A stretch of DNA of 51,598 nt from assembly GCA_030451825.1 (NCBI GenBank), contig JAKDNL010000003.1, positions 1-51,598 on the forward strand, given 5' to 3'. Numbering within the stretch: the stretch's first letter is position 1; every line of letters starts with the position of its first letter. The stretch is from Pseudonocardia sp. (GTDB lineage Bacteria; Actinomycetota; Actinomycetes; Mycobacteriales; Pseudonocardiaceae). Positions 1 through 51,598 of this stretch are shown here, in pieces. Position numbers and translations under genes: made by a program. Under the pieces are notes generated by a model, which saw only the letters and a list, made by a program, of their open reading frames with translations, was not told where the DNA came from and made no database searches.

Positions 1-28
1 CCCTGACCGCGATATCCGCGCACGAGGG
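1..28. repeat. Half-copy of a CGGATATCG-type palindromic repeat
   Basis: The first bases contain GATATCCGCGCACGAGGG, which matches one arm of the full palindrome at 28,005-28,057 nearly base for base. It lies exactly where ABC-ATPase homology is lost on the minus strand. This suggests an intergenic repeat abuts the truncated gene. The window edge prevents seeing the other arm. Confidence 0.55.
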
Positions 29-2079
29 TTGTCAGGCCGGTGGCGCCGGGATCCCGTTCGGCGGCGGGGTGCTCGCCAGGCGGCCGGGGCAGCACGGCCA
101 GTCCGATCAGGACCCGTTGCAGCATCCCACCGGAGAGCTCGTGCGGGTAGGCGTCGTGGATCCGCCGCGGGTCGGCGAGCCCGACCTGCGCGAACGTGTC
201 GAGGACGCGCTCGGTGCGGTCGCCGGTGTCGAGGCCGTCGACCAGCCGGGTCGCCTCCAGGGCCTGCGAACCGATGGTCCGCACCGGGTTCAGCGAGCTG
301 CCCGGGTCCTGCGGGACGAACCCGAGGGTGCGCCCGCGCAGCGGCCGGAACCGTCGCTCCGGCAGCCCGAGCACCTCGCGGCCGACGAGCTCGACCCGCC
401 CGCTCGCCCGGCCGGTGTCGGGGAGCAGGCGCAACAAGGAGTCGGGCTGTTCGAGCCCGAGCAGCAGGCGGATCGCGGTCGTCTTTCCCGAGCCGGACTC
501 CCCCACCAACGCATGGGTCGTTCCGGCGGGAACCGCGAAGGAGACGTCGTCGACGGCGGTGACGCGCTTCCCCTCCCGCCCGAAGGTCTTGGTGACTCCC
601 TGGACCTCGATCTTCGTCGGCTCGTCCGGGCCGGCCGCGCGATCGGCGCCGACGGCCCTCAGCTCGGCGCTCGTGCCCAGGTTGAACCAGTCCTCGCCGG
701 AGTTCGCATCGGTCAGGACGCTCGCGACGGTGCCGGCGTCGATGATGCTGCGGGTCAGCTCGTAGGCCGGCACCGTGTCCTTGCCGAACTCGATCCGCTC
801 GGTGAAGGTCACGACGTCGTAGGACCGGATGGTCACCTCAAACCCGAGCCGGCGCAGCTGCTGGGACACCAGCTCGTCGACGGTCTTCGAGGTGGCCAGG
901 TACGGGTTGGAGTGCAAGGTGATCGTCAGCCGCCGCCCGTCGCGGGTGCGGACCCCGTCCGGGCCCGGTTCCCAGCCGGCCTCCTCGAGCAGCCGCGCCG
1001 CGGCGGCGGGGTCGAACATGAACGACGAGCGGTGGTCGGTGGCGCCGGGGGTGTTGCTCTGGAACAGCGACTCGGCGAGCAGCCAGTCCGGCGTGTAGAC
1101 CGTGGAGAGGATCTCCTCCCGGTCGATGCCGTGCTGCAGCGCGCGGCGGACCCGGACGTCGTCGAACGGCGCGACCTTCGTGTTGATCGCCATGCCGGCG
1201 ACGAACCCCAGATAGCGGGGCGCCGCGGCGGTGAAACCGAGCGCGGTGACCGACTCGAGCTCCTTCGGCGACGGGTTGTAGGCGACGTCGGCCTGGCCCG
1301 CCTGGACCGAGGCGCTGCGCAACCGCTGCTCGGCGACGACCTCGTAGGTCAGCGTCTCGATCCGGGCCGGGCCCTGGTGCTCGAAGACCGCGGGAGCCCA
1401 GTCGTAGTCCGGGCGCCTGCGCAGCACGACGTGGTCCTCGTCGCGCCAGGACTCGACGACGTAGGGGCCGCTGCCGATGTCGTTGGACAGGTCGGCCTGC
1501 TGCTCGGCGGGCAGGGCGAGGGATCTCGGCGAGATCAGGATCGAGCCGTGGTAACCCAGCGTCGCGACGAACCCCAGCGTCGGGGAGCCGAACCGGACCC
1601 GGACCGTCACCGGGTCGAGTGCTTCGGCGCGCTGGTAGCTCTTGGGGAACAGGCCGATCGGCTTGATCCCGCGGGTCGCGTCACCGCGGGCCCACATGTC
1701 GAGGTTGGCGACGACGGCCGCCGCGTCCAGCGGGGTGCCGTCGGAGAACGTGACGCCGGGGCGCAGGTGCAGGGTGAACTCGGTGGCCCGGTCGTTGCGC
1801 TCCCAGCGTTGCGCGATCCACGGCGACACCTTCCCGGTGTCGTCGACGTAGACGAGCTTGTCGGTGACGTGGCCCCAGATGTGCCCCTGGAAGCTGGAGA
1901 TCGCCGAGTTGTTCGGGATCCAGGTGTCGCCGAGTGAGTCGATGAGGAAGGTCAGGCCGTTCGCGCGGTCGGCCTCGGCCGCGTTCCCGGTCGCGCAGCC
2001 GGACGCGAGCATCGCGCTCGCGACGGTGAGGCCCGCCGCTCGCAGCAGCGTCCGGCGCGAGAGGGACGGACGTCGTCAT
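1..2079 (-). pseudogene. Peptide-type ABC substrate-binding protein fused in frame to an oligopeptide ABC ATPase (decayed, runs off left edge)
   Basis: One minus-strand frame is open from about 2,075 to the window edge. It begins with a twin-arginine leader (SRRTLLRAAG) and a lipobox (LASGC), followed by a family-5 DppA-like solute-binding domain to about 690. Without a stop it then enters an oligopeptide ATPase at about 640, with Walker A GESGSGKT, the Q-loop FVPQDPGSSLNP and the signature LSGGMLQRV. The binding domain lacks its C-terminal lobe, no permease genes intervene, and ATPase homology ends before Walker B at about position 80. The only upstream ATG (2,077-2,079, overlapping the stop of the acyl-CoA dehydrogenase remnant) is one base out of frame with the leader, with the shift near 2,062-2,066. 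The family is a peptide or nickel importer. In-frame deletion plus frameshift points to a non-functional relic rather than a designed fusion. Confidence 0.75.
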
Positions 2080-2342
2080 GTCGTGTCGTCGCGCGGGGGC
2101 GCGAGCAGGCGTCGGCCGGCGGCCAGCAGCGCCGCGTCATCCTGCGGTGGGTGGACGCGCACGCACAGCACGTCGCGCAGGTGGCGCTCGAACGGCTGCC
2201 GACGGCTCAGGCCCGGATTGCCCATCGCCGCGACCGCGGTCTGCACGGCGGTGACCGCGGACCGGCCGATCGCGACCTTGACCAGCGACAGCTGCGCGGC
2301 GACGGCGTCGCCGGAGCCGGCCCGGAGCAGCGGCGAGCCTGC
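2076..2342 (-). pseudogene. Acyl-CoA dehydrogenase-family flavoprotein, C-terminal remnant
   Basis: About 85 codons at the 3' end of a minus-strand frame match the C-terminal helical domain of acyl-CoA dehydrogenase-like flavoproteins. The recognisable sequence is VAAMGNPGLSRRQPFERHLR followed by RVHPPQDDAALLAAGR. The stop overlaps the ATG of the ABC-transporter relic by 4 nt, so the two were once a coupled operon. Such pairs are common in sulfur- or xenobiotic-uptake clusters, which is inference here. All upstream parts are missing: at about 2,340 the coding signal switches to a different gene on the opposite strand. Confidence 0.6.
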
Positions 2343-2514
2343 CTGGGACTGCGTCACCGAGATCGGCTTCCACGATCTCGCCGGCGTGCGGGTGTGGTCG
2401 GAGTGGTACGCCGGGCCGCAGGGTGCGGTCCTACGGGAGGACGAGGAGAACTTCATGGACACCGGCGCCCGGGTCGTCGTGGTCGCCGACGAGCGCCGTC
2501 CGGTCGACTTCTGA
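2338..2514 (+). pseudogene. Unrecognised gene, C-terminal remnant
   Basis: A plus-strand frame with strong third-position G/C bias runs to a TGA at 2,512-2,514. The product would read TEIGFHDLAGVRVWSEWY, then a stretch ending in VVVADERRPVDF. It has no credible start, and its homology-like signal begins where the divergent acyl-CoA dehydrogenase remnant stops. I do not recognise the family. It looks like the last 55 or so residues of a soluble enzyme left by a deletion. Confidence 0.4.
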
Positions 2515-2523
2515 CCGGGGCCC

Positions 2524-3825
2524 TTACGAGAACAGATTTCCCTGCAGGTAGACATCCCAGTCGGCGGACGTCAGGCCGTGCCCGCCGGATCGCAGGTGGT
2601 AGCTCATTCCCGGGCCGCGGAAGGGTTCGTCGGTTCCCGGTTTCCATGCCGGCGAGTCCAGACCGGTTCCGGTGAGGCCGTAGAGATCGTATACCGGCGC
2701 GGCTCCGAGATAGGACAGGAACTCGCCTTGGGGATCGGAGTTCGAATCCTCCGACGCACTCCCGACAACGACGCGCCGCGGCGCCACCAGCGCCAGCAAC
2801 TCGTGCTGGTCGACCGGAAGTGAACTCACCTTGTCGTTGTAGGCCTTGTACGTCTGCGGGAACCAGTGCGGGAATGATTCGTTCACCCGCGCGACCGTTT
2901 CCGCGCCGACGCCACCGTCACCGCGTCGAGCGAGCTTGGTTCCGGTCGATCCTGAATTGTTCGTGATGGTCGCCGCGAACCGCGTGTCCTGCGCCCCGGC
3001 CCACAGCGAGGCCTTCCCACCCCGGGAGTGGCCGATCACCGCGACCTTCGCCGGATCGATCTCGGGATCCGTCGCCAGATAGTCCATTGCCCGGCTCGCG
3101 CCCCACGCCCAGGCGCTGATGGTCCGGCCGGCGTCGTCGGGGAGGTCCTGGCCGGCGGGGTGGAACAGGTTGATCATCTTGCTGCGGTAGCTCTCGCTGT
3201 CGTCGGGTGCGATCTGCTCGGCGTCGATGGCGGCGAACGCGTAGCCGGCATCGGTGACCTTCGAGACCGGCGCGAAGTCCGACGACTGCTTCGGGTCGTC
3301 GCTCACCGATCCGCGATGGTCGATCAGCAGGAACGTCCCGCGTGGCTTGCTACCGTTCTTCGGGACGAACAGTTTCACGTCGAAGCTGCCCGATCCCTCC
3401 GGTCCGGTGATACCGACTCTTACGATCTTGCGCTCGACGTCGCCGAGATCGGTGGACTCGACGTCGAAGGTCTGCTCGAGCGGCTTCGGCAGGCTCTGGC
3501 CGTAGACGTGATCGCGAAAATCGTCCAGGAGCTCGCCGCGACGCGTTCCCTCCCATTCCGCGACACTGCGCACGGGCTCACCGTTGTTCAACCGCAAGGG
3601 GTCCGGATAGTCTTCCCCGTCGATCGTCGTCATCGGCTCGGCGGAATCGCCTTCTCCCGGCGTCGCCGCAGCAGCGGTCCGGACATCGAGCTCCTTCTCG
3701 CCCGAACCGTTCACGAATGCGGGACCGGCGGTGAGAACCGCCACGGCGACCAGCGAGAACACCGTGCTCCGGACAATCGCAGGCAGTCGGCCGGAGCGGC
3801 CGCGTGAAGGGCTCGAGGTACGCAT
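2524..3825 (-). CDS. Secreted glucuronoyl esterase-like (CE15-type) alpha/beta hydrolase
   Basis: The protein has 433 residues from the ATG at 3,825. This start is preferred over one 19 codons upstream because it directly precedes a signal peptide (basic RTSSPSRGRSGR, then an AIVRSTVFSLVAVAVLTAG core). The nucleophile elbow is GHSRGGKASLW, with Ser at about residue 267, and the candidate His lies in SGGHGLT (about 416). The RGG-K elbow, the WAWGASRAMDYL helix before it and the LVAPRRVVVGSASED stretch resemble CE15 glucuronoyl esterases, which hydrolyse esters between lignin alcohols and glucuronoxylan. It is monocistronic between the ABC relic and the antiporter. Substrate specificity is inferred; a related acetyl-xylan esterase or other secreted esterase is possible. 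Confidence 0.75.
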   Translation of the reverse strand: MRTSSPSRGRSGRLPAIVRSTVFSLVAVAVLTAGPAFVNGSGEKELDVRTAAAATPGEGDSAEPMTTIDGEDYPDPLRLNNGEPVRSVAEWEGTRRGELLDDFRDHVYGQSLPKPLEQTFDVESTDLGDVERKIVRVGITGPEGSGSFDVKLFVPKNGSKPRGTFLLIDHRGSVSDDPKQSSDFAPVSKVTDAGYAFAAIDAEQIAPDDSESYRSKMINLFHPAGQDLPDDAGRTISAWAWGASRAMDYLATDPEIDPAKVAVIGHSRGGKASLWAGAQDTRFAATITNNSGSTGTKLARRGDGGVGAETVARVNESFPHWFPQTYKAYNDKVSSLPVDQHELLALVAPRRVVVGSASEDSNSDPQGEFLSYLGAAPVYDLYGLTGTGLDSPAWKPGTDEPFRGPGMSYHLRSGGHGLTSADWDVYLQGNLFS

Positions 3826-3984
3826 TTGCCGGAACCGTACCGAGCGACCCTCGCACTGCAACCCCTGGTCGTCCCGGGGCATCGAACGGATGACACTTCT
3901 CCCGTCGGTCGGATGACGGAACCGTTGGGAATCCGGGGCACCGGTTCCGGCGTTCTGAGCGCGCCCGCCGGGCGCGCCGTCCGA

Positions 3985-5280
3985 TCACCGGCGCCACCTC
4001 CGCCAGGGACTCCGGCGACCCGCAGCCGAGGCGTCCGTCCCCGGATCCGCGGTGGGAGGCGCCGTGGTGCGGGCGTTGGGCGAGGACTCGTCGGTCGTCG
4101 GCGTCCCGTACAGCCGACCGACCAGCCCGGTCGACAGGCCGTGGATGACGATGCTGGCGACCACGGTCACGACGGCGACCGTGAGCGCGAGATCCTCCGC
4201 CGGTGGGTCGAGGTCGACGAACGCGAGCATGCCGAACACGAGCGTCGCGATCCCCCGCGGACCCACCCACCCGCCGACGAACCGGTCGCGTGCGGCGATG
4301 TCGGTCCCGAGAAGCGACACGGCGACGGGCAGCACGCGGACGACGGTCAGCGTGAGCACCGCGTACAGCACGATCTGCCAGGTGATCGAACCGGCGGCGA
4401 GCGTCTGGTTGACGATCGCGCCGAAAATGAACCACAGCGCCAGGGAGAGCAGGTGCCCGACGTCCTCGGCGAGGTGCAGCGTCCCGTGCGGCAGCCGGAG
4501 CGCCACCGGTTCGAAGAACACGCCGGCGACGAACGCCGCGACGAACCCGTTGCCGCCGGCGACGACCGCGCCCGCGTAGGCGAGCAGCGGAAGGGCGAGC
4601 ACCCCGACGCGCAGTGCCGAGGGCTGGCTCCACCCGGCGGCCAGGGACCGGGCCAGCACCCGCGCGGCCGCGGCGCCGACGACCGCGCCGACCAGGATCG
4701 CGATGCCCAGGGCCGGGACGGCGTCGATCGCGGCCTCCTCGATGGTCTCCGCGCCGGCCGCGGTCGCGGCGGCGAGGGCGAGGAGGAAGACGGGGGCGAG
4801 GATGCCGTCGTTGAGCCCGCTCTCGACGTTCACGAGCCGGCGCAGCCGCTCCGGGACGCGCAGGTCCCGGACGAAGGCGGCCGCGGGCGCGAGGTCGACC
4901 GGCATCACGATCGTCGCGAGCACGGCCAGCAGCCACAGTTCAGCGCCGCCGAGCAGGACGACGCCGGTGAGCCAGGCCAGCAGGAGCGACAGCGGAAGGG
5001 CGATCAGCAGGAGCCGCAGCGTCAGGCGCGGCTCGCGGCCCAGGACGCCTCCCGGCACCTCCGTCGCGTCGGTGAACAGCAGGATCGCCAGGATGACCTC
5101 GACGACGTGCTCCGCGGACTCGTACTCGATGTCGAAGATGAACACCGGGTCGGCTCCGGCGGTGAGCAGGACACCGGCCCCGAGCATCGCCAACGGCATC
5201 GTCACGCTGAACCGCGCGAGGCGTCCCGCGACCAGGGCCCAGCCGAGCAGCAGGAGCATGATCACGACGAGTGCGAGCAT
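3985..5280 (-). CDS. Cation:proton antiporter (CPA1 / NhaP-like)
   Basis: This is a 431-residue polytopic membrane protein with about 12 hydrophobic segments and a short Ser/Pro/Arg-rich cytoplasmic tail. The motif VNVESGLNDGI carries the Asn-Asp pair typical of the CPA1 ion-binding helix, which supports Na+(K+)/H+ exchange across the plasma membrane. The start is the ATG at 5,280, preceded by AGGAGAAGGGGG at good spacing. A longer in-frame extension to 5,445 has no such site and is hydrophilic. No partner genes lie in the same orientation, so it is probably transcribed alone. Confidence 0.85.
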   Translation of the reverse strand: MLALVVIMLLLLGWALVAGRLARFSVTMPLAMLGAGVLLTAGADPVFIFDIEYESAEHVVEVILAILLFTDATEVPGGVLGREPRLTLRLLLIALPLSLLLAWLTGVVLLGGAELWLLAVLATIVMPVDLAPAAAFVRDLRVPERLRRLVNVESGLNDGILAPVFLLALAAATAAGAETIEEAAIDAVPALGIAILVGAVVGAAAARVLARSLAAGWSQPSALRVGVLALPLLAYAGAVVAGGNGFVAAFVAGVFFEPVALRLPHGTLHLAEDVGHLLSLALWFIFGAIVNQTLAAGSITWQIVLYAVLTLTVVRVLPVAVSLLGTDIAARDRFVGGWVGPRGIATLVFGMLAFVDLDPPAEDLALTVAVVTVVASIVIHGLSTGLVGRLYGTPTTDESSPNARTTAPPTADPGTDASAAGRRSPWRRWRR

Positions 5281-5799
5281 CGGTCCCCCTTCTCCTGGGC
5301 CCACCCGGCGGCGATCGGCGTGTCGAGTCGTTCGGCGAACGAGGCCGACGGGCTGTTGCTCGGATGCCCGCCTGCTGCCCGTTACGTCGTCGCCGATCGC
5401 CGATCGCGTAGACCGAGACGTATTGCCCGCCGTCACCGGCCGCACGGCGGACGAGTCCGCCGGGTAGCGCAGCCGGCGGGGCCCTGCAGCTGCCCTGGGT
5501 CAGCCGAGGTCCTCGGCCGGTGCGGGATCGGGCGGATCGAGGCCGAGCCGGCGGACGTCGAGCACCGCGAACACCCTCGGCGACACGCTCACCGAGGCCG
5601 CCCGCCGGTTCGCCGACGCCCGCTTCGTGTTCGCCTCGGAGACCGAGCGCCAGGAGTTCCGGCTCGCCGAGATGGTGGAACAGGGCCGGATCCGGGGTCG
5701 TGCACGCGGCCCGCACGGCGTCGACGCGCTCCGGGCTCAGCCAGCGGGGCGGAGGTGCCCCCTCCAGCGACGTGATCACCACCCCGGTCTCCTCGCCGG
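5281..5799. other. Gene-poor stretch with two apparent coding remnants converging near 5,690
   Basis: No complete gene is visible. On the plus strand, 5,558-5,690 has strong third-position G/C bias and would encode NTLGDTLTEAARRFADARFV and further Glu-rich sequence with no start. On the minus strand, about 5,790-5,690, just downstream of the fdhA remnant, encodes VVITSLEGAPPPRWLSPERV and loses coding character at the same place. Neither family is recognised. The bases from 5,281 to about 5,550 hold only the antiporter ribosome-binding site and upstream region. Confidence 0.35.
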
Positions 5800-6411
5800 T
5801 CAGACCGTGATCAGCCCGTGCGGGTCGAGGACGAACTTCTCGGCCACCCCGGAGTCGAACTGCGCATACCCCTCTGGAGCCTGGTCCAGGGAGATGACCG
5901 TCGCGTTCACCGCCTTCGCGATCTGCACCTTGTCGCGCAGGATCGCGTTCATCAGCCGGCGGTGGTAGCGCATGACCGGACACTGGCCCGTGGTGAACGA
6001 CTGCGACTTCGCCCAGCCCAGACCGATCCGGATCGACAGGCTCCCCTCCTTGGCCGCGTCGTCCGCGGCGCCCGGGTCGCCGGTGACGTAGAGACCCGGG
6101 ATGCCGAGCTTCCCGGCCGCGCGGGTCACCTCCATGATCGAGTTCAGGACGGTGGCCGGTGCCTCACCGGCACCCTTCCCGTGCCCGCGGGCCTCGAACC
6201 CGACCGCGTCCACCGCGGCGTCGACCACGGGCTCGCCGACGATCTGCTCGATCTTCTCCGGCAGCGTGCCGTCCTCGGTGAGGTCGACGGTCTCGCAACC
6301 GAAGCTTCGTGCCTGGGCGAGACGGCCGGCGATCATGTCGCCGACGATCACCACCGAGGCGCCCAGGAGCTGCGCCGACGCCGCCGCGGCCAGCCCCACC
6401 GGTCCGGCACC
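5800..6411 (-). pseudogene. fdhA: Glutathione-independent formaldehyde dehydrogenase, 3' half
   Basis: The 203 codons up to the TGA at 5,800 match the C-terminal half of zinc-dependent, glutathione-independent formaldehyde dehydrogenase (about 390-400 residues when complete). The retained part includes the NAD-binding start AGPVGLAAAASAQLLG, the AVDAVGFEARGHG segment, VTRAAGKLGIPGLYVTGDPG and the GLGWAKSQSFTTGQ stretch. The catalytic zinc ligands, all in the N-terminal half, are absent. Homology stops at about 6,411, where the opposite strand immediately begins with the interior of pduC. No usable start codon or RBS is left. The enzyme would oxidise formaldehyde to formate; this copy cannot. 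Confidence 0.85.
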
Positions 6412-6413
6412 CG

Positions 6414-7646
6414 GACAACCCGGTGCAGGTCGCCGCGGACGCCGCCGAGGCGGCGCTGCGCGGCTTCGCCGAGCTGGAGACGACGCTGGGCGTGGTGCGT
6501 TACGCGCCGCTGGTGGCCATCGCGCTGCAGGTCGGCGCACAGACCGGCCGGGGTGGCGTGATCACCCAGTGCGCGCTGGAGGAGGCCACCGAGCTCGAGC
6601 TCGGCATGCGCGGCATCACCGCGTACGCGGAGACGATCTCGGTCTACGGCACCGAGGCGGTCTTCGTCGACGGCGACGACACGCCCTGGTCGAAGGCGTT
6701 CCTGGCGTCGGCCTACGCCTCGCGCGGGATCAAGATGCGCTTCACCTCGGGCACGGGTTCCGAGGTGCAGATGGGCGACGCCGAGGGCAAGTCGATGCTG
6801 TACCTGGAGATCCGCTGCATCCAGATCGCCAAGGGAGCGGGCGTGCAGGGCCTGCAGAACGGCTCCATCAGCTGCATCGGCGTCCCGGGCGCGGTCCCGT
6901 CCGGGATCCGCGCGGTGGCCGCCGAGAACCTGGTGGCGAGCATGCTCGACCTGGAGTGCGCCTCCGGGAACGACCAGTCGTTCTCGCATTCTCCGATGCG
7001 CCGCACCGCCCGCACCATGCCCCAGCTCCTGCCGGGGACCGACTTCGTGGTGTCGGGGTTCTCCGGCGTGCCCAACGAGGACAACATGTTCGCCGGGTCG
7101 AACTGGGACCCCGAGGACTACGACGACTGGAACACCATCCAGCGCGACCTCAAGGTCGACGGCGGGCTGCGCCACGTGCCCGAGAAGGAGATCCTCGCGG
7201 TCCGGAACAAGGCGATCCGGGCGTTGCAGGCGGTCTACCGCCACCTCGACCTGCCGCCGATCACCGACGACGAGGTCGAGGCCGGCACCTACGCCCACGG
7301 CAGCAACGACCTGCCGCTGCGCGATGTCCTCGCCGATCTCAAGGGTGCGAAGGCGGTGATGGACCGCGGCATCGGCGGGCTCGACCTGGTGGCCGCCCTG
7401 GAGAAGGGCGGCTTCCGCGACATCGCCGAGAACCTGCTCGCGGTCCTGCGCCAGCGCGTGGCGGGTGACCTCCTGCAGACCTCGGCGATCCTCGACCGGG
7501 ACATGCAGGTGCAGTCCGCGATCAACGACGCGAACGACTACGCCGGGCCCGGCACCGGCTACCGGCCCTCCGGCGAGCGGTGGGAAGAGATGAAGAAGCT
7601 GCGCCACGTGCTGAGCGCGAGCAACCCCGAGAACGAGGTCGAGTGA
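6414..7646 (+). pseudogene. pduC: Propanediol/glycerol dehydratase large subunit, 5'-truncated
   Basis: The 410 codons to the TGA at 7,644-7,646 are near-canonical B12-dependent diol dehydratase alpha subunit. They start at DNPVQVAADAAEAALRGF, which is roughly residue 150 of the about 554-residue family. Retained motifs include ALEEATELELGMRG, YGTEAVFVDGDDTPWSK, TSGTGSEVQMG and ECASGNDQSFSHSPMRRTAR. The N-terminal part of the TIM-barrel subunit is missing. The frame is open further upstream only because it reads antisense through the fdhA remnant. No RBS or start codon suits the truncated product. pduD follows 2 nt after the stop. Unless translation begins unconventionally, the dehydratase core is inactive. 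Confidence 0.85.
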
Positions 7647-7648
7647 TC

Positions 7649-8245
7649 ATGACGTCCTCCACCACCGGCGAGGTCGCCGGCCGCACCGTCGAGATCGTCG
7701 AGAAGGGCAAGGCCGCCCAGGGCACGCGCGAGGACGAGGTGGTCCTCGGCCTCTCCCCCGCGTTCTCCGGGTTCTTCACCCAGACCATCTGCGGGGTGGC
7801 GCACGTCGAGGTGCTGCGCCAGGTGATGGCCGGCGCCGAGGAGCAGGGCGTGTCCCTGCGGGTGATCCGGGCGAAGGGCACCAACGACCTCGCCAAGATC
7901 GCCCACGCCGCGGCGCGCCTGTCCGGGTCGGGCATCGGGATCGGCGTCCTGTCCCGCGGCACCTCGATGATCCACCAGAAGGATCTGCCGAAGCTGAGCA
8001 GTATGGAGCTCTTCCCCCAGGCTCCGCTGCTGGTCCCGGAGACCTTCCGTGCCATCGGGAGCAACGCGGCCCAGTACGCCAAGGGCGAGTCGCCGGCGCC
8101 GGTCCCGGTGCAGAACGACTTCATGGCCCGCCCGCGCTACCAGGCGAAGGCGGCACTGCTACACCTGCGAGAGACCGAGTTCCTGGAGGCGGGCGGCGGG
8201 TTCGTCGAGCTCGAGGTAACCATCAGCCGCGCGAAAGCCGGATGA
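7649..8245 (+). CDS. pduD: Propanediol/glycerol dehydratase medium subunit
   Basis: This 198-residue beta subunit of adenosylcobalamin-dependent diol dehydratase starts at the ATG at 7,649, 2 nt after the pduC stop. Family hallmarks are LSPAFSGFFTQTICGVAHVE, the RVIRAKGTNDLAKIAH helix and loop, SGIGIGVLSRGTSMIHQKDL and the C-terminal RPRYQAKAALLHLRETEF. It would form the base-on B12 site with the large subunit. The C terminus is complete and the ATG of pduG overlaps its stop by 4 nt. No gamma-subunit gene (pduE) lies between, where it normally sits. Confidence 0.9.
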   Translation: MTSSTTGEVAGRTVEIVEKGKAAQGTREDEVVLGLSPAFSGFFTQTICGVAHVEVLRQVMAGAEEQGVSLRVIRAKGTNDLAKIAHAAARLSGSGIGIGVLSRGTSMIHQKDLPKLSSMELFPQAPLLVPETFRAIGSNAAQYAKGESPAPVPVQNDFMARPRYQAKAALLHLRETEFLEAGGGFVELEVTISRAKAG

Positions 8246-10113
8246 GCCGGGACGGTGCGCGCCTGGTCGTGGGCGTCGACATCGGCAACTCCACGACCGA
8301 GGCGTGCGTCGCCCTGATCTCCGACGACCGTTCCACCCGCTGGCTGGGGAGCGGGATCGCCGCGACGTCCGGGGTCAAGGGCACCCCGGCCAACGTCGAC
8401 GGGGTCGCGGCCTCGATCGACCAGGCACTGGCCCGGGCCGGGCGCCGGCTGGGCGAGGTCGACGTGGTCCTCACCAACGAGGCCACCCCCGTGATCAGTG
8501 GGCTGGCCATGGAGACGATCACCGAGACGGTGGTGACCGAGTCGACGATGATCGGCCACGACCCCCGCACCCCGGGCGGTGGCGGGCTCGGCGTCGGCAC
8601 CACGGTGGGGCTGCACGCGCTCGCCGGCTGCGCCGTGGGCGACGATGTCATCGTCGTGGTCGGGGTCGACGAGGACTTCGAGGACATCGCCGACGTCCTC
8701 GTGACGGCCACCCGGCGCGGGGTCGCGGTGCACGGAGCGATCCTCGGCGGGGACGAAGCGGTGCTGGTGGCCAACCGGCTAGACACCCGGCTGCCGATCA
8801 TCGACGAGGTCTCGCTGATCGACGAGGTACCGCTCGGGATGCTGACCGCGGTGGAGGTCGCCGATCCCGGCCGCACGATCCGGACCCTGTCGAACTCCTA
8901 CGGGATCGCCACCCTGTTCGGGCTCGACGCCGAGCAGACCGCGATGATCGCGCCGGTGGCCCGGTCGCTCACCGGGAACCGCTCCGCGGTGGTCGTCCGC
9001 ACGCCGAGCGGCGACGTCACCGACCGGCACATCCCGGCGGGGTCGGTGTCGCTGCGGGGCGAGTCGCTCACCCTGAGCGTGGAGGTCGACGCGGGCGCCG
9101 AGAAGGTCATGGGGTCGCTGGCCCGGGTGCAGCCGCTTCTCGACGCGAGCGGGGAGAGCGGCACCAACGTCGGCGGCATGATCGCCGGGGTCCGGGACGC
9201 GATGGCCGAGCTGACCGGCCAGAACCCCGGCGAGATCCACATCCGGGACCTGCTGGCCGTGGACACGCTGGTGCCCACCGAGGTCCGCGGCGGCCTCGCC
9301 CACGAGGTCTCGCGCGAGGATGCGGTCCTGCTCGCGGCCATGGTGCGCACCAGCCGAGGCCCGATGGAACAGGTGGCCTCCGAGGTGCGCCGGGACCTCG
9401 GCGCGAGGGCGGGCCGGGCCGTGGATGTCGAGATCGGCGGCGTCGAGGCCGAGATGGCGGTCAGGGGCGCGCTGACCACCCCGGGCACGCGGGAGCCGAT
9501 CGTCGTGCTCGACCTCGGCGGGGGCTCCACCGACGCCGCCTACTCCGACCGGTCGGACGAGGTCACCTCGGTCCACGTCGCCGGGGCCGGCGACCTGGTG
9601 ACCACCCTCATCGACGCCGAGCTCGGGCTGGACGACAAGCGCGTCGCCGAGGAGATCAAGCGCAACCCGCTGGCCAAGGTGGAGAGCTTCTTCCACGTCC
9701 GCCACGAGGACGGCACCGCGCAGTTCTTCTCCGAGCCGCTGTCGCCGGAGCTCTTCGCCCGGGTCGTCGTGCTCGGCGAGGGGGGATATGTGGTCGTGCC
9801 CGGGCGCCACGACCTGGCGACGGTCAAGCGCGTGCGGCGCGAGGCCAAGCGCCGCGTCTTCTGCGTCAACGCCCTCCGGGCCCTGGAGCAGATCGCTCCG
9901 GGTGGCAACATCCGCCAGATCGAGTTCGTGGTCCTGCTCGGCGGGTCGGCCCTGGACTTCGAGATTCCCGACATGATCGCCGACGCGGTCGCCGGGTTCG
10001 GCATCGTCTGCGGCACCGGGAACGTGCATGCGGCGCTGGGTCCCCGCAACGCGGTGGCCTCCGGCCTCGTCTCCGCGCACGCGGCGCGGCCGGGCAGCGT
10101 CTCCGCGGCATGA
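8242..10113 (+). CDS. pduG: Diol dehydratase-reactivating factor, large (ATPase) subunit
   Basis: This 623-residue DdrA/PduG-family protein is a chaperone-like ATPase that releases damaged cobalamin from inactivated diol/glycerol dehydratase. Visible motifs are the N-terminal actin-fold phosphate loop VGVDIGNSTTEACVALI, the second nucleotide loop VVLDLGGGSTDAAYSD and the C-terminal GIVCGTGNVHAALGPRNAVA. Length is normal for the family (about 600-610). It is translationally coupled at both ends: its ATG overlaps pduD and its TGA overlaps the ATG of pduH. It appears intact although the enzyme it serves is not. Confidence 0.92.
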   Translation: MSRDGARLVVGVDIGNSTTEACVALISDDRSTRWLGSGIAATSGVKGTPANVDGVAASIDQALARAGRRLGEVDVVLTNEATPVISGLAMETITETVVTESTMIGHDPRTPGGGGLGVGTTVGLHALAGCAVGDDVIVVVGVDEDFEDIADVLVTATRRGVAVHGAILGGDEAVLVANRLDTRLPIIDEVSLIDEVPLGMLTAVEVADPGRTIRTLSNSYGIATLFGLDAEQTAMIAPVARSLTGNRSAVVVRTPSGDVTDRHIPAGSVSLRGESLTLSVEVDAGAEKVMGSLARVQPLLDASGESGTNVGGMIAGVRDAMAELTGQNPGEIHIRDLLAVDTLVPTEVRGGLAHEVSREDAVLLAAMVRTSRGPMEQVASEVRRDLGARAGRAVDVEIGGVEAEMAVRGALTTPGTREPIVVLDLGGGSTDAAYSDRSDEVTSVHVAGAGDLVTTLIDAELGLDDKRVAEEIKRNPLAKVESFFHVRHEDGTAQFFSEPLSPELFARVVVLGEGGYVVVPGRHDLATVKRVRREAKRRVFCVNALRALEQIAPGGNIRQIEFVVLLGGSALDFEIPDMIADAVAGFGIVCGTGNVHAALGPRNAVASGLVSAHAARPGSVSAA

Positions 10114-10466
10114 GCGCCGAGGACGAGGCCACCCGGCCGGTGATCACCATCCTCATCTCCGGGGGCGAGAACCTCGCCGGGGTGCTTCGCGAGGTCGCGG
10201 CGGGGATCGAGGAGGAGGGCGTCCCCTACGACCTCCGTTCCGGGTCGGGCGCCGACCCGGTCGCCCTCGCCCACACCGCGGCCCACGCCTCACCCCTCGA
10301 CGTGGGCGTCGGCGTCAGCGCGCGCGGAATCAGCGTCCACCATGCGAAGCTGCCCGCCGACCGCCCCGTGGCGCACGCCCGGGAGGCGACCCACGCCGTC
10401 GGTCGCCGGATGGGTCACGACGCCGCGCGCATCGTCACCGGCCTGCCGCTCAAGCTCGCCGAGTGA
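10110..10466 (+). CDS. pduH: Diol dehydratase-reactivating factor, small subunit
   Basis: This 118-residue DdrB/PduH-like protein replaces the dehydratase beta subunit during cofactor exchange. The fold relation to PduD shows in SGSGADPVALAHTAAHASPL and DVGVGVSARGISVHHAKLP. It starts at the ATG at 10,110, overlapping the pduG stop by 4 nt, and ends the operon. No shell-protein, pduP or pduO genes follow, so nothing here indicates a microcompartment. Confidence 0.88.
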   Translation: MSAEDEATRPVITILISGGENLAGVLREVAAGIEEEGVPYDLRSGSGADPVALAHTAAHASPLDVGVGVSARGISVHHAKLPADRPVAHAREATHAVGRRMGHDAARIVTGLPLKLAE

Positions 10467-10532
10467 GGGTCATCGCGGTGCTCCGGCAGGCGGGACCGCA
10501 TCGGCTGAGCGGTCACCACCGAAGGACCGAAC

Positions 10533-10946
10533 TCACTCCGCGACGTCCACGTCACTCTCGGGCGCCGCGGGTGCGGTGTCCTGGCGCCACTCGGCGATCA
10601 GGGACTGCTTGAACCGGTTGTTGGCCGGGAGCGGGAGGCCCTTGGCCTCGGCCCACTGCCGCAGCTGCACCCGCTCGGTCGCGGAGAGGCCGGTACCGGT
10701 CGGAGCACGCCCGGCCCGTCGTCGGCTCGGCGGGAGTTCGGCCCGAGCCGGCAACGTGGCCGTGTCCGGAGCGGCGGCCTCCACCCGGCCGGCATCGATG
10801 AACGGCCGCAGGGCCTCGAGCAGGCGGCGGTACTCGAGACCGGCGAGGTCGATCTCGATCCGCATCTGATCGATGTGGATCTCGTGGGGCTCGACGTCGT
10901 CTTCGGTACCGGTGACGTCACAGAACCGGATCTGGCGAATCCCCAT
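10533..10946 (-). CDS. Lsr2-like nucleoid-associated protein
   Basis: This 137-residue protein has the Lsr2 layout. The N-terminal beta-rich dimerisation domain (VTGTEDDVEPHEIHIDQM, then YRRLLEALRPFI) is followed by a Pro/Arg/Ala linker and a C-terminal helix-turn-helix (LRQWAEAKGLPLPANNRF). Classical Lsr2 carries an RGR AT-hook-like loop between the two C-terminal helices. Here that position reads NNR, so DNA recognition may differ. It lies 3 nt downstream of the next minus-strand gene and is probably its co-transcribed partner. Accessory Lsr2 paralogues often accompany acquired DNA; that link is inference. Confidence 0.75.
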   Translation of the reverse strand: MGIRQIRFCDVTGTEDDVEPHEIHIDQMRIEIDLAGLEYRRLLEALRPFIDAGRVEAAAPDTATLPARAELPPSRRRAGRAPTGTGLSATERVQLRQWAEAKGLPLPANNRFKQSLIAEWRQDTAPAAPESDVDVAE

Positions 10947-10949
10947 GAG

Positions 10950-11444
10950 CTACTGCTTCTCCTTCGCGCCGGCCCGGGCGGCGGCCTTGCGCAGCGCGGC
11001 CACACTCTGTCCGGCCAGGGCCTTGGAGGCGACCGAGTCGCCGATCTGACGGGGGGTCATGTGGCCGCGTCCGGACGGGGCCAGGTAGGTCTCGCCATCG
11101 GGCCCGGTGCGGTATTCCAGCTGTGAGGCGACCCGTTGGAACCGGGTGCTGCGACCGGGTCGGCGGGCGCCTTCCCACTTCTCCACCTTGACCGCGAGCT
11201 CGCAGCAGGTGCAGGTCAGGCGGCGGATCAACAGGCCGTCGTCGTCGACGCCGGTGAAGTGGATCCCGGCCTGGCGGATGGTCGGGAACAGGTGTCGGCC
11301 GCGTTCGCGGCAGGTCAGGACATCGTCGGAGACCCGATCGACGTAGAGGTCGACGTCGGAATCCGAGGCCCGGATCCAACCCGATTCCTGCTGCTGTTCT
11401 CCCTGGATCGAGGTCGGCAACTTCGTTGCCGCGCTATCGGTCAC
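10950..11444 (-). CDS. Conserved hypothetical protein with Cys cluster, partner of Lsr2-like gene
   Basis: The protein has 164 residues from the GTG at 11,444, chosen because GGGAG lies 7 nt upstream; an upstream extension to 11,549 is low-complexity. The central region has regularly spaced cysteines (LTCRERGRHLF, then RRLTCTCCELAVKVEKWE) that could bind a metal or form a small treble-clef-like unit. The C-terminal third is helical and basic (MTPRQIGDSVASKALAGQSV, then AALRKAAARAG). I do not recognise a characterised family. Tight linkage (3 nt) to the Lsr2-like gene suggests a DNA- or chromatin-related role. Confidence 0.6.
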   Translation of the reverse strand: MTDSAATKLPTSIQGEQQQESGWIRASDSDVDLYVDRVSDDVLTCRERGRHLFPTIRQAGIHFTGVDDDGLLIRRLTCTCCELAVKVEKWEGARRPGRSTRFQRVASQLEYRTGPDGETYLAPSGRGHMTPRQIGDSVASKALAGQSVAALRKAAARAGAKEKQ

Positions 11445-11650
11445 GCCCGGCTCCCTCTGGTCGGCATACTCGAGATCAGTATTTGTTCGCCGCCCATCGC
11501 AGGCGGCGCTGCGACCATTGTGGTCGATCCGTGCCGCGCGTGCGCGCAAGGGCTGGGTTGGTGTCCGTCACGGCCAACGGTCACCGCGATTCCGGAGACA
11601 CCGACCGGGGACGGGCGGCGCAGGTTCGCACCGCCCGTCCGACAGTGGGA

Positions 11651-12043
11651 TCAGGCCGACAGGCCGACGGTCTTCCAGAACTCCGCGAACTCCGGCGGGC
11701 AGGTGTCGGTGCTCCGGACGGCCCTGCCGTCGACGAACTGGTGGGTAGTGATCATCGTGACGTCGATGACGTGCTCGCCGAGCTTGCGGTAGATCCGCAC
11801 CCAGGCGATCACGACGCCCTCCGGGGTCGTCTCGGTGCGGACGACCTCGTTGGCGAACTCGTCGACCTTGGCCAGCACGCCGAAGGCCTCCAGGAACTCG
11901 CCCTTGGAGTAGACCTTCTGGGTGCCGTCGAGTGCGAAGCCGGCCCAGGTCATGTCGTCGTGGAAGAGCTCGACGAGCGGATCAGCGTCACCCTTGTCGG
12001 CGGCGGCGAAAGCGGCGGTCAGGTTCTCGGCATCGGTGGCCAT
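11651..12043 (-). CDS. SnoaL-like / NTF2-fold protein
   Basis: This 130-residue alpha+beta barrel has the usual length of SnoaL-like polyketide cyclase or limonene-epoxide-hydrolase-type proteins. It has the early helix AENLTAAFAAADKGDADPLV, the FHDDMTWAGFALDGTQKVYS strand pair, and YRKLGEHVIDVTMITTHQFV followed by DGRAV. It is the last gene of a three-gene minus-strand operon (SDR, flavoprotein, this) with 30-nt spacings. The likely role is isomerase, hydrolase or small-ligand binding for the same pathway; no specific reaction can be assigned. Confidence 0.75.
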   Translation of the reverse strand: MATDAENLTAAFAAADKGDADPLVELFHDDMTWAGFALDGTQKVYSKGEFLEAFGVLAKVDEFANEVVRTETTPEGVVIAWVRIYRKLGEHVIDVTMITTHQFVDGRAVRSTDTCPPEFAEFWKTVGLSA

Positions 12044-12075
12044 GTTCGTGTCTCCTCGGATCTGGGGGCGGGCGG

Positions 12076-13257
12076 TCAGCGGTTCGCGTAGCCGGCGAGG
12101 ATCGGCCCGGCCGCCTCGACGAGGGTCATCGGCTCGACCAGCATGTGCTGTGCGCCGACCGAGATGTCACGCATGCAGCGGCCGAGGACGCTGGGGTTCC
12201 GGATGGAGGCACTCCCGCCCCAGCCGTACGCGAACGTCACGACGTCGCGTGCGACCCCCTGCACCCAGGTCGTGACCTGCCGCAACCGGGCACGCTGCTC
12301 GTCGGAGATCGCACCGGCGCGGGCAGCGGCCTCGGCGTCGGCGTGCGCGTCGTAGACGTAGCGGCGGGCGGCCTGCAGCGCGGCGTCGTGGACGGCGAAC
12401 TCGCGGCGGAACATGTCGGAGTCGCCGATCACCGACGGGTAACCGGGGCGGGCCTTCGTCGCGGCGATGCGGGCGATCTCCTCGAGGGCGCGCTGGGCGA
12501 TGCCCAGCGCCACCGGGCCATGGCCGCCGACCCCGATTCCCAGCAGTCCGAGGTGATACACCGACTCGTCGCGGACGGGGGTAGTGGAGAACGTGTCCAT
12601 CGCGTGCTTCTCGGGAACGAACACGTCGGTCACCGTGTAGTCGTCGCTCCCGGTGGCCACCATGCCCATGACGTCCCAGCCGCCACGGAACTCGACCTTG
12701 TCCCTCGGCACGAAGGCGACCCGGCAGACCGGCTGGTCGCCGTCCATCTCCGGGTTGCCGTCGTCGTCGTGTACGACGAATCCGGCGCCGATCCAGGACG
12801 CGTGGCCCGAACCGCTGGCGAAGCCGTAGTTGCCGGTCACCCGGTACCCACCCTCGGCCCGGACACCCTTTCCGGTCGGCAGGATCATTCCCGCGGTGAT
12901 GCCACGGTCCGGCCCGGCGAACATCTCGCGTGCCCCGGCATCACTCAGGAAGCCGGCAGCCACCCCCGTGCTGAAGGCGTTGGCCATCACCGCCCAGCCG
13001 GTCGAACCGTCGGCCCGCGCGAGTTCCTCGATGACCTTCAACGACTCGACGATGCCCTGCCCACCGCCACCCCACTCGCGAGGGACCAGGATCCAGAACA
13101 GCTCCTGCTCGGCGAGAGCCCGGACCACGGCCGGGGAGACGGCGCGGCCCTCTTCCATGCCGTTCGCCTCGGCGTCGATGATCGGGGCGATGCTGCGGGC
13201 ACGAGCGACGTAGTCCTGAGTGTCGACGGTGTCGGGCGGGGTGAGTGTCTGTGTCAT
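12076..13257 (-). CDS. Acyl-CoA dehydrogenase-like flavin-dependent monooxygenase/oxidoreductase
   Basis: The protein has 393 residues from the ATG at 13,257; the upstream extension antisense to the SDR is rejected. The fold is that of two-component flavin oxygenases related to HsaA, HpaB and DszC. It has the N-terminal helices with LVPREWGGGGQGIVESLKVI, the flavin-facing GSTGWAVMANAFSTGVAAGF, a beta domain (GYRVTGNYGFASGSGHA) and a C-terminal bundle containing AYGWGGSASIRNPSVLGRCM and the conserved RDISVGAQH. A usual acyl-CoA catalytic Glu is not obvious, which fits an oxygenase using reduced flavin from a partner. It sits between a mycofactocin-type SDR and a SnoaL protein. No flavin reductase is adjacent. 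Confidence 0.8.
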   Translation of the reverse strand: MTQTLTPPDTVDTQDYVARARSIAPIIDAEANGMEEGRAVSPAVVRALAEQELFWILVPREWGGGGQGIVESLKVIEELARADGSTGWAVMANAFSTGVAAGFLSDAGAREMFAGPDRGITAGMILPTGKGVRAEGGYRVTGNYGFASGSGHASWIGAGFVVHDDDGNPEMDGDQPVCRVAFVPRDKVEFRGGWDVMGMVATGSDDYTVTDVFVPEKHAMDTFSTTPVRDESVYHLGLLGIGVGGHGPVALGIAQRALEEIARIAATKARPGYPSVIGDSDMFRREFAVHDAALQAARRYVYDAHADAEAAARAGAISDEQRARLRQVTTWVQGVARDVVTFAYGWGGSASIRNPSVLGRCMRDISVGAQHMLVEPMTLVEAAGPILAGYANR

Positions 13258-13288
13258 GGCTGGGAACCTCCGTGGTTCGGTACGGCCG

Positions 13289-14125
13289 TCAGAGCTTCTG
13301 GATGGACCCGGCGTCGACGGGCAGGGCGACACCGGTGATGTACTTGGCGTCGTCGGAGGCGAGCCAGGCGACGGCGTTGCTGATGTCACGGGGCTCGAGC
13401 CACGGCACCGGGAGGACGTTCATGCCGGCCTGGAGCGCCTCGCGGAAGTCGTCGTGGGTCGGGTTCTCCAGATCGGGCCGGAACAGCCGGTACATGCCGA
13501 CGTGGTCGATCATGTCGGTGAGCACCGACGTCGGGTGGATCGAGTTCGTCCGGATGCTGTGCTGTCCCAACTCGTTCGACATCGTGCGGGCGAGGCCGGT
13601 GACACCGTGCTTGGCCGCGACGTAGTGGGCGAAGTTGGGGAAGCCCTGGATGCCGCCGCTGGAGCTGATGAGGACGACCGAGCCGCCCTCGCCCTGCTCG
13701 ATCAGCGTCGGCACGGTCGCCTTGACGGTCTTCCACACACCGGTCAGGTTGACGTCGATCATCGTGTTCCACTGGTCCTCGGTGATCTCGTGCACCGGGG
13801 CGCTGGAGAAGACGCCCGCGTTCGCAACCACGATGTCGAGGCGTCCGAGCTCGGCGACACCGTCGGCGACGGCGGACTGCAACGCGCCGAGGTCGCGGAC
13901 GTCCGCCTCGCGGGTGACGATGCGGCGGTCCAGCTTCTCGACCTCCGCCGCGGTCTCCGCGAGGTCGTCCGAGTCGGCGGCCCGGTATTCGATGGTGTCG
14001 ATCGGCGCGCAGATGTCGACCGCGATGATGTCCGCGCCGTCCTCGGCCAGGCGGACCGCGTGCGACCGTCCCTGACCACGTGCCGCTCCCGTGACGATGG
14101 CGACCTTGCCGTCGAGCTTGCCCAT
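13289..14125 (-). CDS. Mycofactocin-coupled SDR family oxidoreductase
   Basis: This 278-residue short-chain dehydrogenase starts at the ATG at 14,125, with AGGAG 8 nt upstream. The Rossmann motif is VTGAARGQGRSHAVRLAEDG, NAG is in VVANAGVFSSAP, and the catalytic triad lies in LISSSGG and HYVAAKHGVTG (Tyr-x3-Lys). The longer DICAPIDTIEYRAADSDDLA insertion after the second beta strand is the hallmark of the mycofactocin-dependent SDR subfamily, whose NAD(H) stays bound and is recycled by mycofactocin. It heads the SDR-flavoprotein-SnoaL operon and likely oxidises an alcohol to a ketone in that pathway. No mycofactocin biosynthesis genes are in the window. Confidence 0.88.
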   Translation of the reverse strand: MGKLDGKVAIVTGAARGQGRSHAVRLAEDGADIIAVDICAPIDTIEYRAADSDDLAETAAEVEKLDRRIVTREADVRDLGALQSAVADGVAELGRLDIVVANAGVFSSAPVHEITEDQWNTMIDVNLTGVWKTVKATVPTLIEQGEGGSVVLISSSGGIQGFPNFAHYVAAKHGVTGLARTMSNELGQHSIRTNSIHPTSVLTDMIDHVGMYRLFRPDLENPTHDDFREALQAGMNVLPVPWLEPRDISNAVAWLASDDAKYITGVALPVDAGSIQKL

Positions 14126-14198
14126 CCGCTGTTCTCCTTTGCCGGTCCCCGTATGACGGGCACCACAGTGGAGGGGTCCTCGGGGTGCGCCGCAGCGG

Positions 14199-14687
14199 GC
14201 AAACACCCGATCCGCTCTCGCCGCGTGGACCTCCGCCGCCGAGGATCGGCACGAGCGGGCCGCCGTGCTGCTGGGGGCGGCGTCGACCCGGTGGCGCTCC
14301 TTCGGGCAGCAGCTCTACGGATCACCCGACTGGCAGGCCCGCCGGAAGCGGTTCGAGGAACGGGCCCGCGACTCGCTCGGCGGCCCGACCTTCGACGCCG
14401 GGTTCCGGCACGGCAGCACGATGAACGCGTCGGACATGCTGGCCTACGCCCTGGACAACGCCTCCGCGCCCCTGCTCCCCGACCCGCAGGACATGCTCAC
14501 CGAACGGGAACGCGAGATCGTGGCGTTCGTCGCGGACGGCCTGACCAACCGGCAGATCGCCGAACAACTCGTGCTGTCGCACCGCACGATCGAAGGCCAC
14601 ATCAGCCGGACACTGGCCAAACTGGGCCTGCGCCGACGCGCGCAGCTGGCGGCGTGGATGGCGCGCCGTCGGTCGGCCCGCGCCTAA
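14199..14687 (+). pseudogene. LuxR-type (LAL-like) regulator, C-terminal remnant
   Basis: The reading frame from about 14,199 matches only the end of large LuxR regulators. It holds the last TPR-like helices (HERAAVLLGAASTRWRSFG, RRKRFEERARDSLGG) and a complete LuxR DNA-binding domain (LTEREREIVAFVADGLTNRQ, then HRTIEGHISRTLAKLG). A full-length LAL or ATPase-type member is 800-1,000 residues. The N-terminal AAA and TPR parts are missing and there is no RBS-supported start, although a GTG at 14,265 could give a 140-residue DNA-binding stub. It ends 10 nt before the aldo/keto reductase start. Confidence 0.65.
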
Positions 14688-14697
14688 CGTGGCAGCC

Positions 14698-15582
14698 ATG
14701 ACGATTCCCAGCCTCACGCTCAACAACGGCGTGACGATCCCGGCCGTCGGCTTCGGCGTCTTCCAGGCCGCCCCCGAGGAGACGGCCGCGGCCGTCGAGA
14801 CGGCGCTGGCCACCGGCTACCGCCACATCGACACCGCCGCCGCCTACGGCAACGAGCGGGAGGTCGGCGAGGCGATACGCCGCTCCGGCCTCGACCGGTC
14901 CGAGGTGGTCGTCGAAACCAAGATCTGGATCAGCGACTACGGCTACGACCAGACCCTGCGCGGTTTCGACAAGAGCGCCGGCAAGCTCGGCGTCGACCAG
15001 ATCGACCTGCTGATCCTGCACCAGGCCCTGCCCGACGAGTTCGAGCTCACCCTCGGCGCCTACACGGCGCTGGAGAAGCTCCTGGCCGACGGCCGGGTCC
15101 GCGCCATCGGGGTCAGCAACTTCATGCCCGACCACCTGGCCCGGCTCATGGAGCAGACCTCGGTGGTGCCCGCGATCAACCAGATCGAGGTGCACCCCTA
15201 CTTCCGCCAGTCCGAACTGCTCGCGGCCAACACCGAGCACGGGATCATCTCCCAGGCCTGGTCACCGATCGGCGGCATCACCTTCTACCGCGACGGCGCC
15301 CACGCAAGCACCCTGCAGGACCCCACCATCGCCGGGATCGCCGAGGCACACGGCCGCACCCCGGCCCAGGTGATGCTGCGCTGGCACCTCCAGCAAGGGC
15401 GCCAGGTCATCCCGAAATCCGTCACGCCGTCGCGGATCGCGGAGAACCTCGGCGTCACCGGCTTCGAGCTCACCACCGATCAGCTGGCCGCGATCGACGC
15501 CCTCGACACCGGCATCCGCGGTGGTCCGGAGCCCACGGCGCTCACCCGCGAGACCTCCGGCCGCGCCATCCCAGAGGCGTAA
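14698..15582 (+). CDS. Aldo/keto reductase
   Basis: This 294-residue AKR reduces aldehydes or ketones with NADPH in the cytoplasm. The (beta/alpha)8 barrel motifs are complete: GYRHIDTAAAYGNEREVGEA contains Asp and Tyr of the tetrad, VVETKIWISDYGYD the Lys, and the His is at LLILHQALPD. The cofactor segment is IPKSVTPSRIAENLGVTGFE. The ATG at 14,698 was chosen over a GTG three codons upstream because MTIPSLTLNNGVTIPAVGFG matches the family start. It follows the LuxR remnant immediately, so its own regulation may have been disturbed. Confidence 0.9.
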   Translation: MTIPSLTLNNGVTIPAVGFGVFQAAPEETAAAVETALATGYRHIDTAAAYGNEREVGEAIRRSGLDRSEVVVETKIWISDYGYDQTLRGFDKSAGKLGVDQIDLLILHQALPDEFELTLGAYTALEKLLADGRVRAIGVSNFMPDHLARLMEQTSVVPAINQIEVHPYFRQSELLAANTEHGIISQAWSPIGGITFYRDGAHASTLQDPTIAGIAEAHGRTPAQVMLRWHLQQGRQVIPKSVTPSRIAENLGVTGFELTTDQLAAIDALDTGIRGGPEPTALTRETSGRAIPEA

Positions 15583-15757
15583 GTGCCGCGACGGGCCCCG
15601 TCAGGACCTCACCGGCGTGCCGCGGCGTTCCAGCACGAAGCTTGGCTCGGGTGGCCCTCGTTGGCCTCCCCGGGTGTGCTCGTTCCGAGCTCACTGCGCG
15701 CGCAGAGGATTCGGCTCCCCGTAGGCTCCAGGTGCGACGACGGGCGGGGAGGGACGC

Positions 15758-16364
15758 ATGGTGGTCGAACGGAGCGGCAACGGCCGCCGGGAGGCCACCC
15801 GGGTCCGGCTCACCGAGCTGGCCCTCGACCTCTTCGCGCGGCAGGGGTTCGAGGACACGACCGCGGCCGAGATCGCCGCGGCGGCCGGGGTCACCGAGCG
15901 GACCTTCTTCAACCACTTCACCACGAAGCTTGACGCGATCTTCCCCGTCGTGAGTACACCTCCTTCGCGACCCTGCGCCAGCTCGTCGCCGAGGCCCCGG
16001 CCGACCTCGACGACCTCGACGTGCTGTGCGAGCTCGGACTGCGCTGGATGGCCGACGACCTCGCCGACGCCGAGTGGCACCACCGGGCCGGCAGGCTACG
16101 ACTGCAGGTGTCGGCGACGTCGGCAACCGTTCTGGGCATGCGCGCCGAAGCACAGGAACGGCTCGCCGACGCGCTGATCGGCGGCCTCGCCGCCCGGCAC
16201 GGGCGGCAGACCCCGACCCGGCCGAGGACGTGCTCGGGGTCGCGGCGGCCGCCGTCCTCCATCAGTCGTTCGTCCGGTGGGTGGAGGGCGACGACCCGAG
16301 TGCCTTCGAGGACCTCACCCGCGAGCGACTCACGATCCTGCGCGACGCCGTCGGCGCACGCTAG
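15758..16364 (+). pseudogene. TetR-family regulator with two frameshifts
   Basis: It starts at the ATG at 15,758 (GGGAGG upstream) with a good TetR helix-turn-helix, LARQGFEDTTAAEIAAAAG and VTERTFFNHFTTK after an initial basic helix. After about residue 65 the frame breaks near 15,950. The next frame gives SFATLRQLVAEAP, LRWMADDLADAEWHHRAGR and ERLADALIGGL. A second break near 16,205 leads to EDVLGVAAAAVLHQSFVRW and ends at the TAG at 16,362. Both breaks move the frame by -1, as expected for two lost bases. Joined, they give a normal TetR of about 200 residues. It would have repressed a neighbour, perhaps the aldo/keto reductase. Confidence 0.8.
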
Positions 16365-16849
16365 GCGCGCCGGAACCGTTCCCGGAGCGGGCGATCGTCC
16401 GGGGTCATCCGGTAGATCCCGCGCGCGGCGAGCCGGGGGACGATCTCGTCGACGACCTCCCGCAGCGTTTTCACGCCCATGGGCATGACAATGCTGAACC
16501 CCTCGGCGAGGCCGTCGTCGAACCAGCCCGCGAGATCGGCGGTGAACTCATCGTAGCTGCCGACGAACTTGCGGTGCGTCCATCCTCCCGCGGTCTGTGC
16601 GGCCACCTCGCCGACGTTGACCCCCGGGTTGTCGTGCACCCAGGTGTAGAGCCCGCGGTAGTTGCCCACGGAGTTCTTCACCGTTGCCCCGATCGCGTTC
16701 GGATCGGGCAGGACCTCGACCGGGAACGGCTCCTTGAGATCGGTGTAGCTGAACTCGATGCCGAAGGCGGCCAGCGCCTGTGGGGCGAGCGCCTTTCGTC
16801 GTCGAACCGCACCTAATTTCAGTGCACTGGAATTAGCACGGGCGGGCAC
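16361..16849 (-). pseudogene. LLM-class flavin monooxygenase (NtaA/SnaA/DszA type), C-terminal remnant
   Basis: The frame encodes about 140 recognisable residues of the C-terminal end of bacterial-luciferase-like monooxygenases. They include KNSVGNYRGLYTWVHDNPGV, the GWTHRKFVGSYDEFTADLAG helix, LAEGFSIVMPMGVKTLREVV and the end DEIVPRLAARGIY. These FMNH2-dependent enzymes are about 440 residues long. Everything before about 16,800 is absent and the first 18 codons look random. It converges on the broken TetR gene, overlapping its last 4 bases. No intact flavin reductase or transporter remains nearby. Confidence 0.7.
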
Positions 16850-17283
16850 CGCGGGTCACGCCTTCACCACCGGTCGCATCCCTGTCCGTCAAGAGCCGGT
16901 CTGTATCTCCCCTGACAGTAAGCTGTGGTGCCTGCGGATGCGCTCCTCGTCCACGCCGATGTCCACGACGACAGTGCGGTCGCCGGGCCTCAGCACGAAC
17001 ATCGTGATCGGAATGCTGAACGGCTCCGGCCGCGGCCTAGAAGAAGAAGTCACCACGGGCAGCTGTCACGCCTCGTCGAGCTGTTCAGCATCGGTGGCCC
17101 ACTGCGTCGTCGCCACAGACCGCATCCCTGCGAGACTGACAGGGACACGACAGAACAGAACTTGACAGGACGACGGGTAGCCGATGATCCTCGGGCGAGG
17201 ATCGCACCATGCGATTCGATCCGGTGGGGCGGCCGACCGGTCACCTCCCGCTGCCGGCCGCACCCTGATCGGAGGTTCCTGCC
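16850..17283. other. Intergenic stretch with a possible metallo-beta-lactamase-fold fragment and MarR promoter region
   Basis: On the minus strand, 17,050-16,870 encodes an isolated SIPITMFVLRPGDRTVVVDI, then GVDEERIRRHHSLLSGEIQT, before a stop. The strand TVVVDIG resembles the first core strand of metallo-beta-lactamase-fold hydrolases, but the rest of the gene is missing. From 17,131 to 17,175, TGACAG occurs repeatedly (GACTGACAGGGACACGACAG and TTGACAGG); these may be operator half-sites for the MarR gene at 17,284. A GGAGG box precedes that gene. Confidence 0.3.
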
Positions 17284-17817
17284 ATGCCGCGGAAGGACCA
17301 CGTGGCCCGCCCGATGCCGTCGTCGATCTCGGCGAAGGACCTGGACGGCATGCTCGCCGCCACGGTCACGAGTGACCGGCCCGAGCTGGACCAGGAGATA
17401 CTGCGCGCGGCGACGAACCTCAAGCGTGCAGCAACGGTCCTCGAGCAGATCGAGACCCGCAACGTCCACAACACGACGGGCCGGACGTCGGCCGCCTTCC
17501 GCGTACTCGTGATGACCTGGGCGTTCGGTCCGATCGAGGCCAAGGACGTGTCCCGACTGTCCGGAGTGTCCCGCCAGGCGGTCTCCGGGGTGCTGGCCAC
17601 GCTGGAGCGGGACGGCCTGGTGAGCCGCGAGCGCGCGACGAAGACCGACAAGCGGCTGGCGCCGGTGACGATCACCGACACCGGCCAACAGCTCGTCGAG
17701 GACAACCTGCACCGCCAGAACGAGGTCCAGAAGGACTTCTTCGGCGCGCTCTCAGCCGACGAGCTGGGGACACTCATCGAACTCCTGAGCCGACTGGTGA
17801 TCGCCGAGCACGACTGA
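17284..17817 (+). CDS. MarR-family transcriptional regulator
   Basis: The protein has 177 residues from the ATG at 17,284, with GGAGG 8 nt upstream. The N-terminal third is helical and probably dimerises. The winged helix is AKDVSRLSGVSRQAVSGVLA and TLERDGLVSRERA, followed by the wing DKRLAPVTITDTGQQLVEDN. MarR proteins bind palindromes near their own promoter and respond to phenolic or other small ligands. The nearest possible targets are decayed (LLM remnant) or belong to the toxin-antitoxin pair downstream, so its regulon is unclear. Confidence 0.85.
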   Translation: MPRKDHVARPMPSSISAKDLDGMLAATVTSDRPELDQEILRAATNLKRAATVLEQIETRNVHNTTGRTSAAFRVLVMTWAFGPIEAKDVSRLSGVSRQAVSGVLATLERDGLVSRERATKTDKRLAPVTITDTGQQLVEDNLHRQNEVQKDFFGALSADELGTLIELLSRLVIAEHD

Positions 17818-17977
17818 GAACCCAATGCCCTTCCCCGGGCCGCGGCGCTGGATCCTCGGGGGCAGCTGCCGCGCCCTCCACAGCATCCCACCCTGCATGC
17901 CGACACACCACCACGCGCCCCGGCCCGCCCGTGCCCGTCCCCTCCGTCCCGTTCGCGCACACGTTCGCTCTCGCACG

Positions 17978-18029
17978 CGAAACCGTGACCTCGCACGTGA
18001 CATTTCCGCGTGCGAGGCCACGGTTTTCG
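17978..18029. repeat. Long imperfect inverted repeat (hairpin)
   Basis: The left arm CGAAACCGTGACCTCGCACG (17,978-17,997) pairs with the right arm at 18,009-18,029 with one mismatch and one bulged base, leaving an 11-nt loop. There is no T-run, so it is not a standard terminator. It lies in the 317-bp gap between the MarR gene and the toxin-antitoxin pair; no gene was seen in the rest of that gap. It resembles dispersed palindromic units seen elsewhere in this window. Confidence 0.7.
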
Positions 18030-18134
18030 GTGCGACCAGCGGCCAGAAGCTGGCCTTCGGGGACGCCCTGGCCTGGGTTTACCTGGTGGGTACCGGTAGG
18101 GCCACAGAGCCGCATGTTTGGGTAGGGTCGAGGG

Positions 18135-18383
18135 GTGGCATCAACTGAGAAGGTCTCGCTGTCGCTCGATGTCGGTTCGCTCGTGCTCGCCCGCCGAGCC
18201 GCCGAGCTGGAGCAGACGAACCTCTCGGCGTACATCAGTCGGCTGGTGCACCGGCATGCCTGGGAGTCGGAACGGCCAACGCTGACCTCCGAGCAACAGG
18301 CCCGGGCCGACGCTGACCTGGCCGCTCTCGACGAGCGCGAGGAGCACGGCCGGGGAGCCGGAGGGCAGCGTGCGACGGGGTGA
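18135..18383 (+). CDS. Antitoxin of a MazEF-like module
   Basis: This 82-residue protein has an N-terminal ribbon-helix-helix-like segment (EKVSLSLDVGSLVLARRAAE, then TNLSAYISRLVHR) and an acidic disordered C terminus (EQQARADADLAALDEREEHG) of the kind that wraps a toxin. It overlaps the start of the MazF-like gene by 14 nt, which is typical of coupled toxin-antitoxin pairs. A GTG at 18,135 starts the gene, and the antitoxin is expected to bind and repress its own promoter. Confidence 0.75.
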   Translation: MASTEKVSLSLDVGSLVLARRAAELEQTNLSAYISRLVHRHAWESERPTLTSEQQARADADLAALDEREEHGRGAGGQRATG

Positions 18384-18675
18384 GCTCTGGCGGGCGCCGT
18401 CCCCGCTGCGCGACCGCGTCATCCTGATCGTCAGCGCTCAAGCCGTCATCGACCGCGGCGCGACGATGCTCTACGGCGTCGAGGCCGACGAGCAGGACCC
18501 CGGGGCGATCCTGCTCGTCGCCCCGGTCGAGGTCGACGGCACGGCGCGCTGGCTCAACGTCCAGCGCGGCCTCACCCGCATCTACCGACCCACTCTCACT
18601 CAGTCCTACGGCATGGCCGACCAGGCCGTGCTCGACCAGGTCGATGCCCTGCTCCGGGTTTCCCTCGATCTCTGA
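18370..18675 (+). CDS. MazF-like endoribonuclease toxin
   Basis: The protein has 101 residues from the GTG at 18,370. The opening RRGELWRAPSPLRDRVILIV fits the PemK/MazF SH3-like fold (RGELW followed by a beta strand). The core TARWLNVQRGLTRIYRP and ADQAVLDQVDALLRVSLDL form the later strand and C-terminal helix. MazF family toxins cleave single-stranded RNA. The sequence is divergent (YGVEADEQDPGAILLVAPVE in place of the usual PVVVS-type strand), so a non-nuclease CcdB-like activity is possible. Confidence 0.7.
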   Translation: MRRGELWRAPSPLRDRVILIVSAQAVIDRGATMLYGVEADEQDPGAILLVAPVEVDGTARWLNVQRGLTRIYRPTLTQSYGMADQAVLDQVDALLRVSLDL

Positions 18676-18795
18676 ACCGCACGACCCGCCGCGGTCGCCA
18701 CTGCTGCCGAGCAGGGAACGGATCGTGGCCACCTTGGATCCGGGTGTCCGGCTTCTCGGCACACCCGCCCCGGCCCCGCTGGGCGCGCGACGCGA

Positions 18796-18863
18796 CTTCG
18801 CATAGGAAAGCGCGTCCTCGCACGGGGAATAACCTTTGCGAAGACGCCCGAACCTGTGCGAAG
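18796..18863. repeat. Cluster of inverted repeats around CTTCGCAYAGG
   Basis: CTTCGCATAGG (18,796-18,806) is the inverse of CCTTTGCGAAG (18,833-18,843) and CCTGTGCGAAG (18,853-18,863), giving alternative hairpins. Just downstream, CGACGCCTGCCA is directly repeated at about 18,888-18,912. The 243-bp interval between the toxin gene and the ATPase otherwise shows no convincing gene; a short plus-strand frame there has poor codon bias. Confidence 0.5.
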
Positions 18864-18918
18864 TGGACTGACTACCGCGTCCTCGACGCCTGCCACGACG
18901 CCTGCCACGACGCCATGG

Positions 18919-21036
18919 TCACCGACCCGGCCCTGGTCGCGGACGTCCTCCTGCGGGTGAGCGGCCGGCAGTAACCGGCCGATCGGCGGCGGTTCGACTG
19001 ATCGTCGGAGCGGGCGCGCAGCACGCGTCGCCGAGCGTGATCCCGGACGGCTCCACGCCGAGATGGATCGGTGCGTCTCCGCGCACGGCGGTTGCCGCGC
19101 CGAGACCGGGCAACTGTCGTGTGCGGGCGGCCCGGACGGCGTTGCCGATCACGAGGACCTCGGCAAGCTCGTGGATCACGACGACCATCGCCAGGCCGAG
19201 CACGCCGAACGCGGCCAGCGGGATGAGCACCCCGATGATCACCAGCGAGAACCCGACGTTCTGCACCATGATCGTCCGGGAACGGCGGGCGTGCGCGAGA
19301 ACCTGGGGCAGGTGGCGCAGGTCCTCGCCCATCAACGCGACATCGGCCGTCTCGATCGCGACGTCGGTCCCCATCGCCCCCATCGCGATCCCGACGTCCG
19401 CGGTGGCCAGGGCCGGGGCGTCGTTCACCCCGTCGCCGACCATCGCGATCCGCCGGCCGCGGGCGATCCGCGGCAACAACGCGGCCTTATCCTCGGGCAG
19501 CAGTCCTGCGTGGACGGTGCCGATCCCGGCCCGGGCGGCCAGCGCCTCGGCGGTGAGCGTGTTGTCGCCGGTCAGCATCGCCACCTCGATGCCCAGCTCA
19601 CCCAGCCGCGTGACGGCCTCGGCCGCTTCGGGGCGCAGCTCGTCGCGGACCGCGATCGCACCCAGCAACGCGTGGTCGCGCTCGAGCAGGACGACGGTCG
19701 CCCCGTCACCCTGCAACCGCTCGACGTCACCGGCCAGGGACCCGGCCTCGACCCACCCGGGCTTCCCGAGGCGCATCGCGGCGCCGTCCACGAGACCGTG
19801 CAGCCCGTGACCTGGCACCGCGGTCACCTCGCCGGCGGTCCGGTACGCCAGTCCCCCGTCACCGGCGGCGGCCAGGACGGCGCGCGCCAGCGGGTGTTCG
19901 CTGCGTGCCTCCAGCGACGCGGCGGCGGCGAGCACGTCGTCGCGGCTTGCGGGGCCGGCCGCGACGACGTCGACGACCTGCGGCTCGTTGCGGGTCAGGG
20001 TGCCGGTCTTGTCGAGTGCGACCGCACGGACGCGGCCGAGCTCCTCCAGCGCGGCGCCACCCTTGACCAGGGCTCCGTGGCGGCTCGACGCACCGATCGC
20101 GGCGACGACCGAGAGCGGGACGGAGATCGCCAGCGCGCACGGCGACGCCGCGACCAGCACCACCAGCGCGCGTTCGAGCCACAGCAGCGGGTCGCCGAGC
20201 AGGGCGCCGAGGCCGGCGATCAGCACGGCCAGGGCCATGATCGAGGGGACCAGTGGGCGGGCGATCCGGTCGGCGAGGCGCTGCCCGGCGCCCTTGCGCT
20301 CCTGGGCCTGCTCGACGATGTGCACGATCCGGGCCAGCGAGCTGTCCGAGGCGAGCGCGGTGACCCCGACCTCGATCGCCCCACCGCCGTTGATGGCGCC
20401 GGCGTGCACGGTGTCGCCGGGGCCGGCCTCGACCGGTACCGACTCCCCGGTGATCGCGGACAGGTCCAGGCTGGTCCGCCCGCGGGCGATCGTGCCGTCC
20501 GTGGCGGCCCGCCCGCCGGGGCGCAGCACCATCGTGTCGCCGAGGACGAGCTCGTCCGGCGGCACCTGCAGCTCCGTGCCCGCACGCAGCACCGACGCCG
20601 TCGGCGGGACGAGCCCGAGCAACGCGCGCAGGCTGCGACGGGTCCGGGTCACCGCATGGTGCTCCAGACCCTCCGCGATCGAGAACAGGATGCCCAACAG
20701 CGCGGCCTCGGCGACCTGGCCGAGTGCGACCGCGCCGATCGCGGCGATCGTCATCAACGTGCCGACGCCGATCCGGCCGTGGCGCAGGTTGCGCACGGCA
20801 CCGGGCACGAACGTCGACGCGCCGACGACCGCCGCCAGCAGCTCGACACCGATCACGACCGGCATCGCGACACCGGCCCGGTCGAGCACCCATCCGACCG
20901 CGAGCAGAACCGCGGCGACCGCGGCCGCCTGCAACGCACGGACCTGCCAGAGCCTGCCTCCGCCCTGATCCACACCGGGCCCCTCGGTCGCGGGCCCCCC
21001 GGTCGTGGGCTCCGGCCCGCAGCACGCGTCAGTCAT
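18919..21036 (-). CDS. P1B-4-type heavy-metal translocating P-type ATPase (CtpD/CtpJ-like)
   Basis: The protein has 705 residues from the ATG at 21,036, which overlaps the CadC-like gene end by 8 nt. P-type hallmarks are present: TGES (DLSAITGESVPVEAG), the phosphorylation site DKTGTLTRNEPQ, SEHPLARAVL, and the hinge MVGDGVNDAPAL. The translocation motif is SPC (AASPCALAIS) rather than CPC, and a late membrane helix has HELAEVLVIGNAVR. Both are features of P1B-4 exporters associated with Co, Fe or Zn efflux. There is no N-terminal HMA domain. Cys pairs at the N terminus (TDACCGPE) and C terminus (GDACCAPAP) may bind metal. Expression is probably controlled by the sensor encoded just upstream. 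Confidence 0.9.
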   Translation of the reverse strand: MTDACCGPEPTTGGPATEGPGVDQGGGRLWQVRALQAAAVAAVLLAVGWVLDRAGVAMPVVIGVELLAAVVGASTFVPGAVRNLRHGRIGVGTLMTIAAIGAVALGQVAEAALLGILFSIAEGLEHHAVTRTRRSLRALLGLVPPTASVLRAGTELQVPPDELVLGDTMVLRPGGRAATDGTIARGRTSLDLSAITGESVPVEAGPGDTVHAGAINGGGAIEVGVTALASDSSLARIVHIVEQAQERKGAGQRLADRIARPLVPSIMALAVLIAGLGALLGDPLLWLERALVVLVAASPCALAISVPLSVVAAIGASSRHGALVKGGAALEELGRVRAVALDKTGTLTRNEPQVVDVVAAGPASRDDVLAAAASLEARSEHPLARAVLAAAGDGGLAYRTAGEVTAVPGHGLHGLVDGAAMRLGKPGWVEAGSLAGDVERLQGDGATVVLLERDHALLGAIAVRDELRPEAAEAVTRLGELGIEVAMLTGDNTLTAEALAARAGIGTVHAGLLPEDKAALLPRIARGRRIAMVGDGVNDAPALATADVGIAMGAMGTDVAIETADVALMGEDLRHLPQVLAHARRSRTIMVQNVGFSLVIIGVLIPLAAFGVLGLAMVVVIHELAEVLVIGNAVRAARTRQLPGLGAATAVRGDAPIHLGVEPSGITLGDACCAPAPTISRTAADRPVTAGRSPAGGRPRPGPGR

Positions 21037-21436
21037 GACTCGCCCGTCCGTCCCCGTCCGAGCCGGCCGCTGCGGCGACTGCCAGCCCCGGCCCGAGCAC
21101 CGCCGGCACGAGCGCACGTCCACGGTCGGTCAACCCGTACATCACCAGCCGCCCCTGGCGACGCGACTCCACCAGCCCGGCGGCGCGAAGGCGTCGCAGG
21201 TGGTGCGACGCGAGGTTCTGCGCCTGCCCGACCACCCACGCGACGTCGCACACGCACAACTCGCCGCCGGCCAGCAACGCCGCCGCGATCGTCAGACGGG
21301 TCGGGTCACCCAGCGCCTGCGCGGCGGCCGCGACCGGCTCCACCGCCCGCACCTCGGGCAGCCCTGCGCGGATCCGCTCGGCATGGGGCAGGTCCAGACA
21401 CAGGAGGTCGCACGTGTCGTCGAGTTCGATGGCCAC
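21029..21436 (-). CDS. cadC: CadC-like ArsR/SmtB-family metal-sensing repressor
   Basis: The protein has 135 residues from the GTG at 21,436. It has an N-terminal DTCDLLCLD (Cys9, Cys13) and ELCVCD in helix 3 (Cys61, Cys63). This is the four-cysteine alpha3N site that defines CadC sensors of Cd, Pb or Zn. The recognition helix region is QNLASHHLRRLRAAGLVESR, followed by the wing QGRLVMYGLTDRG. Metal binding would release it from the promoter and induce the P-type ATPase encoded 8 nt into its own 3' end. A Cd/Pb response is inferred from the cysteines; the partner pump is P1B-4 rather than the usual CadA, which makes the pairing worth noting. Confidence 0.88.
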   Translation of the reverse strand: MAIELDDTCDLLCLDLPHAERIRAGLPEVRAVEPVAAAAQALGDPTRLTIAAALLAGGELCVCDVAWVVGQAQNLASHHLRRLRAAGLVESRRQGRLVMYGLTDRGRALVPAVLGPGLAVAAAAGSDGDGRASHD

Positions 21437-21462
21437 ATCGCCATACTAACGTGCATCGCTAT
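21436..21462 (-). promoter_or_regulatory. Candidate operator/promoter of the CadC-like gene
   Basis: Direct 9-mers CATCGCCAT (21,436-21,444) and CATCGCTAT (21,454-21,462) flank a minus-strand TAGTAT that could serve as a -10 box. No RBS precedes the GTG, so the message is probably leaderless. An ArsR-family operator normally covers this position. Confidence 0.4.
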
Positions 21463-21509
21463 GTTGCTGCCGGCACAAGTTGCCGGCCGGCGTGCAGGCG
21501 GGTTCCGGC

Positions 21510-21539
21510 TTGACCTTCCACCCGCCTCGAAGGTTTAGC
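21510..21539 (+). promoter_or_regulatory. MerR-type promoter with overlapping operator
   Basis: A -35-like TTGACC (21,510-21,515) and -10-like TTTAGC (21,534-21,539) are separated by 18 bp. The spacer carries the inverted repeat ACCTTC-N10-GAAGGT (21,513-21,534). Long spacers spanned by a palindrome are the signature of MerR-activated promoters. The regulator GTG lies 10 nt downstream, so the transcript is leaderless and autoregulated. Confidence 0.7.
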
Positions 21540-21548
21540 GTCGACGTC

Positions 21549-22313
21549 GTGAACGGCTACCGGATCTCCCAGCTCTCCGAGCGGGTCGGGATACCAGCGA
21601 CGACGCTGCGCTACTACGAGGCCCGAGGACTGCTCCCCGCCCGGCGCACCCCGGCCGGCTACCGCACCTACAGCAGCACCGACGTCGAGCGCGTCCGTTT
21701 CATCGCCACCGCCAAGAACCTCGGCCTGTCGCTGGACGACATCCGCGACATCCTCGGCATCTGGCAACACGGCATGTGCCGCGATGTCCGCGACGAGCTC
21801 ACCCCACGGCTGCGCACCCGGATCGAGCACGCCGAACACCGCATCGCCGAACTCCAGACATTCCGCGACCACCTGAGAACGGCGATGGCCCGGCTCGAGG
21901 CGCTCCCGGCCCGGGACAGCCCCTGCGACCCGGCCTGCGCCTTCGTCGACGACGACGCGTCGGACCGTTCCGACCGGCCCCCGCAGACCGATCACGCCCA
22001 TACCGGTCCGGCGATCGCGTGCACCCTGACAGCCCAGGACTACACCGACCGAGCGAGCCGATGGCGCGCCGCTCTCGCCGGCGCCACCCGGTGGACGCTC
22101 CCGGGCGCGGGGCTCCGGATCCAGCTGCCCACCGAGCGGGCCGAGGAGGTCGCCGCCCTGGTCGCGGCCGAGTCCCGGTGCTGCCCGTTCCTCACCTTCC
22201 GGCTCACCTTCACCGCCGGCGGGATCGAGCTGGATGCGCACGCCCCCGCCGAGGCGACTCCGCTGCTGCACGACCTGCTCGCGCCCGCCGAGGAAGCGAC
22301 CAGCGCATGCTGA
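21549..22313 (+). CDS. MerR-family metal/stress regulator with extra C-terminal Cys domain
   Basis: The protein has 254 residues from the GTG at 21,549, chosen because it follows the MerR promoter and begins the family sequence [20 protein letters not shown]. The winged helix ([19 protein letters not shown]) and dimerisation helix ([20 protein letters not shown]) are followed by a Cys pair (SPCDPACAF) at the effector loop. Beyond residue about 155 there is an added alpha/beta domain with [20 protein letters not shown] and [14 protein letters not shown], which ordinary MerR proteins of 130-150 residues lack. Overlap of 7 nt with the YnfA-like gene suggests co-regulation. The ligand is unknown; thiophilic metal is the best guess. 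Confidence 0.8.
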
Positions 22314-22648
22314 TCGCCCGCTCCATCGCACTCTTCGTCGTCGCCGCGGTGCTCGAGATCGGTGGAGCCTGGCTCGTCTGGCAAGGCCTGCGCGAGCACC
22401 GCGGATGGATCTGGATCGGCGCCGGCGTCATCGCACTCGGCCTCTACGGCTTCGTCGCCACCCTGCAGCCGGACGCGAACTTCGGGCGCATCCTCGCCGC
22501 CTACGGCGGGGTCTTCGTCGCCGGCTCACTGGCGTGGGGCATGGTCGCCGACGGGTTCAAGCCCGACCGCTACGACGTCATCGGCGCCCTGATCTGCCTC
22601 GCCGGAGTCGCCGTGATCATGTACGCGCCCCGGTCCGGGGCCCTGTGA
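22307..22648 (+). CDS. ynfA: YnfA/UPF0060 small membrane protein
   Basis: This 113-residue protein has four predicted transmembrane helices: [60 protein letters not shown] and [17 protein letters not shown]. The [14 protein letters not shown] motif, with Glu in the first helix, and DGFKPDRYD before the last helix are typical of the YnfA family. This family is distantly related to small multidrug resistance transporters. Its position downstream of a MerR regulator, overlapping by 7 nt, supports a role in resistance to metals or toxic compounds. Confidence 0.88.
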
Positions 22649-22730
22649 GCGACCGAGCGCGTGCAACACTCGGTCGATCTCGAACCGGGTCGCATCCAAC
22701 CGGGGCACCACCCCACCATCACCACCTCCT

Positions 22731-22917
22731 CCGCGAAGCGCGGGATCCTCCCCACCACCGCTGCACGAGCGGAGCTCTCGTCCACCCCGGGCGTACGAAC
22801 GGAGCCCTCGTCCAATCCAGGCACCCCAGGGAAGCTCCCGGGCCCCCGGGGAGGCTGCACGAGCGGAGCCCTCGTCCAGATCCGGCGTACGAGTGGAGCT
22901 CTCGTCCAATCCGGGCG
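22731..22917. repeat. Block of four palindromic ACGAGCGGAGCTCTCGT-type repeats (copy 1)
   Basis: After a leader CCGCGAAGCG at 22,731 there are four units: GCACGAGCGGAGCTCTCGTC, GTACGAACGGAGCCCTCGTC, GCACGAGCGGAGCCCTCGTC and GTACGAGTGGAGCTCTCGTC. Each is a short near-palindrome. The first and last two are separated by about 40 bp of C-rich sequence. The same leader and unit order recur at 25,336-25,506. The 320-bp gap after ynfA holds no gene. Irregular spacing and similar spacers exclude CRISPR. Confidence 0.85.
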
Positions 22918-22969
22918 CCCCCTCACTGGACAAGAATGGCCCCAATGTCGCTGCGCCACGGGCGTCGCG

Positions 22970-24034
22970 TCACAGCCGTGCCGTGTGGACGACGTCGCGT
23001 AGCTCGGCGTCGAAGCGCTGCCGCACCTCCTCGGCCCAGTACGGACCGGTGAGCCGCGGATCCGGATCCGTCCGCTCCCGAGTGGTGGTCTCGTCGAGGT
23101 AGACCTCGAAGCAGGCCTGGATCCCGGCGAGGATCCCCCCGAGCAACGACCGGCCCGGCTCGGCCGGATCGAGGACCGTGCTCACGGCCCGGTGCCCCCC
23201 GCCGCTCTTGTCGCCGTCGCGCTCGTGATCGCCGGAATGCCCCTCGGCGTCGAACTCGGGGGCCGGACAGACCACGAAGTGGCCGGCCGCGGCGAGTAAC
23301 GCCTCCTGCAGCAGATCACGGACCACGCCCGATGCGTTCCCCACCGGGTGCCCGAGCACCGCAATGGCGATCCGCAGATCCCGATCGCTCAGCAGCTGGG
23401 CGTGAGCCAGGAGCCGGACGGCCGACGTACTCCCGTCCAGCGGCGCGGTCACGAGTACGGCCGCACCGAGCCACTCCAGCGCGGCGACCGATGCCGCCAC
23501 CGGCTCGACGTCGGTGAACAGCCGCTCGCTTCCCATCGGGACGGAGTGCAGGAGTGCGTGCGCCGCCGCGAAATGGTCGGGCTGCACGTCGCGGCGGAGC
23601 CGGGTGACCGCCTGCTGCGCGCGCCCGGTCAGGTCACCGGCGATCGCCGTCGAGACCGCGGAGGACTCGGTCTCGACCTCACGGACCACGGCTTCCCGGC
23701 ATCCCTGGTCGTCGATCTCACTGAGCAGCCGGCCGACGGTGTGCGCGGCCTCGTCCCGGTCGTCCTCGGCGATCCGGAGGAGGTCGCCGACCGGCATGTT
23801 CGGGCGGCGCAGGATCGCCGCGAGGCGCACGGGATTCGGTCTCTCGGTTCCGGGGGTGGTGTAGGCGGTCCAGATGTGGCTGGAGAGCCGGTCCAGCGCC
23901 TGGGCGAGGTGGCGGGCTCGGGCGTCGTCGCAGGTCTTCGGGATGCGGGTGACGTGGTCGGCGGCGGAACCGGCGCCGGTCGGCCAGGTCGCGACGATCG
24001 TGGCAGCGGAGGAGTGGTGGGCGTAGGTGGTCAT
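22970..24034 (-). CDS. Hypothetical protein of unknown function
   Basis: The protein has 354 residues from the ATG at 24,034; an upstream extension to 24,127 is Arg/Pro-rich and rejected. It is mostly alpha-helical with long amphipathic stretches (RARHLAQALDRLSSHIWTAY, ELVE-like helices, TGRAQQAVTRLRRDVQPDHF). The middle is hydrophobic (AALEWLGAAVLVTAPLDGST), a hydrophilic loop rich in Gly, Asp, Glu and His follows (EGHSGDHERDGDKSGGGH), and the C-terminal end is PYWAEEVRQRFDAELRDVV. No catalytic motif or known domain is evident. Third-position G/C bias supports real coding. It lies alone between two repeat blocks, together with a toxin-antitoxin pair on the opposite strand. Confidence 0.6.
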   Translation of the reverse strand: MTTYAHHSSAATIVATWPTGAGSAADHVTRIPKTCDDARARHLAQALDRLSSHIWTAYTTPGTERPNPVRLAAILRRPNMPVGDLLRIAEDDRDEAAHTVGRLLSEIDDQGCREAVVREVETESSAVSTAIAGDLTGRAQQAVTRLRRDVQPDHFAAAHALLHSVPMGSERLFTDVEPVAASVAALEWLGAAVLVTAPLDGSTSAVRLLAHAQLLSDRDLRIAIAVLGHPVGNASGVVRDLLQEALLAAAGHFVVCPAPEFDAEGHSGDHERDGDKSGGGHRAVSTVLDPAEPGRSLLGGILAGIQACFEVYLDETTTRERTDPDPRLTGPYWAEEVRQRFDAELRDVVHTARL

Positions 24035-24359
24035 GCGCGCGAGCCTGCTCAACGCGGCGCATCCCGGGCGGTGGAATGACCGGTTCGGCGCCGTCGACCG
24101 GGGAGGCTGTTCACGGGGGTGAACCACACACCGTCACCGACCGCGCTGCGCCGTTCAGCTGCTGGTCGAGGACTGGTCTGGGACGAAGCGGGGATACGGG
24201 CAGGTGGTGAGGTACCCGCGACGCGGGCGAGTGCGACCTGGCCTCGGCAGCCGCGATGACATGCTGAGCAGGACGCGACTCGGGTCCGTGTCGACGACGG
24301 AGAGGGTCGACGGTGCCGAAACCGCGATCCGCGCAGATCTCTTGGCAGCACCCGGCGCG

Positions 24360-24379
24360 TGTCATACACTGTCACACGT
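24360..24379 (+). promoter_or_regulatory. Candidate leaderless promoter/operator of the toxin gene
   Basis: TGTCATACACTGTCACACGT contains a -10-like CATACACT and a TGTCA direct repeat forming an imperfect palindrome that ends at the toxin GTG. No RBS is present. The rest of the 343-bp gap from 24,035, which carries the divergent promoter of the hypothetical gene, shows nothing else recognisable. Confidence 0.35.
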
Positions 24380-24696
24380 GGCGGAACGGATCGAGTGGGG
24401 CGCGACTGCGGCCGAGCACATCCGCACTCGCTCCGACCGCTACGACGCGGCTCACGACATCGATCCTGCGTGGACTCGCGAGGTTGTGGTTGACCCGGAC
24501 CCGGCTCGCGGACGAGCCTGATCCTCGGTCTGCCCACCTCAACAGCGTCCGCATCGTCGGCTACTCACCCACGGCGGGCATGGTGATCACCGTTGTGGCG
24601 CTGCGAGACCGACACGGGACCCTGCAGGGCGCGTCGGCGTGGAAGACCCGAGGGGCCCAATTGCGCCAGTACATGGAGGCCAGAAGCGATGACTGA
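24378..24696 (+). pseudogene. BrnT-like toxin with frameshift
   Basis: The first frame from the GTG at 24,378 gives AERIEWGATAAEHIRTRSDR and DIDPAWTREVVVDPDPA, then a premature stop. The next frame continues with VRIVGYSPTAGMVITVVALR and GASAWKTRGAQLRQYMEARS to a TGA at 24,694. Together they resemble short BrnT-like or related RNase toxins of about 105 residues. The shift is near 24,497-24,510 and is +1, as from one inserted base in GACCCGGACCCGG. The antitoxin gene overlaps its end by 8 nt. A functional toxin would require frameshifting, so this is probably an inactivated module or a sequencing error. Confidence 0.6.
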
Positions 24697-24994
24697 GATC
24701 AGCGACCAGGACCTGCACGGCTACCGCGAGCAGGCCGAAGCGACCCGAGACGAACCCCTCTCCTCCTCAGCGACGCGGCCTGGCTGGCAGCGTGCCAAGG
24801 TGCTGTCCGTGCGCCTGTCCGCCGAGGAGTTCGAGGAGCTGACCCGCTACGCGTCCGCACTCGAGGTGCCCGCCTCGGGTCTCGTGCGGGGGTGGATCCT
24901 CGAACAACTCCGCGCCGGGGCAGACTCCCCGGTCAACACCATCGAGCGCATCTCCCACGAGCTTGAACAACTCCGCCGACAACTCGCGGTCTGA
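24689..24994 (+). CDS. Antitoxin-like ribbon-helix-helix protein
   Basis: The protein has 101 residues from the ATG at 24,689, overlapping the toxin stop. The core KVLSVRLSAEEFEELTRYAS fits the beta-strand and first helix of a ribbon-helix-helix or CopG-like DNA-binding domain, and VPASGLVRGWILEQLRAG the second helix. A C-terminal coiled segment follows (IERISHELEQLRRQLAV). The toxin-first order with an RHH-type partner matches BrnT/BrnA. It appears intact and may still repress its promoter. Confidence 0.7.
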   Translation: MTEISDQDLHGYREQAEATRDEPLSSSATRPGWQRAKVLSVRLSAEEFEELTRYASALEVPASGLVRGWILEQLRAGADSPVNTIERISHELEQLRRQLAV

Positions 24995-25885
24995 GCCTTC
25001 TGCACGAATATCGGCTCGAAGCGTGCCGCCACTATGGCGCCGGCGCCGCGAAGGGCCGGTCGCGCCCGCCACAGGATTCCCGTGCCAGATGCCGTTCGCC
25101 CGGTGCACCCCCTACGCGATGCCCTTGATCAGGTCCAGCGCATCACCCAGCGGCGACTCCTCGGCGTGTGGCTGCAGGCGCCGTGACGTAGTGCTCGACA
25201 CGCTGCGGGTCAGGACGGCAGCGCCGCGGCGGCGACCACCACGAGCCCCGCGAGCAGAGCGGTCGCCGTCGGGAGCGGCAGCACCAACGACATGAACCCG
25301 ACGATGATGCTCTGGACACCGGCAATCCAGCTCCGCCGCGAAGCGCAGGATCCTCTCCACCACCGCTGCACGAGCGGAGCTATCGTCCACCCCGGGCGTG
25401 CGAACGGAGCCCTCGTCCAATCCGGGCGCGCCAGGGAGGCTGCACGAGCGGAGCTATCGTCCACCCCGGGCGTACGAGTGGAGCTCTCGTCCAATCCGGG
25501 CGCGCCGTCGCTGAAGTCCGACCCGGAGCTGCCTGGCACGCGCGACATCCACCGGTGAGCAACGCCATTGCCATGACGCCGCTCACCGGCGTCGCGATCG
25601 ACCCCGGCAGGAACCGAGTCCCGGTGAGCGCCGACTCCGAGGATCGACCTCCCGCCCAGCGGGATGATGCCGTTGACCTTCGCGGCCGTCGGGCAAAGCC
25701 TGCACAGGGAGCACGGCGACGTGAGGGGAGGCGATCATGGCCGCGGAGCCACGACGGGCAGCTCGCCCGGTCCTCACGACGCGTCGATCGACCCCGCCTC
25801 CGCCGCCGGCCCCGCCAGACGACCAGCGGCCCGTTGCCCGGGCAACGCACGACACGGCGCGACCCGCGCCGACCGAGGAGGACAA
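24995..25885. other. Long non-coding stretch with a possible membrane-protein remnant
   Basis: No complete gene is seen over about 890 bp. On the minus strand, about 25,325-25,210 encodes the hydrophobic stretches IAGVQSIIVGFMSLVLPLPT and TALLAGLVVVAAAALPS before a stop, which look like the last two transmembrane helices of a lost membrane protein. Repeat copy 2 lies at 25,336-25,506. The remainder up to the GAGGAGG box before 25,886 holds only frames with poor codon bias. Confidence 0.4.
25336..25506. repeat. Block of four palindromic repeats (copy 2)
   Basis: Starting with the same leader CCGCGAAGCG as copy 1, the units are GCACGAGCGGAGCTATCGTC, GTGCGAACGGAGCCCTCGTC, GCACGAGCGGAGCTATCGTC and GTACGAGTGGAGCTCTCGTC, in the same order and orientation. 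The two blocks therefore form an imperfect direct repeat of about 170-190 bp enclosing 2.4 kb. Confidence 0.85.
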
Positions 25886-26821
25886 GTGAGCGACGACGTC
25901 AGCTGGCCCCAGCACGAACTCGGCAAGAAGCTGAGCAACTGGGGGCGCTGGGGTGCCGACGACCAGATCGGCACCCTGAACTTCGTGACCGCCGAGAAGC
26001 GGATCGCCGCGGCCCAGCTGGTCCGGACCGGGAAGATCTTCGATCTCAGCCTGCCCTTCGACAAGAACGGGCCCTGGCTCCCCGACGGATGGCGCTTCAA
26101 CCCGATCCACAAGATGACCCTGGTCCCCGGGGACTCCGCGGGCGCGCCGGACGGGTGCATCTCGGCGGACGACATGATCATCATGGGCCTGCAGGCCGGG
26201 ACCCAGTGGGACGGGCTCGGCCACGTCGGGTACGGCGACCGCTTCTACAACGACGTCCCGGCCCGGGCCGTCAACAACTTCACCGGGGCCGCGAAGAACG
26301 GCTACGAGAACGTCGTCAAGAACCTGACCACCCGCGGTGTGCTGCTGGACATCGCGCGGGCCAAGGGCGTGGACCGGCTCGAGGAGTCCTACGAGATCAC
26401 CGAGGCAGACCTGCTCGCGGCGGAGGAGCGCCAGGGGGTCCGGGTGGGATCCGGCGACGTGGTCCTGCTCCGCACCGGCTGGATGCAGTGGTTCCACGAG
26501 GGCAACAAGGAGCAGTTCAACACCAAGACCCCCGGCCCGTTCCTCGACACCTGCCGGTGGATCCACGACCGGGAGATCGCGGCCCTCGCCATGGACCAGG
26601 GCAACGGCGAGGTCTGGCCCTGCCCGATCGAGAATTCGATCATCCCCTTCCACCAGGTCGTCATCCGGGACATCGGGCTGACCCTGGGCGAGATGTTCGA
26701 TCTGGAGGAGCTCTCCGCGGACTGCGAGGACGACGGTGTGTGGGAGTTCCTCTTCACCGGCCCGGGCCTGAAGGTGACCGGCGCCGTCGGCTCGCCGGTC
26801 ACGCCGATCGCGATCAAGTGA
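25886..26821 (+). CDS. Cyclase-family protein (kynurenine formamidase-like fold)
   Basis: The protein has 311 residues from the GTG at 25,886, with GAGGAGG directly upstream. It belongs to the cyclase family of metal-dependent hydrolases. The active-site strand reads LQAGTQWDGLGHVGYGDRFY, where Asp and His correspond to the divalent-metal ligands of the family HxGTHxD-x-xxH motif; the first and third His of the textbook motif are Gln here, as in many actinobacterial members. Other landmarks are TRGVLLDIARAKGVDRLEES and GSGDVVLLRTGWMQWFHEGN. It is followed 14 nt later by a VOC dioxygenase-like gene, so both likely act on one catabolic intermediate, probably by ring or amide hydrolysis. Confidence 0.85.
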   Translation: MSDDVSWPQHELGKKLSNWGRWGADDQIGTLNFVTAEKRIAAAQLVRTGKIFDLSLPFDKNGPWLPDGWRFNPIHKMTLVPGDSAGAPDGCISADDMIIMGLQAGTQWDGLGHVGYGDRFYNDVPARAVNNFTGAAKNGYENVVKNLTTRGVLLDIARAKGVDRLEESYEITEADLLAAEERQGVRVGSGDVVLLRTGWMQWFHEGNKEQFNTKTPGPFLDTCRWIHDREIAALAMDQGNGEVWPCPIENSIIPFHQVVIRDIGLTLGEMFDLEELSADCEDDGVWEFLFTGPGLKVTGAVGSPVTPIAIK

Positions 26822-26835
26822 CTGGAGGGACGACG

Positions 26836-27765
26836 ATGACCGACTCCGGTTTCCGCGTCCTGCGGATGTTCCACCCGAGCCACCGCGTGCCGAGCCTCGA
26901 GGCGGCGGAGGACTTCTACACGCGGGTGTTCGGGCGACCGAGCACACGGCAGTCGGCGATGCTCGGGATGGCGCCGACCGCGGAGCGACCGGACTACTCG
27001 ACGTTCACCGTGATCGCCGACGTGCTGATGGACAACATCGACCCGCGCAAGCTGTGGGTCAACGCCGTGCCCGCCGACACGGACGTCCAGCCCCACCTGC
27101 ACAACACCGGCTGGTACGTCGACGACCCCGACGCGGCGTTCCGCGCAGTGCGCGCCGCGGGGATCACCGCGACCGACCAGCCGGGCGACGCCGTCGAGGG
27201 CGACGAGGCGCCGAAGGCGGGCGGGGTGATGCCGATGTTCTTCACCCGGCCCGAGCAGATCGGCCAACGCTACCAGGTCACCATCACCGAGGCGATGCCC
27301 ACCGATCCCCGGCACGCCGCGGACTGGGACGTCCCCGAGGTGTCGGACGACGACCCGCTCGGCATCCGACGCTGCTCGCACCACACGATCCTCACCCGGG
27401 ACCCGTCCCGGGGGCTGCGGTTCGTGGTCGACGCGTTGAGCGGCACCGTGGTGCACGAGGGTCGCAACGAGGTGCTCGGTACGGCGAGCACGTACGTGCA
27501 CCTGGGCGACGGGATCCTGGAGTACGCCGTACCGGACGCGGGCACGCCCGCCGAGGCGGACCTGGCGAGCCGGGCACCGGAGGACTCCTACCACTGTCTG
27601 ACCTGGACGGTCGCCGACCTCGACCGGGTGGCCACGCACCTGGCCGCCGAGGGTGTGAAGATCCGCAACCGTACGGACACCGCGCTCGTCACCGACCCGG
27701 CGACGAGCCTCGGCATCCCGTGGGCCTTCACGACCGAGGTCCTCCCCGGGGATCCCCGGGGCTGA
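26836..27765 (+). CDS. VOC-family protein, extradiol dioxygenase-like
   Basis: The protein has 309 residues from the ATG at 26,836, with GGAGGG upstream. It has two glyoxalase/VOC domains. The N-terminal one starts at MFHPSHRVPSLEAAEDFYTR. The C-terminal one starts at RRCSHHTILTRDPSRGLRFV and continues with SYHCLTWTVADLDRVATHLA, ending near WAFTTEVLPGDP. The two His-containing strands and a late Glu could form the Fe/Mn 2-His-1-carboxylate site of type I extradiol dioxygenases. The flanking cyclase and downstream meta-pathway enzymes agree with aromatic or cyclic-compound breakdown. Which Glu is the ligand, and so whether it is a dioxygenase, is not certain. Confidence 0.75.
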   Translation: MTDSGFRVLRMFHPSHRVPSLEAAEDFYTRVFGRPSTRQSAMLGMAPTAERPDYSTFTVIADVLMDNIDPRKLWVNAVPADTDVQPHLHNTGWYVDDPDAAFRAVRAAGITATDQPGDAVEGDEAPKAGGVMPMFFTRPEQIGQRYQVTITEAMPTDPRHAADWDVPEVSDDDPLGIRRCSHHTILTRDPSRGLRFVVDALSGTVVHEGRNEVLGTASTYVHLGDGILEYAVPDAGTPAEADLASRAPEDSYHCLTWTVADLDRVATHLAAEGVKIRNRTDTALVTDPATSLGIPWAFTTEVLPGDPRG

Positions 27766-27772
27766 GCCGCCA

Positions 27773-27810
27773 CCGCCGGTGAACAGGGGAATTCCCCTGC
27801 TCACCGGCGG
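27773..27810. terminator. Strong GC hairpin after the VOC gene
   Basis: The sequence forms a near-perfect 17-bp stem (CCGCCGGTGAACAGGGG with its complement) around an AATT turn. It begins 8 nt after the VOC gene stop. There is no U-tract, but such hairpins commonly end transcription in actinobacteria. It separates the cyclase/VOC unit from the aldehyde dehydrogenase/aldolase unit. Confidence 0.7.
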
Positions 27811-28004
27811 AGCGTGCGGTACGACCAGGCCCTCTCACCATGGAAGGCTCGCGGGCCGATTCGACCGCGTCGAGGTCGAGCACCTCGATCCCGGCCCTGC
27901 CCGGTACGGCACTGCACGCGCACGCCGACCGGACCGACCTCGGTCGTGACGTGATCACTCGCCCGGTGCGTTGCCCAGACCACCGCCCGCCTCCGCGCGA
28001 GGAC

Positions 28005-28057
28005 ACCCCTCGTGCGCGGATATCGTCGTTCCGGCAGCGATATCCGCGCACAGGGGT
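28005..28057. repeat. Palindromic CGGATATCG repeat, complete copy
   Basis: Left arm ACCCCTCGTGCGCGGATATC and right arm GATATCCGCGCACAGGGGT are separated by a short loop. One arm recurs at the left window edge, and a related GCGGATATCGGCACTGA occurs at 34,871-34,901. It lies in the 423-bp gap before the acetaldehyde dehydrogenase gene. No gene was seen in the rest of that gap. Confidence 0.8.
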
Positions 28058-28188
28058 CGACCTGCCGCCGGACGAGGGGCACGGCTTCGGCGGGACGGAG
28101 GGCCGGGTCCGGGTTCGGGCCGCCAGCGTTCAGCTGAGCGGAACGGAATGCTTCATCGCGGGCCCGGGACGCTGCCAGAGTCCCACCC

Positions 28189-29094
28189 ATGGCGAAGGAC
28201 AGGGTGCTGGCCGCGATCGTGGGGCCGGGCAACATCGGCACCGATCTGCTGGCGAAGCTGCAGAACAGCAACGTGATCGAGGTCCGCTACATGGTGGGCG
28301 TGGTGGAGTCCGAGGGGCTCGCGAGGGCCCGCGGGCTCGGCGTCGAAGCCTCCGCGGAGGGGGTGGACTGGCTGCTCCGCCAGGACCCGCTACCCGAGAT
28401 CGTCTTCGAGGCGACCTCGGCGAAGGCCCACGCGGCGAACGCTCCGCGCTACGCCGAGGCCGGCATCCAGGCCGTCGACCTCACCCCGGCGCACCTCGGG
28501 CCGATGGTCTCCCCCGCGGTCAACGGCGCGGAGCACATCGCATCGCCGAACGTCTCGATGATCACCTGCGGCGGCCAGGCCACGATCCCCATCGTGCACG
28601 CCGTCTCCCGGATCACCCCGGTGCCCTACGCCGAGATCGTCGCCTCCATCGCCTCGCGGTCGGCGGGCGCGGGGACCCGGGCGAACATCGACGAGTTCAC
28701 CCACATCACCGGCGCGGCCGTCGCCGAGGTGGGCGGCGCCGACCGCGGCAAGGCGATCATCGTGCTCAACCCCGTCGAGCCGCCGATGATCATGCGGGAC
28801 ACGGTGTACTGCATGATCAGCGCCGAGGCGGACCGGGCGGCGATCACCGCGTCGATCCACGACATCGTCGCCGACGTCGGGCTGTACGTCCCCGGCTACA
28901 CGCTCCGCGCCGAACCGCAGTTCGACGAGCCCTCCGAGGAGTGGGGCGGCAACGCGCGGGTCGCGGTGTTCCTCGAGGTCAAGGGCAACGGGGACTTCCT
29001 GCCGCAGTACGCCGGGAACCTGGACATCATGACCGCCGCAGCCGCCCGGGTGGGCGAGCTGATGGCCCGGGCCAAGCAGGAGGTGGCGGCATGA
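28189..29094 (+). CDS. mhpF: Acetaldehyde dehydrogenase (acetylating)
   Basis: This 301-residue BphJ/MhpF-type enzyme converts acetaldehyde, NAD+ and CoA to acetyl-CoA. The Rossmann motif is [18 protein letters not shown], the catalytic Cys is in [20 protein letters not shown], and [20 protein letters not shown] plus [20 protein letters not shown] are characteristic. Its stop overlaps the aldolase ATG by 4 nt. The family works as a channelling complex with the aldolase at the end of meta-cleavage pathways. A hydratase (mhpD) gene, usually next to these, is absent. Confidence 0.95.
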
Positions 29095-30110
29095 GGCCGC
29101 AGCTCGCGCACGACGTCAGGCTGATCGACACGACCCTGCGGGACGGGTCGCACGCCATGGCCCACCGCTTCACCGAGCCCCAGGTCCGCGACACCGTCCG
29201 GGCGCTCGACGCCGCCGGGGTCGAGTTGATCGAGGTCAGCCACGGTGACGGAGTCGGCGGATCGTCGTTCAACTACGGCTTCTCCGGCACGGACGAGATG
29301 GCGCTCATCGCCGCCGCCCGGGACGAGGCCCGCGCGGCGCGGATCGCCGTGCTGCTGGTCCCCGGCATCGGCACCGTCGACGACCTGAAGCGGGCCCGCG
29401 ACGCCGGCGCGGAGATGGTGCGCGTCGCAACGCACTGCACCGAGGCGGACGTGTCCCCGCAGCACTTCGCCGCGGCACGCGAGCTGGGCATGGAGACCGT
29501 CGGCTTCCTGATGATGGCGCACCGCACCACACCGGAGGACCTCGCGAAGCAGGCCCGGATCATGGTCGACGCGGGCTGCGAGTGCCCGTACGTCACCGAC
29601 TCGGCGGGCGCGCTGCTCATGCACGAGGCCAAGGACCGGTTCGACGCGCTGGTGGCCGAGGTCGGCGACGAGGCATGGGTCGGTTACCACGGCCACCAGA
29701 ACCTGAGCTTGGGCGTCGCGAACTCGGTGATCGCCTGGGAGTCCGGGGTGCGCTCGATCGACGGATCGCTCTGCGCGCTCGGGGCAGGCGCCGGGAACTC
29801 GCCCACCGAGGTGCTCGCCGCGGTCTTCGACCGGCTCGGCGTCGACACCGGGGTCGACACCTCCGCGCTGCTCGACGCGGCCGAGGACGTCGTCCGGCCC
29901 TACCTGCAGCGCTGGCCGAAGATGGACCGCAACGCGATCGTGCAGGGCTGGGCCGGGGTCTACTCGTCCTTCCTCCTGCACGCCGAACGGGCGGCGGAGC
30001 GGTACAAGGTCCCGGCGCACGAGATCCTGCGCCGCTGCGGGGAGCTCGGGTACGTCGGCGGCCAGGAGGACATGATCATCGACGTGGCCATCGGGCTGGC
30101 CGCCGAGTAG
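29091..30110 (+). CDS. mhpE: 4-hydroxy-2-oxovalerate aldolase
   Basis: This 339-residue BphI/MhpE-type class II aldolase cleaves 4-hydroxy-2-oxoacids to pyruvate and an aldehyde that is channelled to the dehydrogenase encoded just upstream. The TIM barrel starts with [20 protein letters not shown], metal ligands include [10 protein letters not shown] and [17 protein letters not shown] (HxH), and [20 protein letters not shown] is family-specific. The C-terminal interface domain ([20 protein letters not shown]) is complete. The start overlaps the mhpF stop. Confidence 0.95.
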
Positions 30111-30217
30111 GGGCAGACCCCGGCGGCTACAGCTACCGTGCTTGCGCAGCGTCGGCTTGTCGCCGAGCGACGGATCACCTACCGAACGTTGTCTGACGCG
30201 GCACTAGATTCTCAGTC

Positions 30218-30741
30218 GTGACCGACCTCGACATCGACGCCATACGCCGGTTGGTGGCCGCACGAGCGGTGCGCACGTTCGACGACCGGCCCGTTCCGCC
30301 CGATGCCGTTCGCGCCATGATCGACGTCGCGCGCTGGACCGGCTCGGCCCGGAATCGGCAGCCGTGGCGCTTCGTCGTCGTCACGGACCCACACGTTCGC
30401 CTCGCCTTGAGCAGGCTCGGTGCCTACGCACAGCATCTCCAGCACGCCCCTGTGCCGTCGCGCTCCTGGCCGCCGACGACGGGCGGCGCGATACGGCGTT
30501 CGATGTGGGGAGGGCAGCTCAGACGTTCACGCTCGCCGCCGGCGCGCTGGGGCTCGGATGCTGTCCGGCCACGATCTACCCGGAGGAGAACGTGATGCAG
30601 GCGGGCCACCTGCTGAGCGTGACGACCGGCTGGACGCCTCGCCATTGCTTCTCACTCGGCTATCCGGCCCCTCCGCCGACGGGGCGATCGGTTCTGCCGG
30701 CGGGGCGCCTGCCCGTCGATGAGCTGCTGAGGTGGGTATAA
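30218..30741 (+). pseudogene. Nitroreductase-family protein with one frameshift
   Basis: It begins at a probably leaderless GTG at 30,218 (TTGTCT and TAGATT upstream) with ARAVRTFDDRPVPPDAVRAM and ARWTGSARNRQPWRFVVVTD, the FMN-binding start of nitroreductases. Near 30,450 the frame breaks. The next frame continues with VALLAADDGRRDTAFDVGRA, AAGALGLGCCPATIYPEENV and SLGYPAPPPTGRSVLPAG, ending at the TAA at 30,739. The shift is -1, and restoring one C in GCCCCTG rejoins the frames. The repaired protein would be about 174 residues, normal for the family. It is either a recent pseudogene or a homopolymer error. Confidence 0.8.
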
Positions 30742-30750
30742 GAAGCCAGA

Positions 30751-30769
30751 CGCGTCCGCGAGGGACGCG
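30751..30769. terminator. Small hairpin between convergent genes
   Basis: GCGTCC (30,752-30,757) pairs with GGACGC (30,763-30,768) in the 57-bp gap between the nitroreductase and the convergent small gene. The position suits a bidirectional terminator, but the stem is short and lacks a U-tract. Confidence 0.35.
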
Positions 30770-30798
30770 CCGGGCCGGAGTGCCGCACGGTGACCCGG

Positions 30799-31152
30799 TC
30801 AGGCCGGGTTGGCGACCAACCGCCCCATGGAGGCGAAGTTGGCGGCCGCGGCGACGCTGCCCTGCACCGGCGCCTTCTCGACCCGGCCGTCCCCCTGCGC
30901 CGCCTTCAGCGCTGCGAAGGCCTCGGCCGGGTCACCTTCGATCTCGAAGACCGACAGGTAGTGGCGCATCTCCACCGGGCGGTTGCCGTTCTGGGTCTCG
31001 GCGAGCTCGAGCCGTTCCCCCGACACGAACCCGGGCAGCGCCAGGAGCTGGGGGATGTGTGTGGCCAGATACCAGCGGTTGTACTCGTCCGCCACCTCGG
31101 CGGGGAGATCGTTGTTGACCAACCAGAGGTGGCGCGTGGGTGAGTCGGGCAC
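30799..31152 (-). CDS. Small dimeric alpha/beta-barrel-like protein
   Basis: The protein has 117 residues from the GTG at 31,152, chosen because AGGAGG lies 9 nt upstream; the longer frame to 31,218 lacks this. The sequence RHLWLVNNDLPAEVADEYNR, WYLATHIPQLLALPGFVSGE and MRHYLSVFEIEGDPAEAFAA looks like an EthD/Dabb-type ferredoxin-like barrel, with an N-terminal strand, a helix containing YNRWYLATH-P, and a central YLSVFEIE strand. Such proteins are often pathway accessory enzymes or degradation factors. It is monocistronic next to the IclR remnant. Confidence 0.7.
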   Translation of the reverse strand: MPDSPTRHLWLVNNDLPAEVADEYNRWYLATHIPQLLALPGFVSGERLELAETQNGNRPVEMRHYLSVFEIEGDPAEAFAALKAAQGDGRVEKAPVQGSVAAAANFASMGRLVANPA

Positions 31153-31349
31153 GGGTCGGATTCCTCCTTGGTGCGGGACGGTCGGCCGGCGTCGGCCTTC
31201 CTGGCTGATCGACCTCACACTAGATCAGCTTCAGCTGCCTGCGGACGCACTCGAGCTCGTCCGCGATGCGCCGGTCTTGCGGGCTCCCGGGCGAGGGATC
31301 TCGCGGAAGCGCCGGTCGTGCTCCATGGGCCCGCCAGGTCGCCAGTCGG

Positions 31350-31904
31350 TCACCGGGGCTTCTTCATCCTGAGGTCTGCCGCAGCCCCAGAGCTCTGGAC
31401 GCCTCCGGCCGCATCGCGCAGCATCGCGAGCTGATGTTCCTGCTCGGAGTCGGGCAGGTGTGCGGTGAGCCCGCTCAGGCTCAGCGCAGCGGCGACGCGG
31501 CCGCTGTGATCGCGGATGGGCACGCTCACAGCCGTCACCCCTTGCTCGACGTCGTCGCGACTGGTCGCGTACTCGTCGCGGCGGATCCGGTGAACCTCGT
31601 CGCGAAGCTGCTCGGGCGTGACCTGGTTCGGCGAGGTCCGGCGCTGCAGTGGCCCCGCGAGGTAGGCCTCCACCTGCTCGTCCGGCAGGAGGGAGAGCAG
31701 GAGCCGCGGCCCGGCTCCGAGGTGCAGCGGCAGCGTCCCACCGATTCGCAGCGTGTGCGTGGACGCGTAGCGGCCGTCCAGACGCTCGACACACACGGCC
31801 TCGTCACCGCGGAGCACCAGGAGGAACACCGTCTCACCGGAGCGGCGGTACAGCTCACGCATCGCCGGCATGGCCCGCTCCCGGACGCTGATCCGTCGTT
31901 CCAT
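31350..31904 (-). pseudogene. IclR-family regulator, effector-domain remnant
   Basis: About 184 codons match the C-terminal ligand-binding domain of IclR proteins: RERAMPAMRELYRRSGETVF, AVCVERLDGRYASTHTLRIG, LPLHLGAGPRLLLSLLPDEQ and AAALSLSGLTAHLPDSEQEH. The N-terminal winged helix that binds DNA (about 70 residues) is missing. Homology ends at about 31,904, where the opposite strand begins with the interior of a transketolase subunit. Without the helix-turn-helix it cannot act as a normal repressor. Confidence 0.75.
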
Positions 31905-31905
31905 C

Positions 31906-32274
31906 GCGCTGCCGACCCCGGAACGCTGCCTCGAGGCCGCCGAGCTCCTCACAGGCGAGGGCGTCTCGGCCCGCGTCGTGGACATGTTCACGATCTCGCC
32001 CCTCGACCGGGACGCCGTCCTCGACGCCGCCCGGACCACCGGCGCGGTCCTGACCGTCGAGGAGGGCAACGTGACCGGCGGCCTGGGTTCCGCCGTCGCC
32101 GAGTGCCTGGTCGAGGCCAGGCTCTCGGTCCCGTTCCGCCGCCAGGGTATGCCCGACGAGCACGTTCCCGTCGGGCCGCCCGCCGCCCTCTACGCCCACT
32201 ACCGGCTCGACGGCCCCGGCATCGCCGACGTCGCCCGCGAGCTCATCGCCACCAGCAACGGGAGATCCGCATGA
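31906..32274 (+). pseudogene. Transketolase C-terminal subunit, 3' remnant
   Basis: About 120 codons match the last domain of a split transketolase (C-terminal subunit): RCLEAAELLTGEGVSARVVD, MFTISPLDRDAVLDAARTTG, VLTVEEGNVTGGLGSAVAEC and ECLVEARLSVPFRRQGMPDE. The pyrimidine-binding domain and the N-terminal subunit gene are absent. The stop overlaps the aminotransferase ATG by 4 nt, showing the original operon order transketolase-aminotransferase. The 5' end coincides with that of the divergent IclR remnant. Confidence 0.75.
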
Positions 32275-33500
32275 CCGCCGTGACACCCGCCCTCGGCGAG
32301 CACGAGCTCGCCCTGCACGACCGGGCCCGCGCCGTCATCCCCGGCGGCATGTACGGCCACATGGCCGTCACCTCCTTCTCCGCCGCACACCCGCAGTTCA
32401 TCGTCTCCGGCGACGGGTGCCGGGTCACCGACGCCGACGGCCGCGAGTACCTCGACCTCATGTCCGGCTGGGGCCCGGTCGTCCTCGGCCACCGCCACCC
32501 CGGGGTGACCGCGGCGGTGATCGACCAGCTGGGCCACGGCGACTGCCTCGACGGCGCCAGCCCCGTCGCCGTCGACTTCGCTGAGCTGCTCGTGGACACG
32601 GTCCCGTCCGCGGACTGGGCGATGTTCTGCAAGAACGGCACCGACGCGACGACGACCTGCGTGACCACCGCCCGCGCAGCCACCGGGAAGCGAAAGGTCC
32701 TCGTCGCCCGTGGCGCTTACCACGGCGCCGTGCCTTGGTGCTCGCTGCGCGGAGCCGGGGTCACCGACGAGGACCAGGCGCATCTCGTGCACTACGACTA
32801 CAACGACCTGTCCTCCGCCGAGGCCGCCGCAGCCGAGGCCGGCGACGACCTGGCAGCGATCCTGGTGTGCCCGATGCGCCACGACGTCAAGCGCGACCAG
32901 GAACTCGTCGACCCTGCCTTCGCCCGCGGGCTGCGCGCGCTCGCCGACCGGACCGGATCCGTGCTGATCGTCGACGACGTCCGCTGCGGGTTCCGCCTCG
33001 ACCTGGGGGGTAGCTGGGAGCCCCTCGGGGTCCGGCCCGACCTGACCGCGTGGTCGAAGGCCATCGCGAACGGGCAGGCGCTCGGAGCCGTGACCGGGAT
33101 CGAGGCGCTGCGCGACGCCGCCCGGTCCATCTACGTGACCGGGTCCTTCTGGTACGCAGCCGTGCCGCTCGCGGCGGGACTCGCGACCCTGACCGAGCTG
33201 CGCAAGGGCCGCGCCCTCCCGGACATGGTCCGCACCGGCCAACGACTCCGCGACGGGCTCGCGCAGCAGGCGGTCGCGCACGGGTTCGAGATCCGGCAGA
33301 CGGGCCCGGTGCAGATGCCGATGCTGTCGTTCGCCGGCGACGAGGGATTCCGCCTGGTGACCGCCTGGGCCGAGGCCGCCGGCGAACGCGGGGTCTACCT
33401 GCACCCCTGGCACAACTGGTTCCTCTCCGCCGCACACACCGACGCCGACATCGACGACATCCTCGACCGGACGAACGACGCGTTCGCAGCCCTGGGCTGA
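32271..33500 (+). CDS. Class III PLP aminotransferase, glutamate-1-semialdehyde aminomutase-like
   Basis: This 409-residue fold-type I enzyme starts at the ATG at 32,271, overlapping the preceding stop. Motifs are VIPGGMYGHMAVTSFSAAHP, DADGREYLDLMSGWGPVVLG, FCKNGTDATTTCVTTARAAT, LIVDDVRCGFRLDLGGSWEP (PLP-binding Asp) and the Schiff-base Lys in AWSKAIANGQALGAVTG. These are close to HemL-like aminomutases, but a catabolic or secondary-metabolite transaminase is more likely because the neighbours are transketolase and IclR remnants rather than haem genes. It appears intact, although its upstream partner has lost its 5' part and probably its promoter. Confidence 0.85.
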   Translation: MTAVTPALGEHELALHDRARAVIPGGMYGHMAVTSFSAAHPQFIVSGDGCRVTDADGREYLDLMSGWGPVVLGHRHPGVTAAVIDQLGHGDCLDGASPVAVDFAELLVDTVPSADWAMFCKNGTDATTTCVTTARAATGKRKVLVARGAYHGAVPWCSLRGAGVTDEDQAHLVHYDYNDLSSAEAAAAEAGDDLAAILVCPMRHDVKRDQELVDPAFARGLRALADRTGSVLIVDDVRCGFRLDLGGSWEPLGVRPDLTAWSKAIANGQALGAVTGIEALRDAARSIYVTGSFWYAAVPLAAGLATLTELRKGRALPDMVRTGQRLRDGLAQQAVAHGFEIRQTGPVQMPMLSFAGDEGFRLVTAWAEAAGERGVYLHPWHNWFLSAAHTDADIDDILDRTNDAFAALG

Positions 33501-33606
33501 CAGTCTCGTCACGTGGCGCAGAGTGCGTGGTTGACCAGGGTGTTGAGGTGCGGGGCCGAACGGTCAGCGCGTACATCGCGGCGTCGGCCGTCACCGGCCC
33601 GGACGG

Positions 33607-34845
33607 TCAGCCGTCGCCGGGACGCAGCGCCACGGCGCCGAGCACCCGGCAGGCGAGCAGCGCGACCTCCACGTCCAGCCGGTCGCCGTCGATCGGGCGG
33701 CCCCTGACCTGCTCCGCCTTGTTCAGCCGGTACTGGATGGTGTTGCGGTGCAGGTGCAGCGCGGAGGCCGCGGCGGCCCGGCTGCCTCCGGCGGCGAGGT
33801 AGGACCACAGCGTCTCGCGCAACCGGGCGGTGGGCTCGTCGTCGCGGGCGAGCCCACCCAGGACCGCGTCCACCCACGGGCCGATCCCGCCCGGCTCGAG
33901 CGCCAGCAGCGCGAGCGGCCCGAGAGCCTCCGGGGTGGTGACCGGCGCGCGGTCCGCGGGGCGCGCGGCGGCGGCCACGGTCCGGCCCCCGCGCGCCTGC
34001 CGGTGGGTGCGGCGGAACCCGTCGACACCCCGGGCCAGATCGCCGACCGCGGCGAACGTGCCGGTGCCGACCACCGGTGCCATCACCGTGGCCGGCTCGG
34101 ACGGCGCCGGGAACCAGACCCACAGGGTCGACGCGTCGGGCGCCACCACCAGTGGTCCCCGCGCGCAGCCCAGCGCGGTGGCCGCCTCGTCGACCCGACG
34201 CTCCAGCTCGGTCTCGTCGCCGTCGGGCCCGCACCACAGGACAGCACCGAGGTGGACGCCACCCAGCGGGTACCCGAGGGCCCGCTCGGTCTCCTGGTCG
34301 ATCCGCTCGGCGGGGTGCTCGGCGCCGAGCACCCCGCCGACCGCGGCGAGGCGGGCCGCGTTGCGCCGGTGCAACCAGCCCTCGCGCTCGGCCTGGTAGG
34401 CGGCGACGACCTCCTCGGTCACCAGGTCGACGAAGCCGAACGTCGCCGAGGACAGCTCCCGGGCCGCGTCCGCGACCTCACCGGTGCTGCTGGACAGCTC
34501 GGCCACCCGGGTGATCAGTTCCTGCTGGAACGCGGCCTGCCCGAGGCGGTAGACGCGCAGCATGGTCGCCAGTGCGATCCCGCGCTGGGCGAAGTGTCGC
34601 GCCAGCTCGAGCCCCGACCCGGGCGCCCTGGCGGAGTCGATCGGCACCCCGGACCCGAACACGGACAGCCCCGCGGTGAGGACGTCGGCGACCGTGGTGT
34701 CGAGCAGCTCGACCAGGTGCGGCTCGCCGGTGAGCTCCGGGAGCGCGCTGGTGATGGCCTCCAGCACCACCGCGCCGAGCCGGTCCCGATCGTCGAGAGC
34801 CTCCCGCGCCGCCGCCCTCAGGGTGGGCGGCGGCGCGGGAGGCAT
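33607..34845 (-). CDS. PucR/CdaR-family transcriptional regulator
   Basis: This 412-residue protein has an N-terminal helical sensor region (LARHFAQRGIALATMLRVYR), a central GGDEF-like degenerate domain (GYPLGGVHLGAVLWCGPDGD) and a C-terminal PucR helix-turn-helix: TLWSYLAAGGSRAAAASALH and LHRNTIQYRLNKAEQVRGRP. The N-terminal LGQAAFQQELITRV segment matches the RsbT co-antagonist-like region of this class. It lies downstream of the AlkB and ferredoxin genes on the same strand, separated by a tandem repeat, and could control them. The effector is unknown. Confidence 0.85.
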   Translation of the reverse strand: MPPAPPPTLRAAAREALDDRDRLGAVVLEAITSALPELTGEPHLVELLDTTVADVLTAGLSVFGSGVPIDSARAPGSGLELARHFAQRGIALATMLRVYRLGQAAFQQELITRVAELSSSTGEVADAARELSSATFGFVDLVTEEVVAAYQAEREGWLHRRNAARLAAVGGVLGAEHPAERIDQETERALGYPLGGVHLGAVLWCGPDGDETELERRVDEAATALGCARGPLVVAPDASTLWVWFPAPSEPATVMAPVVGTGTFAAVGDLARGVDGFRRTHRQARGGRTVAAAARPADRAPVTTPEALGPLALLALEPGGIGPWVDAVLGGLARDDEPTARLRETLWSYLAAGGSRAAAASALHLHRNTIQYRLNKAEQVRGRPIDGDRLDVEVALLACRVLGAVALRPGDG

Positions 34846-34870
34846 GGTCCGACGGTATCGGCCGGGCGGG

Positions 34871-34932
34871 TCAGTGCCGATATCCGCTACGCGAGCTTCT
34901 CTCAGTGCCGACAGTCGCTACGCAGGCTTCTC
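34871..34932. repeat. Two 31-bp tandem repeats with CGATATCCGC core
   Basis: Units 34,871-34,901 and 34,902-34,932 both read TCAGTGCCGA followed by CGCTACGC and ending in GCTTCTC, differing at only a few positions. The first carries GATATCCGC, linking it to the palindromic family at 28,005. It fills the gap between the ferredoxin stop and the PucR gene, where a promoter for PucR would be expected. Confidence 0.8.
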
Positions 34933-35127
34933 TCAGTCCCTCAGGCGCAACGCCGCGACCGGGCAGGACCGCACGGCCGAGTCGACCATCTCGCGGTCCG
35001 ACTCCGGCGGTGCGGCGTCCAGGACCTGGACCACGCCGTCGTCGTCGAGCTCGAAGTAGTCGTGCGCCATGGCCTCGCACATGCCGTGGCCCTCACAGGC
35101 CTGGAAGACGGCGATGATCTCCATCAT
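34933..35127 (-). CDS. Small ferredoxin next to alkane monooxygenase
   Basis: This 64-residue protein starts with ATG at 35,127, overlapping the AlkB stop by 4 nt. The cluster motif ACEGHGMCEAMAHDYFELDD provides Cys-x5-Cys with a His between, and the third Cys is in SAVRSCPVAALRLRD. This arrangement fits [3Fe-4S] ferredoxins of actinobacterial P450 and hydroxylase systems. It is likely an alternative or additional electron carrier to AlkB, which has its own fused rubredoxin. A cognate ferredoxin reductase is not in the window. Confidence 0.88.
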   Translation of the reverse strand: MMEIIAVFQACEGHGMCEAMAHDYFELDDDGVVQVLDAAPPESDREMVDSAVRSCPVAALRLRD

Positions 35128-36545
35128 CAAGCCTCCATCCGGGTCAGCACGACGAAGTCGACCTTGTCGCGGACCCCGCAGTCGGGGCAGGTCCAGTCGT
35201 CGGGGATCTCCGACCACGCCGTACCGGCCGGGAAGCCCTCGGCCTCGTGGCCCGCGGCGATCTCGTAGGTGTAGTCGCAGCCGGGGCAGCGGGCCGCCTC
35301 GACGGCGTCGATGTTGCGCCGCGCCGTGTCGGTGGCCGTCCACCCGTCATCCTGCGGGTCGGCCGGCGGCGGGTACGCCGCGAGCAGCTTCTCCCGCTTG
35401 CCGGGGGCGAGGTTCGCCAGGCGCAGGTCCCCGTCGAAGTGCGACAGCACCCGCGGGTCCATCACCCGCCGGAACAGCGGCGGGACGAGCGAGAGCGCCA
35501 TCATCCCGGTGTATCCGGTGGGCAGCACCGGGCTCTCCGGGAAGTCGCGCAACGTCTGGAACCGCCGCGTCGGGTTCGCGTGGTGGTCGCTGTGCCGCTG
35601 CAGGTGGTAGAGCAGCACGTTGGTCGCGATGTTGTTGGAGTTCCACGAGTGCGCCGGCGTGACGCGCTCGTACCGACGACGGTCCGGCGGGCCCACCTTC
35701 TGGCGCAGCATCCCGTAGTGCTCCATGTAGTTGACGATCTCGAGCAGGGTGAAGCCGAAGATCGCCTGCACGACCAGGTACGGCAGGATGCCGACGCCGA
35801 ACCCGGCGATCAGGGCGCCCCACAGCACGACCGTCATCAGCCAGGCGTTGAGCACGTCGTTGCCGATCCGGTACGGGTGCTTGTCCCGGCGGGCGAACCG
35901 CTTGCGCTCCAGGCGCCACGCCGAGCCCAGCGAGCCGAACACGGTGCGCGCCCAGAACCGGTAGAAGCTCTCCCCCATCCGGCTCGACGCCGGATCGTCC
36001 GGGGTCGCGACGCGGACGTGGTGGCCGCGGTTGTGCTCGATGTAGAAATGCCCGTAGAAGCACTGGGCCAGCGCGATCCGGGCCAGCCACCGCTCGGCCG
36101 ACTCACGCTTGTGCCCCAGCTCGTGCGCGGTGTTGATGCCGACCCCGGCGACCGTGCCGACGGTGAGCGCCAGCCCGATGTTCCCCACGATCCCGGCATC
36201 CTGGGTGGCGATGAACCACATGCCGGCGACCAGACCCGCGTACTGCAGCGGGAGGAAGGCCCAGGTCACCCAGCGGTAGTAGCGATCCTCCTCGAGCCGC
36301 TCCATCACCTCGTCCGGTGGGTTGGTCGGGTCGAGCCCGGCCACCAGGTCGATCAACGGAATGATCACCAGGAGGACCACCGGGCCGAGCCACAGGACCG
36401 CCGACAGCTCGGTCAGCGACCACAGCCCCATGCCGATGAACGGGAGGACCGGCACCACCAGCCCGAGCAGCCACATGTATCTCTTGCCATCGTGCCAGGT
36501 GTCCGGCCCACCATCGGCGGGCTGCGCCAGTTCGTAGGTCTTCAT
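35127..36545 (-). CDS. alkB: Alkane 1-monooxygenase fused to rubredoxin
   Basis: The protein has 472 residues from the ATG at 36,545, with GAGGAGGAG upstream. The extension to 36,785 runs into a palindromic repeat and is rejected. It is a membrane di-iron hydroxylase with about six hydrophobic helices and the conserved His boxes NTAHELGHK, IEHNRGHHVRVATPDDPASS and YHLQRHSDHHANPTRRFQTL. After about residue 410 a complete rubredoxin is attached in frame (RCPGCDYTYEIAAGHE and DDWTCPDCGVRDKVDF, two CxxC knuckles). It oxidises medium- or long-chain n-alkanes to 1-alkanols. Fused AlkB-Rd is a known actinobacterial form. The ferredoxin gene overlaps its end. Confidence 0.95.
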   Translation of the reverse strand: MKTYELAQPADGGPDTWHDGKRYMWLLGLVVPVLPFIGMGLWSLTELSAVLWLGPVVLLVIIPLIDLVAGLDPTNPPDEVMERLEEDRYYRWVTWAFLPLQYAGLVAGMWFIATQDAGIVGNIGLALTVGTVAGVGINTAHELGHKRESAERWLARIALAQCFYGHFYIEHNRGHHVRVATPDDPASSRMGESFYRFWARTVFGSLGSAWRLERKRFARRDKHPYRIGNDVLNAWLMTVVLWGALIAGFGVGILPYLVVQAIFGFTLLEIVNYMEHYGMLRQKVGPPDRRRYERVTPAHSWNSNNIATNVLLYHLQRHSDHHANPTRRFQTLRDFPESPVLPTGYTGMMALSLVPPLFRRVMDPRVLSHFDGDLRLANLAPGKREKLLAAYPPPADPQDDGWTATDTARRNIDAVEAARCPGCDYTYEIAAGHEAEGFPAGTAWSEIPDDWTCPDCGVRDKVDFVVLTRMEA

Positions 36546-36698
36546 CGCCGCTCCTCCTCGAACGCCGTCGTGCTGTCGATGAGTACGACGGTAGGTCGAC
36601 GGGCACGGGAATCCACCGGCACCGGGGACGGCCGGATCGCGATTTTCTGTGCACTCGGCACAGTTCTCGCGGCGGATCGCCTGCGGCCGCCGCCGTTC

Positions 36699-36761
36699 CC
36701 GGTGGCACTCATGAGTCATGACGAGCGCCGCACGCTCGTTGTGACTCATGAGTGTCACCGG
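36699..36761. repeat. Palindromic ACTCATGAGTCATGACGAGCG repeat
   Basis: Two 29-nt arms (36,699-36,727 and 36,733-36,761) are inverted copies with three mismatches around a 5-nt loop. Their core is GGCACTCATGAGTCATGACG. Either strand can be mistranslated as a short peptide starting MSH(D/N)ER. It lies upstream of alkB, and its right arm coincides with the end of a flavoprotein fragment. Confidence 0.85.
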
Positions 36762-37063
36762 ACGTTTGGTCCGACGACCTCGCACGAACGCCGCACCCGC
36801 ACTCCGAGCTCGGCCGCCCGCTCCCCCAACGCCCGTTCGAGCTCCTGCTGCGAGGCGGCCACCCCGTGCAGCGGAGCCTGCGGTGCGGCGGTCAGGTCGA
36901 GACCGAGCCCGCCGAACTGGAACACGGATGCCGGAGGTGACGCGTCGGTGTGACCGAGCCGCTCCGGCAGGCCTCGATGCCGGAGCAACCGCGCGGCCTG
37001 CCCGACCACGCCGTTGGCCTTCGGGTACGGGCTCGGACCGGGAAGCCGGTCCAGGACCGTCAC
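36755..37063 (-). pseudogene. FAD-dependent aromatic monooxygenase, internal fragment
   Basis: The frame encodes about 95 residues typical of the region after the FAD dinucleotide motif in PheA/TetX-like monooxygenases: VLDRLPGPSPYPKANGVVGQ, AARLLRHRGLPERLGHTDAS, FQFGGLGLDLTAAPQAPLHG and ELERALGERAAELGVRVRRS. Both the N-terminal GxGxxG half and the C-terminal GD and substrate domains are missing. Homology ends exactly in the right arm of the palindromic repeat. No start with an RBS is evident. It is a relic of an about 500-residue enzyme. Confidence 0.7.
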
Positions 37064-37096
37064 CGCGACGGGCCGTGCCGAAAGGCCGACACCCCG

Positions 37097-37518
37097 ATGC
37101 GAGCTACATCCGTCCGCACCGTCGACGCCCCCTCGACCGGGTCTGGGAGGTACTCGCCGACCACGAGGGCATGTCGTCCTGGGTGCCCGGGCTCAAGGTC
37201 GAGCTCACCCGGCCGGGCGCCACCGAGTCCAACGGGGTCGGCGCGGTCCGCAAGGTCGGCATCGGCTCCCCCGGGCCGATCCTCGAGGAGGTCGTCACCT
37301 TCGAGCCCGGCGAACGCCTCGTCTACAAAGCGCTCGCCGGCGTGCCGCTGAAGAACTACCGGGGCGAGGTCACGTTGCGTCCCACCGGATCCGGCACCGA
37401 GATCACCTACGCCATCGACGCCGACAAGCGACTCCCGTTCGGCGAGTCGCTCGCGGTGAAGGGCCTCGCCACGGCACCTCTCTCCGGGCTGGTCCGCGGA
37501 GTCAGGTCGACGGGCTGA
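37097..37518 (+). pseudogene. SRPBCC-family protein with frameshift near the start
   Basis: The ATG at 37,097 opens MRATSVRTVDAP. Then one base appears to be missing in the run GCCCCCTCG at about 37,125, and the next frame continues LDRVWEVLADHEGMSSWVPG, LKVELTRPGATESNGVGAVR, ITYAIDADKRLPFGESLAVK and stops at 37,518. Joined, it is an about 140-residue START/Bet v1-like (SRPBCC) lipid- or aromatic-binding protein, as the strand-helix start and the EEVVTFEPGERLVYKAL strands show. A single C indel separates an intact gene from this reading. Confidence 0.75.
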
Positions 37519-37563
37519 TCTGGCGAGAGCGTCGACGCCGGCCGGCATCACCGGCCCGAGAGG

Positions 37564-39198
37564 TCAGAGGGGGGTAGGGCCGTCGCGGCCACTCGTACGC
37601 CGCCCACGGTTGCGAGCGGTCCAGTCTCGGTAGTCGGCCTGCTGTGCTGCACGATCGCCGGCCGCGTAGTGGTGTTGCTCCTCCAGGACGTCGGAGACGT
37701 GTTCGACGGCCGCGTCGTCACCGTCGAAGGACCAGTAGAAGGATCCGGTCCGGCGGGTCAGGACGTCGGAGACGGTCATCGCCATCTCGTGCTCGACGGC
37801 GTATCGGATCTCGGCGTCGGTCAGGTCGGTCCCTCGGATGGGGTCGTGCTTGCCCGCGGCGGCTACACGATCGGCGTTGCCGCCGTAGCGGTGCAACCAG
37901 CGGTCCCGCTGCTCGGTCGGGACGGGGGCGAGCGCCCGCTCCGCACGGAACAGGTCGGCCGGGTCACCGCCGGAGATCGGGATCCGATCGGTGGTACTGC
38001 TGGGCACGGAGCGGACACCGTGGTCGCGGGCCAGGCTGCCGACGACGTGTTCGATGATCTGGCGGCCCATGATCCGCGCCGTGGTGAGCTTGCCGCCCGC
38101 CACGGTGATCAGACCGTTCGCGCCTTCGGTGATCGTGTGCTCCCGGGGGGCGTCGGAGTTCGATGTGCCCGGTGGCGGCGCGATGATCGGCCGTAGCCCG
38201 GCCCACGTGCCGACGAGGTGTTCGGCGCCGACCTTCGCGTCCGGCAGGGTGTGGTCGGCGACCTCGAGGAGGTAGGCGATGTCCTGGTCGTCGGCGACGA
38301 CGTCGTCCGGCGAGCCGTCGAAGGACGTGTCGGTGGTGCCGATGTAGACGTGCCGCCCGTCCACCGTCGGTGTCGGCCACACGACGCGGTTGTCGGCCGG
38401 GGACCTCAGGAACACCGCTGTGTGCAGGGGGAAGTCCTCGGTGCGGAGCACGATGTGCACGCCCTTGGTCGGACGCAGGGTGGGGTGCGGGACCGGGGCC
38501 TCCAGGCCGAGGACCCGGTCGGCCCAGGGACCCGCGGCGTTGACGACCGTCCGCGCCCGGACGACCGTCTGCGCGCCGCCGATCCGGTCGACGACCTCGG
38601 CGCCGGCCACCCGGCCGCGCGCGTGCACCAGCCCGACGGCCTCGGTGTGGTTGGCCAGTAGCGCCCCCGCCCGCGACGCGGACTCCAGCACGTCCAGGAC
38701 GAGGCGGGCGTCGTCGGTCATGGCGTCGTGGTAGAGGCCGGCACCGGTGAGCCCGTCTGGGTTGAGGTGCGGTTCCCTGCGCAGGACCGCGTCGCGGCCG
38801 AGCATCCGATGCCAGCGGCTCAGCGGTGCCCGGGAGAAGGCGTCGTAGAAGGTCAACCCGAGGTTGAGCAGGGCCTTGCCTTCCGGGTACCCCTGGTAGA
38901 GCAGGTAGAGGAAGGGCTGTAGATCGGCGAGGTGCGGTGCGATGCGCATCATGACCTCGCGCTCGCGCACCGACTCGTGGACCATCCGGAACTGGTAGGT
39001 CTGCAGGTAGCGCAGGCCGCCGTGGATGAGCTTCGACGAGCGCGACGACGTGCCGGAGGCGAAGTCGTCGCGCTCCACGAGCACGGTCGACAGGCCGCGC
39101 AGGGCGGCGTCGCGGGCGGCAGACGCCCCGGTGATGCCACCCCCGATGATCAGTACGTCGGCCTCGGCCGGCAGTTCCGCGGGCGCGAACCGCTTCAT
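37564..39198 (-). CDS. glpD: Aerobic glycerol-3-phosphate dehydrogenase
   Basis: The protein has 544 residues from the ATG at 39,198, which overlaps the glpK stop by 4 nt. It has the FAD-binding Rossmann start ADVLIIGGGITGASAARDAA, family signatures STVLVERDDFASGTSSRSSK and LIHGGLRYLQTYQFRMVHES, then PTKGVHIVLRTEDFPLHTAV and TVAGGKLTTARIMGRQI. The C-terminal alpha-helical domain (RGTDLTDAEIRYAVEHEMAM) is complete. The enzyme oxidises sn-glycerol-3-phosphate to dihydroxyacetone phosphate at the membrane, passing electrons to quinone. It is last in the FAD oxidase-glpK-glpD operon. Confidence 0.95.
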   Translation of the reverse strand: MKRFAPAELPAEADVLIIGGGITGASAARDAALRGLSTVLVERDDFASGTSSRSSKLIHGGLRYLQTYQFRMVHESVREREVMMRIAPHLADLQPFLYLLYQGYPEGKALLNLGLTFYDAFSRAPLSRWHRMLGRDAVLRREPHLNPDGLTGAGLYHDAMTDDARLVLDVLESASRAGALLANHTEAVGLVHARGRVAGAEVVDRIGGAQTVVRARTVVNAAGPWADRVLGLEAPVPHPTLRPTKGVHIVLRTEDFPLHTAVFLRSPADNRVVWPTPTVDGRHVYIGTTDTSFDGSPDDVVADDQDIAYLLEVADHTLPDAKVGAEHLVGTWAGLRPIIAPPPGTSNSDAPREHTITEGANGLITVAGGKLTTARIMGRQIIEHVVGSLARDHGVRSVPSSTTDRIPISGGDPADLFRAERALAPVPTEQRDRWLHRYGGNADRVAAAGKHDPIRGTDLTDAEIRYAVEHEMAMTVSDVLTRRTGSFYWSFDGDDAAVEHVSDVLEEQHHYAAGDRAAQQADYRDWTARNRGRRTSGRDGPTPL

Positions 39199-40691
39199 GA
39201 CCGGATCCATCCTCTCGCTCGTTCGACGGCGCGTCCCCATTCCTCGTACTGCCGCTCGCGCGTGGGTTCGTCCATGGCCGGGGTGAACACGGCGTCGTCG
39301 GTCACGCCGCGGAAGCAGTCCTCCGGACTCGCCCACACCCCGACGGCCAGCCCCGCCAGGTACGCGGCACCGATCGAGGTCGCCTCGACGTCGGCCGGGC
39401 GGTGGATCGTGGCGCCGATCATGTCCGCCTGGAACTGCAGCAGGAAGTCGTTGGCCGAGGCTCCGCCGTCCGCGCGCAGGCTGGTGATGGGCCGTCCGGA
39501 CTCACTCGCCATCAGATCGACGAAGTCCTTGATCGAGTAGACGATGCCCTCGAGTGCCGCCCGGGCCAGATGACCGCGGGTGGTACCGGGCGAGATCCCG
39601 ATCAACAGCCCGCGCGCGCTGGAGTCCCAGGACGGCGCGGCGAGCCCGGTGAGGGCCGGGACGAAGTACACCCCGCCGTTGTCCTCGACGCCCGCGGCGA
39701 GCTCCTGGGTCTCGTCCGCGCTGCGCAGCAGCTCGGCCCCGTCCCGGAGCCACTGCACCGCGGACCCGGTGACCGGCGCATAGCCTTCGAGTCCGAAGGT
39801 GGTCACGCCGTCGCGCCGCCACGCGATGATCGTGGACAGGCCGTGGGAGGAGATCACCGGCGTGGTGCCGGTGTTGAGGTCGAGGAACGTGCCGGTGCCG
39901 TGGGTGGTCTTGCCCTCGCCCGGGGCGAGGCAGCCCTGGCCGAACAACGCCGCGGACTGGTCGGCGACCGCAGCAGAGATCGGGACCTCCGCGCCGAGCA
40001 CCCGCGCACTGGCGGTGGCGATCGCCCCGGAGTCGTCCACGACCTCCGGGAGCACGGCGCGGGGAATGTTCAGCGCGTCGAGCCACTCGCCGTACCACTG
40101 TCCGGAGAGCAGGTCGTAGCACCCGGTCACGACGGCGTTGGACGCACTGATCACGTGCGTCGCGCCGCCCGTGAGTCGGTGGATCAGCCAGGAGTCGATC
40201 GTGCCGAAGGCCAGCTCGCCCGCCTCGGCACGGGCACGCAGCGCCGGGTCCTGCTCCAGGAACCAGTGCAGCGACAGACACGAGTAGACCGGCGCGATGG
40301 TCCAGCCGGTGCGGGCCTGGACCTTCTCCCCCCACTCGGGGGTGAGTCGGGCCGCCAGCCCCGCGGTGCGCAGGTCCTGCCACACGATCGCCCGCGTCAC
40401 GGCCTCGCCGGTCTTCCGGTCCCAGAGCAGGCTGGTGCCGCGCTGGTTGGTGATACCCACCGCGGCGAGATCGTCCGGGGCCGTGCCCGCCTCGGCCAGG
40501 GCGGCCCGCACCTGCCGCAGGGACGCCTGCCAGATCTCTTCGGCGTCGTGCTCGACGCGGTCCGGTGCCGGATGGTGCTGGGTGAACTCGCTGTAGCCGG
40601 CCGCGAGTCTGCGGCCCGCGCCGTCGAAGACCAGGGCGCGGGTGCCGGTCGTGCCCTCGTCGATGACCAGCAGTCGGTCGTTCTCGCTCAT
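39195..40691 (-). CDS. glpK: Glycerol kinase
   Basis: This 498-residue FGGY kinase starts at ENDRLLVIDEGTTGTRALVF, with the ATP-binding DEGTTGTRA loop. It contains GITNQRGTSLLWDRKTGEAV, IVWQDLRT, the ADQSAALFGQGCLAPGEGKT phosphate loop, TGLAAPSWDSSARGLLIGIS and SLRADGGASANDFLLQFQAD. It phosphorylates glycerol to sn-glycerol-3-phosphate for GlpD. The C-terminal IGAAYLAGLAVGVW is typical. A Thr in place of Ser at the first catalytic loop (GTTGTR) is a small departure from the E. coli sequence. No glycerol facilitator gene (glpF) is adjacent. Confidence 0.95.
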   Translation of the reverse strand: MSENDRLLVIDEGTTGTRALVFDGAGRRLAAGYSEFTQHHPAPDRVEHDAEEIWQASLRQVRAALAEAGTAPDDLAAVGITNQRGTSLLWDRKTGEAVTRAIVWQDLRTAGLAARLTPEWGEKVQARTGWTIAPVYSCLSLHWFLEQDPALRARAEAGELAFGTIDSWLIHRLTGGATHVISASNAVVTGCYDLLSGQWYGEWLDALNIPRAVLPEVVDDSGAIATASARVLGAEVPISAAVADQSAALFGQGCLAPGEGKTTHGTGTFLDLNTGTTPVISSHGLSTIIAWRRDGVTTFGLEGYAPVTGSAVQWLRDGAELLRSADETQELAAGVEDNGGVYFVPALTGLAAPSWDSSARGLLIGISPGTTRGHLARAALEGIVYSIKDFVDLMASESGRPITSLRADGGASANDFLLQFQADMIGATIHRPADVEATSIGAAYLAGLAVGVWASPEDCFRGVTDDAVFTPAMDEPTRERQYEEWGRAVERARGWIRS

Positions 40692-40712
40692 CGGTGAGCC
40701 CCCTGTCGTGGA

Positions 40713-42110
40713 TCAGAGTCCGAGCTTGCCCGGGTTGAGCAGACCCTCGGGATCGAGCGCGTGCTTCACGCGGCGCAGCACGCGGTGGGCGGACCCCAGC
40801 GACCGCCGCGAGTAGGGGGATCGGGCCAGACCACCGCCGTGGTGGTGGGAGAGCTCGGCGCCGTGGTCCAGGCACACCTGCATCGTCGTCGCCCAGATCT
40901 CCGCGAGCCGATCGCTCGCCCCCGCGTCGTCTTCGACCTGTCCCAGAAGGATCACGTACATCGACGTGCCCTGCGGGTAGACGTGCGAGAAGTGCACCAG
41001 CACCTCGTCGGCGAGCGGCTCGAGGGCCTTGCGCACATCGGTGTAGAGCCCCTCGATGTGCCGCCAGGTGTGGGCGACCTCGATCGTTTCGGCGAACCCG
41101 CCGGGGGTGTCCAGCCGCTTCTCCACGGATGAGAAGTCGAAGCGCCTGCCGAGCCAGGCTTCCACCGGGGCGGGTCCGAGCGCGGTGGCACCGCGTCCGG
41201 TCGCGATCCGGGTGATCACGGCCATCTCGGCCTCCGCCGTCTCCGGCTCGCCCTCGGTGCCCACGAACAGCACGGTCCCGTCGAAGTCCGGGTCGCTCAT
41301 CGCGTGCCGGGCCTCGTCCGTGTCGTAGAGGCGCAGCAGCGAGGGCCGCAGGCCGCGGGCGGCCTGGTCGCGCATGATCTCGAGACCCGCACCGACGCCG
41401 GGCACCAGGAACGTCTGAAGGTGCTGGACCGCCGGCAGTGGGACGATCTTCAGGGTCACGCGGGTGACGATGCCGAGCGTGCCTTCGGACCCCAGGAACA
41501 GCTGGCGCAGGTCCGGGCCCATGGCGGCCCGCGGCGACGCCGTCAGCTCGGCGACCGCGCCGTCGGCGAGGACCACCCGGTAGCCGACCACGAGATCCTC
41601 CACGCCCCCGTAGCGGGAGGAGAACTGTCCGGTCGCCAGGGTGGCGAGCCAGCCGCCGACCGAGGACCGGTACAGCGACTGCGGGGAGAATCGCATGGTC
41701 CAGCCGGTCTCGTTCAGTGCGTCCTCGAGGTCACCGCCGTTCACCCCCGCCGGAGCGGTCACGGTCATGTCGATCTCGTCGATCTCGTGCGGACCGGTCA
41801 GGCCGGAGACGTCGAGGACGATCCCACCGCGGGTGGGCAGCGGCTGGCCGGTCACCGACGAGCCGAGCGCACGCGTGGTGACCGGGGTGCCGAACTCCTC
41901 GGCAGCCCGCAGCACCGCCGCCACGTCCTCCTCCGAGCGGGCGCGGACGACCACGTCCGCCTGGTGCGGGTGCTCGCCGCGCCGGGACCACTTCGTCGAC
42001 ACCGGCCACGTGTCGTGGCTGGAGGCCGCGAGGACGGCCGGATCGGTCAGGACGTTCTCGGCTCCGACGGCGGCGGACAGCAGGCGGAGGAGCTTCGGCG
42101 ATTCGGGCAC
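40713..42110 (-). CDS. FAD-binding oxidase (GlcD / alkyl-DHAP synthase-like)
   Basis: The protein has 465 residues from the GTG at 42,110, with GGGAAG upstream. It is a PCMH-type FAD domain protein: HPHQADVVVRARSEEDVAAV, TTRALGSSVTGQPLPTRGGI, the flavin loop SPQSLYRSSVGGWLATLATG and FLGSEGTLGIVTRVTLKIVP. The C-terminal cap includes HVYPQGTSMYVILLGQVEDD, the catalytic-region ELSHHHGGGLARSPYSRRSL and DPEGLLNPGKLGL. The HHHGGG and SPYSRR pattern resembles alkyldihydroxyacetonephosphate synthases more than D-lactate dehydrogenases. It precedes glpK by 21 nt, so it may supply or use a glycerol-phosphate-related compound. The exact substrate is not established. Confidence 0.8.
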   Translation of the reverse strand: MPESPKLLRLLSAAVGAENVLTDPAVLAASSHDTWPVSTKWSRRGEHPHQADVVVRARSEEDVAAVLRAAEEFGTPVTTRALGSSVTGQPLPTRGGIVLDVSGLTGPHEIDEIDMTVTAPAGVNGGDLEDALNETGWTMRFSPQSLYRSSVGGWLATLATGQFSSRYGGVEDLVVGYRVVLADGAVAELTASPRAAMGPDLRQLFLGSEGTLGIVTRVTLKIVPLPAVQHLQTFLVPGVGAGLEIMRDQAARGLRPSLLRLYDTDEARHAMSDPDFDGTVLFVGTEGEPETAEAEMAVITRIATGRGATALGPAPVEAWLGRRFDFSSVEKRLDTPGGFAETIEVAHTWRHIEGLYTDVRKALEPLADEVLVHFSHVYPQGTSMYVILLGQVEDDAGASDRLAEIWATTMQVCLDHGAELSHHHGGGLARSPYSRRSLGSAHRVLRRVKHALDPEGLLNPGKLGL

Positions 42111-42156
42111 GACACTTCCCAGCGGTAGGACGGCAATCAGTGCTGGTCGCCTTCTT

Positions 42157-42172
42157 ACTCCATTTTTGGAGT
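42157..42172. promoter_or_regulatory. Inverted-repeat operator between the FAD oxidase operon and YhfZ-like regulator
   Basis: ACTCC (42,157-42,161) and GGAGT (42,168-42,172) flank an A/T core ATTTTT, forming a compact palindrome in an otherwise GC-rich divergent intergenic region. It sits 47 bp upstream of the oxidase start and 57 bp upstream of the regulator, as expected for an autoregulated operator. Confidence 0.5.
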
Positions 42173-42228
42173 GAGCGCCAGGCCGGTAGGCTCCGAGCCC
42201 GAGTACGACCGCACCCGGAGGGGGAACA

Positions 42229-43218
42229 CTGAGCGAGAACATCCGGCCCGCGGCGTCGGAGCGCCCGCTGCCGCGGATCCTGCGCGCCGTGGTCGTCGAC
42301 GCCCTGCGGCTGGGAGTGGGCGGCCGGCTCCCGACCAACGCGCACTACGCCCGGACGGTCGGGGGCACGGCCGGGACGATCCAGCGTGCGATGGGCGCTC
42401 TCGCCGATCAGGGAGCGGTGATCACGAGCTCGTACGGCACGCGGGGGCGCGCGATCGAGTCCATCGACCTCGGTCGCGCGTGGGCACTCGCCGGGCTGCC
42501 GCCGATCCGGCTGCTCCTGCCGCCCGGCGGACCGGAGGAGGTGGACCGTCTCTCCGACGCCCTCACCGACGACCTCACGGCGGTCGGCGTCCCGCACACC
42601 GTGCGCCACCAACGGGGTGGCACCCGGCGCGTCGACAGCCTCGGCGCGGGCCGTGCGGACGTGGCCGTGGTGTCCGCGGGCGTGTTCCGCGCGGCGACCG
42701 GACGGCTGGGAGTGGACTCGCCGGTGCGGCTGCTCGCGCCGGGCAGCTACTACGGGCCGGGCAGGCTCGTGATCGTCAGCCGGACGGTGGACGCAGGGCA
42801 GCGTCGGGCGCGGGTCGCGATCGACCACGACTCCCCCGACCACATTGCGCTGACCGAGGCGGCCTTCCCCACCGAGGCCGGGTACGACCACGTCGAGCAC
42901 CCGTTTCCGGACGTGCCTGCCGCGGTACTGCGCGGCGACGTCGACGCGGGGATCTGGCACCGGAGCCACTCGGTGATCCCCCTCGACCTGGCGGGGCTGA
43001 CGTGCCTACCGCTGCCGGGTGGCGCCGAGAACGTCTGGTCCGAGATCTCCGCCGCCGCACTGGTCGGGGACGAGGCACGACAGGAGCTCGGCTCGGTGTT
43101 GCGATCGATCCTCACCAGCCCGCCGTGGCAGACCACCCCGCGGACAGACGAGCTGCCGGCGGGGGGCTCTGCGTGTCCATCGGATGGTTCCGTTCATGCG
43201 GGGGTCGTTGGCCCGTGA
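42229..43218 (+). CDS. YhfZ-like GntR-type transcriptional regulator
   Basis: The protein has up to 329 residues. The best start is a CTG at 42,229 with a strong GGAGGGGG 6 nt upstream; the alternative GTG at 42,289 would cut into the winged helix. The N-terminal domain GVGGRLPTNAHYARTVGGTA, GTIQRAMGALADQGAVITSS and YGTRGR fits a GntR winged helix with Gly-Thr recognition. The rest is a periplasmic-binding-like effector domain (DVAVVSAGVFRAATGRLGVD, VAIDHDSPDHIALTEAAFPT) as in YhfZ. It is divergent from the FAD oxidase-glpK-glpD operon and probably controls it. Its 3' end overlaps the convergent SARP gene by 25 nt. Confidence 0.75.
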   Translation: MSENIRPAASERPLPRILRAVVVDALRLGVGGRLPTNAHYARTVGGTAGTIQRAMGALADQGAVITSSYGTRGRAIESIDLGRAWALAGLPPIRLLLPPGGPEEVDRLSDALTDDLTAVGVPHTVRHQRGGTRRVDSLGAGRADVAVVSAGVFRAATGRLGVDSPVRLLAPGSYYGPGRLVIVSRTVDAGQRRARVAIDHDSPDHIALTEAAFPTEAGYDHVEHPFPDVPAAVLRGDVDAGIWHRSHSVIPLDLAGLTCLPLPGGAENVWSEISAAALVGDEARQELGSVLRSILTSPPWQTTPRTDELPAGGSACPSDGSVHAGVVGP

Positions 43219-46178
43219 TGGGTCGTGGTTCGTGCGTCTGCTGACCAGGCCCCGCCACCGCTGTCAGAATCGGACGTACCGAGTTCGCGGACCGCGACGA
43301 GGGCGTGGTCGACCGCTCGGGCCCGCGGCAGCGTCCGTGCCAGCGCGGTGATGCGGTCGATGACGTCCGGGCCGAGGCGCTGGGCGATGCGCGCGTCGAG
43401 GGTGCGGTAGCGCTCGATGTCGTCGCCCTTGATGGTGGGTGCCGCCGGTGCGGCCCGCGCCGCGGCGAGCAGGAGCGCGGCGGTCTCGACCCGGTCGCGC
43501 GCGGCCAGGAGTTCGGCGAGGATGCGCACCGTAGTCCACACCTGGGGCCAGCTTCCGGTCCGGAGCTCGTCGTGCAGCAGTGGGGCGACGAGTGCGAGCG
43601 CCTCGGCGTGCCCACCCAGCCGGATCAGTGCGGAGAGCAGGGCGATCCGGGCCACCGCCGCCACCTGGGCCGCGCCGGAGCGGTCGGCAAGGGCGACGGC
43701 GTCGCGCAGCACCGGAACCGCCGCTGCGGTGTCGGTGAGCAGGAGGGTCTCGCCCGCCGCGTAGGCGGCGAACGCACGGGTGTTGTCGACGCCCAGTGCC
43801 TCGGCTCCGGCACGCGACCGTACGGCGTGCTCGCGAGCGGCCGGCAGGTCCCCGCGGTAACCCGCGAGCAGCGCGAGCGTGGCGTGGGTTTCGGCCCGGT
43901 ACGCCGCAGGCAGGTCCTCGAGGGCGAGTACCGCCTCGCACCACGTCCGCGACCGGTCCGTCCGGCCGCTGTAGAGGGTCGCGACCCCGTGCGCCAGCAT
44001 CGCCAGGTAGCGGTCGGCGGGCCCGGACGCGTGCTGCAGTGCCTCGTCGGCCAGGTCCTCGCCGACGTCGAGCTCGCCCTGCTCGACGGCGGCGAATGCG
44101 CCCGCTCCGAGCGCCACGGCCGCAGCACCGGTCCGTCGCACCGCGGGGTCTCCGGCCACGTCGCGCATGAGGCCGTAGAGCTCGGCGTCCGGGCACCAGT
44201 GCAGGCACAGTGCCAGCGAGCCGGTGATCCGCCCGGCGAGCTCGGGGTAGCCGGACCGGCGTGCCCACCGCAGCGCCGCGGTCAGGTTCGCGCGGGTCCG
44301 GTCCAGCCGGGCGAGGGCCGCTCCGCCGTCCGGGCCGGTGGCGGCGTCCGCAGCCATCTCGGCCAGCAGCAGGACCCATCGCAGGTGCCATAGCCGCGCC
44401 GAGTGGTCCTCGCCCGCCTCGTGGAGCCGTTCGTGGGCGAACGCGCGCACGATCTCGAGCAGTCGGTAGCGGGTCGGCCCGGTCACGTCCTGCGCGGAGA
44501 CCAGCGACGCTTCCACCAGCCGGGCGAGTTCGACGGCGACCGGTTCGGCGCCGCCGCGGCCGCCGACCTGTTCCGCGGCGTCCAGGTCGAAGTCGCCGTC
44601 GAACACCGACAGCAGTCTCAGCAGGTGGCGCTGTCCCGGGGCGAGCAGGCCGTAGGACCACTCCACGACCGCGCGCAGGTTCCGGTGCCGGTCCCGGCCG
44701 TCCTCGCCGAGCACGTCGAGGGCGCTGCCCAGCCGCTCACGCACCGGCTCCAGGCCGAGCGTGGCGGTCCGAGTCGCCGCCAGCTCCAGCGCCAGCGGGA
44801 GCCCGTCGAGGCGGCGGCAGATCTCCGTGACCGCGGGCAGCGCGTTCCGGGTCAGCGCGAACGATGGCCGGACCCGCCGCGCCCGGTCCGCGAACAACCG
44901 CACCGCCGCGGTCAGCTCGGCGCGGTCGGCCGGGACGTCCGACGCCGGCACGCCCAGCGGCTCGAGCGGGAGCACCTGCTCGTGCGCCGCGCCGAGCCGG
45001 TGCCGGCTCGTGGCCACCACCCGGACACCCGGACAGCGCCGCCGCAGCGCGACCGCAAGCGTGCGGCACTCGTCGAGCACGTGTTCGCAGTTGTCCAGCA
45101 CCAGCAGCGTGTCGGCGATGCCGAGGTACTCCAACGCAGCCTCCCGCCGGGTGTCCGGACTCGCGGTGACACCGAGCGCGGCCGCGACGGTGGTGTCGAC
45201 CCGCCCGGGAGCGGCCGGGGCGAGTTCGACCACGACGGCCGACAGGCCGAGCCGGTCGCTCAGCGCAGGCAGCGTCTCGGCGAGCAGGCGGGTCTTGCCC
45301 ACCCCGCCGGGACCGGTGATCGTGACGAGGTCGTGCCGCTCGACCGCGTCGACCAGCGTGGCCGCCTCGTCATCGCGGCCGACGAACGCCGTGCCGGCGA
45401 CCGACCACACGGGCGGCGCGGCAGCCCGCGGGACGGTCCGCGGCGCCGGGGTGGGCAGCCGATGGCCCAGGATACGGATCTCGAGGTCGCGCAGGGCAGG
45501 TGCCGGATCGAGACCGAGCTCGTCCGCGAGCTGCGTGCGGTAGGCGCGGTACCGTGCGAGCGCCTCGACGGGTCGCCCTGCCTGGTACAACGCGGTCATC
45601 AACAGCCCGCGAGCGCGCTCGCGCAGCGGCTGCTCGGCCACGAGCGCCTCCAGCGCCGCGATCGCCTCGTCGACCTCGCCGAGCTCCACGGAGAGGTGGG
45701 CGCGGTCCTCGATGGTGGTCAGCCGCAGCTCGTCGAGCCGGACGGCTTCGGCACCGGCGAAGTCCCGGTCGGCGAACTCGGCGTACGCGGCACCGCGCCA
45801 CAGCCCGAGCGCTTCGTCGAGCAGCGCGGCGGCGTGCGCGGCCGGTGCGCCCACCGCGTCGGACCGCAGCGCCTCGAACCGAGCCGCGTCCAGGGCGTCC
45901 GTGCCCAGGACGTACCCGCCCGGTTCGGCCCGCAGCACGCCGTCCCCCAGGACGGCACGCAACCGGGACAGGGCGGTGTGCAGGGCCGGGCGCGGACCCG
46001 GCGGCGGCGCGTCCCCCCATCCGGCCTCGACCAGGGCGTCCGCAGGCACCGGCCGGTTCGCCCGGACCAGCAGTGCGGCCAGGATCGCGCGGCGGCGCCC
46101 GCTCGGCAGCCGGACCGGCTCGCCGGCACGGCGCACCTCGACCGCGCCGAGCACTCCGAAGGTCGGTGTTTCGCACAC
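43194..46178 (-). CDS. SARP/AfsR-type regulator with BTAD, NB-ARC-like ATPase and TPR domains
   Basis: This 994-residue protein has a winged helix at residues 8-95 (TFGVLGAVEVRRAGEPVRLP, HTALSRLRAVLGDGVLRAEP), a BTAD all-helical domain at about 98-240 (REQP-like core PLRERARGLLMTALYQAGRP) and a P-loop ATPase (Walker A GPGGVGKTRLLAE at 289-301, Walker B LLVLDNCEHVLDEC, CRRLDGLPLALELAA). Tetratricopeptide-like helices continue to the end. It is the multidomain pathway-specific activator class of actinobacteria. It diverges from a methyltransferase gene across a region of heptamer direct repeats that is its likely binding site. No biosynthetic cluster is otherwise evident here. Confidence 0.9.
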   Translation of the reverse strand: MCETPTFGVLGAVEVRRAGEPVRLPSGRRRAILAALLVRANRPVPADALVEAGWGDAPPPGPRPALHTALSRLRAVLGDGVLRAEPGGYVLGTDALDAARFEALRSDAVGAPAAHAAALLDEALGLWRGAAYAEFADRDFAGAEAVRLDELRLTTIEDRAHLSVELGEVDEAIAALEALVAEQPLRERARGLLMTALYQAGRPVEALARYRAYRTQLADELGLDPAPALRDLEIRILGHRLPTPAPRTVPRAAAPPVWSVAGTAFVGRDDEAATLVDAVERHDLVTITGPGGVGKTRLLAETLPALSDRLGLSAVVVELAPAAPGRVDTTVAAALGVTASPDTRREAALEYLGIADTLLVLDNCEHVLDECRTLAVALRRRCPGVRVVATSRHRLGAAHEQVLPLEPLGVPASDVPADRAELTAAVRLFADRARRVRPSFALTRNALPAVTEICRRLDGLPLALELAATRTATLGLEPVRERLGSALDVLGEDGRDRHRNLRAVVEWSYGLLAPGQRHLLRLLSVFDGDFDLDAAEQVGGRGGAEPVAVELARLVEASLVSAQDVTGPTRYRLLEIVRAFAHERLHEAGEDHSARLWHLRWVLLLAEMAADAATGPDGGAALARLDRTRANLTAALRWARRSGYPELAGRITGSLALCLHWCPDAELYGLMRDVAGDPAVRRTGAAAVALGAGAFAAVEQGELDVGEDLADEALQHASGPADRYLAMLAHGVATLYSGRTDRSRTWCEAVLALEDLPAAYRAETHATLALLAGYRGDLPAAREHAVRSRAGAEALGVDNTRAFAAYAAGETLLLTDTAAAVPVLRDAVALADRSGAAQVAAVARIALLSALIRLGGHAEALALVAPLLHDELRTGSWPQVWTTVRILAELLAARDRVETAALLLAAARAAPAAPTIKGDDIERYRTLDARIAQRLGPDVIDRITALARTLPRARAVDHALVAVRELGTSDSDSGGGAWSADARTTTHHGPTTPA

Positions 46179-46213
46179 CCTCCCGATTGTCGCCCCCGCG
46201 GCGGGTTCCGGCC

Positions 46214-46263
46214 CAGTGCCGGCCCGGTGCCGCCCAGTGCCGGCCCGGTGTCAGACCGGTGTC
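46214..46263. promoter_or_regulatory. SARP-type direct heptamer repeats
   Basis: Five heptamers, CAGTGCC, CGGTGCC, CAGTGCC, CGGTGTC and CGGTGTC, start at 46,214, 46,225, 46,235, 46,246 and 46,257, that is every 10-11 bp on one face of the helix. SARP proteins classically bind heptameric direct repeats at 11- or 22-bp spacing. The set lies between the divergent SARP gene (start 46,178) and the methyltransferase gene (start 46,331). Confidence 0.7.
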
Positions 46264-46330
46264 AGCGCCGTGTGATCCCGGCCGACGATGCTGCCGTGCA
46301 CCGTCGATATCGACCGAGGAGGAGATCAGG

Positions 46331-47395
46331 ATGGACCTGGACATGGACGAGGTCGCCACGTTCGCCCAGCAGCTGGCAGGGCAGATCACCGGAGCGGTGA
46401 CCACCGCCATGGTGGTCGTCGGTGACCGGCTCGGGCTCTACCGGGCGCTGGCAGCGTCCGGCCCGGTGACCCCGGCGCAGCTGGCCGACGACACCGGAAC
46501 GCACGAGCGATACGTCCGGGAATGGTTGGCCCAGCAGGCCGCCGGCGGCATCGTCGACTACGACGCCGCGGCCGGCACGTTCACCCTGCCGCCCGAACGC
46601 GCCGCGGTTCTGGCCGACGACGACTCCCCGGCCGCGATGGCCGGCGCGGCGCTGCTGCCGGCCGGGCTGTTCCGGCGCACCGACCGGATCGCACAGGCCT
46701 TCCGCACCGGCGAGGGGGTGGCCTGGGGCGAGCAGGACGAGGTCGTCTTCGAGGGCACGGAGCGGTTCTTCCGGGTGAGCTACCGGAACAGCCTGGTCAC
46801 CGAGTGGCTCCCTGCCCTGGACGGGGTGGTGGCCAAGCTCGAGGCCGGCGCCCGTGTCGCCGACGTCGGCACCGGGCACGGCGCGGCGCTGCTCATCCTC
46901 GCCGAGGCGTTCCCGCGGTCGCGGTTCGTCGGCTACGACGCCCACCCGCCGTCGGTCGACCGCGCCCGCAAGCGCGCCACCGAGGCCGGCGTGGCCGAAC
47001 GGGTGCGGTTCGAGGTCGCGGACTGCCGCGACTACCCCGCCGACGGCTACGACCTGGTGTGCTTCTTCGACACACTGCACGACCTGGGCGACCCGGTCGG
47101 CGCGGCGGCGCACGCACGCCGGGCGCTGGCCGAGGGCGGGACGCTGATGCTCGTGGAGCCGGAGGCCCACGACGAGCTGGGCACCAACCTGGCCACCAAC
47201 CCGTTGGCGGCGATGCAGTACGGCGCCTCGACGTTCCTGTGCGTGGCCAACTCGCTGTCCCAGCCCGTCGGGCTCGGGCTGGGGGCGCAGGCCGGCGAGG
47301 CGCGGCTGCGGGACGTCCTGACCGAAGCCGGCTTCACCGAGATCCGCCGGGCGGCCGAGAACCCGTTCAACATGGTCCTCGAAGCCCGCCCCTGA
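46331..47395 (+). CDS. SAM-dependent methyltransferase with N-terminal winged helix
   Basis: The protein has 354 residues from the ATG at 46,331, preceded by GAGGAGATCAGG. The N-terminal helical/winged domain (TTAMVVVGDRLGLYRALAAS, TPAQLADDTGTHERYVREWL) is followed by a class I Rossmann fold: motif I ARVADVGTGHGAALLILAEA, motif II RSRFVGYDAHPPSVDRARKR, YDLVCFFDTLHDLGDPVGAA and GGTLMLVEPEAHDELG. This layout matches actinobacterial small-molecule methyltransferases of the Rv2258c type. It is the likely target of the divergent SARP-type regulator. The substrate is unknown. Confidence 0.88.
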   Translation: MDLDMDEVATFAQQLAGQITGAVTTAMVVVGDRLGLYRALAASGPVTPAQLADDTGTHERYVREWLAQQAAGGIVDYDAAAGTFTLPPERAAVLADDDSPAAMAGAALLPAGLFRRTDRIAQAFRTGEGVAWGEQDEVVFEGTERFFRVSYRNSLVTEWLPALDGVVAKLEAGARVADVGTGHGAALLILAEAFPRSRFVGYDAHPPSVDRARKRATEAGVAERVRFEVADCRDYPADGYDLVCFFDTLHDLGDPVGAAAHARRALAEGGTLMLVEPEAHDELGTNLATNPLAAMQYGASTFLCVANSLSQPVGLGLGAQAGEARLRDVLTEAGFTEIRRAAENPFNMVLEARP

Positions 47396-47529
47396 AAGGC
47401 GTCCGGGTCAGCGGGTGGAGGGCGGCGCCTGGCTGCCGCTGCTCAACCCTGCTGACTAGCTAACCTCAGTCCCCCGTGCCCCGTGCTCGTCGGGAACGCG
47501 GGGAGACACGGGCGCTATATCGAGCCCCT

Positions 47530-48696
47530 TCAGCTGGTCTGTGGCAGGAGCTCGGGTGGCTGAGTGATTCCCGAGGCGACGGGGCCGAGCCGGCCCGTGT
47601 CGAGTAGCTCTTCGACGGTGCCGGCGAGGGTGCTGGTGAGGACGGTGTGCATGCGGTCGGCGGGGATGGTGCCAACCCCGGAGGCTGCGCCGGCGGGTGG
47701 GGCGACGAAGTAGTGCACGGGGTCACCGAACGCGGTGTGCCCGGCGCCGGTGATGGTGGCCGTCGCGGTGGGCGGCGATGTGGTGCGTCGCTGGGTGAGC
47801 CAGTCGATGTAGTCCGGTGGCAGGCCGTCGCCGGCGCAGGGTGACACGGCGGCGCAGCTGCGGTCGGAGCCGAGTAGGAGTTCGGGTTTGGTCGGCCGGT
47901 GGGCGGGTTGGGGGCCGTCCATGTTGATCGATCCGACGCAGCGCGATTCGCGTTCACAGGCGTACACAGCCGCCGCACCGCCGAGGGAGTGTCCGGCGAA
48001 CACGGAGCGGCGCGCATCGACGGTGGTGCGGATCGGCGGGTCGGCCGAGGTGAGCGAGCCGAACAGGGCGGCCATGTCTGCGGCCTGCCCTTCGACCAGG
48101 GGGTCGATCTCGGGCCCGGTGGGCGACGTGGGGGCGGTCGGGCTGCTGCGCGGGCGGCCGTCGACGAGGCGGGCGGGTGTGGTCGTCGGGACCAGGAGCG
48201 CCACGACGTGTCCGCGGCTGGCGAGGTCCTCGCCGAGCGTGGTGTACATCCACGGAGCGGTCTCGAAGCCGGGAGCGAGGATCACCGCGGGCGCCGGGCC
48301 GGGCGCGGGGGCGGCGTCGCGTCGTGCCCACGCGACGACGGCGTCGACGTCCTGGAGCAGCCAGCCGAGACCGACCGTCGGCGGCAGGGTTCCCGGCCCG
48401 GACCACCCTTCGGGGACGTAGTAGGCGGGCGGCGCGTTGGCGGATCCGGGATCGGCCGGGTACCAGACCCATGCCGCCCGGCGCGGCTCGTCGGGAGCCT
48501 GGGCTCCCGCGGGGACGGTGACGATCGTGCGCCCCACCGCGAACGGTCCGCTCGGGGCCGGCAGGGTGAGCGTCCGGGACCGGAGGACCCCGACCAGGAC
48601 CACGTATCCGAGCAGTAGCAGGACAACCACCAGGGCGGCCGTACCGGCGCGGCGGAGCACCGGACGGCGTGGTCGCGCGGAGCGGGCCGCCGTCAT
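47530..48696 (-). CDS. Membrane-anchored or secreted alpha/beta hydrolase (PAF-acetylhydrolase-like)
   Basis: This 388-residue protein has an N-terminal basic segment and transmembrane anchor (GTAALVVVLLLLGYVVLVGV). The hydrolase core has VILAPGFETAPWMYTTLGED (oxyanion region), the nucleophile elbow VFAGHSLGGAAAVYACERES, NMDGPQPAHRPTKPELLLGS (acid region) and the His in ITGAGHTAFGDPVHYF. The pattern follows platelet-activating-factor acetylhydrolase-like lipases. Its ATG overlaps the stop of the small gene upstream by 4 nt, forming a two-gene unit controlled from 49,064-49,128. A 130-bp gap to the methyltransferase contains only a weak CCCGTG/CACGGG stem. Confidence 0.8.
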   Translation of the reverse strand: MTAARSARPRRPVLRRAGTAALVVVLLLLGYVVLVGVLRSRTLTLPAPSGPFAVGRTIVTVPAGAQAPDEPRRAAWVWYPADPGSANAPPAYYVPEGWSGPGTLPPTVGLGWLLQDVDAVVAWARRDAAPAPGPAPAVILAPGFETAPWMYTTLGEDLASRGHVVALLVPTTTPARLVDGRPRSSPTAPTSPTGPEIDPLVEGQAADMAALFGSLTSADPPIRTTVDARRSVFAGHSLGGAAAVYACERESRCVGSINMDGPQPAHRPTKPELLLGSDRSCAAVSPCAGDGLPPDYIDWLTQRRTTSPPTATATITGAGHTAFGDPVHYFVAPPAGAASGVGTIPADRMHTVLTSTLAGTVEELLDTGRLGPVASGITQPPELLPQTS

Positions 48697-49064
48697 CGCG
48701 GTGCCGCCAGCAGCGCCGTGATCCGGTCGACGTCCGGGGTGCTGATCAGGATCTCGTGATAGCCCAGCTGCTCCCGGAACTCCTCGTCGACGACGACCCG
48801 CAGCGCCGGCACCCAGCGTCGGACGCTGACGAACCGGCTGGTCGGCGTCCCGGTGCCCCAGTGCCCCAGTTTGATGACCCCGGTCACCACCAATCCGGCC
48901 CGCCCGATCCCCGTGACGGAGGCCCGGGTGGGCCGGTCCACCCGCTCTGCCGCGCGCACCTCGGCCAACGGGATCACGAGCCGGGACCTCCCCCCGCAGA
49001 AGAGCTTCTCGACGGTCGAGAGTGTGATCGTGACGGCGTGTTCGTCGACGTGGACGGTCCCCAT
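48693..49064 (-). CDS. Small PH-like hypothetical protein
   Basis: This 123-residue, beta-rich protein reads MGTVHVDEHAVTITLSTVEK, VIPLAEVRAAERVDRPTRAS and LGYHEILISTPDVDRITALL. The alternation of strands with a C-terminal helix resembles bacterial PH-like domains often encoded with membrane proteins. It starts at the ATG at 49,064, 64 bp from the divergent winged-helix gene, and ends overlapping the hydrolase start. Function is unknown; it may sense or recruit the hydrolase at the membrane. Confidence 0.65.
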   Translation of the reverse strand: MGTVHVDEHAVTITLSTVEKLFCGGRSRLVIPLAEVRAAERVDRPTRASVTGIGRAGLVVTGVIKLGHWGTGTPTSRFVSVRRWVPALRVVVDEEFREQLGYHEILISTPDVDRITALLAAPR

Positions 49065-49095
49065 CGTGTTTCCCCTCTAGAGTGTTCCTGTTACC

Positions 49096-49107
49096 GGTAT
49101 TGATACC
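49096..49107. promoter_or_regulatory. Perfect palindrome in divergent promoter region
   Basis: GGTATTGATACC, flanked by TTACC and AGATAT, is centred in the 64-bp space between the hydrolase unit and the winged-helix regulator. It is a natural operator for the regulator encoded at 49,129. The A/T-rich stretch may also carry -10 elements in both directions. Confidence 0.55.
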
Positions 49108-49128
49108 AGATATGGGAATGGAGTTCGA

Positions 49129-49653
49129 GTGCCAGGCGAGACCTCACTTGCCGACCTGTTGCACCAGCCGGTGCGGTGGCGGGTCGTCCAGGCCCTGATC
49201 GGACGCTCGCTGACCACCGGTCAGCTCGCCGAGCTGCTGCCCGACGTCCCAACGACCACGCTCTACCGCCATGTCGCCGTGCTGGTGACGGCCGGCGTCC
49301 TGCTCGTCACCGACGAGCGCCGGGTCCGAGGCGCGGTGGAGCGGACTTACGAGCTCAACACGTCCGCGGCCGACCCCGACAACGAGGCACCCGACCGCGA
49401 CCGGCTGCGGACGATGTTCACCGTCTACATCGCCGGGCTCGCCGGCGACTTCGACCGCTACCTCGCCGACGACGACCTCGACCCGGTCCGGGACGGGGTC
49501 GGCTTCCGGCAGGCCGCACTATGGCTCTCCGACGACGAGCTCACCCAGCTCCAGGAGCGCATGACGGAGGTGCTCGAACCGTTCCTGGCGCACCAACAAG
49601 AACCAGGCAGAACCCGGCGCATCCTGTCCACGATCCTCATGCCCGATCGATGA
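49129..49653 (+). CDS. ArsR-like winged helix regulator
   Basis: The protein has 174 residues from the GTG at 49,129. The N-terminal winged helix reads LHQPVRWRVVQALIGRSLTT, GQLAELLPDVPTTTLYRHVA and TAGVLLVTDERRVRGAVERT. The C-terminal helices (MFTVYIAGLAGDFDRYLADD, LSDDELTQLQERMTEVLEPF) match DUF-type extensions of HTH_20 regulators. There are no metal-binding cysteines, so it probably responds to something other than a thiophilic metal. It is divergent from the hydrolase unit and likely represses it through the palindrome upstream. Its 3' end overlaps the convergent oxidoreductase gene by 17 nt. Confidence 0.8.
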   Translation: MPGETSLADLLHQPVRWRVVQALIGRSLTTGQLAELLPDVPTTTLYRHVAVLVTAGVLLVTDERRVRGAVERTYELNTSAADPDNEAPDRDRLRTMFTVYIAGLAGDFDRYLADDDLDPVRDGVGFRQAALWLSDDELTQLQERMTEVLEPFLAHQQEPGRTRRILSTILMPDR

Positions 49654-50684
49654 CCGCGCCCTCGAACTCCCCGTCAGGTCCGTCGTAGGCGCTGACCAGG
49701 ATCTTCCCGTCGCCGGCGCCGGCAAGCCGGTCGTAGGCGGCGGCGACCTCAGCGAGTGGGAACACCGGGCCGGCGGCCACTAGCGTCGGGTCGCGGGCGA
49801 CCCGGTCGAGGGTCGCGGTCGTGTAGGTGCGCAGGTCGTCGAGTCCGAAGTCCGGCCCACCGCCGCCGAACTTGGTGACGAAGATGCTCTTGGCCATGAG
49901 GTCGGTGAGGTCGACGGCGGGCAGACTGCCGGAGAGTTCGCCGTAGCTGACCAGGCAACCGTGGCGAGCCAGAACCTCGAGGTTGCCCCGGTAGACGCCC
50001 GCACCCACCGGGTCGAAGACGATGTCGACCCCACGGCCGGAGCACAGTTCCGTTGTCGCGGCGACCACGTCGGTGTCTACGGTCCGGTCCACGACATGCT
50101 GTGCGCCGAGCCCGCGGACGGCGGATACCCGCTCCGCGCCACGGGCCACCCCGACGACCACCGCGCCCGCCTCCACCAGCAGGGCGGTCAGTTGGCGTCC
50201 CACCGGCCCCGCCGCGCCCCAGACGAGCACCCACCTGCCGGCCACCGGGAGCATGTCGGTCAGCATCTGCGCGGCAGCACCAGCCGTGACGACGCGGGCG
50301 GCACCGGCGAGTCTCACCTCATCGGGGGACCTCGACGAGTAGCGAGGTCGGAACGATCGCGTAGTCGGCGCACGACCCCGGTGAGATCACCCAGCAGACC
50401 CGGGCGCCGACGTCGTGCGCTCCGGCCGGATCCGGTCCGATCACCACACCGGCGCCCTCGTAGCCCAGACCGGTCGGGAAGCGCAGCCCCTCCGCGTACG
50501 TGCCACCGCGAAGCGCGAGGCCCTCGGAGTGGTTCACCGCTGCTGCCACCACGCGCACGAGCGTCTGTCCGGTTGCGGCTGCCGGCAGATCCTCACTCCG
50601 CACCTCGACGACCTCACATGCCGGCCCCGGTCCGCCGGCGCAGGCCACCACCCGCTGCGTCGGAACATTCACGACTTCGATCAC
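49637..50684 (-). pseudogene. NADPH:quinone oxidoreductase (zinc-less MDR) with frameshift
   Basis: The first part from the GTG at 50,684 gives TLVRVVAAAVNHSEGLALRG, RFPTGLGYEGAGVVIGPDPA and ADYAIVPTSLLVEVPR, then a stop. The second frame resumes LAGAARVVTAGAAAQMLTDM with the NADPH loop VLVWGAAGPVGRQLTALLVE and GVDIVFDPVGAGVYRGNLEV, ending at 49,637. Removing one C from the run GTCCCCCGATGAG at about 50,325 restores EVPDEV and a normal protein of about 345 residues. The enzyme would reduce quinones or enones. It is divergent from a TetR gene with paired GTAC operators. Confidence 0.85.
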
Positions 50685-50698
50685 GACTCCCCCTGTTT

Positions 50699-50740
50699 GG
50701 TACGTTGTACGAATCCTGAACTTTAGTACGGTGTACGACT
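50699..50740. promoter_or_regulatory. Paired GTACGNTGTAC operator sites
   Basis: GGTACGTTGTACGA (from 50,699) and AGTACGGTGTACGA (from 50,725) lie about 26 bp apart, between the oxidoreductase start (50,684) and the TetR start (50,741). Each is a GTAC-N3-GTAC palindrome. No RBS precedes the TetR GTG, so its transcript is probably leaderless. The sites are natural TetR operators. Confidence 0.65.
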
Positions 50741-51430
50741 GTGCGGAAGGAGCCGAGGGGGTACCGACAGATCACGGTGGTCGACGTCGTCGCAGCAGCA
50801 GTGGCGATCGCCGATGATCAGGGCGTCGAGCGGCTCACGATGCGCGAGGTGGCCGACGCGCTGGACGTGGGGACGATGTCGATCTACCACTACGTCCGGA
50901 ACAAAAACGATCTACGGGCGCTGATGGACGACCAGGTCATGGGCGAGATGGTCGTGGGTGGGCCGCTACCGGAACACTGGCGTGACGCGGTCACGCTCAT
51001 CGCTCGACGTATGCGGGAGGTGCTGCTGGGTCACCCGTGGGCACTCACCGGCATGAGGTCGACCAGCTTCAGCGTGAACACGTTGCGGCGCGTGGAGGAG
51101 TACCTCGCGGCCACCGCTCGCACGCCGCTCCCGGTCGGCGGGCGCCTGGATCTGATCGCCACCGTCACCGACTTCGTGTGCGGGTTCGTGCTCAAGAGCG
51201 ACCTCGAACCCGGCGTCGAGACGATCACCGACCACCGGCAACTCGACGAGCAGCTCGCCGCCGAGCTCGGCACCGGCAAGTACGTCCACCTCAGCGATCT
51301 CCTCGGCGGTACCGGCACCACCGCCGCCGTTGCACGCGCCTTCGCCGACGTCCAACCGCCCGACATCCGCTTCGGGCATGCACTGGACCAGCTCCTCATC
51401 GGGATAGAACGCAGCTGGTCCAGCCGTTAG
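50741..51430 (+). CDS. TetR/AcrR-family regulator
   Basis: The protein has 229 residues from the GTG at 50,741. The helix-turn-helix is VVAAAVAIADDQGVERLTMR, EVADALDVGTMSIYHYVRNK and DDLRALMDDQ; the DVGTMSIYHYV recognition helix is TetR-like. The C-terminal domain (MREVLLGHPWALTGMRSTSF, VTDFVCGFVLKSDLEPGVET) matches the TetR_C class of tetracycline/antibiotic-type regulators. It is divergent from the quinone oxidoreductase gene across 56 bp containing two GTAC palindromes, so it probably represses that gene and itself. Confidence 0.9.
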   Translation: MRKEPRGYRQITVVDVVAAAVAIADDQGVERLTMREVADALDVGTMSIYHYVRNKNDLRALMDDQVMGEMVVGGPLPEHWRDAVTLIARRMREVLLGHPWALTGMRSTSFSVNTLRRVEEYLAATARTPLPVGGRLDLIATVTDFVCGFVLKSDLEPGVETITDHRQLDEQLAAELGTGKYVHLSDLLGGTGTTAAVARAFADVQPPDIRFGHALDQLLIGIERSWSSR

Positions 51431-51463
51431 CTTGCGGGGAGTGCCCCACGGAGCCCGGCCCCC

Positions 51464-51520
51464 GTTGCACGAGAGCTCCGTTCGTGCAGCCGGGCTGTGC
51501 GAGAGCTCCGCTCGTGCAAC
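51464..51520. repeat. Nested inverted repeats of the ACGAGCGGAGCTCTCGT family
   Basis: GTTGCACGAG (51,464-51,473) and CTCGTGCAAC (51,511-51,520) are perfect outer arms. Inside, two units GCACGAGAGCTCCGTTCGTG and GTGCGAGAGCTCCGCTCGTG repeat in tandem. These are inverted copies of the units at 22.8 and 25.4 kb. The region lies downstream of the TetR gene; the remaining bases to the window end hold nothing recognisable. Confidence 0.85.
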
Positions 51521-51598
51521 CAGCCTGCCCAGGAAGCCCCGGCCCGCACCACGTAGAAGACCTATCTCTTCCGTGTTTAACGTATAACACGCCCCTGG

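Follow-up and report, generated by a model that had tools for sequence, protein, structure and literature searches.

A formaldehyde dehydrogenase gene (fdhA) and a diol/glycerol dehydratase large-subunit gene (pduC) are cut at one shared head-to-head junction in the window, the whole stretch of DNA analysed here, which is one entire contig of 51,598 bases from a 7.49 Mb draft assembly in 968 contigs. Our preferred explanation, to which we give a probability of roughly 0.55, is that a recent illegitimate end-joining rearrangement joined the non-neighbouring fdhA and pduE-C-D-G-H loci inside both coding regions, and we favour it over an assembly or library chimera. The initial annotation had proposed one deletion that spanned both divergent starts; its view that both 5' parts were lost at one shared junction holds, but the proposed deletion is not supported. 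The features concerned are given in Table 1.

Table 1. Position and supporting matches of the genes, remnants and junction discussed in the text
Feature	Position	Strand	Evidence
fdhA remnant, glutathione-independent formaldehyde dehydrogenase, C-terminal half, natural stop kept	5800..6411	-	TIGR02819 196-396/397; 1kol 192-394 of 398
Junction, fdhA-like to pduC-like, ~1 shared base, no insert	6411..6414	.	both sides aligned with relatives
pduC remnant, diol/glycerol dehydratase large subunit, natural stop kept	6414..7646	+	PF02286 147-550/552
pduD, dehydratase medium subunit, open	7649..8245	+	PF02288 and NF011616, both over cut-offs
pduG, dehydratase reactivase large subunit, intact	8242..10113	+	TIGR04491 1-598/599
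Probable pduH, small reactivase subunit	10098..10466	+	named from its position and a weak medium-subunit-like match to NF011616, below cut-off
IclR-type regulator remnant, N-terminal part missing	31353..31926	-	PF01614 only; PcaR family profile 71-241/248
Transketolase remnant, C-terminal part, facing the IclR remnant head to head	31934..32271	+	PF02780 22-124/124

The initial annotation had described both genes as having lost their 5' parts with nothing in between, which the meeting of the two sides without an insert bears out. It was equally right in letting fdhA homology begin on the minus strand near 6,411, where the GAGPVGL codons lie at 6411 (TIGR02819, 1kol), and pduC homology on the plus strand at DNPVQ (6414), where the PF02286 match begins. 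With relatives as the reference, the fdhA side matches through ...GGCACCCG and the pduC side from GGACAACCC, and the overlap of about 1 base falls within the 0–6 nt of microhomology of an end-joining scar. Near-complete DNA alignments with fdhA relatives stop at 6405–6414, and those with pduC relatives start at 6413 in three genomes (G008, G013 and G064) and at 6410 in G027. The pduC alignments of four Actinomycetospora loci and of L060 start at 6390, about 20 bases inside GC-rich fdhA sequence, as an imperfect BLAST extension. Past the junction, each open frame consists only of the antisense of the other gene. A single shared base is less than the k-mer overlap which a short-read assembler normally requires.

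When compared to the known FdhA (TIGR02819; 1kol), the C-terminal half in the window aligns almost end to end but lacks the first 195 profile positions, and its whole-protein score of 348.8 bits stays under the 636.95 bits demanded by TIGR02819. Homology begins only at 1kol residue 192, and we take both the catalytic and the structural zinc ligands to lie before this residue, which agrees with the claim of the initial annotation that the ligands had been deleted. The missing portion presumably comprises the N-terminal domain that binds zinc, as well as the first strand of the Rossmann fold. Beyond the fdhA stop, the adjoining ~500 bases (5290–5790) contain no recognisable gene, no Pfam match and no relative among the fetched loci.

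In relation to the known PduCDE and PduGH proteins (PF02286, PF02288, TIGR04491; 1iwp, 1dio), the window keeps the pduC-D-G-H order and sequence, but its pduC is without the first 146 profile positions, and the readable genome yielded no small-subunit gene pduE, which lies directly upstream of pduC in relatives and belongs to the PduCDE holoenzyme. The PF02286 match is well above the Pfam cut-off, and the loss had been put at about 150 residues before, in good agreement. In PDB entry 1iwp, residues 136–549 align with the window pduC, the part ahead of DNPVQ being unconvincing, and the full-length large-subunit profile NF011979 reaches 717.7 bits with a cut-off of 788. Part of the catalytic barrel presumably falls within the missing portion. 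pduG exceeds the cut-off of TIGR04491 by far (871.9 versus 400 bits), and Actinomycetospora DNA is collinear with the window through the pduH region to 10458. In another genome of the window's own genus (G030, loci L011 and L012), pduC is divided between two frames, apparently by an independent break.

Both pieces have been truncated, rather than being naturally short members of their families, since relatives keep contiguous 5' parts. The 5' part is contiguous and in the same frame in 18 of 19 fdhA relatives, and the four Actinomycetospora fdhA loci examined, out of five, are all full length. For pduC, the best 80 of 152 loci found were compared; the 5' part and pduE are in place in all 78 of these which have at least 1 kb of upstream sequence, the other two having been left out of the count because of a shorter flank. 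As assembled, both genes have probably lost their function, because fdhA is without what we take to be its zinc domain and pduC without presumably part of its barrel and without the small-subunit gene; both enzymes would then be dead.

The fdhA piece shows 84–88% protein identity to five Actinomycetospora loci and 71–78% to 19 other relatives. For the pduC piece, identity is 92% to four Actinomycetospora loci and 78–86% to the remaining 76 of the best 80 of 152, among them that of Actinomycetospora strain TBRC 11914, and the pduC-D-G-H DNA is 82% identical over ~4.1 kb to the four loci. In the pduC tree the window is the sister of Actinomycetospora in a joint clade with 100/99 support, TBRC 11914 being placed elsewhere in the tree, and in the fdhA tree it is again the sister of Actinomycetospora (94/90, not starred). 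Several flanking segments are closer to Pseudonocardia than to Actinomycetospora, and a 20-kb piece of another contig, meant to calibrate such affinities, matched both genera poorly and gave no calibration. As judged from these comparisons, the fdhA and pduC pieces fit one lineage, which was possibly acquired. A cross-species chimera of the two halves is unlikely, since both trees set the window beside Actinomycetospora. A plasmid copy of the block was also considered and rejected; 224 PLSDB records match, all with 60–80% identity, and none covers 80% of the query.

Neither remnant contains internal stops or frameshifts. The dN/dS ratios against Actinomycetospora are 0.13–0.14 for pduC (two loci) and 0.13–0.17 for fdhA (three loci), and 0.32–0.36 for pduD and pduG. 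The break is therefore recent, or else technical and not biological, given that both remnants are open and conserved.

If the join is real, a double-strand break would have been rejoined with ~1 bp of microhomology, the joined molecule would have lost pduE together with the 5' parts of fdhA and pduC, and the join would be present in the cell. Such an event is favoured by a join that is nearly blunt, by the parts that are missing and by a second, collinear deletion (see below). In a study on Streptomyces end-joining, half of the scars show 1–6 nt of microhomology, and deletions span 0.2–24 kb (PMC5869714). The window resembles these Streptomyces ambofaciens scars in its near-blunt join with ~1 bp of microhomology and in the loss of flanking DNA, but here the event is known from sequence alone and the joined partners are distant in relatives.

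The strongest competitor, which we hold to be a serious possibility although somewhat short of an even chance, is a technical join, i.e. a chimeric library or amplification molecule or a wrong scaffold join in an organism that would have intact fdhA and pduECDGH. It is supported by the high density of broken genes, by the assembly being a draft, by the intactness of both remnants and by partners that are not adjacent. The draft has a completeness of 94.2% and a contamination of 8.3%, and all four contigs shorter than 3 kb, among 20 contigs retrieved, consist entirely of N, so that short contigs are probably unsearchable. Open remnants with low dN/dS are equally expected from an artefact, and three suspicious joins in 51.6 kb are many for a free-living genome, which weakens the case for end-joining. 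Chimeras of multiple displacement amplification (MDA) are similar in kind; according to PMC1855051, 85% are inversions accompanied by intervening deletions, and one junction in three shows 0–1 bp of complementarity. As in those chimeras, two segments are joined and sequence is missing, and under the gene order of G027 the join is of the inverted type. However, the same study has 83% of MDA inversions connecting loci less than 10 kb apart (PMC1855051), whereas relatives have the window partners far from each other or on other contigs.

A technical join would also leave the missing parts elsewhere in the genome, but the 5' parts, pduE and 12 kb belonging to the second join were all not found in its readable portion. 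In detail, no match for pduE (PF02287) was obtained in the readable genome, in a search that had no positive control, as 0 of 14 control genomes scored above the cut-off. The same sequence holds no second pduC, the best match of the pduC 5' third is only 27% identical (E 0.46), nothing close to the fdhA 5' half is present (best match 40% identical), and the 10 kb upstream of A. cinnamomea pduC give no match longer than 143 bases. Failure to find these parts is not proof of their loss, since the short contigs retrieved read as N and completeness is 94%.

A second join lies at ~31,926, where remnants of an IclR-type regulator and a transketolase stand head to head. The two pieces are collinear and ~12 kb apart in G022, G034 and G004, so that, measured against these three relatives, the join looks like a deletion of ~12 kb with collinearity kept, a rare outcome for random ligation. 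Nothing in the readable genome closely matches the ~12 kb interval; one stretch of ~700 bases matched, with 65–69% identity in the longer matches, and elsewhere no match exceeds ~125 bases.

Further irregular genes were observed. At 6–2069 (minus strand), a solute-binding protein without ~120 C-terminal positions runs in frame into the start of an OppD-type ABC ATPase, and no permease genes lie between the two. A TetR-type regulator apparently extends over three successive frames at 15725–16361 (plus strand), and at 49640–50771 (minus strand) an alcohol dehydrogenase is split, with its GroES-like N-terminal and zinc-binding C-terminal domains in different frames. On other contigs of the same genome an enolase (L169:5869–7218), an aldehyde dehydrogenase (L175:9925–12271) and a P450 (L181:7563–8795) are frame-broken, and the aldehyde dehydrogenase also appears to be without an internal stretch.

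Counts with a frame-based HMM were made in 556 kb of other sequence from this genome (G000), of which 8,940 bases are N, and in 557 kb of finished or isolate sequence as controls, 80 kb of which doubled as training sequence. Zero-gap divergent joins numbered 1 in the other G000 sequence versus 8 in the controls, and 3 in the window, 2 of them backed by homology; this count is unspecific and a genome-wide artefact is neither proved nor excluded by it. With the same detector, 19 frame breaks were found in the remaining G000 sequence and 2 within the window, versus 7 in the controls, 0 in 101 kb of G035, 0 in 26 kb of G029 and 3 in 31 kb of G006. This is suggestive of an excess of frame breaks in G000, although at least one event is apparently two neighbouring genes instead, and the breaks inspected lie outside long single-base runs. 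A homology-based count of lesions gave 0 deletions over 27 kb of G000, too little sequence to be informative. Altogether, the pattern of broken genes is compatible with a much-broken genome as well as with an assembly containing errors. A burst of gene-breaking end-joining in this lineage, with events at 6412, at 31,926 and possibly at the fusion of solute-binding protein and ABC ATPase near the contig start, appears unlikely to us. Mobile elements were sought among the window proteins that were scanned.

Against a single deletion, fdhA and pduC are not neighbours in the relatives examined; their junction here calls for loci far from each other to have been rearranged, unless it arose as an artefact of the assembly or the library. 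The pduC loci (best 80 of 152) were inspected with up to 10 kb of flank, at least 10 kb being available upstream in 63 and at least 5 kb in 69. A close fdhA homologue is present in 0 of these 80, counted whether or not the species carries fdhA, and two hold dehydrogenases of only 25–27% identity. Conversely, none of ten fdhA regions, of which nine span 20 kb and one 7 kb, contains pduC. In all five Actinomycetospora genomes, all of them drafts, the genes are on separate contigs, and the same is true of the best fdhA and pduC, among the matches listed, in six further genomes, of the window's own genus (G008, G013, G025, G030, G031 and G033). In G027, which consists of three contigs, they are convergent and ~509 kb apart. 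An intact fdhA-regulator-pduC arrangement, which the initial annotation had advised looking for, was not seen in relatives. One small deletion across an ancestrally adjacent, divergent pair with a regulator would account for the head-to-head orientation, for the loss of both 5' ends and for the failure to find pduE, and a 36-residue fdhA-like match does lie ~21 kb from pduC on contig C84 of G013; given the gene positions in relatives, we nevertheless regard it as very improbable. A reading of the truncated genes as short proteins that still function, or as a novel pair of hybrid genes whose leaders derive from antisense sequence, can practically be dismissed: both frames are open across the junction into the antisense of the other gene and dN/dS is low, but all 78 testable pduC loci (of the best 80 of 152) and 18 of 19 fdhA relatives retain the 5' part, fdhA is without its N-terminal half, and the small-subunit gene is missing.

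Most likely, the junction reflects an ordinary break-and-rejoin accident or an assembly error, with nothing new implied, and in both cases it should not be taken as evidence of an ancestral fdhA-pduC pair. If it is technical, false joins in the window contig, and perhaps in the whole assembly, create false gene losses. Should the unlikely burst be true, B12-dependent diol dehydration and this formaldehyde dehydrogenase would have been lost in one step, in a natural case of multi-locus decay through end-joining without insertion sequences. If the favoured end-joining rearrangement is real, two metabolic functions would have been disabled by one event, which would leave a clean natural end-joining scar in an actinomycete of the Pseudonocardia group.
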